Part shown: piece after piece, positions 1-62,803 of the stretch
How positions within the stretch are numbered: position 1 is the stretch's first letter
Layout of the letters: each line of letters starts with the position of its first letter
Assembly (NCBI GenBank): GCA_017557625.1
Contig: JAFYYG010000022.1
Coordinates: 1-62,803 of the forward strand
Direction of reading: 5' to 3'
DNA length: 62,803 bases
DNA from: Muribaculaceae bacterium
GTDB lineage: Bacteria; Bacteroidota; Bacteroidia; Bacteroidales; Muribaculaceae
The notes under the pieces: model-generated
The model's database searches: none
What the model was told of the DNA's origin: nothing
The model's input: only the letters and a program-made list of their open reading frames with translations
Translations under genes and position numbers: made by a program

Positions 1-294
1 GGTTTGGACAAATGGCTCCTCGCCGTCAATACCGCCGTCGTTGAAGATGATGTTTATGGCATCTTCCTCAAAAGTCTGTGTGAACCAAACCAAGCCATCA
101 CTTGTGGTGGTATAGGTTTGTTCGGCATCCATCAGCGTGCCAGGCCAAGCTCCATTGAGCTGATTGCCACCGCCATCCCACACATAGAGGTAGGGAGCAT
201 CGCCAGTGCTAGTGCGCACATTAATCGTCACGGTAGCATTTACGGCTATTGCCATAAATGCGATTGTGAAAAACAAAGTGAGAATTTTCTTCAT
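1..294 (-). CDS. Secreted protein with N-terminal CBM26-like starch-binding module (partial, 3' end missing)
   Basis: The gene reads leftwards from an ATG at 292-294 and runs off the window, so only the first 98 codons are visible. The product opens with a Sec signal peptide (MKKILTLFFTIAFMAIAVNA) with no lipobox cysteine. Directly after it comes VTINVRTSTGDAPYLYVW and then NGAWPG, the pattern of a family 26 carbohydrate-binding (starch-binding) module. In Bacteroidales such modules often precede a catalytic alpha-amylase or a surface starch-binding protein; which of these follows here cannot be seen. The gene diverges from the kinase gene at 496. The signal peptide and the start are clear; the CBM26 assignment is by pattern recall. 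Confidence 0.7.
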   Translation of the reverse strand, partial: MKKILTLFFTIAFMAIAVNATVTINVRTSTGDAPYLYVWDGGGNQLNGAWPGTLMDAEQTYTTTSDGLVWFTQTFEEDAINIIFNDGGIDGEEPFVQT

Positions 295-448
295 AACAGT
301 TAATATTAAATCGTGATACAATTATTTTTTCGTGCTAAAATTACTACTATTGTAGAAACCATGCAAGAAAACAGATTGTAAAATTAAAAAAAACCATATA
401 AAAAAGTGGTTTTTTGTTTGTCACTATTGCCATTACACGTTTTTTTTG

Positions 449-456
449 TATATTTG
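449..456 (+). promoter_or_regulatory. Predicted -7 element of kinase gene
   Basis: TATATTTG matches the Bacteroidota -7 consensus TAnnTTTG. A TTG at 426-428 sits 20 nt upstream as the -33 element. Transcription would start near 461-464, about 33 nt before the ATG at 496. Confidence 0.6.
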
Positions 457-495
457 TAGGTTTAAAAGTCTTTTTTGAAATCAACATCACAAGAT

Positions 496-2370
496 ATGGC
501 ACACGAACAAGCGTTACCTATTGGTTTTAAACTGATTGGAGGTTTACACGAATACACTGTAGAACAAGTGCTGGGGCAAGGCGGCTTTGGCATTACCTAT
601 AAGGTTAAGGCACGAATAAAGGCAGGAAACATCAAAGTGACTACCCATTTCGCCGTGAAGGAATTTTTCCCTTCTAATTGCTGGCGCAGCCACGATTCTT
701 GCAAGATGCTCCATGCGCCAACGGTAAGTGAAGACATTAAGGAAAGCCTCGCCGATTTCATCTACGAAGGAAAGCGCCTACAGCGAATTTGCAGCATTAA
801 TCCTAACATAGTGCAAGTGAATGAGGTGTTTGAGGCTAATGACACCGCCTATTATGTGATGGAATATCTTGATGGCGGCGACCTAAGAAAGCTCGTTAAA
901 AACAGCAACGGTGGCAACGGATTGAGCGAACAGCAGATGCTCAGCATAATGCTTCCTGTTGGAAATGCTGTGCAGTGTCTGCACGACAACAACATGCTGC
1001 ACCTCGACATCAAGCCCGACAACATTGTGATGCGACACGATGATGAGGGCGGTCCTGATGTGCCAGTGCTCATCGACTTCGGTCTAGCCGTTCATTTCGA
1101 TAAAAAAGGTACTCCCACAAGCAAAACCCCATCGCTTGGCATCAGTGCCGGTTATTCTCCAATTGAGCAATACTCACAACTGCGACATTTCGACCCACGC
1201 CTCGACGTGTACGCCTTCAGTGCCACCTGCCTTTATATGCTGACTGGCAAAGACCCTATAGAAGCAATACGTAAGCCAGACAATTTCGTCAGCAGTGTCT
1301 TGCCAGCAACTGTCAGCAAACACATCTCCCGAGCCATTGAACACGGCATGAATAAGGAGAAGGTGTCACGCACCGACTCAATAAATAAAATGATTGACGA
1401 ATTAACGCTTGTTGACGAAAAGACCGAAGAAGACATTCCCCCTAAACTCCCAGACGATGCTTCTGGCTCCATACCGATTGGTCAAAGCAGTTACGTGAGC
1501 CCAATGTATGACTCAAATAACACTAAAGCACCTGTCCAACAATTTCAACAAGAAAAGAGCAATAAACGTAAGCCACTACTCATCACATTGATTTGTCTTG
1601 GCATATTGGCGTTTATAGGACTCGGATATTGGGGTGCCACATCGCTATTAGACAACGGAAAAAAATCAAAAATCAGCTCAGGAAGCACTGGCAGTAGTTC
1701 CAGCGGTGAAGACAAAGATATTACATTAAGAAAAGCACTTGCCGATACCATCTACTGCGAAGAGCTTGTAAATGCAGCAGAAAATGGAGACTCTGAGGCT
1801 CAGAACATACTTGGCGAATGCTACTATCTGGGCTATGGTGTAGATGAGAACAAAGGAGCTGCCATAGAGTGGTTTGAAAAAGCAGCCAATCAAGGATATA
1901 TTGATGCCCAATTTTCATTAGGAGCTTGTTATTATGATGGTGAAGGTGTAAGTAAAAACTACGAAGAAGCTGTGAAATGGCTAACTAAAGCCGCTAATAA
2001 CGGCCATGTAGTAGCGCAATACATTCTTGCAATATGTTATGATAATGGCGAGGGTGTTTTGCAAAACAAAGAAACAGCGTTTTCGTTGTATTTAAAGGCA
2101 GCCGAGCAAGGGCTTCCATTGGCAATTAATGACTTGGGAGCATGCTATGAGTTTGGCGAAGGAGTTAATATAGACATATCAAAGGCAATAGAATTATACA
2201 CCGAAGCAGCAGAATATGGACTTTCCATGGCTCAATATAATTTGGGAAGATGCTACGAAAATGGCATAGGAGTTACCAAAGACTTAAATACAGCAGTGGA
2301 ATGGTACAGAATGGCTGCCGATCAAGGCTTTGAAGATGCCATCACCGCTTTAAAAAGATTGGGATACTGA
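496..2370 (+). CDS. Transmembrane Ser/Thr protein kinase with C-terminal Sel1 repeats
   Basis: This is a Hanks-type kinase fused to Sel1-like repeats, 624 residues from the ATG at 496. A TTG at 475 in the same frame would add 7 residues but lies only about 12 nt from the predicted transcription start, so the ATG is preferred. Visible kinase motifs are the glycine loop GQGGFG (27-32), the VAIK-type lysine in HFAVKEFF (K55), the catalytic loop HLDIKPDN (D171; HLD instead of HRD) and DFG (D194). One membrane helix lies at about 358-382 after a basic stretch. The exported part (about 425-624) carries five Sel1 repeats plus a partial one, which usually act as a protein-interaction scaffold. So the kinase is cytoplasmic and the Sel1 array probably periplasmic. 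It may sense an envelope signal; the substrate is unknown. A stand-alone Sel1 protein occurs at 52297. Confidence 0.9.
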   Translation: MAHEQALPIGFKLIGGLHEYTVEQVLGQGGFGITYKVKARIKAGNIKVTTHFAVKEFFPSNCWRSHDSCKMLHAPTVSEDIKESLADFIYEGKRLQRICSINPNIVQVNEVFEANDTAYYVMEYLDGGDLRKLVKNSNGGNGLSEQQMLSIMLPVGNAVQCLHDNNMLHLDIKPDNIVMRHDDEGGPDVPVLIDFGLAVHFDKKGTPTSKTPSLGISAGYSPIEQYSQLRHFDPRLDVYAFSATCLYMLTGKDPIEAIRKPDNFVSSVLPATVSKHISRAIEHGMNKEKVSRTDSINKMIDELTLVDEKTEEDIPPKLPDDASGSIPIGQSSYVSPMYDSNNTKAPVQQFQQEKSNKRKPLLITLICLGILAFIGLGYWGATSLLDNGKKSKISSGSTGSSSSGEDKDITLRKALADTIYCEELVNAAENGDSEAQNILGECYYLGYGVDENKGAAIEWFEKAANQGYIDAQFSLGACYYDGEGVSKNYEEAVKWLTKAANNGHVVAQYILAICYDNGEGVLQNKETAFSLYLKAAEQGLPLAINDLGACYEFGEGVNIDISKAIELYTEAAEYGLSMAQYNLGRCYENGIGVTKDLNTAVEWYRMAADQGFEDAITALKRLGY

Positions 2371-2409
2371 TAAGCTCAGTTCATAACTGACACTCAAAAC
2401 TCAAAGACT

Positions 2410-2751
2410 CTATCCTTTCATAGCTGCGAGAGCGTTGTCGAGGAGGATGAGTTGCGCCCGCACTTGTTTAAGTCGCTCCACCACCTCAAACTGCTTAGAG
2501 ATGCCGTCGCGGTTACGTTTTATCATGGCTTGGGCGGCATCGAGTTTCAGTCCCTTCTCTTTCACGAGATAGTAAATCATCTTGATGGTCTCGATATCCT
2601 TAACGGTATATACCCTGATATTCTTTGCGTTGCGCTTAGGCTTGATTACAGTAAACTCCTTCTCCCAGAACCTTAATGTGGAAGTGGGAATGTTAAGAAT
2701 CTCGGCCACATCGCCTATTTTGTAGAACTTCTTGCTCAGTTTATCTTCCAT
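2410..2751 (-). CDS. MerR-family transcriptional regulator
   Basis: A 113-residue protein with an N-terminal winged-helix MerR domain. YKIGDVAEIL and STLRFWEKEF are the two parts of the HTH, followed by KPKRNAKNIRVYTVKDIETI, the wing and the YT.ED-like element. A short C-terminal coiled coil rich in Leu and Arg would mediate dimerisation. There is no C-terminal cysteine pair or ligand-binding domain, so it is a minimal MerR of the kind common and mostly uncharacterised in Bacteroidales. It is convergent with the kinase gene (39 bp gap) and divergent from alaS across 280 bp. ATG at 2749-2751. Its targets cannot be inferred. Confidence 0.85.
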   Translation of the reverse strand: MEDKLSKKFYKIGDVAEILNIPTSTLRFWEKEFTVIKPKRNAKNIRVYTVKDIETIKMIYYLVKEKGLKLDAAQAMIKRNRDGISKQFEVVERLKQVRAQLILLDNALAAMKG

Positions 2752-2813
2752 AATTTACTATCTTATTTCAGTTTTTTTGACTATAATAATGCAAAGAATC
2801 CGAGTAAAATTAC

Positions 2814-2821
2814 TAACTTTG
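2814..2821 (+). promoter_or_regulatory. Predicted -7 element upstream of alaS
   Basis: TAACTTTG fits TAnnTTTG. If used, it would give alaS a 5' leader of about 200 nt that contains both copies of the direct repeat at 2843 and 2939. No good -33 match was seen, so this is tentative. Confidence 0.4.
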
Positions 2822-2842
2822 CCCGAAATTTTAAAAATCAGA

Positions 2843-2955
2843 CTGCGCCAATGATTATCAAACAAAATCAACAAGCCAGACAAGTATAACAAAAAAATTG
2901 TTGCGTTTGTTTTTCTTTGTTTTCTTTGTTTGATTAGGCTGCGCCAATGATTTTC
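2843..2955 (+). repeat. Pair of 17-bp direct repeats in merR-alaS intergenic region
   Basis: CTGCGCCAATGATTATC (2843-2859) and CTGCGCCAATGATTTTC (2939-2955) are identical at 16 of 17 positions and lie 96 bp apart. They sit between the divergent merR and alaS genes and could be a binding site for a regulator (possibly the MerR protein) or the remains of a duplication. Confidence 0.6.
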
Positions 2956-3031
2956 GGTGCTAAAATTACAACGATTTTGTGATTTGTGCAAATAATCAAT
3001 AGGTAAATTATTAAAAACCACATAAAAAGTT

Positions 3032-5647
3032 ATGTTGACAGCAAAAGAAATCAGAGAATCTTTCAAAAAGTATTTCGAGGAGCACGACCATCACATCGTG
3101 CCGTCGGCTCCGATGGTAATAAAGGACGACCCCACGCTCATGTTCACCAATGCGGGCATGAACCAGTTCAAGGACATCATCTTAGGCAATAAGGAGGCGC
3201 AGTGGCGGCGTGTCGCCGACTCGCAGAAGTGCCTGCGTGTGAGCGGCAAGCACAACGACCTCGAGGAAGTTGGTCACGACACCTATCACCACACCAGGTT
3301 TGAGATGCTCGGCAACTGGTCGTTTGGCGATTACTTCAAGAAAGAGGCGATAGACTTCTGCTGGGAGTATCTGGTTGATGTGCTAAAGCTTGACCCGAGC
3401 ATCATGTATGCCACCGTGTTTGAAGGCTCACCCGATGAGGGTCTTGAGCGCGATAACGAGGCGGCGGGTTATTGGGAGCGGCATCTTCCCAAAGACCACA
3501 TCATCAACGGCAACCGCCATGACAACTTCTGGGAGATGGGCGACACCGGTCCCTGCGGGCCGTGCTCCGAGCTTCACATCGACCTGCGCAGCGACGAGGA
3601 GAAAGCCGCCGTGCCCGGCGCAGAACTTGTCAACAAAGACAATCCACAAGTAATCGAGATATGGAATCTCGTTTTCATGCAATATAACCGCAAGGCCGAC
3701 GGCTCGCTTGAGCCGCTGCCAGCCAAAGTTATTGACACCGGCATGGGATTTGAGCGTCTGTGCATGGCTTTGCAGGGCAAGAAGTCGAATTACGACACCG
3801 ACGTTTTCCAGCCGCTCATCAAGACCATCGGCACTCTTGCCGGCAAGGAGTATGGCAAAGACCACGATACCGATGTCGCAATGCGAGTGGTCGCCGACCA
3901 TGTGCGCACCATCGCATTCTCCATCGCCGACGGACAGCTGCCGAGCAACGCCAAGGCAGGTTATGTGATTCGCCGTATCCTGCGCCGCGCCGTGCGCTAC
4001 GGCTACACCTTCCTCGGCTTCAAGGAGGCGTTTATGCATCTGCTCGTTGACACGCTTATCGAGTCGATGGGCGAAGCCTATCCCGAGCTGCCCGCGCAAG
4101 CCGACCTCATCAAGCATGTCATCAAGGAAGAGGAAGACGCATTCCTGCGCACCCTCGACACCGGCATGAAGATGATTGACGGAGTGATAGCAAAAGCCAA
4201 AGCCGAGAACCAGAAGGAGATTGACGGCGCTGTGGCTTTCACCCTCTACGACACCTACGGCTTCCCTCTTGACCTCACCGAACTCATCCTCAAAGAGAAC
4301 GACATGACTGTCAACAAGGAGCAGTTCGACACCGAGATGGCTAAGCAGAAAGAGCGCGCCCGCAACGCCGCCGCCGTTGAGGCCAGCGACTGGGTGGAGC
4401 TACAGGAGGGTGTCACCGAGTTTGTGGGCTATGACCTTACCGAGTGTGAGACCAAGATTCTGCGCTACCGCCATGTGGTGCAGAAGAAGAACGAGTTTTA
4501 CCAAGTGGTTCTCGCCACCACCCCGTTCTATGCCGAGATGGGCGGTCAAGTGGGCGACAAGGGATGGCTCATCAATGGCGACGAAAAGATTGAGGTCATC
4601 GACACCAAGCGCGAGAACAACCTACCCGTGCACATCGTCAAGAAACTGCCCTCCGACCCAAGCGCCACTTTCGTTGCCCGCATCAACACAGAAGCTCGCC
4701 AGGCCATCGCCTGCAACCACACCGCCACTCACCTGTTGCACTACGCCTTGAGACAGGTTCTCGGCACTCATGTTGAGCAAAAAGGCTCGTTTGTGAGCCC
4801 CAATGTGCTGCGCTTCGACTTCTCGCACTTCAAGAAGATGACTCCCGAGGAGATTCGCGAGGTGGAGCATCGCGCCAACGCCCTCGTGCGTGAGGCCATC
4901 GTTCGTGAGGAGCATCGCGAAGTTCCTATCGCCGAAGCCCGCGAGATGGGCGCCATGGCTCTCTTTGGCGAGAAATACGGCGACAAGGTGCGCGTCATCA
5001 AGTATGGCGATTCGGTAGAGCTATGCGGTGGCACTCATGTGGCAAACTCGGGCAACATAGGCATGATAAAGATAGTCAGCGAGAGCTCCATCGCCGCCGG
5101 TATCCGCCGCATCGAGGCCATCACCGGCGAGAACGTGGAGCATGCCATCGATGTCATCGAAGACACCTTGAAGGGCATCAGGGAGCTTTTCAACAATGCT
5201 CCCGACATCATGACAGCCATCAGCAAGTCGATCAGCGAAAACGCCAACCTCCACAAGCAGGTTGATGAGTTTATGAAAGACCGTGTGAAGATGCTCAAGG
5301 AGAAGCTCTACTCCACATCAATAATGGTTGGAGATATCGCAGTGCTGAAGATTCGCGGGCCTTACGACTCGGAAATCGTCAAGAGCCTGGCACTCTCTGT
5401 AAAGAGTGACAAGCAGCCTAAGGTGGCGTTTGTGGCAGCCACACATTACAACGACAAGCCAATGCTCACGATATCACTGAGCGACGACCTCGTTAAAGAT
5501 GGCAAGAATGCTGGTCAAATCATCTGCGAAGCTGCCAAACTCATACAAGGCGGTGGCGGTGGCCAGCCAGGTTTCGCACAAGCCGGCGGCAAGAACGTGG
5601 CAGGTCTCGATGCTGCCTTTGATAAAATCATTGAATCACTTGCATAA
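3032..5647 (+). CDS. alaS: Alanyl-tRNA synthetase
   Basis: Cytosolic class II synthetase that charges tRNA-Ala, 871 residues, the normal full length. The N-terminal catalytic core shows [11 protein letters not shown], the motif 2 region [17 protein letters not shown], and [15 protein letters not shown] (about residue 170). The editing (SAD) domain carries the metal-binding HTATHLLH (about 563) and CGGTH (about 665). The C-terminal DHHA1-type domain ends in the glycine-rich [14 protein letters not shown]. The ATG at 3032 gives the standard start [11 protein letters not shown]. The DUF5606 gene follows 32 bp downstream and may be cotranscribed. Base composition is more GC-rich than the flanking secreted-protein genes, as expected for a highly expressed housekeeping gene. 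Confidence 0.98.
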
Positions 5648-5679
5648 AAGAACATTATAACTAAAACACAATAAAAACT

Positions 5680-6105
5680 ATGTTGAAAGAAATTTTAGCT
5701 ATCTCGGGACGTCCCGGATTATACCGTCTTGTAAAATACGGAAATAACATTATCATCGTTGAGAACATCACCGACAAGAAACGCGGCACCGCCCACTCAA
5801 GAGACAAAGTTATCTCGCTCGGCGACATCTCCATGTACACCGAGAGCGGCGACAAGCCACTCGGAGAGATTCTTGAGGCTATCAAGACAAAATATGACGC
5901 GAAACCTCTGGATATCGCAAAATATAAGGAGGCGGACGCTCTCCAGGCTTTCTTCAAGGAAATAGTGCCCGACTTTGACGTTGACCGTGTTTACAACACC
6001 GACATCAAGAAACTCATCAACTGGTATAACCTCCTTATCAACAGCGGCATGACCGACTTCCTTCCAAAAGAGGAAGAGAAGGCCGATGAGGAAAAAGACG
6101 CCTAA
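5680..6105 (+). CDS. DUF5606 domain protein
   Basis: A 141-residue cytosolic protein that begins MLKEILAISGRPGLYRLVKYG, the recognisable start of the DUF5606 family found almost only in Bacteroidota. It has no signal peptide or membrane helix and ends in a Glu/Lys-rich acidic tail (EEEKADEEKDA). It lies 32 bp after alaS in the same direction, so cotranscription is likely. The molecular function is unknown; the small N-terminal fold resembles RNA- or ligand-binding barrels in length only. Its stop is followed within 10 bp by the TIR-bounded element at 6114. Confidence 0.85.
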   Translation: MLKEILAISGRPGLYRLVKYGNNIIIVENITDKKRGTAHSRDKVISLGDISMYTESGDKPLGEILEAIKTKYDAKPLDIAKYKEADALQAFFKEIVPDFDVDRVYNTDIKKLINWYNLLINSGMTDFLPKEEEKADEEKDA

Positions 6106-6113
6106 ATGTAGGT

Positions 6114-6307
6114 GGGTGTGTCAAAATGCGGAATCTAATGAAAACTCCTCCTCTAATAGAGGAGGTGCCCGTAGGGCGGAGGAGCATGAAAAATGCCGAA
6201 TGTACTGACAATCAACATTATCTCAAATTCTTGTGCCTGTCATACTCCCCCTTACCCCCTCTATCTTAGAGGGGGAACTGCAAGTAATATCGAATTTTGA
6301 CACACCC
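6114..6307. repeat. TIR-bounded hairpin element, copy A
   Basis: A 194-bp noncoding element with perfect 14-bp terminal inverted repeats, GGGTGTGTCAAAAT at 6114-6127 and ATTTTGACACACCC at 6294-6307. Inside are three hairpins: a 9-bp stem (CCTCCTCTA/TAGAGGAGG, 6147-6165), GCCC-gta-GGGC (6167-6177) and a 9-bp stem CCCCCTCTA/TAGAGGGGG (6255-6275). The interior aligns in reverse orientation with copy B at 7988. It encodes no protein. It could be a MITE-like mobile element or a 3'-end RNA hairpin element. Confidence 0.75.
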
Positions 6308-6311
6308 TCCG

Positions 6312-6382
6312 TTAGCCGACAAGGCAAGTGTAAATCATTACTATTGCCTTGTCAGCTTGTCCCTAGTCAGTTTGTCGGCTAA
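6312..6382. repeat. REP-like palindromic element, copy 1
   Basis: Bounded by the perfect 11-bp inverted repeat TTAGCCGACAA (6312-6322) and TTGTCGGCTAA (6372-6382). GACAAGGCAA at 6318-6327 can also pair with TTGCCTTGTC at 6344-6353, so two mutually exclusive folds are possible. A diverged copy lies at 54699-54792. Confidence 0.65.
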
Positions 6383-6420
6383 ATAATCTCACAAAGCTGC
6401 GATCGGAGCTTGTCACAAAG

Positions 6421-6459
6421 CCTGCTTACGCAGGAAATAATAATTCCGCGCTTGCGCGG
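6421..6459. repeat. Two GC-rich hairpins in the gap before the NlpC gene
   Basis: CCTGC-ttac-GCAGG (6421-6434) and CCGCGC-tt-GCGCGG (6446-6459) are short perfect hairpins. The remainder of the 560-bp gap 6106-6667 holds the two repeat elements listed separately and, near 6642, a lone TTTGACACATCCTC that resembles the right end of the TIR elements. I see no gene in this gap. Confidence 0.5.
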
Positions 6460-6667
6460 CTTCGCGACACCGACAGGTGCAACTTTGCGAGAGGACAAAC
6501 ACAGCATTACTGCACAATTTAAAAAAACAACTGAGTCTTCTGAGAAGTCTGAATAAGAAAGATTTACAATCTTTAGATAATATTTTGTGGGGATTCAGAA
6601 TATTCAGGTATTTCAGTTGTTTATATATAAAGTTGTTTTTTGACACATCCTCAGTAGTTAAAATATC

Positions 6668-7339
6668 ATGACCGCCACAACTCGTTTTAATAGACTACTA
6701 ATCCTTGCCTCGGCATTGCTGCTGGCATTGTCGGGCGTGTCGTGCAGCGTGATGAGACAGGCTAATGACGATGACAGCGGCTACCCCACAAAACGCGGCC
6801 GCACACAAAGCGCCGTGAGGCGCACGGGCGGCAACCACAATCGTGATTGGGCAAAGACCAAGCCCAACGATGACGGCTATTACGACGACCGCGGCATTGA
6901 CAACGGCCCCACTGCCACTGATGAGGAATGGAAACGCCTTGACATCAAGCTTGGCCGCAACGACAACAAAGCTCTCTACAATGAAATCAAGAGCTGGCTC
7001 GGCACTCCCTACAGCGGTGGTGGCCATACCAAGCAAGTGGGCACAGACTGCTCAGGATTTGTCATGGAACTATATCTTACCGTCTATAACATTCCTCTAG
7101 AGCGAAGAGGCGGACTTCAATACTACAACAATTGCGAACCAATCGACAAAGCAGCCTTGCGAGAAGGCGACCTCGTGTTTTTCAATAACGGAGAAGGCGG
7201 CAAAATCTCACACGTGGGTATCTACCTCAAAGACAACAAATTCGCCCACGCCTCATCATCACGAGGCGTAGTAATCGACGACCTAACCGCAAAATACTAC
7301 GTAAAACACTTCTTCGCAGCAGGACGTGTGAAAAGATAA
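6668..7339 (+). CDS. NlpC/P60 family lipoprotein (cell-wall D,L-endopeptidase)
   Basis: A 223-residue lipoprotein. The SPII signal peptide ends in the lipobox LSGVSC, with C26 as the lipidated residue. An unstructured Asn/Asp-rich linker (about 30-85) precedes the NlpC/P60 papain-like domain. The catalytic triad is visible as C128 in TDCSGFV, H182 in ISHVGIYL and H194 in KFAHASS. Proteins of this family cleave peptide stems (often gamma-D-Glu-diaminoacid) in peptidoglycan, so this is probably a periplasmic wall hydrolase anchored in the outer membrane. It stands alone after a repeat-rich gap. ATG at 6668. Confidence 0.9.
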   Translation: MTATTRFNRLLILASALLLALSGVSCSVMRQANDDDSGYPTKRGRTQSAVRRTGGNHNRDWAKTKPNDDGYYDDRGIDNGPTATDEEWKRLDIKLGRNDNKALYNEIKSWLGTPYSGGGHTKQVGTDCSGFVMELYLTVYNIPLERRGGLQYYNNCEPIDKAALREGDLVFFNNGEGGKISHVGIYLKDNKFAHASSSRGVVIDDLTAKYYVKHFFAAGRVKR

Positions 7340-7452
7340 CGACAAATTCCTTAATTAAATAACGGCGAATTATGCAAATTTTTTACGAATTTGCACAAAA
7401 TCATTTTTTGTATAAAAACTGACTTCTAATAACAGATAACTGAAAACTTTTT

Positions 7453-7951
7453 GTGAACTGGAATGCCACTAACTGTGATGACTTCTCTAATAATACCAAT
7501 CCTTTCAGTGGTTCAAATTATTCAAATATAAACACATTCAACTTCGGCAGCACAGCAACGAGGATCCCTGCCTATTTGTGCTACAATCTTAGTAGTTTGA
7601 CCTCGTTAACCATCACTTACTCGGTGACTTCGATAGGCAGTTATGCCTTTAATCTCTGTGGTGGCTTGACTAAAATATATGCTGCCCTTAATCCTGACAG
7701 GGTGCAATTAGGTTTAAAAGTATTCGAGGGAGTTTCTTATAATACTTGTAACTTGCATGTTCAAGAAAATCATTGGTGATTTCATCAACCAAAGTGCTAT
7801 TGAAGAGATAAGCGTTGATGAGTTTGACAGTTAGTTGCCTGTTGATGTTTATAACATGAATGGTGTGAAAGTTGCTCAAAGTCTTGAAAACTTGCCTGCA
7901 AGCATCTACATTGTGAGACAAGGAAACAAGTCTGAAAAAATCAGGAAATAA
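7453..7951 (+). pseudogene. Decayed BspA-like leucine-rich-repeat surface protein
   Basis: Remnant of a secreted BspA/LRR_5 protein. The frame from 7453 (GTG, no signal peptide, 5' part missing) encodes typical repeats such as IPAYLCYNLSSLTSLTI and VTSIGSYAFNLCGGLTKIY and stops at 7779. The next frame, starting around 7757, continues with FINQSAIEEISVDEFDS, is broken by a TAG at about 7829, then resumes with LPVDVYNMNGVKVAQSLE and ends ASIYIVRQGNKSEKIRK with TAA at 7949-7951. That tail is the usual C-terminal segment of Bacteroidales surface LRR proteins. So there is a 5' truncation, one frameshift and one nonsense mutation. Confidence 0.75.
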
Positions 7952-7987
7952 TCAATTCTTAGCAAGGATTTGAACTACTCATTACAG

Positions 7988-8164
7988 GAGGGTGTGTCAA
8001 AATGCTTCTTCTGTGTCAGTTCCCCTTCTAAGATAGAGGGAACAAGGGGGAGTATGAAAAAGTAAGCACCTGGAATTAAACAAGTTGATCATGCTCCTCA
8101 GTCACTTCGTGACAACTCCTCTATCTTAGAGGAGCAGCTAAAAAATTCATTTTGACACACCCTC
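7988..8164. repeat. TIR-bounded hairpin element, copy B
   Basis: A 177-bp element with perfect 17-bp inverted ends, GAGGGTGTGTCAAAATG (7988-8004) and CATTTTGACACACCCTC (8148-8164). The interior is homologous to copy A in reverse orientation. Its hairpins are GTCAC-ttc-GTGAC (8101-8113) and CTCCTCTA-tct-TAGAGGAG (8116-8134). The first occupies the place of GCCC-gta-GGGC in copy A, with all paired bases different but pairing kept. Confidence 0.75.
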
Positions 8165-8278
8165 TTTTATTTATGAAAAATGGTGGTTATTATTAGTGTG
8201 ACATAAACCAAAATTGGTCATTATGCTACACCCTACTGATTTTTTTTCACTTGAGTGTAAAAAATCATTTTTTTTATA

Positions 8279-8286
8279 TATCTTTG
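8279..8286 (+). promoter_or_regulatory. Predicted -7 element of tamB-tamL
   Basis: TATCTTTG fits TAnnTTTG and lies 76 bp before the tamB start. The upstream 8165-8278 stretch is AT-rich without a gene; TAATGACCAATT (reverse strand of 8212-8223) recurs in similar form at 28879 and 45748. Confidence 0.55.
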
Positions 8287-8361
8287 TAGTTTAAATTAGA
8301 GATATTAGTGCCCTATTGATTGGTCACAAGAGCATAAGATGCAATATTTTAGCACATTAGC

Positions 8362-11300
8362 TTGAAAAAGACTGTTAAACATAGGATTTGGAAAACGCTG
8401 AAATGGATTCTCGGCATTGTGCTGGCGCTTATCATAGCGCTGCCTTTCCTGTTGTATGTTCCCTGGGTGCAAAACAAGGCAAAAGACATAGCTTGCAACT
8501 ATGTGAAACAAAAGACGGGAATGGACATGAGCATTGGCAAGATACTCATCAAATTTCCCCTTGATATCGCTATCGACGACATGACACTGATAAACCAGCA
8601 TGGCGACACGATGGTGGTTGCGAAGAAATTCACTGCCGATGTTGCGGTAAAGCCTTTACTGGACAAGCGTTTTGAGATTGACGGCGCCGAGCTAGAAGAC
8701 GGAAAATACCACCTTGTCACCGACGACGCCTCCATGATGCTCCGAGCCGATGTAAAGCATTGTAAATTGACAGGCACAAACATTGATCTCGACAACCACA
8801 AAATCAATATTCTTGACGGCGAGTTGTCAGGAGGAAAAATCCAGCTGGCACTTTACCCACATAAATCCATTGAGGACAACGACACCACAAAATCTGAACC
8901 GTGGAGAATCCAAGCCAACAGGCTTGTCCTCAACGACGTAGATTATGCTATGGTGATGGAACCAACCATACACAAACTGGAAACTCACCTTGCAAAGGCG
9001 GAGCTAAGAGACGGATATGTAGACACCGAGCTTCACACGGTTGACGCCAAGTCGCTAAAAATTGACAGCATCGACTGCAAATATATCTATCCTGACGAAC
9101 AATGGGCAGCAGCTTACGAAAGGCATAATCCGTCACCGCCCGAAACGGTTGACCCCAGCGACACAATACCGTGGACCGTACGCAGCGACACACTAAGCCT
9201 GAAAGGTGGACACGCCATTTATGCCCAGAGAGGAAAAACTCCTGGCAACGGATTAGACATGAATTATATAGAGGTCAGCGACCTTGATTTCACCATCACC
9301 AACTTCTACAACCGGGGCGCAATCGTCTCGGTGCCTATCGATGAAATCAAAGCCAAAGAACGTGGCGGGCTTGAAATATGCGATGCCCACGGCATAGTAA
9401 ACGTAAGTCCACAAGATATTCAAGTCAAAGACTTCTCTTTAATGACCAAAAACAGCAGTCTCGACCTTGACGGCAAAATAGACATGAGCCTCTTTGACGA
9501 GACCCCTGCTGGGAGCATGAATATCACTACCAACGCATCGATAGACCTTAGAGAGGTTAACTCGGTGATGCCGTCAATGTCGGGAGTCACCAATTTCATC
9601 CCTAAGAACCATCCCATTAAATTCAAAGGAAATTTTGAAGGCAACACCCGCGACCTAAACATAAACAACGGCGAGATACAAATCCCAAACTTTGTGACTG
9701 CAAAAGTTGACGGAAACATCAAGAATATCACTCAACCATCAAAACTGCAAGCCGATGTGAACCTTAATGCCAACATCGACAATATCGACTTTGCCAAGAA
9801 AGAATTCCTTGATAATGACCTGCAGAAACAAGTAAATGTGGTGCCAATGACGCTTAAAGGCAACATAAAATATAACCCTTCGGCAGTGTCGGGAGACATC
9901 GACATGAGACTAAAATCGGGAGGCAGCCTCACAGGAAAAGGCAGTTATGAGTTCAACAACGACCGTTACACTGTTGATGCCACCGCCAAATCTTTGCCTG
10001 TCAAGACACTTATGCCACAACTTGATGTCAACAATGTCACCGCACATATCAAGGCCAACGGACATGGTTTTGACTTCCTAAGCAACAACACATCGGTCAA
10101 CGCACAGATACAGCTCGATGACATTGACTACGCAGGCAAACACTACCGCAACTATGATGCTGACGTAGCACTAAATGGCACCAACTTCGATGCGAAAGTC
10201 AATGCGCGAAACCGCGGCAGCATGACCGCAAAAGGCAGTTTTGACCCTAACACCGAGAAATATGATATCGATGCCATATTCAATTCCTTCCCAGTGCACG
10301 AGATAATCCCCGATCTTGGAGTAGGCAACCTCACGGCATCGGTAAAAGCCAAAGGCCAGAACTTTGACCTGCTGAATCCAAGTACACGAATCAATGCCGA
10401 TATAGACTTGCAGAGTATAGTATATAACAACCAAACGTTTAAAGACCTGCAGGGAAACATATCTCTCGACGGACACACGTTTGCAGGACACATAAACTCT
10501 GGTAACCCCAACTGCGATGTCTATGCCGACGTTAATGGCACCATTAACGGCGACACCTACAACGTAAACCTCAAGGGCAACATCCGGGATCTCGACTTGC
10601 AGGCGCTCAAGTTTATGGATGTGCCATGCAACGGCAGTGGAGACATAGAGATGCATGGACAGTTCAACATGAAGACCAACGAATACCAAGGGACCATGTC
10701 GCTCAATGACCTGAACTGGACCCTTGATGAAGAACATTTCTTCAGCGAAAAAGCCGACGTGGCTTTCAACATCAACAATAGTTCCACTTCGGCAAGTTTT
10801 AATGAGCAAAGCAATTATATTGATTTCAATGCCCCACACAGCATCAACGACCTGATAAGTCATTTTGAACAATGCATGGAGATTGCACAACGTCAGTACA
10901 AAAAAATTGACCTCGACATCAATGAAATCACCAATGCAGTCCCACAGTTTGACTTGAAAATGAGAATGGGACCAAGCGGCATCATTCAGCGCTATGTAGG
11001 AAAATGGGACATTGACTTCAGAGATTTAAAGGTTGAGCTTTCTAAAGACTCTAACTCCACATTACACGCAAATGCGGTCGCCAACAACTTGGGATATGGC
11101 ACACATGCCATTGACAAGCTCGTTTTCAACATCGAGGAAGTAGATAAAATGATTGGCTTCAATGCGAGGATGGAGAATAAAAAAGGGTCGTGGGACGAAA
11201 TGGCTCAAGTGGATATTGCTGGATATGCTAAGGGGTCGAATGTGAATATGCTATTAAGTCAAAAAAATATTGACATGGAGACGGGTTATCACCTGGGAGT

Positions 11301-13491
11301 AAATGCCATAATTCAAGACTCGATTATCTATGCCAACATTTTGCCCAGCCAGCCGATTATTGCCTATAAGCAGTGGAACCTCAATGAGGGCAACTTCGTC
11401 AAAATTGACTTTGGAGACAGACGTCTGGAAGCCGACTTGACTCTTATGAGAGACACAAGTCTCATAACTCTCAAGACTGATCCCATAAAGGTTTCAGGCA
11501 AGCAAAATATACTTGCCCATATAAAGAATTTCAGAATTGAGGAATGGACTAAGATTGTGCCTTCGCTGGAGTCAGTGTCGGGCATAATGGATGCTGATAT
11601 ATCACTCTCTTACGACGGAAGAAACCTTGAAGGTGATGGGGAACTCGAATTGCGCAAATTCACCTACAACAAGATACCCGAAGGAGACTTCAAGATGAAA
11701 ACAAAGCTCACTATCGACCCACATACTTCAAGCACCAACCTCACTGCCAACCTAAATATCGACGGCTCAGATGTAGCTGTTGCATACGGTGCCCTGAACG
11801 ACAGCACCGCAACCAGCCCCCTTAACGTGAAAGTCGATCTCAACAAGTTCCCAATTAGGAAAGTTTCTCCGTTTATTCCAGGCAGAATGGTGATGCTCGA
11901 CGGTTTTGCCAACGGACAACTCACAGTTGACGGCTCACTCGATAATCCTCTCGTGAATGGATTCCTGGTCAGTGACACAGCCTATGTAAAACTGCCAAGA
12001 TACGGCAGCTCTCTACGATTGTCGGAAAAGCAAATTGACATCAACGACAATGTTATAGAATTTGACAACTATCAAATCTATGGCCTAAACAACAATGCGG
12101 CAAAACTGAATGGCTCTGTTGACTTCAAGTCGCTCGATAATATCAAGATGGACCTTGACCTGAAGGGTAAGAACATCCAATTCTTCGGGAGCACTCAAAG
12201 GGCTTATTCACAAATATTCGGCAATGGATTTATTGATTTCGACGGCAAAATCAAGTCACAAAACAACCTCATTTCAGTTGATGCTAAATCCACTCTGTTG
12301 GCTGGGTCGGACATCACCTATGTCATGCAAGACGATATTAACTCGATAATAAACAACACCGCCACCGAGGGAATGGTAACATTTATCAACCCTAACGACA
12401 CTGCATGGTACAACGAAACCATAATCACTGGCGGGACTACGGCTTCGGCTCTTAACATTCTGGTAAATATCGATATTGATAAGGGGGCAAAAATCAATGC
12501 TTTCCTTCAACCCGAAGGAAAGGACAGATTAACTGTGGATGGTTCAGGACGACTTAGGTACCTCCTTGACTTTGCAGGAAAAGAGCATCTTTCGGGAACA
12601 TATAATATTACCTCAGGTGTGGTGAGATACACGCCACCAGTAATAAGTCAAAAAGTCTTTAACCTAATGGAAGGCAGCAGCCTCATCTGGAATAGAGAAA
12701 TGCTTAACCCGCAACTTAACCTCAAAGCCACACACAGTGTAAGAACAAGCGTCAACAACACAAGTGGCAGCGGATCAAGGTTAGTAGATTTCGACATTAT
12801 CGCCTATCTCACAAACACTCTTAGCAACATCGACCTGAATGTTGACATTCAAGCTAAGAACGACGCAACAGTAGAAAGTGAACTGCAAACGATGACCGAG
12901 ACGCAGAGGTCTCAAACTGCCATAAATCTGCTACTTTACAACTCCTACTCTGGCTCAATGCCTACTGGCGACTTCTCTACAACCGGAGCACTATTCTCAT
13001 TCCTGCAATCACAAATCAACAACTGGACCGCCAACAACCTCAAGGGCATTGACCTCTCATTTGGAATCAACCAATATGAAGGCACTCAAAAAGGCAGCAG
13101 AATTGAAACCAGCTACAGCTACAGGTTGTCGAAGTCATTATTTGGTGAACGGTTCAAGATTGCAGTAGGGGGTGAATATTCTACCGAAGCCACGAGCGAG
13201 CAGAACTTCTCTCAAAACCTAATCAGTGATATCTCTTTCGAATACTTGCTTAACCCCACAGGAACAAGATATCTGAGACTATTCAGGCACAGGGGGTTGG
13301 AAAGTGTGCTTGAGGGAGAGGTTACGGTAACTGGCATCAGTTTTGTGATGAAACACAAAGTGTCTTCGTTGAAAGATCTCTTTAGGTGGAGAATAAAGTC
13401 AAAGAAGAACGATGCCCAGCAGAATATTGACAGCCAGAACGACGACGATGCCATCAATTCACAGGCGCCAGAAAGTACAAATTCTCAATAG
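8362..13491 (+). CDS. tamB: TamB-like translocation/assembly module protein (DUF490 C-terminus)
   Basis: A 1709-residue AsmA/TamB-type protein of the bridge-like lipid-transfer class. One N-terminal inner-membrane helix (about 13-33, LKWILGIVLALIIALPFLLY) is followed by a very long beta-rich periplasmic region made of repeated short strands (DLDGKIDMSL, ADVNLNANID, DIDLQSIVY and similar). The C-terminus matches the conserved DUF490 domain, including LNPQLNLKATHSV and SLFGERFKIAVGGEYS. It works with the outer-membrane TamA/TamL barrel encoded 11 bp downstream and is thought to carry phospholipid or help assemble outer-membrane proteins. The start is a TTG at 8362 that gives MKKTVKHRIWK; no upstream in-frame ATG exists. 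The C-terminal tail is Asn/Gln/Ser-rich. Confidence 0.9.
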   Translation: MKKTVKHRIWKTLKWILGIVLALIIALPFLLYVPWVQNKAKDIACNYVKQKTGMDMSIGKILIKFPLDIAIDDMTLINQHGDTMVVAKKFTADVAVKPLLDKRFEIDGAELEDGKYHLVTDDASMMLRADVKHCKLTGTNIDLDNHKINILDGELSGGKIQLALYPHKSIEDNDTTKSEPWRIQANRLVLNDVDYAMVMEPTIHKLETHLAKAELRDGYVDTELHTVDAKSLKIDSIDCKYIYPDEQWAAAYERHNPSPPETVDPSDTIPWTVRSDTLSLKGGHAIYAQRGKTPGNGLDMNYIEVSDLDFTITNFYNRGAIVSVPIDEIKAKERGGLEICDAHGIVNVSPQDIQVKDFSLMTKNSSLDLDGKIDMSLFDETPAGSMNITTNASIDLREVNSVMPSMSGVTNFIPKNHPIKFKGNFEGNTRDLNINNGEIQIPNFVTAKVDGNIKNITQPSKLQADVNLNANIDNIDFAKKEFLDNDLQKQVNVVPMTLKGNIKYNPSAVSGDIDMRLKSGGSLTGKGSYEFNNDRYTVDATAKSLPVKTLMPQLDVNNVTAHIKANGHGFDFLSNNTSVNAQIQLDDIDYAGKHYRNYDADVALNGTNFDAKVNARNRGSMTAKGSFDPNTEKYDIDAIFNSFPVHEIIPDLGVGNLTASVKAKGQNFDLLNPSTRINADIDLQSIVYNNQTFKDLQGNISLDGHTFAGHINSGNPNCDVYADVNGTINGDTYNVNLKGNIRDLDLQALKFMDVPCNGSGDIEMHGQFNMKTNEYQGTMSLNDLNWTLDEEHFFSEKADVAFNINNSSTSASFNEQSNYIDFNAPHSINDLISHFEQCMEIAQRQYKKIDLDINEITNAVPQFDLKMRMGPSGIIQRYVGKWDIDFRDLKVELSKDSNSTLHANAVANNLGYGTHAIDKLVFNIEEVDKMIGFNARMENKKGSWDEMAQVDIAGYAKGSNVNMLLSQKNIDMETGYHLGVNAIIQDSIIYANILPSQPIIAYKQWNLNEGNFVKIDFGDRRLEADLTLMRDTSLITLKTDPIKVSGKQNILAHIKNFRIEEWTKIVPSLESVSGIMDADISLSYDGRNLEGDGELELRKFTYNKIPEGDFKMKTKLTIDPHTSSTNLTANLNIDGSDVAVAYGALNDSTATSPLNVKVDLNKFPIRKVSPFIPGRMVMLDGFANGQLTVDGSLDNPLVNGFLVSDTAYVKLPRYGSSLRLSEKQIDINDNVIEFDNYQIYGLNNNAAKLNGSVDFKSLDNIKMDLDLKGKNIQFFGSTQRAYSQIFGNGFIDFDGKIKSQNNLISVDAKSTLLAGSDITYVMQDDINSIINNTATEGMVTFINPNDTAWYNETIITGGTTASALNILVNIDIDKGAKINAFLQPEGKDRLTVDGSGRLRYLLDFAGKEHLSGTYNITSGVVRYTPPVISQKVFNLMEGSSLIWNREMLNPQLNLKATHSVRTSVNNTSGSGSRLVDFDIIAYLTNTLSNIDLNVDIQAKNDATVESELQTMTETQRSQTAINLLLYNSYSGSMPTGDFSTTGALFSFLQSQINNWTANNLKGIDLSFGINQYEGTQKGSRIETSYSYRLSKSLFGERFKIAVGGEYSTEATSEQNFSQNLISDISFEYLLNPTGTRYLRLFRHRGLESVLEGEVTVTGISFVMKHKVSSLKDLFRWRIKSKKNDAQQNIDSQNDDDAINSQAPESTNSQ

Positions 13492-13502
13492 CATTTTTCA
13501 AG

Positions 13503-15809
13503 ATGATAAAACACGCTGCTAAAATATTGGCTTTTCTCTCATTAATGGCAATCTTCGCTGCTTGCTCTACCACCAGCAAACTTGCCGAGGGTGAGGTATT
13601 ATACACTGGAGTGAAGTCTATTAAGTATAACCAATCCGTCGGCGTCAAGATTGACACCGACGTGAAGGATATTATCTTAACCGCAGTAGATGTGAAACCC
13701 AACAATCCGCTCTATTCCCCTTATATCCGTTCACCTTTCCCTATCGGACTTTGGGTATATAATCACTGGGATGAGAACTCCAAAGGATTAAAAGGGTGGC
13801 TTTACAAGAAACTAGTGGCAAAGCCAGTTCTCATCAGCAGAGTGAGACCCGAAACTCGTGTCAACATGATAAATGATCTGCTGAAAAACAACGGATATTT
13901 TGACTCTAACTCTTCTTATTCACTAAACTACAGTGGCAACAACAAGAAAAAAGCAAAAATCACTTACGAAATCAACGTGAGGCCACCCTACACCCTGGGA
14001 GACATCACATATATTAATGAGGATACACCAATAACCAATCTTATCGACTCTGTAGCAAGAACAAACGAGTACTTCCAAACTGGCAGCAGATACTGCCTAG
14101 ACTCACTCAATAACGTGAGAATTGACATCGCAAACCAGTTGCGAAACAGAGGTTACTATTTCTTCAGACCTGAATATATCGAATACCTTGCCGACAGTGT
14201 CACGCAAAAAGGTGTCATAAATATGCAACTCGTGAAATCGGCAAACATACCAAACCAAGCCTACACCAAATATCTCGCCAATGATATCACTGTGAGAGTT
14301 GATGATGAGGTGATTGGTGGGACATCCGACACTGTTGTCATGAAATATTGCACCATCATAAAGAAACAACCTGTTCATATAAGCGACAACCTGATTAACT
14401 CATGCATAAGAGGACGCAAAGGACGACCTTTCCGTGTGGGCAACATGGACTTGATTCAGATGTATCTCGCCCGAACGGGCATCTTCAGCAACATCAACAT
14501 CCAAGCCATTCCTCTCGACACATTACTCGACAATGGTTATGGACTTATCGACCTCGACATTAGTTGCACTCTCGACAAACCCATTGAGGTAAAAGTGGAG
14601 GCAAGGGCAACAACTAAAACCACCAGCTTTATTGGACCAGGTATAGGACTTGGCATCAAGCATAAAAACATTTTTGGAGGGGCAGAACAACTCAGTGCCG
14701 ACTTGACAGCATCTTATGAATGGCAAACCGGCAAGGGCAATGCCTATAAGAATTCCGATTTCAACAGCTATGAGGTGGGATTAGATATTGGATTGTCTAT
14801 TCCGAGACTTATTGCTCCCAGATTCATCGACAGGGCAAGACGATACACCAACTGGACAAAATTCTCCATTGGAGGCGATTTCTTGAATCGCCCCAACTAC
14901 TTCAAAATGGCGAGAGTTAGCGCCGAAATGACATGGGAATGGCACTCCAGAAAATACTCTCAACACAAGTTTACACCCCTGAAATTAACTTATTCCAATC
15001 TACTGAGCACTACCGAGGCTTTCGACTCAATCTATTTCACCAACCGTGCAATAGAACAGAGTTTCCAAGATGTCTTCATCCCACAGATGAGTTACACCTA
15101 CACCCTTGACAGGACTCATGGCAAAAACAATTTTGTGTGGTCAACTACAGTAACCGAAGCCGGCAACCTTTGTTACCTCATCTGGAAAGCCTGTGGTGTT
15201 GATAGAGGAGACATGCACATACTCAACACCTACTTCTCTCAGTTTATTAAAGCACACACTCAATTTGTGTGGACACGGGCACTCTTTGGCGAGCACAAAA
15301 TTGTTGGACGAATGTTTGTGGGGGCAGCCTATGCCTATGGCAACGCCTATGAGGTGCCATATATGGAGCAATTCTACATTGGGGGTTCCAATTCTTTGAG
15401 AGGTTTTGCCGTGAGAACTGTGGGGCCAGGCAGCTACAGGCCTAAAGTGCTTGACCGAAACGCCTACTACGACCAGACGGGAACATTCAAGTTTGAAGCC
15501 AACATGGAATACAGAGTTCCGTTAGTTGGATACCTTAAAGGTGCTCTTTTTGTTGATGCGGGTAATGTGTGGCTGCTCAAAGATGACGCGTTCAGGCCTG
15601 GCGGCAAACTTGAAGGCAAAAATTTCTTTAAGGAGTTGGCACTAAACACTGGCTTCGGCTTAAGATTTGACATGGAAATGATTGTGCTGCGTGCTGACCT
15701 CGGCATTGCGCTTCATGCCCCTTACGACACAGGAAAAAAAGGATATTTCAACATTCCCAAATTCGGCGACGGATTAGCGCTTCATTTTGCCATAGGTTAC
15801 CCATTCTGA
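13503..15809 (+). CDS. tamL: TamL, BamA/TamA-family outer-membrane lipoprotein
   Basis: A 768-residue Omp85-family protein. It starts with an SPII signal peptide whose lipobox is IFAACS (C21), the hallmark that separates Bacteroidota TamL from proteobacterial TamA. POTRA-like segments occupy roughly 30-350 (for example DLLKNNGYFDSNSSYSL and NQLRNRGYYFFRPEY). A C-terminal 16-strand-type barrel follows, with GSNSLRGF at about residue 627, equivalent to the conserved VRGF/Y motif of Omp85 loop L6, and a terminal aromatic residue (AIGYPF). It forms an operon with tamB, 11 bp apart. Its last 13 bp overlap the 3' end of the convergent VanZ-like gene. Confidence 0.92.
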   Translation: MIKHAAKILAFLSLMAIFAACSTTSKLAEGEVLYTGVKSIKYNQSVGVKIDTDVKDIILTAVDVKPNNPLYSPYIRSPFPIGLWVYNHWDENSKGLKGWLYKKLVAKPVLISRVRPETRVNMINDLLKNNGYFDSNSSYSLNYSGNNKKKAKITYEINVRPPYTLGDITYINEDTPITNLIDSVARTNEYFQTGSRYCLDSLNNVRIDIANQLRNRGYYFFRPEYIEYLADSVTQKGVINMQLVKSANIPNQAYTKYLANDITVRVDDEVIGGTSDTVVMKYCTIIKKQPVHISDNLINSCIRGRKGRPFRVGNMDLIQMYLARTGIFSNINIQAIPLDTLLDNGYGLIDLDISCTLDKPIEVKVEARATTKTTSFIGPGIGLGIKHKNIFGGAEQLSADLTASYEWQTGKGNAYKNSDFNSYEVGLDIGLSIPRLIAPRFIDRARRYTNWTKFSIGGDFLNRPNYFKMARVSAEMTWEWHSRKYSQHKFTPLKLTYSNLLSTTEAFDSIYFTNRAIEQSFQDVFIPQMSYTYTLDRTHGKNNFVWSTTVTEAGNLCYLIWKACGVDRGDMHILNTYFSQFIKAHTQFVWTRALFGEHKIVGRMFVGAAYAYGNAYEVPYMEQFYIGGSNSLRGFAVRTVGPGSYRPKVLDRNAYYDQTGTFKFEANMEYRVPLVGYLKGALFVDAGNVWLLKDDAFRPGGKLEGKNFFKELALNTGFGLRFDMEMIVLRADLGIALHAPYDTGKKGYFNIPKFGDGLALHFAIGYPF

Positions 15810-16312
15810 GTGGTCTCCGCTCTATTCTTTTTATCTGCTCTCTTCTTTTTAGAAGAATAGTGGTGGTGGCGATGATGACGGTGTCGATGCGACCTATAAA
15901 ACAGATATTTGCGCAGCACATGACCGCCAAACCAACGCATCAGCCCTAATGCGGCAAAAGCACCTGCCACATCGGCAACAATGTCCCAATAATCAAAAAC
16001 TCGGCCTAATCCCATCGCCAGCTGGCACGACTCGGTAAGCAGGCCAATCATCGAGGCAAATGCGGTGAACGCCAGCTCGATATTAATACGTGTGTGACGG
16101 GGTGCCTTGTATTTAGTATAATCATACAGATAAACCAGATTCAGGAAAAAGAACAGCAAGAAATGTATCAGCTTGTCTGAATGCTTGAACTGCAACCATG
16201 AGAACAAGGAGCGTTCCATCTCACTCGCAGGCACAAGAAGCAGATAGACGACAATCCCTGTCGCTATCACAGAGAACACCCCTGCAGGAATAATATTTAT
16301 TATCTTCTTCAT
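15797..16312 (-). CDS. VanZ-like family membrane protein with His-rich tail
   Basis: A 171-residue membrane protein with about four helices (residues 8-28, 47-66, 80-98, 108-125). The segment SDKLIHFLLFFFLNL followed by ESCQLAMGLGRVFDYWDIVADVAGA is the VanZ-like (PF04892) pattern, where H and D residues lie at the membrane surface. The C-terminus is unusual: SHRHRHHRHHHYSSKKKR, a histidine/arginine/lysine-rich tail after the last helix. The family function in Bacteroidota is unknown; VanZ itself lowers teicoplanin binding. The gene overlaps the tamL end by 13 bp, tail to tail. ATG at 16310-16312. Confidence 0.8.
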   Translation of the reverse strand: MKKIINIIPAGVFSVIATGIVVYLLLVPASEMERSLFSWLQFKHSDKLIHFLLFFFLNLVYLYDYTKYKAPRHTRINIELAFTAFASMIGLLTESCQLAMGLGRVFDYWDIVADVAGAFAALGLMRWFGGHVLRKYLFYRSHRHRHHRHHHYSSKKKRADKKNRAETTQNG

Positions 16313-16365
16313 TTAGTTTTTAAATATAAGGCAATGTTAAATCTACACAATTGGATTTTGAGTTG

Positions 16366-16373
16366 CAAAATTA
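16366..16373 (-). promoter_or_regulatory. Predicted -7 element of VanZ-like gene
   Basis: CAAAATTA on the + strand reads TAATTTTG on the minus strand, fitting TAnnTTTG, 54 bp before the VanZ-like start. Confidence 0.5.
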
Positions 16374-16522
16374 ATCATTTTTCTCCTATTAATGATGATT
16401 ATTGCATTTTTTTTCATTTTTTGAACCACAAAACAGCCTTGAAATGGCTTTTCGCTCTTCACATCTTCCATTTTTATCTTGATTTTCTCATATCCTGTAC
16501 GTAAAAAACAGCGTTTTTTATG

Positions 16523-16530
16523 TAACTTTG
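16523..16530 (+). promoter_or_regulatory. Predicted -7 element of Lys-rich membrane protein gene
   Basis: TAACTTTG, 36 bp before the ATG at 16566. It excludes the longer reading of this frame from 16479, because that start lies upstream of the promoter. Confidence 0.6.
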
Positions 16531-16565
16531 CATCACCAATCATAACAATCCAGTTTTTTTCAATA

Positions 16566-16952
16566 ATGAGTAAAATTACTGATTTATTCTCCATGTCGAA
16601 GCAAGAGCGCACTGGCGCATGGATGATTGCACTGCTTATTGCGGTGCTACTGATTGCTGTGGCTGTTGAAAAGAAATGCTCTTGTGAAGATGTGAGCACA
16701 CAAGACACTGAAAGTCTCAACGAATGTGCGAAGAAAGCCGAAAAGAGCCTCCCAAAAGAAAAAACTAAAGATACAAAAAAGGGAAAAAAGAAAGACAGCA
16801 ACAAAAACAAGAAGCGCGACAAAAAGAGCAAAGTCAAAAAAACATCGTCAAAGCCCACAAAAAGGAAAGAGACCACCTCTTGCAAGTCATCGGGTGAAAA
16901 GAACGGCAACAGCAGCAAACAAAAAGAATTGCAGCCAGTGCCGCAATTCTGA
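16566..16952 (+). CDS. Small single-pass membrane protein with Lys/Ser-rich tail, function unknown
   Basis: 128 residues from the ATG at 16566. MSKITDLFSMSKQERTGAWM is followed by one hydrophobic helix (about 20-35) and then a soluble region of very low complexity, rich in Lys, Ser and Thr (KKGKKKDSNKNKKRDKKSK and similar), with two Cys shortly after the helix (KKCSCED). The first 40 residues resemble the anchor of Bacteroidota ComEA-like helix-hairpin-helix proteins, but no HhH domain follows. It may be a truncated or diverged relative; the basic tail might bind nucleic acid or polyanions. It is convergent with the carboxypeptidase gene, 35 bp away. Confidence 0.6.
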   Translation: MSKITDLFSMSKQERTGAWMIALLIAVLLIAVAVEKKCSCEDVSTQDTESLNECAKKAEKSLPKEKTKDTKKGKKKDSNKNKKRDKKSKVKKTSSKPTKRKETTSCKSSGEKNGNSSKQKELQPVPQF

Positions 16953-16987
16953 TTTTTCATTTACCACTGAATTTGAACCGCAATAGG

Positions 16988-18010
16988 TCATTTTTTCCTA
17001 GAAGCAGGAACCTCTGGCACCTTTTGGCCCTGATTGCGCATTTTAGTCTTGGGACGGGGGACATTGGCTCGATTCTCTCTTTTCTTCTTTTTAGCGGCAA
17101 TTGTCTTCATCATCTCAAAACCCTTGTCATAAAGAACTATAGACTCATCGGTGCGTTGGCGGGCGGGGGTGCACTTGAGCAGCACAAGATAAATCTTCAC
17201 TCCATCACGCACCACAGCCGATGCCAAACAGCCGCCAGCAGCGCGAGTGGTGCCGGTCTTGACGCCTATGCAGCCATCATAGCGACCAAACAAGCGGTTA
17301 GTGCTCTTCAAGTGGATGACTTTGCCCGATGTGGTGGTGATGTCACGAGAAGGATTTGAGACGATCTCGGCAAAATCCTTGTTATTCATGCAATACTGCT
17401 GGAGCGTCATCATGTCGTGTGCGGTAGTGTAATGGTTCTCATTGGGCAGACCATGGGCATTGACAAAATGAGTGTTATTCATGCCAAGCTCACGTGCCTT
17501 CTTGTTCATTAGGTCGGCAAAGGGGACCGAGTCGGGGGCGGCGAGAAACTCTCCTATGGCATGGGCGGCACCGTTGTCGCTGGGAAGCATGGCCCGGTAG
17601 AGCAAGTCGCGAAGCACATACTTCTCACCCTTCTTCACATTGCCGCATTCAGTAGCTGCCGCAGCGGCGCTTATTGTGACAACCTCAGTCAGACGCCCGC
17701 TCTCACAAGCCAAGATACAGGTCATCATCTTGGTGAGACTCGCGGGGTACATGCGCTTGTCGGGATTCTTGCTGCTGAGCACCAATCCTGACTCGGCATC
17801 TATCATTACCCAGGCCTCGGCGCTCAAAGCGCTGAGCTGAGCGTCAACAGTGTCTTTAGGGAAAGATGGGTCATCAAGAGCGGCGCTGTAAATCGTGGGA
17901 TGTTCAGGAGTTGTGACGGCCCACGATGGAGCGCTGACACACGCCATCATCAGGCATATCAATGCCCAACTAATCTTGATTGACTGTATTTTACCCTTTA
18001 AATTCTTCAC
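16988..18010 (-). CDS. D-alanyl-D-alanine carboxypeptidase (PBP5/6-like, peptidase S11)
   Basis: A 340-residue penicillin-binding protein that trims the terminal D-Ala of peptidoglycan stems. All three active-site motifs are visible: SLTK with S91 and K94, SDN at 144-146, and KTG at 251-253. An N-terminal signal sequence (IKISWALICLMMACVSAPSWA region) directs export. Unlike E. coli PBP5 it lacks the second beta domain and amphipathic anchor and ends instead in a basic, low-complexity tail (KKKKRENRANV, PEVPASRKK). The start is a GTG at 18010; an upstream ATG near 18032 is stopped after three codons, and the first internal ATG would cut the signal peptide. Confidence 0.93.
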   Translation of the reverse strand: MKNLKGKIQSIKISWALICLMMACVSAPSWAVTTPEHPTIYSAALDDPSFPKDTVDAQLSALSAEAWVMIDAESGLVLSSKNPDKRMYPASLTKMMTCILACESGRLTEVVTISAAAAATECGNVKKGEKYVLRDLLYRAMLPSDNGAAHAIGEFLAAPDSVPFADLMNKKARELGMNNTHFVNAHGLPNENHYTTAHDMMTLQQYCMNNKDFAEIVSNPSRDITTTSGKVIHLKSTNRLFGRYDGCIGVKTGTTRAAGGCLASAVVRDGVKIYLVLLKCTPARQRTDESIVLYDKGFEMMKTIAAKKKKRENRANVPRPKTKMRNQGQKVPEVPASRKK

Positions 18011-18042
18011 TCGCTTACGTTTATTTTTTCATAGCAGGGCTA

Positions 18043-18050
18043 CAAAGGTA
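18043..18050 (-). promoter_or_regulatory. Predicted -7 element of carboxypeptidase gene
   Basis: CAAAGGTA on the + strand reads TACCTTTG, fitting TAnnTTTG, 33 bp before the GTG start at 18010, which supports that start. Confidence 0.55.
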
Positions 18051-18197
18051 TAAATAACAACGTAAAAAACGATAAAAAATTACATCTTTTAAAGAATTTT
18101 TAGAGGTTGATATAAATGAAGGAAGAGACAAATCACTAAATATTTTCCTGATAACTCTGACGCAAAACCACTAAATTACACACCCTTAAATCACAAA

Positions 18198-18255
18198 AAG
18201 GGTGTGTCAAAAAATCACACTTAAAATAAAGTTTTTCATTTTTGACACACCCCTT
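18198..18255. repeat. TIR-bounded element, minimal copy C
   Basis: 58 bp: GGGTGTGTCAAAAA (18200-18213) faces TTTTTGACACACCC (18239-18252) across 25 bp, with AA/TT further out. It has the same ends as copies A and B but no internal hairpins. It lies just past the 3' end of the lipoprotein gene at 18273 and could act as its terminator. Confidence 0.7.
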
Positions 18256-18272
18256 GGTATTAGTAGTGAAAA

Positions 18273-18794
18273 TCAATTCTTGGGAACCTCATCGAGATAG
18301 ACCGCCTCGCCTTTAGTCTTTGACAATTCTAAAGCTTTCCACAGGCGCGCCTTGTCGTAGCCGAGCTTAGTTAAAATTTCTTCAAAATTCACACCATAAA
18401 CGGAACTTGACGGAAAATAGGTTTCGTTAGCTATGGAAAATGCCTTAATTCCAAGCAAACTTAATTTGCTGATGTCTAAAGACTTGTTGCTATATTTGAG
18501 AACTCCGTTCTCCATAGTCCAATCATAAATGTAATTGCAATACACTGTAGCTCTTGCGCCTTTGTAGGAAAATTTGGCATAAGCAATCTTTGTGCTATTA
18601 AATGAGAAAAACCAAAACTCATTCTTGGTCTGTTCAACGGCAGTGAAATCATTCAATTTAACGAGGAACATAGGATTGGTGAGTTCGCTCTTGTCAAAAT
18701 CTTTAGTGACAGGTTCATCATCGCCACACGAAGTGAGAAAGAAACAAACCGCGAAACAACCAATCATCATTAATGAAAAACAAAACCTTTTCAT
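18273..18794 (-). CDS. Lipoprotein of unknown function (paralog 1 of a tandem pair)
   Basis: A 173-residue SPII lipoprotein, lipobox FLTSC with C23, followed by the acidic GDDEP sequence typical of Bacteroidales surface lipoproteins. The mature part (DFDKSELTNPMFLVKL, FWFFSFNSTKIAYAKF, DISKLSLLGIKAFSIANETYF) aligns along its length with the upstream neighbour at 18833, same length and same strand, 38 bp apart, so the two arose by tandem duplication and probably form an operon. No known domain is recognised. The Asp/Glu-rich start after the cysteine may be a surface-export signal (inference). Confidence 0.8.
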   Translation of the reverse strand: MKRFCFSLMMIGCFAVCFFLTSCGDDEPVTKDFDKSELTNPMFLVKLNDFTAVEQTKNEFWFFSFNSTKIAYAKFSYKGARATVYCNYIYDWTMENGVLKYSNKSLDISKLSLLGIKAFSIANETYFPSSSVYGVNFEEILTKLGYDKARLWKALELSKTKGEAVYLDEVPKN

Positions 18795-18832
18795 ATTTAG
18801 AATTAAAAAGTTAAATAAGAGAAAACATGTTA

Positions 18833-19354
18833 TTACTCACTCAGTGGCTCTGGTTGACCTGAAGCCTTTGCCTTGTCAATTACTTGCCACAGCTGCTCTT
18901 TAGTGAAATTTTTAGTGAATAAATCTTCGGCCTTGACACCTACAACATTCATGTTGGAAGCAAAATATGTTTTCGTCCCAATCAAATAGGCTTTTACACC
19001 TAACACATTAATCTTATTAATAATATAATTGCTGCTGCCAATAGAGAGTTTTCCATCGGCAATATTCCAGCTTTCCTCATAGCGGTTGCAGCGCAAGTGA
19101 GGCTTGGTGTTGACAAGCACGATTGAGCACTCGGCAGCCTTATTATCTGTGAACGACCAGAATGTGAAGCCGTTAACAATAGTGCTGGCAAGGTCGGTGC
19201 TTGGTTTCTCATACAAGAAAAGTGGAGTTGTCAACTCTGTTTTTGGGATATTATTTGAGATAATTGGTTCATCATCGCCACCACAAGCGGTCAGCGACAA
19301 ACCCATGAAAACGCAGCAAATAAATGCTAAAGATAAAAATAAATACTTTTTCAT
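18833..19354 (-). CDS. Lipoprotein of unknown function (paralog 2 of a tandem pair)
   Basis: A 173-residue lipoprotein with lipobox SLTAC (C24) and then GGDDEP. Shared positions with the neighbour at 18273 include KTELTTPLFL (against KSELTNPMFL), FTFWSFTDNKAA (FWFFSFNSTKIA), INVLGVKAYLIGTKTYF (LSLLGIKAFSIANETYF) and the C-terminal pattern NFTKEQLWQVIDKAKASG. It is the first gene of the pair, with a promoter at 19383-19390. It ends six residues after a Gly-Gln-Pro stretch without a sorting domain. No function can be assigned. Confidence 0.8.
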   Translation of the reverse strand: MKKYLFLSLAFICCVFMGLSLTACGGDDEPIISNNIPKTELTTPLFLYEKPSTDLASTIVNGFTFWSFTDNKAAECSIVLVNTKPHLRCNRYEESWNIADGKLSIGSSNYIINKINVLGVKAYLIGTKTYFASNMNVVGVKAEDLFTKNFTKEQLWQVIDKAKASGQPEPLSE

Positions 19355-19382
19355 ATCCTGAATTGTTTTGGTTAATAATCGG

Positions 19383-19390
19383 CAAAGTTA
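19383..19390 (-). promoter_or_regulatory. Predicted -7 element of tandem lipoprotein operon
   Basis: CAAAGTTA reads TAACTTTG on the minus strand. A minus-strand TTG (CAA at 19413-19415) lies 22 nt upstream. It is 29 bp before the start at 19354. Confidence 0.55.
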
Positions 19391-19434
19391 CACTAATTTT
19401 TAGTAAATCATGCAAGCAAAACAAGTTTTTTTAT

Positions 19435-19442
19435 TACTTTTG
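19435..19442 (+). promoter_or_regulatory. Predicted -7 element of SpoU methyltransferase gene
   Basis: TACTTTTG fits TAnnTTTG and lies 20 bp before the ATG at 19463. It stands back to back with the promoter of the divergent lipoprotein operon. Confidence 0.5.
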
Positions 19443-19462
19443 TAAAAAATTCAACACTCACA

Positions 19463-20248
19463 ATGGACATACAACGCATTTCAAGCACACAGAACACACG
19501 CATCAAGCACCTGATGGCATTGCAGCAAAAGACACAACTGCGGCGAAGTGAACAACGCATAGTGGTTGAAGGTGCTCGAGAGCTGCAGCATTGCATCAAC
19601 GCGGGTTTCAAAGTAGAGACAGTTATCTTCTGCCCCGAAATCTTTGACATATCCATTTTATCCAACACCAAATACAAACTGCTGGAGGTAACCCCGCAGG
19701 TCTATGAAAAAATTGCCTATCGTGGCTCTACCGAGGGGGTGATGGCGATCGTCGAGCCACGACAACTAGCACTGACCGAAATAAAACTGGAGGACAACCC
19801 GCTTATTGTTGTGCTTGAAGGAGTGGAAAAGCCCGGCAACATAGGGGCCGTACTGCGAAGTGCCGACGCCGCCCAAGCCACTGCAGTAATCGTGTGCGAC
19901 CCGCTTACCGATCTCTACAATCCCAATCTAATACGCAGTTCCATTGGAGCAATCTTCACTGTGCCTTGTGTGGCTTGCACCAGCGACGAGTGCATCCGTT
20001 TTCTCAAAGACAACAACATCAACATCCTAACGGCACAACTCCAAGACAGCGAACCCTACTACAACACACCCATGCAGGGAGCCACCGCCATCGTAATGGG
20101 CACCGAGGCAACTGGCCTTACCAATGTCTGGCGCGAAGCAGCCACCGCTCACATCCGCATCCCTATGCAAGGACAACTTGACTCTCTCAACGTCTCTGTA
20201 TCTTCAGCAATACTACTCTTCGAGGCAGTGAGACAGAGACTAACATAA
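19463..20248 (+). CDS. SpoU/TrmH-family RNA 2'-O-methyltransferase
   Basis: A 261-residue SPOUT methyltransferase that would put a methyl group from SAM on a ribose in rRNA or tRNA. An N-terminal substrate-binding domain (about 1-95, including RRSEQRIVVEGARELQHC) precedes the knotted catalytic domain. The three SpoU motifs are visible: EGVEKPGNIGAVLRSADA, AIVMGTEATGLT, and IPMQGQLDSLNVSVSSAILL. The N-terminal region fits the RlmB/TsnR-like 23S rRNA enzymes more than tRNA TrmH, but the exact target is not decidable. The gene stands alone. Confidence 0.9.
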   Translation: MDIQRISSTQNTRIKHLMALQQKTQLRRSEQRIVVEGARELQHCINAGFKVETVIFCPEIFDISILSNTKYKLLEVTPQVYEKIAYRGSTEGVMAIVEPRQLALTEIKLEDNPLIVVLEGVEKPGNIGAVLRSADAAQATAVIVCDPLTDLYNPNLIRSSIGAIFTVPCVACTSDECIRFLKDNNINILTAQLQDSEPYYNTPMQGATAIVMGTEATGLTNVWREAATAHIRIPMQGQLDSLNVSVSSAILLFEAVRQRLT

Positions 20249-20358
20249 ACCCAGACATCAGTCAATAGACCAATTTATTCGGTGGTCGTTTATCAGTGGA
20301 ATATGGAAGGAGCAGCTCGCCAGCTACTCTACTACTCTACTTTTTGCTCTTCAACTAG

Positions 20359-20366
20359 TATATTTG
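20359..20366 (+). promoter_or_regulatory. Predicted -7 element of DUF445 gene
   Basis: TATATTTG, 49 bp before the ATG at 20415. It overlaps the TTG at 20364, so translation from that TTG is ruled out. The upstream 20249-20358 region holds a CTACTCTACTACTCTAC simple repeat and no gene. Confidence 0.55.
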
Positions 20367-20414
20367 GCACATATTTTGCTTGAGCAAAAAACTGATAACT
20401 TAAAACTTACTAAA

Positions 20415-21326
20415 ATGATTTTGCAATATCTTTCGGGACCTGCATTAGGCGCAGTGATTGGCTATATCACCAATGATATTGCCATTAGAATGCTCTTCCG
20501 CCCTCACACCGCGAAATATATCTGTGGCGTGCATGTGCCGTTCACTCCTGGCATCATTCCCAAGGAGAAGGGACGCATTGCCAGTGCCATTGGTGGTGCA
20601 ATAAGCGAGAACCTCATGAACAAGGAGGTGCTGGAGAAGACTTTGCTCAGCGACGAAATGATCGACAAAGTCAACATCGCCATCGACGAGTTTTTCTACA
20701 CTCAGCTCAATAACAACGAGACAGTTGAGCAGTTTGCGGCACATTACCTCACCTGCGACGAGATTGCCGCCATGCGCGAGAGCACCTGCGACGAGATTGC
20801 CAAGCTCATCACCGCTAAGATGCGTGACAAGGCCATCGGCACTACCATCGCACATGCCGCCACACAGCACGTCATCGACAAGACACGCAACAGTGTGGCA
20901 GGCAAAATACGTGCCGAGAAACTTATTCAGGCAATCGCCTTGCCCATTGAGACAAAACTGGCATCGCACATCAACGAAGTGCTTCACGACCAAGCCCCGA
21001 GCATGGCCACGAGAATAGTATATTCCGAGGCCGATAAACTCCTGGCAATGCCCATGCGCCAACTCTTTGAGGGACATGAGCAACAGCTCGAGCAAGCCAA
21101 GAGCAGCATCGTGAGCGTTTACCGCACCGTCATCACCGACCACCTGCCACGCATCCTTGAAGGTATTAACATAAGTAAAATCGTAGAGAACCGCATCAAC
21201 GAGATGGATATGAACGAAGCCGAAGAAATCATCCTCACCGTGATGAAAAAAGAACTCCGCGCCATCGTCTGGCTCGGCGCCCTACTCGGTTCTATCATGG
21301 GCACTATTATGATGTTTGTCAATTGA
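20415..21326 (+). CDS. DUF445 family membrane protein
   Basis: 303 residues from the ATG at 20415. The N-terminus is a membrane helix with the conserved GPALGAVIGYITNDIAIRMLFRPH, then FTPGIIPKEKGRIASAIGGAIS, both diagnostic of the DUF445/YheB family. The middle is an amphipathic helical region that in related proteins forms a coiled rod, and the C-terminus has a second hydrophobic helix (VWLGALLGSIMGTIMMFV). So both ends are anchored in the inner membrane with a long soluble part between. The family function is unknown. A rho-independent terminator follows at 21391. Confidence 0.88.
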   Translation: MILQYLSGPALGAVIGYITNDIAIRMLFRPHTAKYICGVHVPFTPGIIPKEKGRIASAIGGAISENLMNKEVLEKTLLSDEMIDKVNIAIDEFFYTQLNNNETVEQFAAHYLTCDEIAAMRESTCDEIAKLITAKMRDKAIGTTIAHAATQHVIDKTRNSVAGKIRAEKLIQAIALPIETKLASHINEVLHDQAPSMATRIVYSEADKLLAMPMRQLFEGHEQQLEQAKSSIVSVYRTVITDHLPRILEGINISKIVENRINEMDMNEAEEIILTVMKKELRAIVWLGALLGSIMGTIMMFVN

Positions 21327-21390
21327 GCTGACAAGGAACAAGACAATAGTAGTCATTATCGGCAATGTTATAACTGTACTGGAAAATATC

Positions 21391-21433
21391 CAACAACCTA
21401 TGCCCCAATGTGGCAATGGTTGTTGTTTTTTTT
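21391..21433 (+). terminator. Rho-independent terminator after DUF445 gene
   Basis: CAACAACC (21391-21398) pairs with GGTTGTTG (21418-21425), followed by a run of eight T. It insulates the DUF445 gene from the RNA region that starts at about 21509. Confidence 0.8.
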
Positions 21434-21496
21434 GCACACAAACTAGAAAATTGTGAAAACAGCTCACAAAACGTTGCAAAATTGAAGTATTGTGCT

Positions 21497-21504
21497 TAAC
21501 TTTG
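21497..21504 (+). promoter_or_regulatory. Predicted promoter of structured RNA / zinc-finger operon leader
   Basis: TAACTTTG at 21497-21504 with TTG at 21474-21476, spacing 20 nt: a consensus Bacteroidota promoter. Predicted transcription start 21508-21512, right at the first base of the first hairpin. Confidence 0.7.
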
Positions 21505-21508
21505 CAAC

Positions 21509-21771
21509 GCATCATTGCAGGCAAGAGAGCCACATTGCCAGTGATGCTACATTTTGCGGAAGCGTAATGCGGCCAGTACCTGTGAATCTGGACAATTCAC
21601 CTATCGTAACAGAGGCCAGCAGCAACGCAACCACTTCATGTTATCGACAAGAGGCCCCATGGCGCTACTTGCTACGATACATCAAGAGGTGTGAGCTGTT
21701 TTCTTTCTGTTACAAGGCAAGTCCAGAGCCTAACAGGTACAAAAGAAAACCAAGCACGCACCTTTTTCTTT
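21509..21771 (+). ncRNA. Candidate structured RNA (free ncRNA or operon leader), unidentified
   Basis: About 260 nt from a strong promoter to a T-run. Serial helices: P1 GCATCA/TGATGC (21509-21514 with 21542-21547) with inner GGCAA/TTGCC (21520-21524, 21535-21539); P2 CATTTTGC-ggaa-GCGTAATG (21550-21569), closed by a GNRA-type GGAA tetraloop; P3 GTGAAT/ATTCAC (21582-21587, 21595-21600); P4 CGTAAC/GTTA(t)CG (21605-21610, 21640-21646); and a long 3' stem (21687-21763). It lacks hallmarks of RNase P RNA, tmRNA and SRP RNA. An open frame across it (21492-21788) reads like shadow sequence. It ends 51 bp before the zinc-finger ATG with no second promoter seen, so it may be an attenuator leader. Confidence 0.55.
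21687..21771 (+). terminator. Long terminator-like hairpin before the zinc-finger operon
   Basis: 5' arm 21687-21706 (AGGTGTGAGCTGTTTTCTTT) pairs with 21742-21763 with one mismatch, one G-T pair and a 2-nt bulge; the stem continues with CTGTTA/TAACAG (21707-21712, 21731-21736) and GGC/GCC around the loop AAGTCCAGA. A T-rich tract TTTTTCTTT follows. It would stop transcription before the operon unless prevented. Confidence 0.65.
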
Positions 21772-21821
21772 ATGTATGTTACCAATGAACTCAATTATTA
21801 ACAAACTAAACACTTACTACT

Positions 21822-22073
21822 ATGGCATAATTCTATTGTGTATATTGTGGACAACAATTCGCATCGGTTCAATCACTAACCGGTATGAGATGCCACCGAC
21901 ATCCCAACAGCACAAACAAAGGTCCACATAAACTCTATGAGGGCAGTGAGAAAAAACGCTATACCTGCAAATACTGTGGACAACAGTTTACTTCAATCAT
22001 GTCAATGACTGGCATGTGGTGTTTCCGCCACCCTAACGGACAAAACAAAGGCAAACACGCTCCGGCATTGTGA
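21822..22073 (+). CDS. Small tandem zinc-finger protein, interrupted by TAA at codon 3
   Basis: Two near-identical C-x2-C-x14-C-x2-H fingers: CVYCGQQFASVQSLTGMRC-HRHPN and CKYCGQQFTSIMSMTGMWC-FRHPN, joined by HKLYEGSEKKRYT and ending NKGKHAPAL. The natural start is ATG GCA at 21822, but the third codon is TAA (21828-21830) and the frame then continues FYCVYCGQQF without a break. One A-to-T change from AAA would explain it. Translation could restart at the ATG at 21885, giving 62 residues and only one complete finger. So this is a recent pseudogene, a sequencing error, or an odd start. The stop TGA overlaps the GTG start of the next gene (GTGA), which suggests coupling. Role unknown; nucleic-acid binding is likely for this finger type. 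Confidence 0.7.
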
Positions 22074-22768
22074 TACTAGAAAAAATACAACAAATAATAT
22101 CAATCAACAAACAATTAACGACTTTGGAAAAATATATCATTAGACCCTGGGTAGGAAAAGACTACCTAAGCGGTGGAGTTTTTGGCAAAAAAGTGCTGGT
22201 TTTAGGCGAAAGCCATTATTGTCATGAAGTAGAACAAGGCAAGTGCGCTGCTTGCCGCATTGAAAACATGAAAGAAGATTGTCACAGCCAGACCGAAGAT
22301 GTGATTGAAGAGTATCTTGAAAACTATAGCGGCGAACCGTATCAACAGACTTTTCTCTGTTTCGAGCGCGCTTTAGCCGGACGGGAGTTGTCAGAGCAAG
22401 AACGCTGTGAGTTGTGGAATAGCGTAATCTTCTATAACTATTTCCAACTCAACACCACAGGACCCAGAGAAGAACCCAACAAGAACGCATTGAAAATAAG
22501 TGAAGAATCATTCCGTCAACTTCTTGAAGAGTTTATGCCCGATGCCATAATCGTTTGGGGCTTACGACTTTTCGACACGTTGCCATCATGGGACGGGCAT
22601 CCTTCCACTCTCAAAGTTGAAGATTCTACCGACGTTTGGCACTACAACATCAACGGAAAGAACATACCGGCAATGCTCGTACATCACCCCAGTTCTCCAA
22701 GTGGAAAGAGTTGGCCTTATTGGCATCAATTCCACAAAGTTTTTATAGGTGAGCCGCTATTCAAATAA
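22070..22768 (+). CDS. Uncharacterised protein with uracil-DNA-glycosylase-like motifs
   Basis: 232 residues from a GTG at 22070 that overlaps the stop of the zinc-finger gene by four bases. VLVLGESHYC (43-51) sits where UDG-fold enzymes have their water-activating loop (GQDPY or GEAPG types), a strand IIVWG lies at 160-164, and HHPSSP (205-210) resembles the HPSP-type leucine-loop motif. A Cys-rich insertion CAACRIENMKEDC (59-71) could bind metal or an iron-sulfur cluster. These motifs suggest the UDG superfamily, but none of the classical families fits well, so function is inference: DNA repair, base recognition or RNA/DNA processing. The next gene starts 68 bp downstream. Confidence 0.7.
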   Translation: MILEKIQQIISINKQLTTLEKYIIRPWVGKDYLSGGVFGKKVLVLGESHYCHEVEQGKCAACRIENMKEDCHSQTEDVIEEYLENYSGEPYQQTFLCFERALAGRELSEQERCELWNSVIFYNYFQLNTTGPREEPNKNALKISEESFRQLLEEFMPDAIIVWGLRLFDTLPSWDGHPSTLKVEDSTDVWHYNINGKNIPAMLVHHPSSPSGKSWPYWHQFHKVFIGEPLFK

Positions 22769-22836
22769 GGACTCCATAAATTTACTTGTTTTTAATAAAA
22801 CAGATATTAGTAATCAACATAAAAATTCATCACATA

Positions 22837-23802
22837 ATGGGAACAAATAATGTAAACAATTCTACCGCGTTTAAGAACATTAATAATAAAACCAATATAT
22901 TTGGTTCAATAATCAAGTGGTTTTCTAAGGGCGAAGAAGACAAAGAGGCATTTTGGTGGGACATATTCCGCCGCTATGAAGTGACGATAGGAATATGCGT
23001 CGGAGCTATAATAGCCTTAATTGTATCGATAATCATCTACCCCATTATCGGTAGTGATTGCATAAAGGCTTTGGCTAAAGATAGCACATTAGCAAAATCG
23101 GGGTTAGTAACAAGTATTGTTATTTCCGGTGTTATCGCATCTTTATTTCTTGCATGGTTAATGGTTATTCCTTTTTATTACTTGACTAAAGGCGAAACAT
23201 TCAGTCCGCACAGGCGTTATGACATAAGCCCGGCAAGAATGGTATTCACCAACATTTTTAGTGTAGGCGGAGTCATATTCACCGTCCATGCAATAACGCG
23301 GTTGCTATATAAGAGCCACTATATATCAAGTGCGCAAGGCGTAACAATCGCGATAGTTTTAATAATAGTCTTACTCTTTGCGGCAATAAATGCTCTGAGC
23401 TATTGCAACTGGCGTTTTGATTGGGCGATAGACAATCAAGATATAATATATGCTAGATATGATCAATATAGGACTTCAAATGTGTATTTCGCGTCCGAGA
23501 GGATGCAATGGAAACATTTAAGATGGTACAAGATGATGGTAGCTATAGTGCTTCTTGCAGGACCATCAATTCTTGGCTCTTCTTGGATACTAACAACAAA
23601 TCTTTCAAAGAAAAAACAAAAAGTAAAAAACGAGATGAAATCATTGGATAACAATAAAGACAAAGCAACCGAAGGGATTGAAAAAGGGGAAGAAGATACG
23701 CTTGATAAGAATAAGTCGAAACCCAAAGTGGTGAGTTATAACAACCCATATCTCAACGGAGACTATTACGACTTTGAAAACATATTAAATAGAAGTTGTT
23801 AA
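22837..23802 (+). CDS. Multi-pass membrane protein with charged C-terminal tail, unknown
   Basis: 321 residues from the ATG at 22837 (a TTG at 22786 is in frame but has poor context). After a polar, Asn-rich N-terminus come about five hydrophobic segments: near 52-75 (TIGICVGAIIALIVSIIIYP), 88-118, 135-160, 168-188 and 236-255. The last 60 residues are highly charged (KKKQKVKNEMKSLDNNKDK) and end near NPYLNGDYYDF. No family is recognised. It is the third gene of the zinc-finger and UDG-like cassette and has the same direction. Base composition is more AT-rich than neighbours such as glgP or alaS, compatible with accessory origin. A TIR element follows the stop by 15 bp. Confidence 0.7.
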   Translation: MGTNNVNNSTAFKNINNKTNIFGSIIKWFSKGEEDKEAFWWDIFRRYEVTIGICVGAIIALIVSIIIYPIIGSDCIKALAKDSTLAKSGLVTSIVISGVIASLFLAWLMVIPFYYLTKGETFSPHRRYDISPARMVFTNIFSVGGVIFTVHAITRLLYKSHYISSAQGVTIAIVLIIVLLFAAINALSYCNWRFDWAIDNQDIIYARYDQYRTSNVYFASERMQWKHLRWYKMMVAIVLLAGPSILGSSWILTTNLSKKKQKVKNEMKSLDNNKDKATEGIEKGEEDTLDKNKSKPKVVSYNNPYLNGDYYDFENILNRSC

Positions 23803-23816
23803 GACGAAAATTTCAC

Positions 23817-23938
23817 AAGGAGGGTGTGTCATAATTGAGGAGTCACGTGCGTGTGAGAACTACGAAGTGCTCACGGCCCGAAGTGGAGCCCGCAGGGCAA
23901 GCGAAGCGCAGTAAACCAGCATTTTGACACCCAACCTT
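23817..23938. repeat. TIR-bounded hairpin element, degenerate copy D
   Basis: Left end AAGGAGGGTGTGTCATAAT (from 23817) and right end ATTTTGACACCCAACCTT (to 23938) match the element family with several mismatches. The interior has GCCC-gca-GGGC (23888-23898), like the hairpin in copy A, and GTGAG/CTCAC. It follows the stop of the membrane-protein gene directly. Confidence 0.6.
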
Positions 23939-24033
23939 GTTTTTATTATTACGGGTTCTCTGGTTTTGTACAACCCAAGTCTCAAAACGATTCAAGTTTT
24001 ATGTGAAAACTTGCGTATGTGAATTATTTTGCC

Positions 24034-24041
24034 TACATTTG
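24034..24041 (+). promoter_or_regulatory. Predicted promoter of secreted protein gene at 24066
   Basis: TACATTTG with TTG at 24011-24013, spacing 20 nt; 24 bp before the ATG. Confidence 0.65.
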
Positions 24042-24065
24042 TAGCAAAATAAAACTTTTACAATT

Positions 24066-25133
24066 ATGAGAACTAAACTATTATTATCGGCAATATGCTC
24101 TATTCTATTGCCTCTTAACTGCTTTGGAGCGGTTGATTTATCGAGTCTTGAACCCAACGAGGACCCTGTGAGCAACGATGTTGCTGCTGCGTTACTAAGC
24201 AAAGTATATATGCACCACCCGTCACTGCTGAGCGACACTAAAGTGTGGCTTACCTCTGCTTTTGAAATTGAACGTACGTTCAAACAGACAGACGGCTCAC
24301 GCTTTAACATCATCACCACAGCAATGGTATGCATGTCGAGACATAATCTTATTCCCACTGAGTACTATCTCGTTACCGTTCAGGACAATAAAGTCATTGA
24401 CGGCGCTTTGTTAGGTCACAATGGCGATGCCACAATCCTAAAAATGGATTTTGCAAACGATGAAATCGTCTATAAACCTGACATGAAAATCGACTTTGAG
24501 TTCATAGGCGACAGTGTTAAAGTAAAAAGGGAATACCTTTTCTTCTCTACCGCAAGAGGTGGAGCCTGGTTTAATAAAGAAGGAACCATCTACAACCCCT
24601 TTATAATTACCAAAGACGGAACAATCAACCAAGTGGCGCCAATCGCGACAGCCCAAAGGGAGGATGGCGACGCCAATTATCTGAGCAAAGACCGCAAACC
24701 AACGACATACAAAACCACTAGCGGTGAGTACTATCCGGTTGGAATGAAAGTGCTGACAATGTCACAAACCCCAGTATGCCAACCACTCAATATGGAGGAG
24801 CTCAACAGGCAAGCTGGCGAGATGATGGAAATTGTGGAACAATTTGATGATGATGAGGTTGATACCGAAAGTCCCACAATACTCAGTGTATTGGAGTTTG
24901 CCAAGTGGAGCTTCAACTTGGGTATGCGTAACGGTGAAGATTTCCTTACATGGATATCGCAAAATCCTGACACAGAAACTCTCACCTACTTCATCCAAGC
25001 CGTCATTGGCGAGAACGAGAACAAAGAGCTAGAATGGTTAACCGAGAAAATCAACAACCTGCAAGACGATAATGCCCGCAACTGGTGGCAAAAGTGGATG
25101 AAAGAGAATATAGTTAAGTTACAGGACAAATGA
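24066..25133 (+). CDS. Secreted protein of unknown function
   Basis: 355 residues starting with a Sec signal peptide (MRTKLLLSAICSILLPLNCFGA). The mature protein has no membrane helix, repeat or domain that I recognise. It is rich in Asp/Glu in the C-terminal third (EQFDDDEVDTESP, ENENKELEWLTEKINNLQDD), with an aromatic end (NARNWWQKWMKENIVKL). The middle (FIGDSVKVKREYLFFST, GTIYNPFIITKDGTINQV) reads like a beta-rich domain. It has its own promoter and is followed 54 bp later by the patatin gene in the same direction, so partial cotranscription is possible. Location is probably periplasmic. Confidence 0.75.
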   Translation: MRTKLLLSAICSILLPLNCFGAVDLSSLEPNEDPVSNDVAAALLSKVYMHHPSLLSDTKVWLTSAFEIERTFKQTDGSRFNIITTAMVCMSRHNLIPTEYYLVTVQDNKVIDGALLGHNGDATILKMDFANDEIVYKPDMKIDFEFIGDSVKVKREYLFFSTARGGAWFNKEGTIYNPFIITKDGTINQVAPIATAQREDGDANYLSKDRKPTTYKTTSGEYYPVGMKVLTMSQTPVCQPLNMEELNRQAGEMMEIVEQFDDDEVDTESPTILSVLEFAKWSFNLGMRNGEDFLTWISQNPDTETLTYFIQAVIGENENKELEWLTEKINNLQDDNARNWWQKWMKENIVKLQDK

Positions 25134-25187
25134 TAGAGTTTAGTGGTTAGAGATGCTCGTCATACTTGTGAGCTTATTTACTAATTA

Positions 25188-25973
25188 ATGGACCAAAAAA
25201 AATACAGAATTGGATTAGCGCTAAGCGGTGGCGGAGTAAGATGTTTTGCTCACATAGGTGCGTTGCGTGCCTTTGAAGACGTGGGCATCAAACCCGACAT
25301 CATTGCTGGTGTTAGTGCCGGAAGCGTGGTCGCTGCATTCTATGCCGCCGGCATGACAGCCAACGAGATATTTAAACTCTTTGGAGGAATCAACATCTAC
25401 AAGTTCTTTCAAATCGACATCTCAAAAAGTGGATTGCTCAAGCTCGACAAACTTCGTAAATTCATAGCAAAACATATTCCTGTTGATAACATAGAGCAAC
25501 TTAACATTCCCACCATCATTGCAGCTACCGATTTTGAGCAGCAACAAGAGATGGCATTCACGTCTGGCAATATTGCTGAACGGGTTGTGGCATCGTGTTG
25601 CATCCCTCTAGTTTTCAAGCCTGTTAAAATCAATGGAAACTATTATGTTGACGGGGGTGTGCTTCACAATATGCCGTCATACTACCTACGGCCACTTTGC
25701 AACACTTTGATTGGCATAAACGTAAATCCAACTAAGCTTGGCCCCATCAAGATGAATGTGCGTGCACTTGCCTATCGCACTTTCAAACTCCTGACGATGC
25801 ACAACGAAATTGCCGACAAGCAACTTTGCGACATATTAATTGATATCACTTCTATACAACAGCATAGTTCTATTGACACTCGACTTGCAATCAGAATAGC
25901 CCAAAAGGGGTATTTCGAAACGATGAAAATCCTAAAAAACTCACAACAAATAAAACGGTTAATCAATGAATAA
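25188..25973 (+). CDS. Patatin-like phospholipase (RssA-type)
   Basis: A 261-residue patatin-fold lipid acyl hydrolase. The oxyanion loop is LSGGGVRCFAHIGAL (12-26), the nucleophile elbow GVSAGS holds S43, and the catalytic Asp lies in YYVDGGV (about residue 155). This Ser-Asp dyad is complete. There is no signal peptide, so it acts in the cytoplasm on membrane lipids or acyl esters. Small single-domain patatins of this size are common and mostly uncharacterised. Its last 8 bp overlap the GH13 start, indicating an operon, although the functions are not obviously connected. Confidence 0.92.
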   Translation: MDQKKYRIGLALSGGGVRCFAHIGALRAFEDVGIKPDIIAGVSAGSVVAAFYAAGMTANEIFKLFGGINIYKFFQIDISKSGLLKLDKLRKFIAKHIPVDNIEQLNIPTIIAATDFEQQQEMAFTSGNIAERVVASCCIPLVFKPVKINGNYYVDGGVLHNMPSYYLRPLCNTLIGINVNPTKLGPIKMNVRALAYRTFKLLTMHNEIADKQLCDILIDITSIQQHSSIDTRLAIRIAQKGYFETMKILKNSQQIKRLINE

Positions 25974-27645
25974 CTACAAACCCATTATTTACCAACTCTT
26001 TCCACGCCTATTCACCAACACCTGCGGCCACTGCGTGCCCAACGGCACCATCAAGCAGAACGGCTCGGGCAAGATGAACGATATCACCCTGCCAGTGCTC
26101 AAGAAACTGAAAGACCTCGGAGCAACCCACGTGTGGTACACGGGAGTGATACGCCACGCCACAAAGACTAAATATAAAGGCATCCCCGACTGCAACCCTT
26201 ATATTGTGAAGGGCAATGCCGGCTCGCCCTACGCCATCACCGACTATTACGACATCGACCCAGATATAGCAGTGACTGTCAAGAACCGCATGAGAGAGTT
26301 TGAGCAGTTGGTTAAACGCACTCATGAAGCTGGCCTCAAGGTTATCATAGATTTTGTGCCTAATCATGTCGCCAGGCAATACCACAGCATCGCCAAGCCA
26401 CAAGGCGTTGAAGATTTAGGAGAGAATGACAACAAAAACCACGCCTTCTCGCCTAATAACAACTTCTACTACATTCCCGATGAACAGTTCGCGCCGGGCA
26501 TCGACCTGGGGCAAGGCGATGACTTCTACTACGAGAAGCCCGCTATGGCCACCGGCAATGACTGCTTCCATCAATATCCGTCAGCCAACGACTGGTATGA
26601 GACAGTAAAACTCAACTACGGCGTAGACTATGCCACTTGGGAAAGACACTTCTCCCCTATTCCCTCCACCTGGCACAAGATGCTCGACATCATGAAGTTC
26701 TGGGCTGGCAAAGGGATTGACGGGTTCCGCTGCGACATGGCGCACATGGTGCCTGCAGAATTCTGGAACTGGGCGATTCCGCAAGTAAAAACCATAAACT
26801 ATAAGCTCATCTTTATCGCTGAGCTTTATGATGTGGCAATCTACCGCGAATATATCTACTATGGTCACTTCGACTATCTATACGATAAAGTGTCGCTCTA
26901 CGACACCCTGCGTGCTGTCACCTGTGGCAACGCTAACGCATCGGCAATCACTAGCTGCTGGCAAGCAGTAGAGGGAATTAGCGAACACATGCTCAACTTA
27001 CTCGAGAATCACGACGAGCAGCGCATAGCATCGCCACAGTTTGCTGGCGACCCCTTCAAAGCACTGCCAGCACTCGTGGTCTCAGCAACCATCTCGCGCG
27101 CTCCATTCATGATTTATCAAGGCCAAGAGCTTGGCGAGCCTGCCCTCGATGCCGAAGGGTTCAGCGGACAAGACGGTCGCACCACAATTTTTGACTATTG
27201 GAGCGTACCCACCTTGAGACGATGGTATAACGGCGGCAAATGCGACACCTCAAAACTCACAGAAGAGGAACGAAAACTGCGGAAATTCCACAAAACACTT
27301 TTGCGTCTATGCAACAAGGAGAAAGCCATTGCTCAAGGCGAGTTCTATGACCTGATGTACGCAAACTACAACTCAATGAACTGCGACAAAGTATACGCTT
27401 TTTATCGGCATCTTGACGATGAACATCTGCTCATAATCGCAAATTTCGGAGACAAAGAAGAGAACATCAATCTCTACACCCCGCAGCACGCGCTCGACAC
27501 AATGCACTTGAGGCCAGGCACCTACAAAGCTCATGAATTGCTCACCGCAAGTGACATGACTCTCACCATTGATGCCAATATGCCAGTCACTCTAACCATC
27601 CCGCATCGCAATGCGGTGATTATAAAGTTATTGAAGAATATCTAA
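25966..27645 (+). CDS. Cytoplasmic GH13 alpha-amylase family enzyme
   Basis: A 559-residue glycoside hydrolase family 13 protein without signal peptide. The (beta/alpha)8 barrel regions are visible: DFVPNH (region I), GFRCDMAH with nucleophile D257 (region II), FIAELYD with acid/base E286 (region III) and NHDEQR with D350 (region IV). A C-terminal beta domain follows (RPGTYKAHELL, VTLTIPHRNAVIIKLL). The internal location points to breakdown of glycogen or imported maltooligosaccharides or a transferase role, in line with glgP/glgA in the same window. The start overlaps the patatin gene by 8 bp. GH13 subfamily is not decidable from the sequence alone. Confidence 0.92.
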   Translation: MNNYKPIIYQLFPRLFTNTCGHCVPNGTIKQNGSGKMNDITLPVLKKLKDLGATHVWYTGVIRHATKTKYKGIPDCNPYIVKGNAGSPYAITDYYDIDPDIAVTVKNRMREFEQLVKRTHEAGLKVIIDFVPNHVARQYHSIAKPQGVEDLGENDNKNHAFSPNNNFYYIPDEQFAPGIDLGQGDDFYYEKPAMATGNDCFHQYPSANDWYETVKLNYGVDYATWERHFSPIPSTWHKMLDIMKFWAGKGIDGFRCDMAHMVPAEFWNWAIPQVKTINYKLIFIAELYDVAIYREYIYYGHFDYLYDKVSLYDTLRAVTCGNANASAITSCWQAVEGISEHMLNLLENHDEQRIASPQFAGDPFKALPALVVSATISRAPFMIYQGQELGEPALDAEGFSGQDGRTTIFDYWSVPTLRRWYNGGKCDTSKLTEEERKLRKFHKTLLRLCNKEKAIAQGEFYDLMYANYNSMNCDKVYAFYRHLDDEHLLIIANFGDKEENINLYTPQHALDTMHLRPGTYKAHELLTASDMTLTIDANMPVTLTIPHRNAVIIKLLKNI

Positions 27646-27693
27646 TTAAGCGAATCATAAACCACTAATTTCCAATAATTGTCACTAATTCCT

Positions 27694-27816
27694 CTGAAAA
27701 TCGTTTCTAATCGTTTGACAAAGACAAAATTGTTTGTAATTGTTCGTAATTGTTTAACAAAAAAACGGAGAATTGAGCGATATTTCACTGAAAATTGTTT
27801 GTAATTGATTGACAAA
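27694..27816 (+). repeat. 29-bp direct repeat pair upstream of prs
   Basis: Copies at 27694-27722 and 27788-27816 start CTGAAAAT, end TTGACAAA and agree at 25 of 29 positions, 94 bp apart. The second copy overlaps the -33 element of the prs promoter. The region between is AT-rich with repeated ATTGTTTGTAATTG. It may be a duplicated promoter region or operator. Confidence 0.6.
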
Positions 27817-27821
27817 TGTTG

Positions 27822-27829
27822 TAATTTTG
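27822..27829 (+). promoter_or_regulatory. Predicted promoter of prs
   Basis: TAATTTTG with TTTG at 27798-27801, spacing 20 nt; 27 bp before the ATG at 27856. Confidence 0.65.
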
Positions 27830-27855
27830 CACATAGATTTTATACCTCTGTTATT

Positions 27856-28800
27856 ATGAGCAAAAAACCATTCAAAATTTTTTCTGGCAGATATTCCAGA
27901 TATCTTGCCGATGAGATAGCCAAGAAACTCGGCATTGAAGTTGGTGAAATGTTGGTTAACGTATTTGCCGACGGCGAGTTTCAAGTGTCATACGAAGAAT
28001 CGGTGCGAGGCGATGAGATTTACCTTGTCCAGTCGATGTTCCCTCCCACCGACAATCTGATGGAACTACTGCTCATGATTGATGCGGCGAAGCGCGCTTC
28101 GGCAAAATCGGTTACAGCGGTGATACCTTACTTCGGGTGGGCGCGTCAGGACCGCAAGGACCGCCCGCGCGTGTCGATTGCCGCAAAGTTGGTGGCCGGA
28201 ATGCTCACCAGCGCTGGTGTTGACAGCATTATCACCATGGACCTCCACGCCGACCAGATTCAAGGATTTTTCAACTTGCCGCTCAACCACCTCTACGCCT
28301 CATCGGTGTTTGTGCCTTACATAGACAGCCTTAAGCTCAAAGACTTGGTGTTCGCCTCGCCCGATGTGGGTGGTGCTAAGCGCGTCTTAGAGTATGCCAA
28401 GCACTACAAGGCCCCCATGGCGCTGTGCCACAAGCAGCGCGCACGCGCCAACGTGGTGGAGAAAATGACCATCATAGGCGATGTTAAGGACAAGAATGTA
28501 ATTCTCGTCGACGACATGATCGACACCGCGGGAACAATATGCACCGCAGCCGAGGTGATGATGAAAAATGGAGCAAAGTCGGTAAGAGCCATCGCCTCGC
28601 ACGGCGTGATGAGCGACCCGGCAACAGAGCGCATCAACAAGAGCAAACTTGTTGAGGTCGTAATCTCCGACTCCATCAACTACGACACCAGCCGCAGCGA
28701 GAAAGTTAAGAGAGTATCAGTCGCAGGGCTAATCGCTGAGACCATTCAGCGTATCAACGATCACGAGTCTATCAGCTCGCAGTATATTATCAACCACTAG
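27856..28800 (+). CDS. prs: Ribose-phosphate pyrophosphokinase
   Basis: 314 residues from the ATG at 27856, the normal size. The enzyme makes PRPP from ribose 5-phosphate and ATP for nucleotide, His and Trp synthesis. Typical segments are FSGRYSRYLADEIAKKLG, FADGEFQV, the ATP-binding region PYFGWARQDRKDRPRVSIAAK, MDLHADQIQGFF, and the PRPP loop VILVDDMIDTAGTI. The regulatory flexible loop is present. The gene is monocistronic, with a promoter at 27822 and a clear terminator at 28839. An open frame extending 17 codons further upstream lies across the promoter and is not part of the gene. Confidence 0.97.
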   Translation: MSKKPFKIFSGRYSRYLADEIAKKLGIEVGEMLVNVFADGEFQVSYEESVRGDEIYLVQSMFPPTDNLMELLLMIDAAKRASAKSVTAVIPYFGWARQDRKDRPRVSIAAKLVAGMLTSAGVDSIITMDLHADQIQGFFNLPLNHLYASSVFVPYIDSLKLKDLVFASPDVGGAKRVLEYAKHYKAPMALCHKQRARANVVEKMTIIGDVKDKNVILVDDMIDTAGTICTAAEVMMKNGAKSVRAIASHGVMSDPATERINKSKLVEVVISDSINYDTSRSEKVKRVSVAGLIAETIQRINDHESISSQYIINH

Positions 28801-28838
28801 CAAGTGACATAACACACCGCTTAACAACACTATAGAAT

Positions 28839-28872
28839 CACCACGAGAGGCAACCTTTCGTGGTGTTTTTTT
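28839..28872 (+). terminator. Rho-independent terminator of prs
   Basis: CACCACGAGAGG (28839-28850), loop CAA, CCTTTCGTGGTG (28854-28865), then seven T. The stem has 11 pairs and one mismatch. Confidence 0.9.
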
Positions 28873-29285
28873 AATCCGAATCGGTCATTAGGCTTTGGTT
28901 ATATAAAACAATAACAATACAAAAACAACAAGCATCGCCATGTGCAAGATGTTGTAGGGTCTAGGCACGGTGCCATGAAATCTCCGTTTCCATGCCATGT
29001 GCAAGCACATCAAAATTAGAGCTCCCGTTGGTCGCTAAAATTTTATATTGCGCCTAAGGGCGCTAAAATTTTGAAATACAATTTTGGTGCGAAGCACTAT
29101 TATAATTCTAGAACCGCTGGCACTCCAATTTCCACTCCGCCAGGAGTGGCAAAAGTTGCTTGTTTTGGCAAAGAGAAATACGCATAAAAAGGTTCTTTCC
29201 TTGCTTTTTTATCATAAAACACCACACAAACATGTAGTTTTATTTATTTTTTTGTCAATTTCTTTTGTTTTATTAAAATAATGTG
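28873..29285. other. Gene-free stretch with short palindromes and direct repeats
   Basis: No credible gene. It holds AATCGGTCATTAG (28879-28891, also at 45748 on the other strand), GCCATGTGCAAG twice (28937-28948, 28994-29005), CGCTAAAATTTT twice (29033-29044, 29061-29072) around the hairpin GCGCC-taag-GGCGC (29050-29063), and CCACTCC-gcca-GGAGTGG (29132-29149). These look like remains of dispersed repeat elements. Confidence 0.5.
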
Positions 29286-29293
29286 TAATTTTG
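29286..29293 (+). promoter_or_regulatory. Predicted promoter of structured ncRNA
   Basis: TAATTTTG with TTG at 29265-29267 (18 nt spacing). Predicted start 29297-29301. Confidence 0.6.
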
Positions 29294-29299
29294 CAACAA

Positions 29300-29550
29300 T
29301 TCAAGTGAGTTCGCATAAATGAGGTCTTGCTTGATGACATAGTTGTAAGCGTTTTGGCTTTATCCTTACTTAGAAATTCGCCAAATTTTAACCTACAGGA
29401 TTAAGCAGTCACAAAGCGTCTTCGCTAGCTTATATCCACCTCACTTGAGGAGCGATATATTGGTAGCGTGGGGTGGACTGTTTATTGTAGGTAGGGCGTT
29501 TGGCGATGCCTCTAAGTAGATGAGCAGAACAAGTTCCTCACGCTTTTTCT
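29300..29550 (+). ncRNA. Highly structured rod-like ncRNA, possibly 6S-like
   Basis: The sequence folds into co-nested helices: GTGAG/CTCAC (29305-29309, 29537-29541), TACTTAG/CTAAGTA (29367-29373, 29512-29518), CGCCAAA/TTTGGCG (29379-29385, 29499-29505), ACCTACA/TGTAGGT (29391-29397, 29486-29492), CAGTC/GACTG (29406-29410, 29476-29480). The tip holds two hairpins: AGCG-tctt-CGCT (29415-29426) and TATATC/GATATA (29431-29436, 29454-29459) with CCTC-actt-GAGG (29439-29450) inside. A TTTTT run at 29544-29548 ends it. With a promoter, an extended rod with internal bubbles and no ORF, it could be the 6S RNA of this lineage, but about 250 nt is long for that; identity is unproven. It may also be a leader of the lipoprotein gene at 29666. 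Confidence 0.65.
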
Positions 29551-29665
29551 TAATTAAAGGCAAGGCAAAAATGAAAAGGCACTTCTTCAATGCCTGTAGT
29601 TAATTGGATAATAGTGGATAAAAAAACAGTTAGGGCACATATCTTTTTCTCGCATAGATAAAATC

Positions 29666-31174
29666 ATGAAAAAATATTTACTCTCTCTTATTGCCTTACT
29701 AGCATGTGTGTCGCTGTTGACATCATGTGAAGAAGATATTGAAAAGCGTCAAGTGGTCTTCACCGCTACGATGCCTGGCGATGACTTGTCATCCTCACGG
29801 CTTGGCAGCATTATAAGTGGCATGCCTGCTGATGGCTTCAATCTTAAGGCGCAGTGGAAAGAGGGCGACAAGATACAGATTTTTGTCCGTCAGGACGGCA
29901 AAGTGTATCAAATAGATAGTCCCTCCACCGTCTATGACATAAGCAGTGACGGTAAGACCTGCTCTTTCCAGGTCACGCTGCCAAAATCTGTCAATCGTGA
30001 TAAGGACTATGAGATTATAGGTGTGACAGGGGTAGAGGCGCAAATAGATGGCTCAAATGTGGTTGCTTTGTGCACCATGAAGCGAGTGAGTACCGAAAGA
30101 GGTGATGAAATATTGCTGCCAATGTGGTTCACCTGCAAAAAGGGCAGCAATCAAGCGAAGTTCCGTCACTTGTGTGCCTACGAGGTTCTCAATGTCAACA
30201 ATGTATCGGATGCAAGCATCACGTTCAAGCACTCAGGATTTAAGGCTATTTCTCATTGGTACAACTATAGTGCCTCTATATTGCTTTCCGACGGTTCTAT
30301 ATTAGGTGGGCAAGATGTGAAAAACGACGCCGAGAGTGATGAAATCACAATTCCTTCTGGCGGCATGGGCACAATAGTGTCATGGTACATTCCAATAACT
30401 ATTATAGCCGATGTGACAATCGACAATGCCAAGCTTAAAGCTGTTGTCAATGGAAAGGATGTAATTACCATTGACGCGATGATATCAAGAAAGACTCAAG
30501 CACGCGGCAATGCCTATTACATGGAGGTCAACTGGGACGGAACAGCCTTGTTTTTCTCTAATGAGTTCTGCCCTGATACAAACCATCCACATATTATTGA
30601 CCTGGGCTTGCCATCAGGCACAAAATGGGCATGCTGCAATATCGGAGCCAATATCCCGACAGAATGTGGATATTATTTTGCTTGGGGCGAAACCACTCCT
30701 AAGACGCACTGTACAAAGACTAACTACAAGTGGTACAGCTATGGTAACGACCATAATATCACGAAGTACTGTTGTAACAGCAGTTTTGGCACTGTCGATA
30801 ACAGGACAGAACTCGAACCAGAAGACGATGCCGCATATGTGAATTGGGGACCTGAGTGGCGCACACCTGCGTTGAGACAGTTATACGAACTTAGAAACAA
30901 CTGCACAAGTAAGTGGATAAATGTGAATGGCATGGGTGGTTATCTTTTCAAGAGCAACATTAACGGCAGAGCTGTTTTCCTCCCAGCTGCCGGTTGGGTC
31001 TATAATAATGGGATTCAGGATATAGGTGGTAATGGCTTCTATTGGTCTTGCAAATATTACTACGATATTAGACCTGACCTTGGTTATATATTTGGGTTCA
31101 AGGGACTAACGGGATACTATTACAATCGTTATCTCGGTGCGAGCGTTCGTGCTGTGTATGTTGGACAAGAGTAG
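29666..31174 (+). CDS. Fimbrillin-like lipoprotein with C-terminal FISUMP domain (paralog 1)
   Basis: A 502-residue SPII lipoprotein (lipobox SLLTSC, C21). The N-terminal about 300 residues resemble the fimbrillin/Mfa-like fold: VVFTATMPGD, NLKAQWKEGDKIQIFVRQDG, FRHLCAYEVL. The C-terminal about 190 residues are a FISUMP (TIGR02145-like) domain: IDLGLPSGTKWACCNIGA, YFAWGETTPK, WGPEWRTPALRQL, ending ASVRAVYVGQE. Such proteins are exposed on the cell surface in Bacteroidales; ligands are unknown. The gene at 31196 is a tandem duplicate, and a deletion scar of a third copy lies at 36174. The leader contains the structured RNA at 29300, if transcription reads through. Confidence 0.8.
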   Translation: MKKYLLSLIALLACVSLLTSCEEDIEKRQVVFTATMPGDDLSSSRLGSIISGMPADGFNLKAQWKEGDKIQIFVRQDGKVYQIDSPSTVYDISSDGKTCSFQVTLPKSVNRDKDYEIIGVTGVEAQIDGSNVVALCTMKRVSTERGDEILLPMWFTCKKGSNQAKFRHLCAYEVLNVNNVSDASITFKHSGFKAISHWYNYSASILLSDGSILGGQDVKNDAESDEITIPSGGMGTIVSWYIPITIIADVTIDNAKLKAVVNGKDVITIDAMISRKTQARGNAYYMEVNWDGTALFFSNEFCPDTNHPHIIDLGLPSGTKWACCNIGANIPTECGYYFAWGETTPKTHCTKTNYKWYSYGNDHNITKYCCNSSFGTVDNRTELEPEDDAAYVNWGPEWRTPALRQLYELRNNCTSKWINVNGMGGYLFKSNINGRAVFLPAAGWVYNNGIQDIGGNGFYWSCKYYYDIRPDLGYIFGFKGLTGYYYNRYLGASVRAVYVGQE

Positions 31175-31195
31175 AGACTAAAGACCAAAAACGTT

Positions 31196-32731
31196 ATGAA
31201 AAAGTTAGCCCCAATATTGTTTTTATTTTTGACTGTGGCGCTGCTGACCTCATGTGAAGAAGATATTGAAAAGCGGCAGGTGACCTTCACTGTCACGATG
31301 CCCAGTGATGACTTGTCATTCTCACGCCCTGGCAGCATTATTAATGGCGTGCCAGCTGCTGACGGCTTCAATCTGAAGGCACAGTGGAAAGATGGAGACA
31401 AGATACAGATTTTTGTGCGTCAAGATGGTATAGTGTATCAGGCTGAAAGTCCATCGACCGTTTCTGACATAAGCAGTGACGGCAAGACTTGCTCATTTGA
31501 GTTAGTATTGCCGAAGTCTGTCAAACCTGACCGTGACTATGACATTATAGGTGTGACTGGAGTGGAAGCCTATATCGATGGCACTGATGTGGTTGCTTCA
31601 TGTGACCTGACGCGAGTGGGTATTGACAGCGGCGACACACCCTTGCTGCCAATGTGGTTCACAGCCAAGAAGGGCAGCAGTCAAGCGAAGTTCCGTCACT
31701 TGTGCGCCTACGAGGTTCTCTATGTGTATAACAGTTCTGAGTCAAGTATCACGTTTAAGCATGGTGGATTTGATGTGATGACTCCCTGGTACAAATATAG
31801 CGATAAAGTAGTGCTCACAACAAACAGCTTTTCAGGATACGAAGCAGGACAAAACGATGCCCAGAGCAATGAAATCACGATACCCGCTGGAGAAACGGGC
31901 ACAATAGTGTCATGGTATATTCCACGGTTTGATGTGACTGACGAGACACCCGATGCAACAATCAACAATGCCAGGCTCAAGGCCGTTGTCAATGGCAACG
32001 CCGCCATCTCTACCGATGCATTGAAAGCATATAAATCTTTCGCACGTGGTAGTGCCTATTATATGCAAGTCACCTGGGATGGCTCCACTATGTGCTTCTC
32101 TAATGAGTTCTGCCCAGATGGAAACCATCCGCATGCGATTGACCTGGGCTTGCCATCGGGGAGAAAATGGGCGTGCTGTAATATTGGTGCCAACAGCCCT
32201 GCGGAATGTGGAGATTATTTCGCCTGGGGCGAAACCACTCCCAAGACGTACTTTACAAAAACCAACTACAAGTGGTACATAGGTGGTGACGACCATAACA
32301 TCACGAAGTACTGCTCAAATAGTGACTATGGCGTTGTTGACAACATTATTGGACTCCAGCTTGAAGACGATGCCGCATACGTGAATTGGGGACCAGAGTG
32401 GCGCATGCCGGGAACGGCTTTGGTTAATGAGTTGATGGAAAACTGCACAATTGAATGGACAAAGGTAAACGGAATGTATGGTTATATTTTCAAGAGCAAC
32501 ACAAACAATGGGGCCATCTTCTTTCCAGCTGCTGGCAGGTACATCAAGAATAATATTCAAGAATTTGAGGCAGCGGGATACTATTGGTTACCCTATAATC
32601 TCTATACTTCTGCTCCATACGGGGCATATATTATGGCCTTCCGTCATGGTGAGATGGGCAGGCTTTTTATAGGATATACTGCTCGATATTGTGGTTGCAC
32701 CATTCGTGCTGTGTATGTTGGACAAGAGTAG
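31196..32731 (+). CDS. Fimbrillin-like lipoprotein with C-terminal FISUMP domain (paralog 2)
   Basis: A 511-residue lipoprotein (lipobox ALLTSC, C20) that starts 21 bp after its paralog. CEEDIEKRQV, IQIFVRQDG, SSDGKTCSF, AKFRHLCAYEVL and IDLGLPSGRKWACCNIGA are shared almost unchanged, while the segments between (for example the loops around residues 200-250 and 420-480) have diverged. This pattern of conserved frame with variable surface loops suggests diversifying selection or recombination between copies. It ends CTIRAVYVGQE. Probably cotranscribed with paralog 1. Confidence 0.8.
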   Translation: MKKLAPILFLFLTVALLTSCEEDIEKRQVTFTVTMPSDDLSFSRPGSIINGVPAADGFNLKAQWKDGDKIQIFVRQDGIVYQAESPSTVSDISSDGKTCSFELVLPKSVKPDRDYDIIGVTGVEAYIDGTDVVASCDLTRVGIDSGDTPLLPMWFTAKKGSSQAKFRHLCAYEVLYVYNSSESSITFKHGGFDVMTPWYKYSDKVVLTTNSFSGYEAGQNDAQSNEITIPAGETGTIVSWYIPRFDVTDETPDATINNARLKAVVNGNAAISTDALKAYKSFARGSAYYMQVTWDGSTMCFSNEFCPDGNHPHAIDLGLPSGRKWACCNIGANSPAECGDYFAWGETTPKTYFTKTNYKWYIGGDDHNITKYCSNSDYGVVDNIIGLQLEDDAAYVNWGPEWRMPGTALVNELMENCTIEWTKVNGMYGYIFKSNTNNGAIFFPAAGRYIKNNIQEFEAAGYYWLPYNLYTSAPYGAYIMAFRHGEMGRLFIGYTARYCGCTIRAVYVGQE

Positions 32732-32794
32732 AGGCATGGCAGACTTCATTCTCTATCACTGACAATGAAATAATAATTTAAAACTCCATACAAA

Positions 32795-35700
32795 ATGAAA
32801 AAAATCACTTTTTTACTGGCTTTGGTATTCTGCTTGACGGCCGCCGATATTTATGGCAAGCAAATAAGCATCGACGAGGCGCAGTCTTTAGCATTAAACC
32901 ACATGTTTCGGAACTATAACCCGAGTTTACACGGAACAAACCCTGCAACACAGCAATTAGAGCTTGTCCTGGCGGCAAAGTCTAAATCACAAGATGTGGA
33001 TTATTATGTATTCAACAAAGGTAAATGCAATGGCTACATAATAGTCTCGGGTGATGACAAGGCTGCGCCAATTCTGGGATTTAGCGATGAAGGCACATTC
33101 GACTTCAACAACATCCCCGATGGGCTGCAGTACTGGCTTGAGGTATATTCACAGGAGATGCAGTACTTGCGCAGCAATCCCAATGCTCCAGCGGCTTCCA
33201 TCAGGCAAAAACGGTCATCCAGCGTCAGACCTTTGCTCACATGCAACTGGGCACAAGTTGAGCCATACAACAATTTGTGCCCCACTTATACCGAAGACGG
33301 CATTACCGAACATGCAGTAACAGGTTGCGTCGCTACCGCAGCCGCGCAAATCATGTATTATCACCGATGGCCCATCACCGGTACCGGCAGCCACTCCTAT
33401 GTGTGCGATGTGAACTATTCCGGTGAGCAGACCCTGAGCGCCGACTTCGGCAGCACCACCTACGACTGGGACAATATGCTCGACTCTTACGATGGCTCTT
33501 ACACCGACACACAAGCCAATGCTGTTGCCACGCTCATGTCTCATGTGGGGATAGCATGTGATATGTTTTACAGCAGCAGAGGAAGTGGCAGCAGGAGTTA
33601 TTATCCCATGATGGAGGGCTTGAGAAACTATTTTGGCTATAACAAAGGAATGATAGACATGATGAGAGCAAACACTCCAATCAATGAATGGGAGCAGACT
33701 ATTATAAATGAGCTTGATAATTCCCGACCTGTTCTTTATGGCGGCTTCAAACCTGGCAGTTCAGGCCACGCTTTTGTTTTAGACGGATATAACGACGAAG
33801 GTTATTTTCATGTCAACTGGGGAGTTGGAGGCAGAAACAATGGTTATTTCCTCATTACAGCTTTGAGCCTCTCAGATCAGGCAGGCACCTTTGGGGGTGG
33901 ATTTAATACAGAACAAGAAATCATTATCGGCATCTATCCTGATGACGGCTCTACTGCCGAGCCAGAGAATTATATAGAGTTTGGTTGCGAGGAATATAAG
34001 TCAAGTGTGCCGCAAGTCAACTTGGGAGAAAGCGCACAAATTATATTAAATGGATTCTTCATCAATGGATATGGCTATTATCCCACTGTCTTTCTTAAAT
34101 ATGGCCTTAACCTTACCGACCTCAACAATAATACGGTAGATTTCAAACCAGGCGAATATAGTGATATGGATCTTTGGTTTGGATGTTACTATAATTTTCT
34201 CGAGGACTATACCCCTCCCACCAATTTACCCGATGGACAATATCGCCTGTGGCTCATGTGCATGGTTCCTGAGGCTGGAATGACAGAATATGTGCCTTGC
34301 GAGCACTTCAACACCACAACAGGCTATATAAACGTCACTGTTCAGGATGGGATAGTGTACTTTGACGGCCCCGAAACCAATGATGGCATCCTCTCATTGG
34401 AATCGCTGGAAGTTCCTTCTAAAGTAGGCACCAATTCAAACTTTGAGGTTAAGGCTACAATCGCCAACGCTGGTGATGAGTATTACGACAATATCTATTT
34501 TGTTGTCAAGCAGCAAGAAACGATTATCAGCACCGGCGACGCTATCAAAATTGATGTCCCAACCGATGGTAATGTGATTGTGAGAAGCTTTGTTGCAGCA
34601 CCTGCCGAATCAGGGACATATCAGCTCGCTGTCTATGACAAGAAAAAACAAATGATAGGTTCACCTGTAACCCTTAATGTTGCCGAGAGCAGCAATTATT
34701 CTTTAAGCATCTCATCACAGCTCTCTACACCAGGTTACTATATGGATCCTAGCGACATCCAGGCCTCTGCTGTAATCAGCAATAGCGGCACAGGCGACTT
34801 TATTGGCAACATTGAAATGTGGATTGTTGATAAAAATGTATCTTGGCTTAAGAAGAGTGTATACTCACCCACCATTACAATTCCAGCTGGACAAAGCGCC
34901 ACTGTGCATTTCAAGTGCGAGTTTTATGGCAGTGAAGGTATGGTTTATAAAATGTTCTTGATAAAGCCTGATAACGACAACTGGTGGGGCAATAAAGTTG
35001 CTTTTGAGATAAAAAGCTACTCAACGGCTGTCGAGGACTTTGAGCAGATGGCGGCGACAACGGCGCCTCCCAACAATGATGTGCAAGGCAACTTATCAAC
35101 ATGGGAATTCGACAACTGCTTCGTCACCAGCCCTGGCAGCGACTACTGCTCGGGCGAGCACTCCGCAGTGATGAAGAAGACTGCATTGCTCACCATGACG
35201 GAAGATGTGCACTATGTGAGCCGGAAAATCTCGTTTGACGCTTACAATCCCTCAACGTCGGCAGCCGACTTCGTCCTTTACTGCTCCACCGACCAGGGCA
35301 CCACTTGGACTGCCTTAGCCAACTCGAGCGGCGAGACCACCACAACGGTCGCCGCCGGCAGCAATGCCACTCTAAACTTCCCTTGCAACATAAAAGTCCC
35401 GTCGCGCTACCGCATCAGCATTACAGAGGGAGCTACCACCCACATGACTTATATCGACAACTTCACCATCTACTACTACGACGTGGCATCCTTTGCCACT
35501 ATCGAGGATTTTGAGGATATGACAGTGGCAACGACACCTCCCGCCGTCGATGTGCAAGGCAAATTATCAACATGGAAATTCGCCAACTGCTACGTCACCG
35601 CTCCCGGCAGCAACCACTGCTCAGGCGAGCATTCCACGGTGATGAAGAAGCCCGCGTCGCTTACTATGACAGAAGACGTGCGCTATGTGAGCAAAGAAAT

Positions 35701-36145
35701 CTCGTTTGACGCTTACAATGCGGCCACATCGGTAGCCAAGTTCGTCCTTTACCGCTCCACCGACCAGGGTGCCTCTTGGACTGCCGTGGCCAATTCGAAC
35801 GGCGAGACCACCTCATCGGTTGGTGCCAACAGCAACGTCACGTTAACTTTTCCCTCATATACGGATGTTCCTGCACGCTACCGAATCAACATGACAGCTG
35901 GAGCCACGTCCTATAAGGCTTATATTGATAACTTCACCATCTACTACACCGATGAGCTGCCACCAGAAATGATTCCTGGCGATGTGGACGGTGACGGTGT
36001 CGTGACTGCTGCCGATGTGACAATGCTCTACAACATCCTTCTCAACGATGACTACAATGATGTGGTAAACGCCGATCAAGACGGTGACGGCTATATCACC
36101 AGCGCCGATGTGACTGCCGTTTACAACATTTTGCTTGGAGAATAG
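32795..36145 (+). CDS. Secreted C10 (streptopain-type) cysteine protease with dockerin-like C-terminus
   Basis: A 1116-residue secreted protease. A Sec signal peptide is followed by a Spi-type propeptide (about 22-140: SIDEAQSLALNH, YYVFNKGKCNGYIIVSGDD) and the C10 catalytic domain with C178 in TGCVATAAAQIMYYHRWP and H325 in SSGHAFVLDGY. Beyond about residue 390 come Ig-like segments, then two homologous modules of about 155 residues (from EDFEQMAATTAPP near 749 and EDFEDMTVATTPP near 908), probably adhesive or carbohydrate-binding jelly rolls. The last 55 residues contain two Ca-binding dockerin-type repeats (GDVDGDGVVTAADVTML, DQDGDGYITSADVTAVY). C10 proteases of gut Bacteroidales can cleave host or bacterial proteins; the target here is unknown. 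Confidence 0.88.
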   Translation: MKKITFLLALVFCLTAADIYGKQISIDEAQSLALNHMFRNYNPSLHGTNPATQQLELVLAAKSKSQDVDYYVFNKGKCNGYIIVSGDDKAAPILGFSDEGTFDFNNIPDGLQYWLEVYSQEMQYLRSNPNAPAASIRQKRSSSVRPLLTCNWAQVEPYNNLCPTYTEDGITEHAVTGCVATAAAQIMYYHRWPITGTGSHSYVCDVNYSGEQTLSADFGSTTYDWDNMLDSYDGSYTDTQANAVATLMSHVGIACDMFYSSRGSGSRSYYPMMEGLRNYFGYNKGMIDMMRANTPINEWEQTIINELDNSRPVLYGGFKPGSSGHAFVLDGYNDEGYFHVNWGVGGRNNGYFLITALSLSDQAGTFGGGFNTEQEIIIGIYPDDGSTAEPENYIEFGCEEYKSSVPQVNLGESAQIILNGFFINGYGYYPTVFLKYGLNLTDLNNNTVDFKPGEYSDMDLWFGCYYNFLEDYTPPTNLPDGQYRLWLMCMVPEAGMTEYVPCEHFNTTTGYINVTVQDGIVYFDGPETNDGILSLESLEVPSKVGTNSNFEVKATIANAGDEYYDNIYFVVKQQETIISTGDAIKIDVPTDGNVIVRSFVAAPAESGTYQLAVYDKKKQMIGSPVTLNVAESSNYSLSISSQLSTPGYYMDPSDIQASAVISNSGTGDFIGNIEMWIVDKNVSWLKKSVYSPTITIPAGQSATVHFKCEFYGSEGMVYKMFLIKPDNDNWWGNKVAFEIKSYSTAVEDFEQMAATTAPPNNDVQGNLSTWEFDNCFVTSPGSDYCSGEHSAVMKKTALLTMTEDVHYVSRKISFDAYNPSTSAADFVLYCSTDQGTTWTALANSSGETTTTVAAGSNATLNFPCNIKVPSRYRISITEGATTHMTYIDNFTIYYYDVASFATIEDFEDMTVATTPPAVDVQGKLSTWKFANCYVTAPGSNHCSGEHSTVMKKPASLTMTEDVRYVSKEISFDAYNAATSVAKFVLYRSTDQGASWTAVANSNGETTSSVGANSNVTLTFPSYTDVPARYRINMTAGATSYKAYIDNFTIYYTDELPPEMIPGDVDGDGVVTAADVTMLYNILLNDDYNDVVNADQDGDGYITSADVTAVYNILLGE

Positions 36146-36173
36146 CCAATTGATTAACTCATAAAAAACAGAC

Positions 36174-36296
36174 ATGAAAAAGTATGCCTCATTACTTCTT
36201 TGTTTCCGCTATAGTAGTATGGGCTGGCTTCAAGTGACCTCTTTCGGCCAACATAACGGTTGTGGCGTTCGTCCTGTGTATGTTGGACAAGAGTAG
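36174..36296 (+). pseudogene. Deletion scar of a third FISUMP lipoprotein (40-codon fusion)
   Basis: An intact 40-codon frame joins a lipoprotein-type N-terminus (MKKYASLLLC) straight to a FISUMP C-terminus (WLQVTSFGQHNGCGVRPVYV then GQE and TAG). The end matches SVRAVYVGQE and TIRAVYVGQE of the genes at 29666 and 31196, and the stop is followed by AG as there. Some 450-470 residues are missing. It is probably not functional: it has neither a complete signal peptide nor a domain. Confidence 0.75.
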
Positions 36297-36363
36297 AACA
36301 ATCAAACCTAAATATTACCAAGAATTATTATTTTTTTTGGAAAACAAGTTAAAGGAACTATAT

Positions 36364-37281
36364 ATGAAAAAAACTACATTTTCATTGACTATGCTGATTA
36401 TGCTCATGATAGCGATGCTTGGATCATGCAGCGAAAATTCCATTGAGAGAGAATTTGTTAAGGCGGCAGTGGATACAATGGACGCCTATGGGCTGTTTGC
36501 CACTGGCGCTGAATGGGAGAAGGCAAAATCTGAAGCACTGGCAAGTAACCCTGAGACTTTTGATGAATCACAAATTATAGTGCGTAAAGCGCTACAAGTT
36601 GCTGGAGGCAAGCATTCACGTTTAGTTGTGAATAGCCAAAGCGAGACAACTGAGGTTGTGAATAGTAAGAGCGGGACAACTGCATCTGTACCCATGCCAA
36701 CTGTCACCCTAAGGAACGATGGGATACTTGTGGTAAAATTGCCAGCGTTTAATCTCACTGGGCAAAAGGCTATCGAATATGCTCAAACGGTACTCGATGC
36801 TATTCCTGCTGATTTGCATGGTGTAGTTATTGATCTGCGAGGCAATGCTGGTGGAAATATGTATCCCATGTTGGCGGCAGTGCATCGTTTCATTCCTGGT
36901 GAGGTGGTATTCGCCTTTAAATCGCGTAATAGATTTTATTATGTACCTGTATATGGTGTTACCAATAATGTCAATATACCAAGAATGGATTATATCGACT
37001 GCCCGGTGGCGATTCTAATGGATAGCTACACCGCCAGTTCAGGAGAGATGGTGGTGCTCGCCTTTTGGGGGCTCGATAATGTGCGGACTTTCGGGACTAA
37101 CTCTGCTGGCTATACTACTGGCAACAGCACTTATGAGTTGCCACAGAATTCAAGACTAATACTGACAACATCCTCAGTTGTCACCCGCAACGGAAAAGAA
37201 TTTTGCAATAATTGCATTGAACCAAATGTGAGAACCAGTCAGCCATTGGAAGATGCTTTAGAGTGGCTAAAACAGCAGTAA
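36364..37281 (+). CDS. S41-family peptidase-like lipoprotein (short form)
   Basis: 305 residues from the ATG at 36364 (lipobox MLGSC, C22); the upstream in-frame region to 36262 reads through the scar of the previous gene and is not coding. The core shows the S41 pattern: GGKHSRL in place of DPHS, GVVIDLRGNAGGNMYP, and DSYTASSGEMVVLAF with the likely nucleophile Ser. The catalytic Lys of CtpA-type enzymes (FGKG) is replaced by FGTNSAGYTTGN, as in the tricorn/IRBP-like branch, so activity is possible but not assured. No PDZ domain. It is a paralog of the C-terminal half of the next gene. Confidence 0.8.
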   Translation: MKKTTFSLTMLIMLMIAMLGSCSENSIEREFVKAAVDTMDAYGLFATGAEWEKAKSEALASNPETFDESQIIVRKALQVAGGKHSRLVVNSQSETTEVVNSKSGTTASVPMPTVTLRNDGILVVKLPAFNLTGQKAIEYAQTVLDAIPADLHGVVIDLRGNAGGNMYPMLAAVHRFIPGEVVFAFKSRNRFYYVPVYGVTNNVNIPRMDYIDCPVAILMDSYTASSGEMVVLAFWGLDNVRTFGTNSAGYTTGNSTYELPQNSRLILTTSSVVTRNGKEFCNNCIEPNVRTSQPLEDALEWLKQQ

Positions 37282-37367
37282 GCGTTTTAAATCTTAACCT
37301 ACAATACGAATTTTTGATTTTCAGATATTTCCATTGAATTTGCAACATTGAAAGAAACAATTAAGCT

Positions 37368-38882
37368 ATGAAAAAGATATTAATCTATTTGTTACTTATT
37401 ACGAGTGTTGTGGCGTTTGCGGGATGCGATTCTGTAGATGAGGATCCAGTTAATGTAACTGTTAATGTTGTTGACGCGCAAGAGAATGATACTGAACTTG
37501 AAAAACTCGCTAATAATGTAGGTTACTACTATGGTGTCAAACCCGATTTGACACTGAAAGAGTTTTCCTATCGCGCAGCTGGTCAATATTGCATTTTTCC
37601 GATTACCGAGAAAAGGGAAAAAGAGCTTGAGCAGCTGGCAAGTCTGGAAGGCACCCAAGTCGAGAATGCTGGTGATTATTTCCTGGTTACTCGAAGCCGT
37701 GACTTCATAACTTCCGATGATTATGTTAGCGAACGTTATTTTGCAGGGTATTATTATGACAATTATACTCAAACCACTCATGATTATGTTGTCGTTTGTC
37801 CCATGATAGGTGTGTGTGTTTACAATACCGAAACCAAGGATAAAATCTTGAAGGATTATAAAGGCAAGCTGACATTGGCCGACCGTGAACAAGGGGAGAA
37901 AACAGTTGGAGACTGTTATATTTACTATTTTGACTGCCATCTCGGCACCTCAGAGCAAGTGTTGAATTTGAGCAATAAGATATATTTGCGCAATGATGTG
38001 AAATGGGCACAGCCCGACATGTATACTCCCTGGCACTCAATATCGAGCGACACTTCCAGGGAGAGAGACTTTGTGAAGAAGGCCGTAGGAATCATGGATA
38101 CTTACGGACTGTTCGCTACTGGCACTGCGTGGGAAAATGCCAAAGCCGAGGCATTGGCAAGTGATCCTCCAACTTTTGAAGATGCTCAAGCAGTAGTAAG
38201 AAAAGCACTAGCAGTTGCTGGAGGCAAGCATTCCTTTTTGACTGTAAACAATTCAAACGAAATGAGTCATACTCTAGAGCAGGCTGCAATGCCCACCATT
38301 ACCCAAAGAGACGATGGCATACTCGTCATAAAGCTCCCACAGTTTAGTGGAACGGGTGAGGAGTCTATCCAATATGCCCAAAAAGTACTCGATGCCATCC
38401 CGTCCCAATTGCGTGGAGTAGTGATAGACCTAATAGATAACAGAGGCGGGAATATGTATCCCATGTTGGCGGCAGTGCATCGTTTCCTTCCTGAGGAGAA
38501 TTTGTTCGACTTCCATCGTCGTGATTACAACTATACCGTTACTATTAGTTATGTAATCAATTATGTGAACATAGAAAGGAAGGACTATATCTCGTGTCCT
38601 GTGGCGATTCTAATGAACAATCATACCGCCAGTGCAGGCGAGATGGTGCTGCTCGCTTTTAGAGGCCTCAACAATGTGCGCACCTTTGGAAGCCACTCTG
38701 CAGGTTACACTACTGGCAACAGCACCTACTACTTGCCATTTAACTCAAAGTTAGTCTTAACCACAAGTTCTGTCATCACACGCACAGGTGAAGAGTTTTG
38801 CAACGACTATGTCTATCCCGACGAAAATCCCATCACTCCTTTTCCTCTCGATGTTGCCATTAAGTGGATTAACTCACAATAA
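37368..38882 (+). CDS. S41-family peptidase-like lipoprotein with extra N-terminal domain
   Basis: A 504-residue lipoprotein (lipobox AFAGC, C20). Residues 20-220 form an additional beta-rich domain (NNVGYYYGVKPDLTLKEFSY, IYLRNDVKWAQPDMYTPW); the last motif resembles propeptide-like regions of Bacteroidales subtilases. Residues 225-504 are an S41-like domain close to the gene at 36364: GGKHSFL, GVVIDLIDNRGGNMYP, MNNHTASAGEMVLLAF, FGSHSAGYTTGN. Here GLNNVRTFG again lacks the CtpA Lys. Tandem with its paralog, 86 bp apart, hence duplication plus domain gain or loss. Probably surface or periplasmic. Confidence 0.8.
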   Translation: MKKILIYLLLITSVVAFAGCDSVDEDPVNVTVNVVDAQENDTELEKLANNVGYYYGVKPDLTLKEFSYRAAGQYCIFPITEKREKELEQLASLEGTQVENAGDYFLVTRSRDFITSDDYVSERYFAGYYYDNYTQTTHDYVVVCPMIGVCVYNTETKDKILKDYKGKLTLADREQGEKTVGDCYIYYFDCHLGTSEQVLNLSNKIYLRNDVKWAQPDMYTPWHSISSDTSRERDFVKKAVGIMDTYGLFATGTAWENAKAEALASDPPTFEDAQAVVRKALAVAGGKHSFLTVNNSNEMSHTLEQAAMPTITQRDDGILVIKLPQFSGTGEESIQYAQKVLDAIPSQLRGVVIDLIDNRGGNMYPMLAAVHRFLPEENLFDFHRRDYNYTVTISYVINYVNIERKDYISCPVAILMNNHTASAGEMVLLAFRGLNNVRTFGSHSAGYTTGNSTYYLPFNSKLVLTTSSVITRTGEEFCNDYVYPDENPITPFPLDVAIKWINSQ

Positions 38883-38930
38883 GACAATATTCAATGCCCT
38901 TAAAGGGGCTCGTACGCCATTATGACACAT

Positions 38931-39686
38931 TCACTTCCCTAAAAGCTTGTGAAACAGCCTTTTTGCCCAACAAGAATTTACTGCGGGTTCAGTCTGAACA
39001 TTCTCATCTTTAGTGACAGCGTTTTGTTTTGGTTCCTTGAACCACAAAGTTCCAAAGCATTCAGGGCGGTGGAAATCGGGACGGTCGCTGTCAATAGCAT
39101 TCCATGACACATAATGTGGATGCGCGGTCTTGCTGCCGCACTTATAGAAATTGCCTGTCACATAATCGGGCAGATTGTCGCCATCAAGCCCCACCAACTT
39201 AAGTGGTATAGAAACAACGAGATCCCAGCAGAATGTGCCGTCTTGTTCCTCTATCATCTCGTTACCGCATGACGAGTAACGTCCAATAGATGCAAGCTCT
39301 TCGGGTGTGAGTCGTGTGGGATTGGTTCTCTCCACACGATGACTGGCATTCAACGTGCCGATACAGTTAAATTCAAAATTCCAGTATTCTTCTTGTCCCG
39401 GGATCTGCATGAAGAATTCCACACAACTGTCCTCAGCAACAGGACTGAGGTCGCTTGTATGCACTGCACGCAGGTCTTTGCTTATCACTGAGTAAAAAAC
39501 ATAAAGCCGTGTCAAAGACACAGCAACCACAAAAGAACAAAATGGTTTATAAGGGAATTCTTCCTGCCAATTCACACATTCAACAATCTCATGCTCTAAA
39601 TTCGCATCAAGATATTTAGAGACTTGCTGCAACGGCATCCTGTCTAAGTCAAGAAGCCTCTTGACAACTAACTCTTTTGTGATCAT
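38931..39686 (-). CDS. CBM9-like carbohydrate-binding domain protein
   Basis: 251 residues without signal peptide. The segment LYVFYSVISKDLRAVH, EDSCVEFFMQIPGQEEYWNFEFNCIGTL and the end HYVSWNAIDSDRPDFHRPECFGTLWF are typical of the family 9-like carbohydrate-binding fold seen in Bacteroidota cytosolic or secreted proteins; HRPE...GTLWF is the strongest motif. The ligand is unknown. Its ATG overlaps the stop of the LysE-like gene by 4 bp (ATGA), so the two are translationally coupled. A weak GCCC/GGGC hairpin at 38894-38908 lies between it and the convergent S41 gene. Confidence 0.8.
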   Translation of the reverse strand: MITKELVVKRLLDLDRMPLQQVSKYLDANLEHEIVECVNWQEEFPYKPFCSFVVAVSLTRLYVFYSVISKDLRAVHTSDLSPVAEDSCVEFFMQIPGQEEYWNFEFNCIGTLNASHRVERTNPTRLTPEELASIGRYSSCGNEMIEEQDGTFCWDLVVSIPLKLVGLDGDNLPDYVTGNFYKCGSKTAHPHYVSWNAIDSDRPDFHRPECFGTLWFKEPKQNAVTKDENVQTEPAVNSCWAKRLFHKLLGK

Positions 39687-40360
39687 AAACTAATTACGCC
39701 AAAATATGCCAATAGTCCCGTCACAAGACCATAGAGGCCTACTATCAAAATAATGCCTCCCATAATCTTATTAATAAGCCACATACTCTGTATGTTGAAC
39801 TTGGAGCGTAGTTTATCAACAATAAAAGTAATCCCAAACCACCACAATAACGCACCTGCCACTATTAAGATGTAGCCTAAAAATATGAAAATATATTTAT
39901 AATTAGCAATTTTGAGGGCTAGTTCGATTCCTGAAGGGAAGGTAAATCGGGCGAATAGTGGGAATATCAAGAATATAATCAATGGATTTGACAGTGTAAA
40001 GACAAAACCAGTTAAGGCATCATGAGTAAAACTCACCTTCCTTGCATCCTCGTGCTTGATGCCATGCACAGGGTTACGCAATATCATGAATATACCAAAG
40101 ATAACCAAGAATATACTGCCTCCTGTTTGAAACAATTCCTGGTTGCCTTCAATAAAATCGGTTACAAAAGCTAAACCAAAACCAGCAAGAAGACAATAAA
40201 ACAAATCGGAAACTGCAGCGCCAACTCCTGTATATAAGCCACTAAGACGGCCTTTCTCCATAGTACGCTGTAACACCAAAATGCCTATTGGTCCCATAGG
40301 TGCCGACAAGATTATGCCCACCAAGAAACACCCTAATAATATTAATATAATAGTGCCCAT
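39683..40360 (-). CDS. LysE-family amino-acid exporter
   Basis: 225 residues from the ATG at 40358-40360. Six helices are visible, starting ILLGCFLVGIILSAPMGPIG with the conserved PxGP-type signature (PMGPIG), then GLYTGVGAAVSDLFYCLLAG and the FTLSNPLIIFLIF motif (NP before helix 4), all typical of the LysE/RhtB superfamily. A TTG at 40378 would add six residues, but the -7 promoter element covers it, so the ATG is the start. Probably exports an amino acid or a derivative; substrate unknown. Confidence 0.88.
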   Translation of the reverse strand: MGTIILILLGCFLVGIILSAPMGPIGILVLQRTMEKGRLSGLYTGVGAAVSDLFYCLLAGFGLAFVTDFIEGNQELFQTGGSIFLVIFGIFMILRNPVHGIKHEDARKVSFTHDALTGFVFTLSNPLIIFLIFPLFARFTFPSGIELALKIANYKYIFIFLGYILIVAGALLWWFGITFIVDKLRSKFNIQSMWLINKIMGGIILIVGLYGLVTGLLAYFGVISL

Positions 40361-40375
40361 TTCTGAAAACAGCGG

Positions 40376-40383
40376 CAAAGTTA
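40376..40383 (-). promoter_or_regulatory. Predicted -7 element of LysE-CBM9 operon
   Basis: CAAAGTTA reads TAACTTTG on the minus strand. It covers the in-frame TTG at 40376-40378 and so fixes the start at 40360. Confidence 0.6.
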
Positions 40384-40457
40384 CGAATAATACTGATATT
40401 TTAAGTGATTTTGACCAAAAAATTCAGTTTTTATTTTCTCTTTTGAATAAAATACAC

Positions 40458-40465
40458 TACTTTTG
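40458..40465 (+). promoter_or_regulatory. Predicted -7 element of gene 40483
   Basis: TACTTTTG, only 18 bp before the ATG at 40483. No clear -33 element. Confidence 0.45.
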
Positions 40466-40482
40466 GATAAAATTTTGCCTCA

Positions 40483-41604
40483 ATGAAGAAATATATCCTA
40501 ACGTCGCTAATAATAGCATCTGCATTCTTGCAAGTAGCAGCTTTCACTATCTACAACACAAAGTACAATAACTTTGAGGGTATCAATTATAATCAATCCG
40601 CAATAGTAAACGGCGACTTTTTGCAGCTCAATAACAAATCGTCAACCAACATCATTGTCACCGACTCCACAAATATCGACGCTTTCACGAGCTACAAATA
40701 CTACATCAAGTTTGCAAACCTCCACAACAAAGAAGGTAAGTCCTACAAAGTCATTGACTCACAAGGCCGGACAAAGAAAATAATATCTCCCGAGTGCGGA
40801 CTTGTTTTTAATCACAGTTCTCTAGGATGCTGGCGGGTGGCAGTGAGTTGCGCCAACTCCAGCCTTTACAATGAGAGCGTGGACTCACGCACCATGACCG
40901 TCAAGCTCATCCATGACTATGGCAACAGCAGTGTCGTCAAGCAAGTGACACTCAACGGTGGCGTTGACCTTGATGAAGGCTACAACTACTTAGGAGTGTC
41001 ATTTGAAGACAACAGAATCTTGGTGAAAATTGGGAAAGACCAGCTTAAAGAAGTACTCTCCTATCAACTCACTTCAAGCGAAATTGAGGTCTCTACTGGC
41101 ATACCCAGCGTTAAGGCGGGCTATTTTGTGGGACCGGGTGCAATGATTTCAATAGAGAGGGCCGTTCTCTCTATCAACGACCAGCCACAAGTCTCTGCCG
41201 CCAGTCTTGAGACGCAATGGTCTCGTGAGGCTCTCGACCGCCATTTCACAGTCTCCAAGAACCCCTACGAAGGATACTGGACCTATCTCGACCGAGATAT
41301 GGAAGACCAGTGGCTCAAATTGGGTGGCAAATACACCATAGCCCTCGTCGAAAATGAAAATGGCTACGACGTGATATATGTTGATGGCGCTCAGGTCAAG
41401 AAATCGATGTGGCACACCGGCATGAAAAAGGCGGAAATGACCCAGACCATTTTCACCGACAACTTCACGGGCAAGTGGTTTGACGCGACCTTGCAACCTA
41501 TCTCCGATGACGTCTTTGTCACTTTTGAAAGCGGCGTAATATTGAACTTTAAATTTCCTGTTTACAAAAGCCAAGTCAGGTTTTCCAAAGTCCTGAATGA
41601 GTGA
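40483..41604 (+). CDS. Secreted protein of unknown function
   Basis: 373 residues with a Sec signal peptide (MKKYILTSLIIASAFLQVAA) and a beta-rich mature part. FEGINYNQSAIVNGDFLQLNN, YLGVSFEDNRILVKIGKDQL and IERAVLSINDQPQV read like two LamG/jelly-roll-type lectin sandwiches, which is inference. The C-terminal 130 residues (NPYEGYWTYLDRDMEDQWLKLGGKYTIALVENENGYDVIYVDG) look like a lipocalin-like or beta-barrel domain. No lipobox and no sorting domain. Divergent from the LysE operon, with its own promoter. Confidence 0.75.
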   Translation: MKKYILTSLIIASAFLQVAAFTIYNTKYNNFEGINYNQSAIVNGDFLQLNNKSSTNIIVTDSTNIDAFTSYKYYIKFANLHNKEGKSYKVIDSQGRTKKIISPECGLVFNHSSLGCWRVAVSCANSSLYNESVDSRTMTVKLIHDYGNSSVVKQVTLNGGVDLDEGYNYLGVSFEDNRILVKIGKDQLKEVLSYQLTSSEIEVSTGIPSVKAGYFVGPGAMISIERAVLSINDQPQVSAASLETQWSREALDRHFTVSKNPYEGYWTYLDRDMEDQWLKLGGKYTIALVENENGYDVIYVDGAQVKKSMWHTGMKKAEMTQTIFTDNFTGKWFDATLQPISDDVFVTFESGVILNFKFPVYKSQVRFSKVLNE

Positions 41605-41683
41605 ATTCGCTCAAAAAACAAAAGAAAAATAACAAAAAAATTTTTTTTATAAATTTTTGGCTCATTTATTCATATAATATTTT

Positions 41684-41691
41684 TATCTTTG
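41684..41691 (+). promoter_or_regulatory. Predicted -7 element of comEB-ctpA operon
   Basis: TATCTTTG, 67 bp before the ATG at 41758, after an AT-only stretch at 41630-41660. Confidence 0.5.
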
Positions 41692-41757
41692 TCGTTTAAT
41701 TTAAAGCTATAGGTGACATATCTCACCAATCATCAACAAATACTGGTTTTTTCTTCA

Positions 41758-42174
41758 ATGGATAAGCAAGAAATTCTTGATTCAAGATATCTGAGAATGG
41801 CTCAGATTTGGGCCGAGAACTCCTATTGCAAGCGGCGCCAAGTGGGAGCAATCATCGTCAAAGACAAGATGATAATCTCGGACGGGTATAATGGCACGCC
41901 AGTGGGATTTGAAAATGTGTGTGAGGACGACAACGACCATACTAAACCCTATGTCCTTCACGCCGAAGCAAATGCCATCACCAAGGTGGCCCAAAGCAAC
42001 AACAGCAGCAATGGAGCTACACTTTACGTCACTTCATCACCTTGCATTGAATGCGCCAAACTCATCATTCAGGCAGGCATCAAACGGGTGGTATTCAACG
42101 AGATTTATCGTCTCACCGATGGCATTGAGCTGATGAAAAGAGCCGGCATAGATTGCGTGCAAATCAACATGTAA
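41758..42174 (+). CDS. dCMP/cytidine deaminase family protein
   Basis: 138 residues from the ATG at 41758. The zinc site of the CDA fold is complete: HAEANAI (His ligand and catalytic Glu) and PCIECAK (two Cys ligands). CKRRQVGAIIVKDKMIISDGYNGTP is the characteristic dCMP-deaminase N-terminal region, so conversion of dCMP to dUMP is the likely reaction, feeding thymidylate synthesis. The annotation comEB or dctD is often used for this group. First gene of a run in which ctpA starts 38 bp later. Confidence 0.92.
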   Translation: MDKQEILDSRYLRMAQIWAENSYCKRRQVGAIIVKDKMIISDGYNGTPVGFENVCEDDNDHTKPYVLHAEANAITKVAQSNNSSNGATLYVTSSPCIECAKLIIQAGIKRVVFNEIYRLTDGIELMKRAGIDCVQINM

Positions 42175-42212
42175 TACCTAATTATTATAATGCGCTCTCA
42201 ACTTTTGAAAAA

Positions 42213-43841
42213 ATGAATCAGAAACGTGATTATAGCGCCTGGATGCCTTTGGCAATCGCCATCTCGGTGATTGTGGGAATCTTTGTGGGCTTTTTCATGC
42301 CCAACCCATTCAAAGGGCTCAATCCTATTAAAGACCGCAAACTCAACGAAGTCCTCAATATAATTAAAGAACAATATGTAGATGAAAACATCAACACCGA
42401 CCAACTTGTAGAGAGCGCCATACCAGCAATTCTTGCTAAACTCGACCCGCATAGTACATATCTCTCGGCCAAAGACCTTATTTCAGCCCAAGAGGAACTT
42501 GACGGGAAATTCTCAGGAATCGGTGTGCAGTTTCAATTGTCAAACGACACCATAGTTGTCATCGAAGTAATTCCAGGAGGGCCATCAGACCGTGCAGGAC
42601 TAATTGCTGGAGACCGAATCGTCTCAATTGAAGGAGAGCCTTGCACAGGCAGCACTATCGATGCCAACAAAGTTAAGGACAAACTCCGGGGGGCTAAAGG
42701 CTCAAAAGTGAAAGTTGGTATTATTCGTGAAGGGGTCAACGAACCTCTCTCGTTCACCATCACTCGTGGAGACATTCCTGTTAATTCGGTCGATGTTTAT
42801 TATATGTATGACAAGACAACTGGATATGTCAAAGTCTCTCAATTTGGACAAAACACCTACGAAGAGTTTGTCAGAGCGCTGAGCTCTCTGAAGAATCAAG
42901 GCGCCAAGAGGTTTATGATTGACCTTAGGGGGAATGGTGGTGGATACCTCACGGTGGCAATCTTGATGGCAAACGAGTTTCTGCCCAAGGATAGACTAAT
43001 TGTTAGCACTAAAGGACGTTACCGCCGTGACGATGCCGCAGCCTATACCGACGGAAGCGGACACTTCCAGGAAGAAGAGTTGGTGGTGCTCATAGATGAA
43101 TTCTCGGCAAGCGCCAGCGAGATTTTGGCTGGGGCGATACAAGATAACGACCGAGGACTCATCGTGGGGCGCCGCTCTTTTGGCAAGGGCCTTGTTCAGA
43201 GGCAGATTGATCTCTCTGATAAGAGCGCTCTCAGACTCACCATCGCAAGATACTACACTCCTTCGGGACGATGCATACAAAAGCCTTATGAGAACGGTGA
43301 GGACGTATATCAAAAAGACCTTCTTGACCGTTTCAGTAATGGCGAAATCTACAGCAAAGACAGCATCAAGATCGACAAGTCAAAGATTTTCTACACAACC
43401 ACTGGCCGCAAGGTATATGGTGGTGGAGGAATTATCCCCGATCTCTTTGTGCCAGCCGACACCACAGGTATTTCGAATTATTATCAAGAAATTGTCAATA
43501 ATGGACTCATTCAAGAATATGCTCTAGGGTACGTCACATCTAACAGAGCATCCCTGAAAAAAATGAATGACTATAAAGAGCTCTTGAGAAGTCTCCCTGC
43601 CAACGACCAAATCATCAACGACTTTGTGAGATTTGCCGCTAATAAAGGCACACCTGCTAGATGGCAAGAAATATACCAGTCTCAAGACCTTATCACCAGC
43701 TTGATAAAGGCGTTCATCGCTCGCGACATCTTCGGGCAGAGCGCATTTTACCCAATCTTCAACCGCATCGACACCACCATAGATGCCGCAGTCAAAGCTT
43801 TCAACAAACATCAAGCCGCATTTCCTATTAAAAACATCTGA
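42213..43841 (+). CDS. C-terminal processing peptidase CtpA-like (S41A)
   Basis: 542 residues from the ATG at 42213. One N-terminal membrane helix (about 10-27), then the S41 N-domain (LDPHSTYLS), a PDZ domain (FSGIGVQF through KLRGAKGSKVKVGIIREG) and the protease core with the Ser-Lys dyad S300 (SASASE) and K325 (RRSFGKG), with D311 at the third site. It is membrane-anchored with the active part in the periplasm. It is a complete enzyme, in contrast with the two S41-like lipoproteins at 36364 and 37368. A frame extending back to 42153 overlaps the deaminase gene and is not needed. Confidence 0.95.
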   Translation: MNQKRDYSAWMPLAIAISVIVGIFVGFFMPNPFKGLNPIKDRKLNEVLNIIKEQYVDENINTDQLVESAIPAILAKLDPHSTYLSAKDLISAQEELDGKFSGIGVQFQLSNDTIVVIEVIPGGPSDRAGLIAGDRIVSIEGEPCTGSTIDANKVKDKLRGAKGSKVKVGIIREGVNEPLSFTITRGDIPVNSVDVYYMYDKTTGYVKVSQFGQNTYEEFVRALSSLKNQGAKRFMIDLRGNGGGYLTVAILMANEFLPKDRLIVSTKGRYRRDDAAAYTDGSGHFQEEELVVLIDEFSASASEILAGAIQDNDRGLIVGRRSFGKGLVQRQIDLSDKSALRLTIARYYTPSGRCIQKPYENGEDVYQKDLLDRFSNGEIYSKDSIKIDKSKIFYTTTGRKVYGGGGIIPDLFVPADTTGISNYYQEIVNNGLIQEYALGYVTSNRASLKKMNDYKELLRSLPANDQIINDFVRFAANKGTPARWQEIYQSQDLITSLIKAFIARDIFGQSAFYPIFNRIDTTIDAAVKAFNKHQAAFPIKNI

Positions 43842-43902
43842 TAATAACACAATAATATTCTCAACTGCTCGACTATTTGACTGTCATTTTTACAATAAAC
43901 CC

Positions 43903-44475
43903 ATGAACAAGAAAGAGCTAAGGAAGGCCATTAAAGCCAAAGTAGCCCAACTTACTCTCGAGGAGAAGGCCCTTGAGGCGAGCTGTGTGTTCAGCCACAT
44001 CGAGAAAAGTGACATCTTCAAAAACAGCAAAAATATAATGCTTTTTGCCTCGTTGCCCGATGAAATTCCCACCCACGCAACTATTGAGCAATGGGCAAAA
44101 AACAAGAACATATATTTGCCACGAGTCAATGGAGAAAACCTTGACATCATCAAATATAAGCCTGGCACACTGCACAAAGGCAGCTACAACATTATGGAAC
44201 CAGAAGGCAACGACATAGTGGAGCCTGAAGTTCTAGATCTGATAATCGTTCCAGGAGTAGCATTTGATAGCCTAGGCAACCGACTAGGGCGCGGAAAGGG
44301 GTTCTACGACAGGTTCCTGTCTCAGACTCATGCCGTGACCATCGCAGTGTGCTTCAACTGCCAACTCGTTGTCCATATCCCCACCGAGCCCCACGACATG
44401 CAAACACAATTTGTTGTTACAAAATCATTTAATACCCTACCCTTAAACCATGACTTTAATAAACAAAGACACTAA
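43903..44475 (+). CDS. 5-formyltetrahydrofolate cyclo-ligase
   Basis: 190 residues from the ATG at 43903. The enzyme turns 5-formyl-THF into 5,10-methenyl-THF with ATP. The start MNKKELRKAIKAKVAQL and the signature IVPGVAFDSLGNRLGRGKGFYDRFL are typical of the family. It follows ctpA by 61 bp and overlaps the next gene by 26 bp in another frame, so it is cotranscribed with the DUF542/LuxR pair. The usual gene name is fau/ygfA, which I do not assign since Bacteroidota naming varies. Confidence 0.93.
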   Translation: MNKKELRKAIKAKVAQLTLEEKALEASCVFSHIEKSDIFKNSKNIMLFASLPDEIPTHATIEQWAKNKNIYLPRVNGENLDIIKYKPGTLHKGSYNIMEPEGNDIVEPEVLDLIIVPGVAFDSLGNRLGRGKGFYDRFLSQTHAVTIAVCFNCQLVVHIPTEPHDMQTQFVVTKSFNTLPLNHDFNKQRH

Positions 44476-45139
44476 GCTTTGCGATATTATCTTGCAAGAG
44501 CCATCAACTATAACTGTTCTCGACAGGTTTGGCATCTCACTTGGTGTGGGCGACGCTCGAATCAGTGATGCCTGCCATGAGCATGACATCGATGTGAATT
44601 TCTTCACTACGATTCTTAACACCTACATTGAAGAGAACTATTTTCCTCAAACTGCCCTGCTAGCATTCAGCGCCTCAAAAATCATCGAATATCTTGCTAA
44701 GACCAACGAGTATTACGAGAAGAACGTGATACCAAACATTGAACGCCATTTCGCATTCCTCATTAATAAGACTCCATCTCAAAACAGCAACTTAGTGCTT
44801 ATGCAACAATTTTTTGCCGAGGTGAAGACTGAACTGCTGCAACGCATTGATGATGACCGCAATAAATGGTTCCCAACCATTGCTCTTAACGAAATGAAGA
44901 ATATAGGCAAGATGCCATATCCAGTGAAGGACACCGAAGATTTCAACGACCCTATAGAGGAGAAAATCGACGACCTCATAAATATGCTTATTATGCACCT
45001 CAAGGGTGAATATGACCACAACTTAGGATATGCTGTCATCACCGCCATTTTCTCGCTCAAGAAGGACATCAAGCAGAACAACCGTATACGTAACCGCATC
45101 CTCATGCCTATCTCACAAGCGCTTAGCTGCAAACTATGA
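44450..45139 (+). CDS. DUF542/hemerythrin-like protein paired with a LuxR regulator
   Basis: 229 residues. The first 60 (LCDIILQEPSTITVLDRFGISLGVGDARISDACHEHDID) resemble the DUF542 domain of RIC/YtfE iron-sulfur repair proteins, but the Cys-Cys pair is replaced (GISLGVG), as in a Bacteroidales-specific subgroup. The rest is helical with a hemerythrin-like arrangement (ERHFAFLINK, LIMHLKGEYDHNLGYAV), so a di-iron site that senses oxygen or NO is possible but not proven. It overlaps the LuxR gene by 4 bp (ATGA). The tight pairing suggests sensor and regulator. Confidence 0.75.
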   Translation: MTLINKDTKLCDIILQEPSTITVLDRFGISLGVGDARISDACHEHDIDVNFFTTILNTYIEENYFPQTALLAFSASKIIEYLAKTNEYYEKNVIPNIERHFAFLINKTPSQNSNLVLMQQFFAEVKTELLQRIDDDRNKWFPTIALNEMKNIGKMPYPVKDTEDFNDPIEEKIDDLINMLIMHLKGEYDHNLGYAVITAIFSLKKDIKQNNRIRNRILMPISQALSCKL

Positions 45140-45675
45140 GCGACTTCAACGTTATCATATTGACGCACGATACCCTCAATGCCATTGGACTGAGAAGCAT
45201 CTTTGAGAACTCGTTTGGCATCAGTGCCTATATTGCTGATGAACATTATATTGACACTTTCAACACTACAAAAGAGCCGCATCTGTTCTTTGTTGATTCC
45301 TTATCTCTCGTCGCCAATCTTGGGTTCTTCTTGCCACGTAGGGCAAAGACCGTGCTGCTCACTAATGACCACACTCCTAGCGACGACTTTAGGACCCTGT
45401 GCGTAAACGATAACGAAAGCGATATAATCAACATCATCAACACATTTTTCACAATAGGGAATGAAGTAGAGAAAAATACCACAAACTCCCTTTCACAACG
45501 CGAGATAGAAGTGCTGAGACTAATCGCAGCAGGCAAAATCAACAAAGAGATAGCTCAAGAGCTCAACATCAGCATCAACACAGTACTCTCCCACCGCAAA
45601 AATCTAACCTCAAAACTCGTCATTAAAAGCATCTCAGGACTAACCTTTTATGCCATGATGAACGGGATAGTATGA
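45136..45675 (+). CDS. LuxR-type transcriptional regulator
   Basis: 179 residues. The N-terminal about 110 residues have a receiver-like alternation (NVIILTHDTLNAIGLRSIFE, HLFFVDSLSL) but lack the acidic pocket and phosphorylatable Asp of a true receiver in the usual place. The C-terminal GerE/LuxR HTH is clear: LSQREIEVLRLIAAGKINKE and TVLSHRKNLTSKL. It is coupled to the hemerythrin-like gene upstream and probably responds to its state. A terminator follows at 45767. Confidence 0.88.
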   Translation: MSDFNVIILTHDTLNAIGLRSIFENSFGISAYIADEHYIDTFNTTKEPHLFFVDSLSLVANLGFFLPRRAKTVLLTNDHTPSDDFRTLCVNDNESDIINIINTFFTIGNEVEKNTTNSLSQREIEVLRLIAAGKINKEIAQELNISINTVLSHRKNLTSKLVIKSISGLTFYAMMNGIV

Positions 45676-45766
45676 CACACTTTTGAAACAAGCCACGATT
45701 CTTACCTAATATCACTAAAGTACTGTTCTACAAATAGCTTTAGTGGTCTAATGACCGATTTATGTT

Positions 45767-45803
45767 AAAAACCTGCCCAGCTGTGAAAAGCGAGGCAGGT
45801 TTT
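45767..45803. terminator. Bidirectional rho-independent terminator between LuxR gene and glgP
   Basis: AAAACCTGCC (45767-45776 region) pairs with GGCAGGTTTT (45794-45803). T-runs lie on both strands, suiting the convergent genes at 45675 and 45864. AATCGGTCATTAG (minus strand of 45748-45760) lies just before it. Confidence 0.8.
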
Positions 45804-45863
45804 AATATAGTAGTGATTATTTCAGGAAGAATCTTTCCTAATTTCTAATTTCTTGAAATGAAC

Positions 45864-48419
45864 TTAGAACCACTTCACAAAGGCGAAGTCTTGGCGGTGT
45901 GGAAGGTTCTTGTTCCAGGGATATGCACGGAACGAGAGACGGAAGATGCCAGTGTCCTTGATGCGGTCGTTGAGTTTGTAAGTAAGTACGTCTCCATCTT
46001 CATCAACCACTTTCATCGGCAGAGTGCTGTGGAACTTGGTCACACCGTCAACATCTTGATGAACGACGAGTTCCAATCCCACGCTGCGTCCGAGACCAGC
46101 GGTGTTGAGTTTCACTGTTGCCTCAACCTTGCCGTCATTGATAGAGATGTCGTAGAAGCTTTCGCTAAGCTGCATATCCTCTACTGCTACATTGTCCCAC
46201 TTCTCAGCAACATGCTCTTTCCAAGCCACGATTTCACGCACAAGGGCATAGTCGTTGGCACGCAGTTTCTTGCTGCGAGCGGCCTCCTTGGTGTAGAAGC
46301 GGTCGATGTAGTCCTTCATCATGCGCGACATGGTATAGTTGGGAGCAATCTGCGAGATAGAGTTCTTGATGTACTGAATCCACTCGGGTGAATATCCCTT
46401 GCTGTTCTTGGCAAAGTAGAGAGGAATAATCTCGTTCTCAAGCATTGAATAGATAGTAGCGGCATCGAGTTTGTCCTGCATCGATTGGTCGGTGTAGGTG
46501 CGGTGTGAAGTCAATGCCCATCCTGCACGCTCACGATAGCCCTCATACCACCATCCGTCGAGTACCGAGAAGTTGAGCAGACCATTCATTTCGGCCTTCT
46601 CGCCACTGGTACCTGAAGCCTCAAGAGGACGGGTTGGAGTGTTGAGCCAGATGTCAACGCCTGTGATAAGGCGCTTCGACACTGTCATGTCATAGTTCTC
46701 AAGGAAGATAATCTTGCCCAAGAACTCTGGCATCTTAGAAATCTCCACAATACGCTTAATCAGATCCTTACCTGCACCATCAGCAGGGTGAGCCTTGCCT
46801 GCGAAGATAAACTGAACTGGGAACTTCTCGTTATTGACAATGCGCGAGAGGCGATCAAGATCGGTAAACAGCAGATGCGCACGTTTGTAGGTGGCAAAAC
46901 GACGAGCGAAGCCGATGAGCAACGCATTAGGATTGATTTTATCTACAATCGACATGATGCGTGTTGGATCACCCTGATTTTTGAGCCAAGTGGTGCGGAA
47001 GTCGCGTCTCACGAAGTTGATGAACTTGTTCTTAAGCTGCATGCGCAAGTCCCAAATTTCCTCATCGGGAACGTTCTGGATAGGTGCCCAGGTCGCCAAG
47101 TCTTCTTGCTTGTTGAGGTAATCGGCACCAAACACCTTAGCGTAGTACTCTTTCCACTCCGATGCAGCCCAGGTGGGCATGTGCACGCCATTTGTGACGT
47201 AACCCACGTGCGACTCCTCAGGAGCATAGCCCTTCCACACGCCCGAGAACATCTTCTTCGACACCTCTCCGTGGAGCCAGCTTACACCGTTGCTCTCCTG
47301 AGTGGTGTTGAGAGCGAAGACGCTCATTGAGAACTTCTCCTGAGTGTCGGGATTTTCGCGGCCCATGTTCATCAGGTCGTTCCAAGTGATGCCGAGTTTG
47401 GCAGGGAACTCGCCCATATAGCGGCCAAAGAGACCTTCGTCAAAGTAGTCGTGACCAGCGGGAACTGGAGTGTGCACAGTGTAGAGCGACGATGCGCGCA
47501 CTACCTCAAGAGCCTCGTTGAAGGTCAAACCATCTTCTTGAACATAGTCAACCAGACGTTGCAGGTTGAGCAATGCTGCATGACCCTCGTTGCAGTGGTA
47601 GATCTGTGCCTTAATGCCAAGTTTCTTGAGCATGAGAATACCACCAATGCCGAGCATATACTCCTGCTTGATACGGTTCTCCCAGTCGCCACCATAAAGC
47701 TGGTGAGTGATAGAGCGGTCAAAATCGCTGTTCTTGTCGAGGTCTGTATCGAGCAAGTAGAGGTTCATGCGTCCCACGTTAACCTTCCAGATATTGGCAT
47801 AAACAACACGTCCTGGGTAAGGCACCTCGAGAATCATCTGCTGACCATCCTTGTCGATAACTGGCTCAATGGGCAGGTGGTTGAAATTCTGAGGCTCGTA
47901 GTTGGCAATCTGCTGACCATCCATCGAAAGAGTCTGGGTGAAATAGCCATAGCGATAAAGGAAACCAACGGCGGTCATGTCAATGCGACGGTCGCTTGCC
48001 TCCTTGATGTAGTCACCAGCGAGGATGCCGAGACCACCAGAGTAAATCTTCAGGGCGTTGCACAGACCATACTCCATGCTGAAATAAGCCACCGAAGGGA
48101 ACTCAGTGCGCACTGGCTGATCCATATACTCCTTGAAATGAGCATATATATTGTCAATCTTTGCCACCAACTCAGCGTCATTACTAAGTTCCTCAAGCTT
48201 AGAGGCTGACATCTTGTTAAGCATCATCACTGGGTTCTCACCCGATGCACGCCAAATATCGCGATCGAGATGATGGAACATCGACTTAGCCTCGCTGTTC
48301 CACACCCACCACAGGTTCTTAGAAAGCTCGTCAAGCTTCTGCAGATTGGCGGGCAGTTCACTTTTCACTGTAAGATTTCTCCACACGGGAGAATTAGAGT
48401 TACTAACTTTAATTTTCAT
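45864..48419 (-). CDS. glgP: Glycogen/alpha-glucan phosphorylase (GT35)
   Basis: 851 residues from the ATG at 48417-48419 (a TTG nine bases further up is possible). It releases glucose 1-phosphate from glycogen or maltodextrin. [20 protein letters not shown] and [11 protein letters not shown] mark the alpha-glucan phosphorylase family of the shorter bacterial type; [14 protein letters not shown] is the region of the PLP-binding lysine. A C-terminal beta domain ([33 protein letters not shown]) extends beyond the core. It lies 27 bp after glgA in the same direction: synthesis and breakdown enzymes of glycogen in one operon. Confidence 0.95.
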
Positions 48420-48446
48420 ATATAACAATTTGAGTTTATTTCCATA

Positions 48447-50111
48447 TTATTTGTTAGCCGAGCGATCCTTAGCAATCTTAAGAGCTGAATCGTAGGCAGC
48501 AGTATAGTATTTCATAAAATGTTCCCAAGTGGCTTGCTTAGAGGTAGCACGCGCAGCACTACGCAACTTGTCGCGCTGCTTAACGGTCATTTCGCTCACC
48601 TCTACCACGCTCTCCACTATCTCGGCAAGAGCCTCATCATAGTTGGAGTCGGTGCGATGAATCACCTTTACGCCAGTCTTCAACGGATTATCGCCACAGT
48701 TTTTCTCCACCCATTGTCCAAAGCCGGCAAGGTTGGTAGTAATTGTAGGTACACCCATTGCTAGGCTCTCGAGAGGGGTATATCCCCAGGGTTCGTAATA
48801 GGATGGGAATATCGATAAGTCAAAGCCTGTGAGCAAGTCATAGTAAGGCATGTCAAAGACACCGTCATCGCCATTGAGATAGGAAGGCACATAGATTACC
48901 TTCACGTCATCTTCGGGCTGGTTTCTGAAGCCCAAGTAGTTCATTTTGCCATAGATGGCATCGCCGTCCTCGTTGTGGATGGTGTGTGTGATGATGGGGT
49001 TGAACAGTCCCACCGCCTTTTGACGATTGAGAGCATCACGCAGGTCATGGCGTGCCTCATCGGTCCAGCCAGGCACAAGCACAAAGGCTACAATCTTGCG
49101 GCTCAGCGTGCCATCCTCGCTGTGACGCAGCACATTCATTGTGTCGAGAAAGAGGTCGATGCCCTTGTTGCGCATCTCGCAGCGGCCACTGGTTGCAACG
49201 AGCAAACAATCGTTGCCAAGCTCCTCGCCGCTGAGCGCACTTGCCACGGCAAGCAGTCGCTGACGTGCAGTCTTGCGTGTAGCGGTATATTTCGCACCTT
49301 TAGGCACATAGTTCTGCTCAAAGGCATTGGGAGTGACTACCGGCCTGCGCTCAAGCAACTGCTCACATTCGCGGGCTGTGACATCGCTCACGGTGGTGAA
49401 CACGTCGGCCTCGTGAGCAGCACTTTTTTCGAGCGAATGCTTCGACTCCATATTTAGCTCCTGTGCCATCTGGTCTCCATTGTAGCCTGTCATGTAGTCG
49501 TAGAGAGGCTTGCCGTTGCCACAGATGCTGCGGCCAATGCTCGTGGCATGAGTGGTGAACACTGTAGCAACTTGAGGCAAACGCGACTTCACATATAGCA
49601 GCCCCATTCCGGTGGTCCACTCATCGAAGTGCGCCACTACCCTCATTCCACATTGTGCATTATGCATTGTGCATTGTGCATTCTTATACCCCACGATGCT
49701 CTCAATCACCAAAGCTGCGCCATAGGAAAAGATGCACGACTCATCGTAGTCGCCGTAGGCATGAAGCGAATCCACGCCAAACCTGCGCCACATCTCGGCA
49801 AAAAGTTCATTCTTGTAAACATAGAGCGAGTTATAGCCCACTAGAACACAGGTCGGGTTACCCGGAACGTTCCACTTTCCTGTCCTGACGGTCATGCCAA
49901 CAGGCAATTTCGCTTGCTGTTTCCACTGATCAAGTTCAGTAGCAGATTCAGTAAAGAAAGGATTGTCATCGCCCATTGCAAGATCGGGACCAATGAATAT
50001 AACTTCCTTATATATAGATTGCAAGGTTTTGGCCTTAGTTGACAGCACCGCATAGATACCGCCCACTTTGTTGCAAACCTCCCAGCTTGTTTCGAACAAT
50101 AAATCTATCAT
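48447..50111 (-). CDS. Glycogen synthase, GT3 type, with an in-frame repeat insertion
   Basis: 554 residues. The start LLFETSWEVCNKVGGIYAVL and the C-terminal FPSYYEPWGYTPLESLAMG are signatures of the eukaryotic-like GT3 glycogen synthases found in Bacteroidales; the product elongates glycogen using a sugar nucleotide. Residues 143-157 (KNAQCTMHNAQCGMR) are odd: they are encoded by a short tandem of TGCATTGTGCAT-type units (49651-49683) otherwise known as an intergenic repeat. The frame stays open, and the insert falls in a loop before VVAHFDEWTTG, a conserved helix in the family. So the gene is probably functional. It is divergent from typA and upstream of glgP. Confidence 0.92.
   Translation of the reverse strand: MIDLLFETSWEVCNKVGGIYAVLSTKAKTLQSIYKEVIFIGPDLAMGDDNPFFTESATELDQWKQQAKLPVGMTVRTGKWNVPGNPTCVLVGYNSLYVYKNELFAEMWRRFGVDSLHAYGDYDESCIFSYGAALVIESIVGYKNAQCTMHNAQCGMRVVAHFDEWTTGMGLLYVKSRLPQVATVFTTHATSIGRSICGNGKPLYDYMTGYNGDQMAQELNMESKHSLEKSAAHEADVFTTVSDVTARECEQLLERRPVVTPNAFEQNYVPKGAKYTATRKTARQRLLAVASALSGEELGNDCLLVATSGRCEMRNKGIDLFLDTMNVLRHSEDGTLSRKIVAFVLVPGWTDEARHDLRDALNRQKAVGLFNPIITHTIHNEDGDAIYGKMNYLGFRNQPEDDVKVIYVPSYLNGDDGVFDMPYYDLLTGFDLSIFPSYYEPWGYTPLESLAMGVPTITTNLAGFGQWVEKNCGDNPLKTGVKVIHRTDSNYDEALAEIVESVVEVSEMTVKQRDKLRSAARATSKQATWEHFMKYYTAAYDSALKIAKDRSANK
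49651..49683. repeat. Short tandem repeat inside glycogen synthase gene
   Basis: CATTGTGCAT, TATGCATTGTGCAT and TGTGCATTC form imperfect tandem units of about 7-14 bp. On the coding strand they give NAQCTMHNAQC. Length is a multiple of three, so the frame is kept. Confidence 0.7.
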
Positions 50112-50149
50112 AGTTGTTTTGTAGAAGTCACTTTACTCTTTTAAAACTG

Positions 50150-50157
50150 CAAAATTA
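50150..50157 (-). promoter_or_regulatory. Predicted -7 element of glgA-glgP
   Basis: CAAAATTA reads TAATTTTG on the minus strand, 39 bp before the ATG at 50111. Confidence 0.55.
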
Positions 50158-50318
50158 CAAAAAATCTGCAAGTACACATAATATTATTAAGAAACATCGG
50201 TATCACATTTTATGCAAACCTTTTACAAAGAATAAACCACTACCCCATTTTTCAGTCTAAAAAGAGTGTTCTACCACTTTTTCTTGTCAAAAGATGTAGC
50301 TTTTTTGCAGGAATTGCG

Positions 50319-50326
50319 TAACTTTG
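50319..50326 (+). promoter_or_regulatory. Predicted -7 element of typA
   Basis: TAACTTTG, 24 bp before the ATG at 50350. Separated by about 160 bp from the divergent glgA promoter; the gap is AT-rich without further features. Confidence 0.6.
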
Positions 50327-50349
50327 CATTTTGATAAACAAAGATTCCT

Positions 50350-52167
50350 ATGCAAAACATTAGAAATGTAGCCATTATTGCTCACGTTGACCACGGCAAG
50401 ACAACTCTTGTCGATAAGATGCTTGCTGCCGGAAACCTGTTCCGCGACAATCAGGTGGTAGGAACGCAAATCCTTGACAGTAACGACCTTGAGCGTGAGC
50501 GTGGCATTACCATTCTTTCTAAAAACGTATCAATAACCTACAAAGATTACAAAATAAATATCATTGATACCCCGGGACATAGCGACTTCGGCGGAGAGGT
50601 GGAGCGTGTGCTTAACATGGCGGACGGCTGCCTGCTGCTAGTTGACGCTTTTGAGGGGCCAATGCCACAAACGCGTTTTGTGCTGCAAAAGGCTATCCAG
50701 ATAGGCCTCAAGCCCATCGTGGTCATCAACAAGGTTGACAAACCCAACTGCCGCCCCGACGAGGTGCAGGAGGCTGTCTTCGACTTGATGTTCAACCTCG
50801 ATGCCACCGAGGACCAACTAGATTTCCCCACCATCTACGGCTCGGCAAAAAACGGGTGGATGAGTGACGACTGGCGCAATCCTACCGACAATATCACCGC
50901 TGTTCTTGATGCAATCATTGAGCATATCCCAGCCCCAAAGGTGGTGGAAGGCGACCCGCAGATGCTCATCACCTCGCTTGACTACAACACCTACGTGGGA
51001 CGAATCGCCGTGGGACGAATCCATCGTGGCGAGCTGCGCGACGGCATGGACGTGGGACTGTGCAAGAAAGACGGCACAGTGGCACGCCAACGCATCAAGG
51101 AGCTGAGGGTATTTGAAGGCATGGGGCAAAAACATGTCGAGAGCGCACAATGTGGCGACATCTGCGCCATTATAGGTCTTGAAGACTTTGAGATTGGCGA
51201 CACCGTGACTTGTCTTGACAATCCCGAACCCCTACCCCGTATCGCTATCGACGAGCCCACCATGTCGATGCTCTTCACCATCAACGATTCGCCGTTCTTT
51301 GGCAAGGAGGGTAAATATGTCACCTCGCGCCACATCCACGACCGCCTTATGCACGAACTAGACAAAAACCTCGCGCTGCGAGTGGAGAAAAGCGAGAATG
51401 AGGACGCTTGGATAGTATATGGACGTGGCGTATTGCACTTGAGCGTGCTGATCGAGGAGATGCGCCGCGAGGGTTACGAACTTCAAGTGGGTCAGCCACA
51501 AGTCATTATCAAGGAACTTGACGGCGTGAAGTGCGAGCCCATTGAGACTCTAACAATCAATGTGCCCGAGGAATATTCCAGCAGGATGATTGATATGGTG
51601 ACACGACGCAAGGGCGAGATGACCTCAATGGAGACACAGAACGACCGCATCCACATGGAGTTCAAGATTCCGTCAAGAGGAATCATCGGTCTGCGCACCA
51701 ACGTGCTCACCGCTAGTGCCGGCGAGGCTATCATGGCACACCGCTTCTCATGCTACGAGCCATGGAAAGGAGAAATAGTGAGACGCGTCAACGGCTCCAT
51801 CATCGCTATGGAAGGCGGCACAGCATTCGCCTACAGCATTGACAAACTGCAAGACCGCGGTCGCTTCTTCATCTTCCCGCAAGAGGAAGTCTATGCCGGA
51901 CAAGTCGTGGGCGAGCACACCAAAGAAAAAGACCTTGTGGTTAATGTAACTAAGAACAAGAAACTCACCAATATGCGCGCCAGTGGTGCCGACGACAAGA
52001 CGCGCATCATCCCACCCATTGTCTTCAGTCTTGAAGAAGCGCTTGAATATATCAAGGCCGATGAATATGTAGAAATCACACCAGGTCACCTGCGCATGCG
52101 CAAAATCATCCTCGACGAGATAGAACGCAAGCATCAGGCCAAGCTACGAGGAGAGACTGAAGAGTAG
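50350..52167 (+). CDS. typA: Translational GTPase TypA/BipA
   Basis: 605 residues, the standard length. The G domain shows [15 protein letters not shown] (G1), the switch [19 protein letters not shown] (G3) and [10 protein letters not shown] (G4). EF-G-like domains II, III and V follow, then the TypA-specific C-terminal domain ([32 protein letters not shown]). It binds the ribosome and helps assembly of the large subunit and growth under stress. Monocistronic. The ATG at 50350 gives [15 protein letters not shown]. Confidence 0.97.
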
Positions 52168-52274
52168 AGTGGAGAGTATAGAGTGGAGAGTGAAAAGTAA
52201 CACATGTTCTGTATATTGCGTTGTCAACGCAACACACCAAACAACTAAAAACTTATAACTAAAAACTTATAACT
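52167..52274 (+). repeat. Simple repeats between typA and the Sel1 gene
   Basis: AGAGTGGAGAGTAT and AGAGTGGAGAGTGA in tandem (52167-52193), the palindrome TTGCGTTG-t-CAACGCAA (52216-52232) and a 14-bp unit AACTAAAAACTTAT repeated twice (52243-52270) plus a partial copy. Such runs are typical intergenic micro-repeats; no gene lies here. Confidence 0.6.
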
Positions 52275-52296
52275 AACAACTAATAACTTTACAATT

Positions 52297-52884
52297 ATGA
52301 AAAATTTAAAGAGATTTTTTGGCATTATGACTCTCATTGCCATAATTGCCACAGTTGCAGCCCCACAAGCGGAGGCAAAAAAGAAAAAACGTGACACCAA
52401 GAAAGAGGAAATTGAAAAGTTGCTTAACTTGGGAAACGATTGCTATCTGAAAGAAGACTTTGAGCAGGCAGTAAAATATTTTGAAGAAGTCCACAAGAAA
52501 GGCGATTTGCGCGGCACCAACAACCTCGCAATGTGCTATTACGGAGGAGAAGGTGTTGCACAAGACTACAACATGGCTTTTAAACTGTATGAGAAAGCAG
52601 CAAAGAAGGGATATGTTGATTCTCAAGTATCATTGGGAACAATGTACATGAATGGGCAAGGCTGCAAGAAGGATTACAAGAAAGCCATCAAGTGGCTGGA
52701 AAAAGCCGCCAAACAAAAAGACGACACTGCAGCAGCATCCGATGCCATGTATCTCATTGGTTCTTGCTACTTTTATGGAGGAAACGGCATCAAGAAAGAC
52801 CTCAAGAAAGCAAAAGAATGGATCTCTAAATCAGCCGCCCTCGGCAATCAGTTAGCAAAAGACAATCTGGATAAAATCCAATAA
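52297..52884 (+). CDS. Secreted Sel1-repeat protein
   Basis: 195 residues with a signal peptide (residues 1-27, ending PQAEA), a Lys-rich linker (KKKKRDTKKEEIEK) and then four Sel1/TPR-like repeats: LGNDCYLKEDFEQAVKYFEE, NLAMCYYGGEGVAQDYNMAF, SLGTMYMNGQGCKKDYKKAI, LIGSCYFYGGNGIKKDLKKA. Such proteins act as interaction scaffolds; a periplasmic location is likely. The repeats resemble those on the kinase at 496, so the two could bind the same class of partner, which is inference. Followed by a bidirectional terminator. Confidence 0.85.
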   Translation: MKNLKRFFGIMTLIAIIATVAAPQAEAKKKKRDTKKEEIEKLLNLGNDCYLKEDFEQAVKYFEEVHKKGDLRGTNNLAMCYYGGEGVAQDYNMAFKLYEKAAKKGYVDSQVSLGTMYMNGQGCKKDYKKAIKWLEKAAKQKDDTAAASDAMYLIGSCYFYGGNGIKKDLKKAKEWISKSAALGNQLAKDNLDKIQ

Positions 52885-52907
52885 CAGCACAATATTCCTC
52901 AACACAT

Positions 52908-52941
52908 AAAAATAACTCGACATCATTGCCGAGTTATTTTT
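52908..52941. terminator. Bidirectional terminator between Sel1 gene and tnaA
   Basis: AAAAATAACTCG (52908-52919) and CGAGTTATTTTT (52930-52941) form a perfect 12-bp stem with a 10-nt loop and A/T tails on both sides, placed between two convergent genes. Confidence 0.9.
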
Positions 52942-52962
52942 ATATTATTGACTCTAAAGTAA

Positions 52963-54339
52963 TTATCCTAACCTGCGCAGTTTCACGGTGAAGTGGCGCA
53001 TCAATGGAGCTTCCCATTCGATGGCAACACCACGAGTGATCTCGTTGCGGCGGTCATAGACGTTCTTCAGGGCAGCCGCAATCACGTTCATGTGGTTGTC
53101 GGTGTAAACGCGGCGTGCTATGCACAGGCGCAGCAGGTCGAGACCACCAAAGCGGTTCTCTCGTGTCACAGGATCGCGGTCGGCGAGGATGTAGCCAATC
53201 TCGCAGCCACGGATGCCTGCCTCCAGGTAGAGCTCGCATGTGAGGGTCTGAGCTGGGAACTCTTCTTTTGGCACGTTGCACAACACCTTGTCTGCATCAA
53301 TAAAGAGGGCGTGACCACCCACTGGACGCTGGTAAGGAATGCCATACTCGTCGAGCTTGCTGGCGAGGTACTGCACCTGATGAATGCGGGTCTCGAGCAT
53401 ATCAAACTCGGTATTCTCGTCAAGACCTACCGCTAAAGCGTTCAAGTCGCGACCATTCAAGCCACCGTAGGTAAGGAATCCTTCAAAAGGAATGCAGTAT
53501 AGTTTTGCGCCTTCGTACCATTCCTCTTTGTTGGTAGCGATGAAACCACCCATATTCACGAGGCCATCCTTCTTGGCGCTCATGGTCATAGCGTCAACGT
53601 AGCTGTACATCTCGCGAGTTATCTCCTTGATGGTCTTGTTGGCATAGCCTTCCTCACGGGTCTTGATGAAATAGGCGTTCTCAGCAAAGCGGGCGCTATC
53701 CATCACAACAGGAACATTATACTTGTGGCACAGCTCGCAAGTCTCCTTGATGTTTTTCATCGAAACTGGCTGACCACCAACGGTATTATTGGTGACGGTA
53801 AGAACCATGAAAGGCACATTTCCCTCGTTCTCAACAAGCACTTTCTCAAGCTTCTCGAGCGACACATTGCCCTTGAAAGGAATCTCAAGTTGGGTGTCCT
53901 TAGCCTCATCGACAGTAACGTCGATAGCGGCAGCGTGACGGCTCTCAATGTGGCCCTTAGTAGTGTCGAAATGAGCGTTGCCAGGCACTACATTTCCCTC
54001 CTTAACCAGATAAGAGAACAGCACATTCTCAGCGGCGCGTCCCTGGTGTGTAGGGATGACATACTCGAAACCGAAAATGCGTTGAACAACCTCTTGGAAC
54101 TTATAGAACGAAGTGGCACCGGCATAACTCTCATCGCCGAGCATCAGTGCCGACCACTGGCGGTCGCTCATGGCACCGGTTCCCGAGTCGGTGAGACAAT
54201 CGATATACACCTGCTCAGCTTTTAGCATAAATACATTGTTGTTTGCTTCCTTGAGCCATTGCTCGCGCTGCTCGCGAGTACTTTTCTTCAAAGGCTCAAT
54301 CATCTTAATCTTCCACGATTCTGCAAATGGTAATTCCAT
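52963..54339 (-). CDS. tnaA: Tryptophanase
   Basis: 458 residues, normal length. The PLP enzyme splits tryptophan into indole, pyruvate and ammonia. Family signatures are LTDSGTGAMSDRQWSALMLGDESYAG, PTHQGRAAENVLF, TVTNNTVGGQPVSM, and the PLP-binding lysine in MSAKKDGLVNMGGF (about residue 255). The ATG at 54337-54339 gives MELPFAESWKIKMIEPL. Its promoter is about 270 bp upstream and the leader holds the 27-codon ORF at 54513-54596 that resembles TnaC, so regulation by ribosome arrest in response to tryptophan is plausible. Indole made by gut Bacteroidales affects host signalling. Confidence 0.97.
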   Translation of the reverse strand: MELPFAESWKIKMIEPLKKSTREQREQWLKEANNNVFMLKAEQVYIDCLTDSGTGAMSDRQWSALMLGDESYAGATSFYKFQEVVQRIFGFEYVIPTHQGRAAENVLFSYLVKEGNVVPGNAHFDTTKGHIESRHAAAIDVTVDEAKDTQLEIPFKGNVSLEKLEKVLVENEGNVPFMVLTVTNNTVGGQPVSMKNIKETCELCHKYNVPVVMDSARFAENAYFIKTREEGYANKTIKEITREMYSYVDAMTMSAKKDGLVNMGGFIATNKEEWYEGAKLYCIPFEGFLTYGGLNGRDLNALAVGLDENTEFDMLETRIHQVQYLASKLDEYGIPYQRPVGGHALFIDADKVLCNVPKEEFPAQTLTCELYLEAGIRGCEIGYILADRDPVTRENRFGGLDLLRLCIARRVYTDNHMNVIAAALKNVYDRRNEITRGVAIEWEAPLMRHFTVKLRRLG

Positions 54340-54512
54340 ATATATATTGTAATGTGACTATTTTGCTTTTGGGCTTAAAGTTTATTTTCATCAAAAAGAC
54401 ACAAGCCTATAAAAGCGAATTGTTGTTATATGTTTTCTTAAAAAAAGTGTATTGTATAAATATGTGGAAGGACAAGCACAAACAAATCATCCCTCCAACA
54501 TAATGGGGAGAG

Positions 54513-54596
54513 CTACTTGCAAAAATGGTCTATTTCTTTGATATTAAGAAATTTGCAAGAAATCAACGCAACATTTAATTGCCTCTCTTTTTTCAT
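54513..54596 (-). CDS. Putative TnaC-like leader peptide upstream of tnaA
   Basis: A 27-codon frame: ATG at 54594-54596, TAG at 54513-54515. It starts only about 12 nt after the predicted transcription start and lies 173 nt before tnaA on the same strand. The peptide begins MKKERQLNVALISC and continues KFLNIKEIDHFCK. The second half lines up with E. coli TnaC SKWFNIDNKIVDHRP: K, aromatic, N-I, K, I, D-H are shared in order. The critical Trp of TnaC is Phe here, and the terminal Pro is absent. The stretch after its stop is C/T-rich (CTCTCCCC and TGCTTGTCCTTCC), as expected for a Rho-loading site. Function is inference from position and similarity. Confidence 0.5.
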   Translation of the reverse strand: MKKERQLNVALISCKFLNIKEIDHFCK

Positions 54597-54614
54597 AATT
54601 GCTCTAATGTGGTG

Positions 54615-54622
54615 CAAAATTA
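54615..54622 (-). promoter_or_regulatory. Predicted promoter of tnaC-like ORF and tnaA
   Basis: CAAAATTA reads TAATTTTG on the minus strand, with a minus-strand TTG (CAA at 54643-54645) exactly 20 nt upstream. Predicted start near 54608, giving tnaA a leader of about 270 nt. Confidence 0.7.
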
Positions 54623-54698
54623 CGATATCTTTTATACATTTGCAACTTTGCATTTCATAAAAAGTGTTATCGATGCAAAAAAGTGAATTTAGCAAACA

Positions 54699-54792
54699 AG
54701 CTAACAAGAAACGAGCTGACAAGGCAAATGTATCTGTTGTTCGACTCCGTTACCATTGCCTTGTTTGCTTGTCCCTCGTCTGATTGTTAGCT
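54699..54792. repeat. REP-like palindromic element, copy 2
   Basis: Ends AGCTAACAA (54699-54707) and TTGTTAGCT (54784-54792) are a perfect 9-bp inverted repeat; CAAGGCAA (54720-54727) pairs with TTGCCTTG (54756-54763). Internal text GCTTGTCCCTcGTC matches copy 1 at 6312. Stem bases differ from copy 1 but stay paired. The right end overlaps the last codon and stop of the helicase gene. Confidence 0.65.
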
Positions 54793-56239
54793 ATATCGGG
54801 CAATTAATGAGATAAACCTTGCTTGTTGCGCGAGTGATGGCGGTGTAGAGCCAGGGCATGAAATCCACTGTGCTTAGCGCCTCAGGCATGATGGAGCCCA
54901 TATCAACAAAAACATTCCTCCATTGGCCACCTTGAGCTTTATGGCATGTGACGGCATAGGCAAACTTGACCTGCAGCGCGTTGAAATAAGGATGCTCCTT
55001 CATCTGGCGGTAGCGCTCTCGTTTGTCGCCGGTGAGTTCATTGAGCACTTCGTTATATAGAGTGTTGCTCTGTGCAACTGTCAACGCCGGAGTCTCGCTG
55101 AACAAGCTGTTGAGGATAATCTTAACGTCCATCTCCAAATTGTCGTGGTCGGGAAGCTCAACGGTGACATTAGCGAACCGCAGACCGTAGTATTGCTCCA
55201 CTTCGCCCCACACGCGCTTGACTCGCATCACGTCACCATTGGCAATGAAATCGATTTCTTTATAATCTTTCGCCCAATAGTAATTGTTCTTGGACACAAT
55301 AAGCATGTCACCGGTCGTCAACTCATCCTCACGGTAGAGAATCATATTGCGGATACCGCCATTGTAGAGCATGGCTCGCTTGTTGCTGCGTGTGATGACT
55401 ATCGTCTCTTCCAAACCGTCACGGTCGTAGCATTCATTCAACGTCTCCATCAGGAACTCTCCCGACAACGATTCAATATCGTGGTATTGAGTGAGCTCCA
55501 ATTTGGGCACCACTGCCTCGTCGCTAGTGAGAATCTTGCGCACTATAGTGGCATTTTGAAGAATGCCCGAATCAGAAGCCTGACGTGCGATAAGCGTGAG
55601 GTTAACATTATATATGAATAGACCATAACTTTGCAACAGATTCACGTCGAGCGCTGGACTTTCGCTTTGACCCACTGGCGACAGTTGCGCCCCGTCGCCC
55701 ATCAGCATCAGCTTGCAGCCTTCGCCATTATAGACATAACTCACCAAGTCATCAAGCAGGCGACCACTACCGAACATCGACCCTTCGGCCGATGAGTTGG
55801 CTATCATCGATGCCTCGTCAACTATAAAAACCGTGTTGGTGTGCTTATTCTCGGCAAGCGCGAAACTTTCGCCAAGATAGCTGTCCTGGCGGTATATCCT
55901 GCGATGTATGGTCCAAGCGGCACGATGTGAATACTCGCTAAGCACCTTAGCCGAACGGCCTGTGGGTGCCAACAGCACCACCTTGATGCCGAAACGTGTT
56001 AGTGTCTGAACTATTGCTCCTATCAATGATGTCTTGCCTGTGCCAGCATAACCGTTAAGCAGATACAAACTCCTCGCACCACCATAAAGATAAAAATGCG
56101 CAAACGAGGCAATCGCTTCAACCTGCTCAGCATTAGGCTGGTAAGGCAAGAACTCCAGCACATCGCTAAAGAAATCAGCAACCCTAACATCGTTGAGATT
56201 CACCTGAACTGGTTTATTATTTCCATTGTTTGCGTTCAT
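54791..56239 (-). CDS. RecD-like AAA ATPase / SF1 helicase
   Basis: 482 residues from the ATG at 56237-56239. Walker A is GYAGTGKTSLIG (about 63-74), Walker B FIVDEASM (about 137), motif III MGDGAQLSPVG, and a C-terminal UvrD_C_2/Viral-helicase segment FAYAVTCHKAQGGQWRNVFVD, then WLYTAITRATSKVYLI. The type is common in Bacteroidota as an exodeoxyribonuclease V alpha-like helicase without a RecB or RecC partner. The promoter ends so near the ATG that the mRNA would have almost no leader; a GTG at 56203 (VNLNDVRVADFF) is an alternative start. Frames reaching back to 56329 pass through the promoter. Confidence 0.9.
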   Translation of the reverse strand: MNANNGNNKPVQVNLNDVRVADFFSDVLEFLPYQPNAEQVEAIASFAHFYLYGGARSLYLLNGYAGTGKTSLIGAIVQTLTRFGIKVVLLAPTGRSAKVLSEYSHRAAWTIHRRIYRQDSYLGESFALAENKHTNTVFIVDEASMIANSSAEGSMFGSGRLLDDLVSYVYNGEGCKLMLMGDGAQLSPVGQSESPALDVNLLQSYGLFIYNVNLTLIARQASDSGILQNATIVRKILTSDEAVVPKLELTQYHDIESLSGEFLMETLNECYDRDGLEETIVITRSNKRAMLYNGGIRNMILYREDELTTGDMLIVSKNNYYWAKDYKEIDFIANGDVMRVKRVWGEVEQYYGLRFANVTVELPDHDNLEMDVKIILNSLFSETPALTVAQSNTLYNEVLNELTGDKRERYRQMKEHPYFNALQVKFAYAVTCHKAQGGQWRNVFVDMGSIMPEALSTVDFMPWLYTAITRATSKVYLINCPI

Positions 56240-56244
56240 CGTTG

Positions 56245-56252
56245 CAAAATTA
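56245..56252 (-). promoter_or_regulatory. Predicted promoter of RecD-like gene
   Basis: CAAAATTA reads TAATTTTG; a minus-strand TTG (CAA at 56272-56274) lies 19 nt upstream. Predicted start 56238-56241, practically on the ATG. Confidence 0.6.
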
Positions 56253-56359
56253 ATAATTCCTGATGGATTGACAAAATTGAATACGTTTTTCAAACGACAA
56301 GAAACGCGAACTAAAATGAAAAACTTCACATTTCATTTTGTATTTCACTCAACTTGCAT

Positions 56360-56367
56360 TAATTTTG
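56360..56367 (+). promoter_or_regulatory. Predicted promoter of AI-2E transporter gene
   Basis: TAATTTTG with TTG at 56338-56340, spacing 19 nt; 20 bp before the ATG at 56387. Confidence 0.6.
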
Positions 56368-56386
56368 CAAGATAAAATGGTGAAGG

Positions 56387-57649
56387 ATGAACATGATAAC
56401 ATCTAGGACAAAAAAGCGTTATGATTTTGACCGCGTCACTCGTCTGGTTATCACGATAGTGTGCATCGTGGTGGCAGTCTTCGTGATCAATTATTTGAGG
56501 AAAGTACTGCTGCCGTTCCTGATAGGTGGCCTGCTGGCTTATATGCTCAACCCACTTGTTGAGCTGATAAGAAAAGTGCTTCACTTGAAAGGTCGCGCCG
56601 TGGCATCTGTTCTGGCAATAGCGATTGCATTTGGAACAATAGTCACTGCCCTGTGGTTCCTTATCCCATACCTGATAAGTGAGGTGAGCAGCATGACGAC
56701 GATGCTTACTCACTATGCCAAGACATCATTCCAGGTTCCTCACATCCCTGCCGCCGTCCACGACTTCATTAGAGAGAACATAGATTTAAGTCAGTGGCAA
56801 AAACTGCTTACTAAAGAGCAATGGGTTAACCTGATAAACAATGTGCTTAGTGGAACTTGGAGCGTGCTGGGAGGAACTTTGCGGGTGATTCTATCTATTT
56901 TCACGTTGCTGTTAGTGCTCTTGTACATGTTCTTCATCTTGCTTGACTACGACAAGATAAAACGAAATTTCAAGGCTGCCATACCTCCCAAATACCGTCG
57001 CATTGGTCTCAAAATCATCCGCGATGTGGAACAGACAATGAGTCGTTACTTCCGCGGCCAAGCCCTTGTCTCTCTCTTTGTAGGCATCATATTTGCCATC
57101 GAGTTCTATATCATTGGCCTGCCTATGGCGATAGCTTTTGGACTCTTCATTGGCCTGCTCAACATGGTGCCCTACTTGCAATTAGTGTCGCTGCCTATTG
57201 CCGCATTCTTGTGCCTGGTACTGTCGGTAGATACCAACCAACCTTTCTGGCCTCTTTTTGGCTGGACCTTTATCGCCTATTGCATCTGCCAGGTCATTCA
57301 AGACTTGGTACTAATCCCATTGATTATGAGGCAGCAGATGGGCCTCAATCCAGCCATTGTATTCCTGTCACTCTCAATCTGGGGCTATATACTTGGTTTT
57401 GTGGGACTTATCATAGCCCTGCCATTAACTACACTCATCATCAGTTACTACAGCGAGTATGTGCTCCATGTTCCAAATCCTCTTTATAAAAAGAATAAGA
57501 AAAAGAAGAAGAAAAAGAAACACAAAGATGGGGTCATTAATTCAAATCTTGTGACTAATGATAACGATCAAATGACTTACGGAAGCGAGCAAGAGCCAGC
57601 AATCTACCAAAACGAGCATGATGTAGAGGAGTCTCCCGTTCAACTCTGA
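56387..57649 (+). CDS. AI-2E family transporter (PerM-like)
   Basis: A 420-residue inner-membrane protein with about eight helices: VTIVCIV-type helices at 20-40 and 42-60, one near 75-95, then the central soluble loop (about 105-160), and helices at about 165-190, 220-250, 255-285, 295-320 and 325-355. SGTWSVLGGTLRVILSIFTLLLVLLYMFFILLDYD and GLPLAI-like IGLPMAIAFGLFIGLLNMVPYL are family signatures. The function ranges from quorum-signal export to Na/H antiport in relatives; unknown here. The cytoplasmic C-terminus carries a KKNKKKKKKKKHK run and an acidic end. ATG at 56387. Confidence 0.9.
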   Translation: MNMITSRTKKRYDFDRVTRLVITIVCIVVAVFVINYLRKVLLPFLIGGLLAYMLNPLVELIRKVLHLKGRAVASVLAIAIAFGTIVTALWFLIPYLISEVSSMTTMLTHYAKTSFQVPHIPAAVHDFIRENIDLSQWQKLLTKEQWVNLINNVLSGTWSVLGGTLRVILSIFTLLLVLLYMFFILLDYDKIKRNFKAAIPPKYRRIGLKIIRDVEQTMSRYFRGQALVSLFVGIIFAIEFYIIGLPMAIAFGLFIGLLNMVPYLQLVSLPIAAFLCLVLSVDTNQPFWPLFGWTFIAYCICQVIQDLVLIPLIMRQQMGLNPAIVFLSLSIWGYILGFVGLIIALPLTTLIISYYSEYVLHVPNPLYKKNKKKKKKKKHKDGVINSNLVTNDNDQMTYGSEQEPAIYQNEHDVEESPVQL

Positions 57650-57697
57650 AACTATCAAAAAACAACTTAATGTCACTTGTTTTTCAAAAAAACTGCG

Positions 57698-57705
57698 TAA
57701 ATTTG
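57698..57705 (+). promoter_or_regulatory. Predicted -7 element of nusB-yajC-ybbR-coaE
   Basis: TAAATTTG with TTG at 57677-57679 (18 nt spacing), 65 bp before nusB. Confidence 0.5.
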
Positions 57706-57770
57706 TAGTGTTTTTATGAATTTTACCTCTCAAAAGGCGATACCAGCATATTAATTTTTTCACAAACACG

Positions 57771-58703
57771 ATGATTAACAGAATTTTAATTAGAATAAAA
57801 GTAGTTCAGATGTTCTATAGCTTCATGCTAACTCGAAACATCAAAACACCCGAAATGGCGACAAACGAGTTGCAGCAGAGTTTTGACAAATCCTATGAAC
57901 TATATAACTACTTGCTCAAGTTGATTATTGACCTGACAGATTTGCAGGAAAAGCTTCTTGACGAGGCAAGGCACAAATTCCTGCCAACTCACGAAGACCT
58001 TAACCCTAACCTGAAGTTTGTGAACAATGAACTTGTCATACTCCTGCGCGAGAATGAGAAACTACAGCATTACATCAAAGAGCACAAACTCTCATGGAAA
58101 GACAATGAGATCTTCTTGAAACTAATGCTCAACAAGATACAAAACAGCGATACATATCACGAGTATATGGAGAATGGCAGTAACGACCTCAACGGCGACT
58201 GCTATTTCTGGAAACAGATTTTCAAGAAACTGATTATCGATGACGATGATCTCCTCGAGGAGCTCGAGAACCAATCGGTGTACTGGAGCAGCGACGACCT
58301 TGACTTCATGGGGCAGTTTGTCATCAAGACTATCAAGCGGCTTAACGATGGTGACAGGCATCCTATCATGCCACAGTTCAAAGATCAAGAAGATGCAGAT
58401 TATGGCTATGAGCTGTTCATGGCGACTGTTAATCAAGAAGAACTGAACACTGCTACTATCGACAAATTCATTGACTCCCGCAACTGGGACAGCGAACGCA
58501 TTGCGCTTATTGACCGAGTAATTCTCCTTGTTGCACTTGCTGAAGTGAGAACATTTGATAAAATCCCTACAGCTGTGACTCTCAACGAATATATCGAGAT
58601 AGCAAAATCGTTCAGTAGTCCAAACAGTCCTGCATTTGTCAATGGCGTGTTAAATGCTGTCGTTCGTGAATTAAAGTATGCCGGCGTAATAAGAAAACAG
58701 TAA
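57771..58703 (+). CDS. nusB: Transcription antitermination factor NusB (long Bacteroidota form)
   Basis: 310 residues, twice the length of E. coli NusB. The start MINRILIRIKVVQMFYSFML and the C-terminal NusB core (DRVILLVALAEVRTFDKIPTAVTLNEYIEIAKSFSSPNSPAFVNGVLNAV) are clear. The middle (about 60-200) is a helical insertion typical of the phylum (YFWKQIFKKLIIDDDDLLEEL). NusB with NusE binds boxA in rRNA leaders and prevents premature termination. First gene of the conserved nusB-yajC-ybbR-coaE order. Confidence 0.95.
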   Translation: MINRILIRIKVVQMFYSFMLTRNIKTPEMATNELQQSFDKSYELYNYLLKLIIDLTDLQEKLLDEARHKFLPTHEDLNPNLKFVNNELVILLRENEKLQHYIKEHKLSWKDNEIFLKLMLNKIQNSDTYHEYMENGSNDLNGDCYFWKQIFKKLIIDDDDLLEELENQSVYWSSDDLDFMGQFVIKTIKRLNDGDRHPIMPQFKDQEDADYGYELFMATVNQEELNTATIDKFIDSRNWDSERIALIDRVILLVALAEVRTFDKIPTAVTLNEYIEIAKSFSSPNSPAFVNGVLNAVVRELKYAGVIRKQ

Positions 58704-58749
58704 TTTGAGATAAAGACAATTAATAATATTATTAACCAAACAAACTATT

Positions 58750-59091
58750 ATGTTGAATTATATTTTATTATTTGCACCACAAGGTAGTGAGGGCGGCAGT
58801 GGCATGATGAGCATCGTAATGATTGTTGCTCTTATTGCTATCTTCTATTTTTTCATGATTCGCCCACAAAGCAAGAAACAGAAAGAAATCAGACAGTTCC
58901 GCGATGCCTTGCAGAAAGGCGACAAAGTGATTACCGCTGGAGGTATACATGGCAAGATTCGCGAAATAAATGGAACTGTTATTGTTCTGGAAGTTGACAA
59001 CAACGTGAAAATCACCGTCGACAAAGCTATGGTTTACCCATCGGCAAGTGACGCCATTGAGACAGGAGGCGATATCAAGAACGCCAACTGA
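58750..59091 (+). CDS. yajC: Preprotein translocase subunit YajC
   Basis: 113 residues with one membrane helix (about 20-38, VMIVALIAIFYFFMIRPQSKKQKE), the typical IRPQ(S/K)KKxK sequence directly after it, and a small cytosolic domain (GDKVITAGGIHGKIREINGTVIVLEVDNNVKITVDKAMV). It joins SecDF in the Sec accessory complex. Lies 46 bp after nusB. Confidence 0.96.
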   Translation: MLNYILLFAPQGSEGGSGMMSIVMIVALIAIFYFFMIRPQSKKQKEIRQFRDALQKGDKVITAGGIHGKIREINGTVIVLEVDNNVKITVDKAMVYPSASDAIETGGDIKNAN

Positions 59092-59177
59092 TTGTAATTC
59101 AAAAGTAAACACATTATTATAGTAAAGTAGTGCGCATTGCACTACTCTACTATTGTTGCAATCCCACATAGTGTGTC

Positions 59178-60161
59178 ATGAGCTGGATAAAGCAGCATTT
59201 TAACTGGTTGTCATCGCTTCACAAAAAAATGTTGAGCAAGGAAACGTTCTTGTTCCTCACTTTTGTGGTGATTGCCACAATGTTTTGGGTTCTGCTCTCA
59301 TTCAACAACAACATGACTCACGACGTCACCATCAATGTGGTGGTGAAGACACCAAATAATGTCACTCTAATTAACGATGTTCCTTCAAAAATCACTGTAA
59401 CCGTCAAAGACCGAGGGTTGTCGTTCCTCAAATCCTTCTTTAAGTCAACACCATCCATAGAGATCAACTTCAACAAATACGTAAACGAGAAGAATGGCAC
59501 TATGGAAGTTACACCTAGCCAGCTTGTTAATGAGATAAGAAGAGCATTAAACAACGATGCAACCATCATCAAAGTCCTTCCCGAGAGCATAATCTCTAAA
59601 TACACCACTCTTCCTGGAAAAAAGGTGCCTGTGAATTGGGAAGACAACATTGAAAACATAATCCCCGACAAGCAATTTGTCATTAATCCCGACATGATAA
59701 AAACCGACCCTGACTCGGTTGTCATCTATGCACTAGACCAATCCACGTTGTTCAAAATAAATGAGGTGGATCTTTCTACAGTCGAAGTTGCACATCTCAC
59801 CTCAACATTCACTAAAGATGTGATGCTCAAAAGCATCAATAATGTCAAAATCGTACCTGACAGAGTGAAACTCACCGTTCCAGTTGAGCCGCTCATCAGG
59901 AAAGACTACAACGCATCTATCTCGGTGAGAAACCAACCCTATGGCGCGAAAGTTTTAGTTTTTCCACCTTCGGTTGATGTCTCCTTCCTTGTTCCACAGA
60001 GCCACTATCGAGACCCCATTAACCTAACTGTAATAGTTGATTATAACGACATCAACCAAAGCCATAACAAAGTGAACATAAAACTGGGTGAAGTATCAGG
60101 AAACTACACAAATGTGACTTTGCCCATCGACAGTGTAACATACCTGATCGAAAGATATTAA
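59178..60161 (+). CDS. YbbR-like domain protein
   Basis: 327 residues: an N-terminal membrane helix (about 24-42, FLFLTFVVIATMFWVLLSF) and an extracytoplasmic region with YbbR-like repeats (VTINVVVKTPNNVTLINDVPSKITVTVKDRG is the first; KIVPDRVKLTVPVEPL a later one). In Firmicutes the YbbR protein CdaR activates the cyclic-di-AMP synthase; whether this distant relative does anything similar is unknown, and no disA/cdaA gene lies in the window. Position between yajC and coaE is conserved in Bacteroidales. Confidence 0.85.
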   Translation: MSWIKQHFNWLSSLHKKMLSKETFLFLTFVVIATMFWVLLSFNNNMTHDVTINVVVKTPNNVTLINDVPSKITVTVKDRGLSFLKSFFKSTPSIEINFNKYVNEKNGTMEVTPSQLVNEIRRALNNDATIIKVLPESIISKYTTLPGKKVPVNWEDNIENIIPDKQFVINPDMIKTDPDSVVIYALDQSTLFKINEVDLSTVEVAHLTSTFTKDVMLKSINNVKIVPDRVKLTVPVEPLIRKDYNASISVRNQPYGAKVLVFPPSVDVSFLVPQSHYRDPINLTVIVDYNDINQSHNKVNIKLGEVSGNYTNVTLPIDSVTYLIERY

Positions 60162-60170
60162 ACTGCATTA

Positions 60171-60755
60171 ATGACCCAGAAAAAAATGATATCGATAACT
60201 GGAGGTATCGGCTCTGGTAAAAGCGTTGTCGCAAGAGTACTCCGCGAGATGGGATACCAAGTGTATGACTGTGACATGCACGCTAAGCGACTCATGAACT
60301 CCTCACATATCATCAGGCAGCAACTCACTTCACTCTTCGGCAAAGACATATACACCCCAGACGGCACCATCAATAAGCCGTTGCTAAGCTCCATCATCTT
60401 CAACAACCCCGACGCACTAGATGCTGTCAACTGCATAGTTCATCCAGTAGTAAAATACGACATTATTAATTGGCATAATTCAAGCGATTCCACTTGCAAC
60501 TTTGTAGAGACCGCAATCCTAGTAGAATCAGGAATGCACACTATGGTCGATGAGGTGTGGAACGTGACCGCCCCCGTTGAGACCCGCATCGCAAGAGTAA
60601 TGAGCCGCAACGCAACCACCCGCGACAAAGTGCTGGAGCGCATCAACTCGCAGTCCACATCCCTAAGCGATGTTGCTGTACCGGTCAAAACTATCATCAA
60701 CGACAATGACACAGCTATCCTACCACAGATAATTGCACTAATAAGCAACTCATAA
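60171..60755 (+). CDS. coaE: Dephospho-CoA kinase
   Basis: 194 residues. The P-loop is TGGIGSGKSVVA (10-21), followed by the CoA-binding YDCDMHAKRLMNSS and the family segment NNPDALDAVNCIVHPVV. The enzyme phosphorylates the 3'-OH of dephospho-CoA, the last step of CoA synthesis. ATG at 60171, only 9 bp after the YbbR stop, so the four genes nusB to coaE are one operon. A bidirectional terminator follows. Confidence 0.95.
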   Translation: MTQKKMISITGGIGSGKSVVARVLREMGYQVYDCDMHAKRLMNSSHIIRQQLTSLFGKDIYTPDGTINKPLLSSIIFNNPDALDAVNCIVHPVVKYDIINWHNSSDSTCNFVETAILVESGMHTMVDEVWNVTAPVETRIARVMSRNATTRDKVLERINSQSTSLSDVAVPVKTIINDNDTAILPQIIALISNS

Positions 60756-60793
60756 ACTTGCTACAACAACAATAACAGCAAGGGCATAAAAAA

Positions 60794-60828
60794 TTAGAGG
60801 AGCACCAGTATTACTGACGCTCCTCTAA
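60794..60828. terminator. Bidirectional terminator between coaE and tsf
   Basis: TTAGAGGAGC (60794-60803) and GCTCCTCTAA (60819-60828) form a perfect 10-bp stem. On the minus strand it is followed by AATTTTTTA, a good U-tract for ending rpsB-tsf. Confidence 0.88.
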
Positions 60829-60845
60829 ATGCTTAACCACAAAAA

Positions 60846-61841
60846 TTAGTCGGCATTAAGATTTACACGCTTCATGTCGGTAGCAACGAGACCCTTCTGA
60901 GCCTTGTCGAGGAACATGGCGATTGTCATGCCCTTCTCCTCGCTTGCCTCATACTCCTGCTCCATAAGGATGTTCTCCTTATAGAACTTCTCCATGCGAC
61001 CTTTCACGATGTTTTGAATCATCTGCTCAGGCATGCTCTTGAGCTTAGCGTCGGCAGTATCGGCCATAAGCTTCTTAGCCTCCTCAACCTGCTCGGGAGT
61101 CATATAACCCTTGCGAACAGCCTCATCCTGATGCTCTTCGGTAGCGCAGTAGTAGGGGTTGAAACCAGCCTTCTTGAGGGCGTTCTCAACAGCCTTCTGA
61201 ACCTGCTCGCTCTTGGTCTTTTCGATAGCGATGCTAGTCTCCTCGTCAATAACATTCTGAGGAATCTGCTCACGGCTGGCAGCAACTGGACGCATAGCAG
61301 CCACCTGCATGGCCACAGCCTTGCCAGTCTCCTCGCTTACGGGAGCGTTGAAAGCAACGAGAGTAGAGAGCTTCTTGTTGAAGTGGTTATAACCAGCTAT
61401 GCCTTCAGCCTCAAGGCACTCATAAGCGCCAAGCTCCATCTTCTCACCGGTGATACCGCTCAGAGCAGTGATGTGCTCGGCAACAGTAGCACCATCGAAG
61501 GTGAAGTTCTTAAGCTCATCGAGGGTCTGAACCTTAGCAGCAACAGCCTCGTCGAGGATGCGATTGGCAAGAGTGACAAATTTCTCAGTGCCAGCCACAG
61601 GCTCAGTCTCACACTTGAGTGCTACGATAGCACCAAAGTTACCTACAACCTTGCACTTGGCGATTCCCTCGGCAGCAGTGCGGTCACCACGCTTAGCAGC
61701 AATAGCCTGACCACGCTTGCGGATAATCTCCACAGCCTTGTCCATATCGTTCTCAGCCTCAATGAGAGCCTTCTTGCAATCAACCATACCAGCGTTGGTT
61801 ATCTCGCGCAACTTCTTTATGTCGTTAATTGAAACAGCCAT
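60846..61841 (-). CDS. tsf: Translation elongation factor Ts
   Basis: 331 residues. The UBA-like N-terminus (MAVSINDIKKLREITNAGMV, DCKKALIEAENDMDKAVEIIRKRG) and the TDVxF-type core (NFGAIVALKCETEPVAGTEKFV) are clear. The protein exchanges GDP for GTP on EF-Tu. It follows rpsB by 52 bp, the usual rpsB-tsf order. ATG at 61839-61841. The C-terminal part (EQEYEASEEKGMTIAMFLDKAQKGL) is complete. Confidence 0.97.
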   Translation of the reverse strand: MAVSINDIKKLREITNAGMVDCKKALIEAENDMDKAVEIIRKRGQAIAAKRGDRTAAEGIAKCKVVGNFGAIVALKCETEPVAGTEKFVTLANRILDEAVAAKVQTLDELKNFTFDGATVAEHITALSGITGEKMELGAYECLEAEGIAGYNHFNKKLSTLVAFNAPVSEETGKAVAMQVAAMRPVAASREQIPQNVIDEETSIAIEKTKSEQVQKAVENALKKAGFNPYYCATEEHQDEAVRKGYMTPEQVEEAKKLMADTADAKLKSMPEQMIQNIVKGRMEKFYKENILMEQEYEASEEKGMTIAMFLDKAQKGLVATDMKRVNLNAD

Positions 61842-61893
61842 AATAATGTTTTAAATTATAAATTATTACCTAAAATTAGTGAACTCTTGAGTA

Positions 61894-62803
61894 TTACTCG
61901 GCTTTAGCTTCGTCCTCAGCCTCGGTTTCAGGAGCTTTGGCCTCAACTACAGTTTCCTCAGCGGGAGCCTCGGCGACAGTCTCCTCAGCTACAGGAGCCT
62001 CAGCAACAGCTTCCTCAGCAGGAGCTTCGGCAACAGCCTCTTTTTTCTCCTCCTTAGCAGCTGACTTACGACGAACACGTTCACGGCGTGGCTTAACCTC
62101 AGTAGCGGCTTCGGCCTCGTCCTCAACAGCCTCGTCCTTATTGTCGATTCTCTCAATCTTACGCTCCTCAATGCCCTCAGTGATTGCCTCGCACACAGTG
62201 TTCAAGATAATATCTATCGACTTAGAAGCGTCATCATTGGCGGGAATTACGAAATCTACGTTCTCGGGATTGCTGTTGGTGTCAACGATACCAAATACAG
62301 GAATACCCAAACGGTTAGCCTCGGCAACGGCAATGTGCTCTTTCATCACGTCAACAACGAAGAGGGCAGAGGGAAGAGCCTTCATGTCGGCTATAGAACC
62401 AAGGTTCTTCTCGAGCTTTGCGCGCTGACGGGTAATCTGAAGACGCTCGCGCTTCGACATGTTATCAAAAGTGCCATCGGTGGTCATCTTGTCGATAGAA
62501 GCCATCTTCTTCACAGCCTTGCGAATGGTAGGGAAGTTAGTAAGCATACCGCCTGGCCAGCGCTCAACAACGTAAGGCATTCCAACCGAAGTAGCACGGT
62601 CGGCAACGACTTGCTTTGCTTGCTTCTTAGTGGCAACGAACAAAACCTTGCGGCCACTCTTTGCAATGTTCTTGAGGGCAACGGCAGCTTCTTCAAGCTT
62701 AGCCTGAGTCTTGTAGAGGTCAATAATGTGAATGCCATTACGCTCCATGAAGATGTAGGGAGCCATGGCGGGGTTCCATTTACGTTTCAGGTGACCAAAG
62801 TGA
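61894..62803 (-). CDS. rpsB: 30S ribosomal protein S2 (5' end off the window)
   Basis: The frame runs past the window edge: HFGHLKRKWNPAMAPYIFME is readable from 62802, so the ATG at 62766 is internal and roughly the first 15 residues are missing. S2 core motifs are HIIDLYKTQAKLEEA, ERWPGGMLTNFPTIRK and GIPVFGIVDTNSNPENVDFVIPANDD. After the core comes an extension of about 90 residues that is unusual for S2: a basic part (KPRRERVRRKSAAKEEKKE), then an Ala/Glu/Pro/Val repeat (AEAPAEEAVAEAPVAEETV). It is probably disordered. The tsf gene follows. Confidence 0.96.
   Translation of the reverse strand, partial: HFGHLKRKWNPAMAPYIFMERNGIHIIDLYKTQAKLEEAAVALKNIAKSGRKVLFVATKKQAKQVVADRATSVGMPYVVERWPGGMLTNFPTIRKAVKKMASIDKMTTDGTFDNMSKRERLQITRQRAKLEKNLGSIADMKALPSALFVVDVMKEHIAVAEANRLGIPVFGIVDTNSNPENVDFVIPANDDASKSIDIILNTVCEAITEGIEERKIERIDNKDEAVEDEAEAATEVKPRRERVRRKSAAKEEKKEAVAEAPAEEAVAEAPVAEETVAEAPAEETVVEAKAPETEAEDEAKAE

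Follow-up and report, generated by a model that had tools for sequence, protein, structure and literature searches.

Short reading frames that end in a conserved core, [FY]xNIKxRDx[FY], stand directly ahead of many tryptophanase (tnaA) genes of the Bacteroidales. The core is conserved and selected at the protein level, the frames have a promoter box of their own and a consistent position, and they show a clear preference for tnaA and a few other catabolic genes. Taken as a whole, the explanation that such an ORF is a cis-acting leader, at which tryptophan-responsive arrest of the ribosome induces tnaA, likely via Rho, is considered likely; here, we infer the arrest, tryptophan as its signal, induction rather than repression and the participation of Rho.

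The leader and tnaA in the analyzed window

The window, i.e. the whole stretch of 62,803 nt that was analyzed, contains a leader ORF of 27 codons (MKKERQLNVALISCKFLNIKEIDHFCK, followed by a stop codon) on the minus strand (54596..54513), which appears in the ORF list and is kept in relatives. Comparison of leaders identifies FLNIKEIDHF (54522..54551, minus strand) as its conserved core and as a variant of [FY]xNIKxRDx[FY]. The downstream gene tnaA (52963..54339, minus strand; Pfam PF01212) encodes a product of 458 aa that matches the NCBIfam model NF053783.1 with 910.6 bits at a cut-off of 750, which identifies it as a tryptophanase. It is the single TnaA match in the genome assembly (88% complete), and its closest relatives, at 97% identity, stem from metagenome bins of Prevotellaceae, Muribaculaceae or Bacteroidales. 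A spacer of 173 nt (54340..54512, minus strand), pyrimidine-rich at its start, lies between the stop of the leader and the ATG of tnaA at 54339, and a small possible hairpin (CTCTCC with GGAGGG; 54489-54512, minus strand) followed by a T-rich stretch is located directly 3' of the leader stop. Upstream, the Bacteroidetes-type -7 box TAATTTTG (54622..54615, minus strand) ends 18 nt before the leader ATG, and the TTG of the -33 element (54645..54643, minus strand), which is kept in close relatives, lies 20 nt before this box. The 27-codon ORF ahead of tnaA, the consensus promoter with its TTG 20 nt upstream and the 173-nt distance had all been proposed in a first-pass annotation made from the sequence alone and were recovered as described.

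General annotation resources returned little for this region. The leader has no small-protein family match in NCBIfam or Pfam, a search of the window against Rfam at gathering scores gave nothing, and a sigma-70 scan of the window found no promoter, its consensus being different from that of Bacteroidetes promoters with their -7 box and -33 element. A terminator scan of the window flagged nothing on the leader/tnaA strand, but a rougher hairpin-plus-T rule did flag the hairpin after the leader stop. In the relatives L003 and L007, a hairpin of different sequence also seems possible at this position.

Conservation of the leader core

Tryptophanase loci were collected from two sources, namely 80 named tnaA loci and 129 others among the best 150 tnaA places from 393 Bacteroidales genomes; together with the window and 17 loci found by motif, and after removal of duplicates, they form a scored set of 220 loci. 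A loose core, defined as [FY]xN[ILV]KxRDx[FY] or a close variant within 330 nt upstream of tnaA, is present on the sense strand in 133/220 upstream regions, compared with 5/220 on the antisense strand, 1-5 per shuffle (ten shuffles, mean about 2.5) and 1/210 further upstream. The strict core occurs 96 times in the sense direction at the same 220 loci and is absent from antisense, shuffled and further upstream sequence. If the window and the 17 motif-found loci are left out, the loose core is still seen in 114/202. Short ORFs are common, with 104 of at least 20 aa overlapping a 6.5 kb stretch, which would speak for a chance ORF in the tnaA UTR. The counts for sense, antisense and shuffled sequence refute it, as do the order-wide matches to a profile of the core (178/393 genomes) and the codon-position bias described below, and the probability of a chance ORF is thereby reduced to almost nil. 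The ORF, its promoter and its spacing are beyond chance.

The occurrence of the leader is patchy. The core is present in 34 of the 80 named loci (32 with a narrower pattern) and in 89/129 loci of the order set, leaving 46/80 and 40/129 loci without it (one locus per set has little upstream DNA), and this absence at many tnaA loci counts against the best explanation. In a leaderless clade (L012, L013, L015, L017 and others of the 80 named loci), the tnaA promoter is located about 96 nt before the gene, and many members carry a palindrome such as GGCAAGTTGCC between the promoter elements. This palindrome is perhaps an operator that replaces the leader; the clade indicates that another control of tnaA exists.

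One of the 133 leaders (L140) looks false and was removed, resulting in 132 leaders for later counts. Pairwise comparison of these leaders gives mean differences at the three codon positions of 0.28/0.24/0.60 for the ten core codons and 0.69/0.68/0.73 for the ten codons before the core, while the spacer is flat at 0.72. Hence, only the C-terminal core is constrained as protein and the N-terminal half is unconstrained. The frame is thus under protein-level selection in the very stretch that the first-pass annotation had picked. The choice of loci by an amino-acid pattern biases the codon-position result, yet positions left free by the pattern show selection too. Here, a larger set of 182 leaders, composed of the 132 and 50 more, is informative: the seventh core position, free in the search pattern, is Arg in 154/182 leaders with all six Arg codons in use, and the tenth is Phe/Tyr in 176/179. 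The invariance of K and D arises partly by construction, since both are demanded by the search pattern. An RNA element in place of a peptide was considered and rejected, as the codon-position bias argues for protein and the window has no Rfam match.

Additional properties were recorded for the 182 leaders. Four residues follow the core D in 84 of them and two in 33, and the stop codon is TAA in 89, TAG in 49 and TGA in 44. In ten leaders, the core is not preceded by an ATG in frame and another start codon would be needed, which also counts against the best explanation. Arrest peptides typically combine a variable N-terminus with a conserved C-terminal stretch, and both features, together with a cis position before a gene, are found here.

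The promoter recurs with the leader. In 115/132 leaders, a TAnnTTTG box is found no more than 140 nt upstream of the core, where 14.8 would be expected from shuffles, and 69 of these 115 boxes are placed 65-73 nt upstream of it. Box and ATG are most often 18 nt apart, as they are in the window. A TTG is found 15-26 nt before the box in 62 of the 115 box-bearing leaders (raw count).

Distribution and target genes

The core profile spans 16 positions and was built from 68 leaders, the window peptide among them; the match of the window leader (28 bits, E 1.2e-5) is therefore that of a profile row. About 60 of the rows came from the Bacteroidales genomes that were then searched, so that some of the order-wide matches arise by construction; 105/182 leaders lie outside the profile rows. 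At E ≤ 0.02, the 178 matching Bacteroidales genomes contain one match each in all but six cases. In a phylum sample of 395 genomes, the same threshold yielded matches in five, the genome of the window included, and no convincing match was seen outside the Bacteroidales; the downstream ORFs listed for 17 loci of this sample include no tnaA. TnaA-like matches occur in 138/395 genomes of the phylum sample, many at only 45-52% identity, and these low-identity matches may perhaps represent other lyases.

Upstream regions were inspected for 13 TnaA-like loci of the phylum sample, one of which (L345, same class, another family) presents a possible variant: at -154..-109 upstream of its TnaA-like gene, the ORF MNKYILIKERDQFT is core-like with Leu for Asn and is a possible leader outside the Bacteroidales. 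Two further short ORFs were observed. In two genomes of one genus (L269 and L270), an antiporter-like gene is preceded, at a distance of about 250-280 nt, by a peptide with FKHIKNRDTFFH, which reflects either chance or another leader; similar weak profile matches came from other genomes of this genus. In one family (L337-L343), a conserved short ORF ending in FAVSGGVAGFHSD(D/E)N(I/V)FKAPE precedes TnaA-like genes and is perhaps the end of another gene.

Among the 150 profile matches listed, 143 are positioned just before tnaA, 89 of them within 400 nt before a listed tnaA and a further 10 and 44 found on inspection. The few targets other than tnaA are mostly genes of aromatic catabolism. In one genome (G090), the leader precedes an ADP-forming acyl-CoA-ligase-like gene (acs) that is followed by tnaA, and in three others (G306, G191, G089) it precedes acyl-CoA-ligase-like and fused indolepyruvate:ferredoxin-oxidoreductase-like genes (acs/iorAB). 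At another locus (G263, L327), a caprolactamase-like pair is followed by RidA-like, acyl-CoA-dehydrogenase-like and thiolase-like genes. The substrate names of the ior, acs and caprolactamase genes rest on similarity, as their scores are below the NCBIfam cut-offs. Homologs of caprolactamase include IaaCE, the proposed ring opener of 2-oxoindoleacetate (PMC8453981), and the L327 cluster could perhaps represent an indoleacetate-type route. Additionally, one leader has no clear target gene (G047) and one is followed by the end of its contig (G180); together with G263, these exceptions count against the best explanation. No TnaA match was listed for G306, G191, G089, G263 and G047, two of which are 88 and 79% complete.

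These targets bear on what the peptide may sense and on where it may act. The ior and acs families act on several aromatic acids and the core contains no Trp, both of which would fit an arrest that responds to something other than tryptophan, for example to an aromatic keto acid, to indole, to Phe/Tyr or to translation stress in general. However, the 143 of 150 listed matches that precede tnaA point to tryptophan, the characteristic substrate of its product, and E. coli TnaC, although another peptide, excludes indole and other amino acids according to PMC8429421; a signal other than tryptophan is therefore regarded as improbable. Protein-level selection on the core could also be explained by a small protein acting in trans, for example on TnaA, instead of a nascent chain. 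The unconstrained N-terminal half, ORFs as short as 14 codons and the cis position before the target in nearly all listed matches make this very doubtful.

Relation to TnaC and the proposed mechanism

The ORF in the window had been compared with TnaC on the grounds that its second half follows the order of residues in the E. coli peptide, with Phe replacing the key Trp. The two do share the position before tnaA and an aromatic-x-N-I string, and the pairwise score of 29 between the window peptide and TnaC is equalled by only 66/5000 shuffles; over all 182 leaders, the mean local score against TnaC is 18.6, compared with 15.8 for one shuffle each (means only). Against the leader profile, however, TnaC scores -3.3 bits, and 1661 of the 1731 shuffles reported (2000 were made) are equal or better, and a relation by sequence is not supported. 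The I-D-H likeness concerns a single clade: non-Arg forms at the seventh position are confined to 28/182 leaders, consisting of the window and 27 of the 80 named loci, and, judging from these leaders, the I is special to the clade of the window while R is general. Replacement of the key Trp by Phe depends on an insecure alignment. According to PMC8429421 and PMC10941005, TnaC holds L-Trp wedged between its Trp12 and the A752:U2609 pair of the 23S rRNA, and it loses function through changes at W12, D16 and P24. The leaders have no equivalent of the conserved Trp12, with F/Y at the first core position in 180/182, and contain Trp in their C-terminal part in 7/182 cases, all 182 carry Lys, which the pattern demands, at the position comparable to Asp16, and the last residue is Pro, as in TnaC Pro24, in 3/182. 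Membership in the TnaC family is not supported on these grounds, and a true but very diverged TnaC relative with Phe/Tyr for Trp12 is given little credence.

This leaves room for a mode of action like that of TnaC. The leader and TnaC are both short co-directional ORFs directly before tnaA with a conserved C-terminal part and a pyrimidine-rich spacer, and the catabolic target suggests induction by Trp in both. The 23S bases A752, U2609 and A2058 are the same as in E. coli in three leader-bearing genomes (23S gave no match in two further genomes queried, that of the window among them), indicating that the ribosomal half of such a Trp pocket is available. The leader is unlike TnaC in its core, in a stop position that is not fixed and in its occurrence before acs/ior-like genes. 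Classical trp/his attenuators, which combine runs of the regulated codon with a terminator/antiterminator pair, also place a leader ORF before a metabolic gene. Trp near the core in 7/182 leaders and the lack of a common terminator set the Bacteroidales leader apart from them, and a Trp-starvation attenuator was rejected because of the scarcity of Trp. SpeFL is not known to resemble the Bacteroidales leader in sequence. Its role as an ornithine-sensing arrest peptide, named in PMC8429421, resembles the one proposed here in that a nascent peptide senses a metabolite, while the ligand differs.

The catabolic target, the conserved C-terminal end, the few Trp codons and the shared aromatic targets lead to a Trp-sensing arrest peptide: the ORF is probably a leader of aromatic, mainly tryptophan, catabolism and a Trp-responsive ribosome arrest peptide working like TnaC. 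Judging from the box, transcription would start a few nt before the leader ATG. The C-terminal ten residues or so, [FY]xNIKx[R/I]Dx[FY], would then lie in the upper part of the exit tunnel, close to the peptidyl-transferase center, and abundant tryptophan would halt translation at the conserved final aromatic residue or directly after it. The number of residues between core and stop varies, unlike in an arrest fixed to the stop codon, and this suggests stalling close to the conserved DxF and not solely at termination. With the ribosome stalled, transcription could continue through the downstream part of the leader RNA, allowing tnaA or the equivalent catabolic operon to be made.

Coupling would be most likely achieved by blocking Rho and less likely by melting the weak hairpin just after the stop. 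The C/T-rich sequence after the leader stop, previously likened to a rut site, holds up as a trend, with a pyrimidine fraction of 0.60 in the first 36 spacer nt versus 0.49 in the UTRs of tnaA genes that have no leader (82 genes; p 3e-13). In E. coli, the tnaC spacer contains a rut site and is subject to Rho-dependent termination, and the pyrimidine-rich spacer fits Rho weakly. The 40/132 spacers of at most 70 nt are short for Rho loading plus termination, which counts against the best explanation. If coupling instead used intrinsic termination, the stalled ribosome would melt the hairpin just after the stop without Rho. The hairpin of the window with its T-rich tail is in line with this, and 18/178 spacers satisfy the hairpin-plus-T rule, but shuffles reach 12.8 (sd 3.1) and the terminator scan flagged none on this strand. 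A conserved spacer hairpin was rejected: the spacers do show a folding excess over shuffles, but control regions match it in folding z. Intrinsic termination is thus an unlikely route, and blocking of Rho is retained as the preferred one.

Indole affects both host and microbes, and we know of no account of the control of tnaA in Bacteroides. No Bacteroidales tnaA leader peptide is described in the titles and abstract openings of the literature searched, which comprised sources other than preprints and most subscription papers, and the core motif strings are absent from the same literature. PMC11306097 counts Bacteroides species among the indole producers of the gut and reports, for one species, a lower indole output than that of E. 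coli, as well as lower Bacteroides tnaA expression with pectin. On balance, it is slightly favored that the Bacteroidales evolved their own Trp-sensing nascent peptide (FLNIKxRDxF), independent of TnaC, as a portable module that serves tnaA and, elsewhere, an indolepyruvate oxidoreductase/acyl-CoA ligase route, perhaps also an indoleacetate-type cluster. If this independent sensing is true, the ribosome tunnel became a Trp sensor at least twice. A peptide that senses Trp would be a second, unrelated answer to the problem solved by TnaC, and the control of indole would become testable by point mutations in a core of ten residues.
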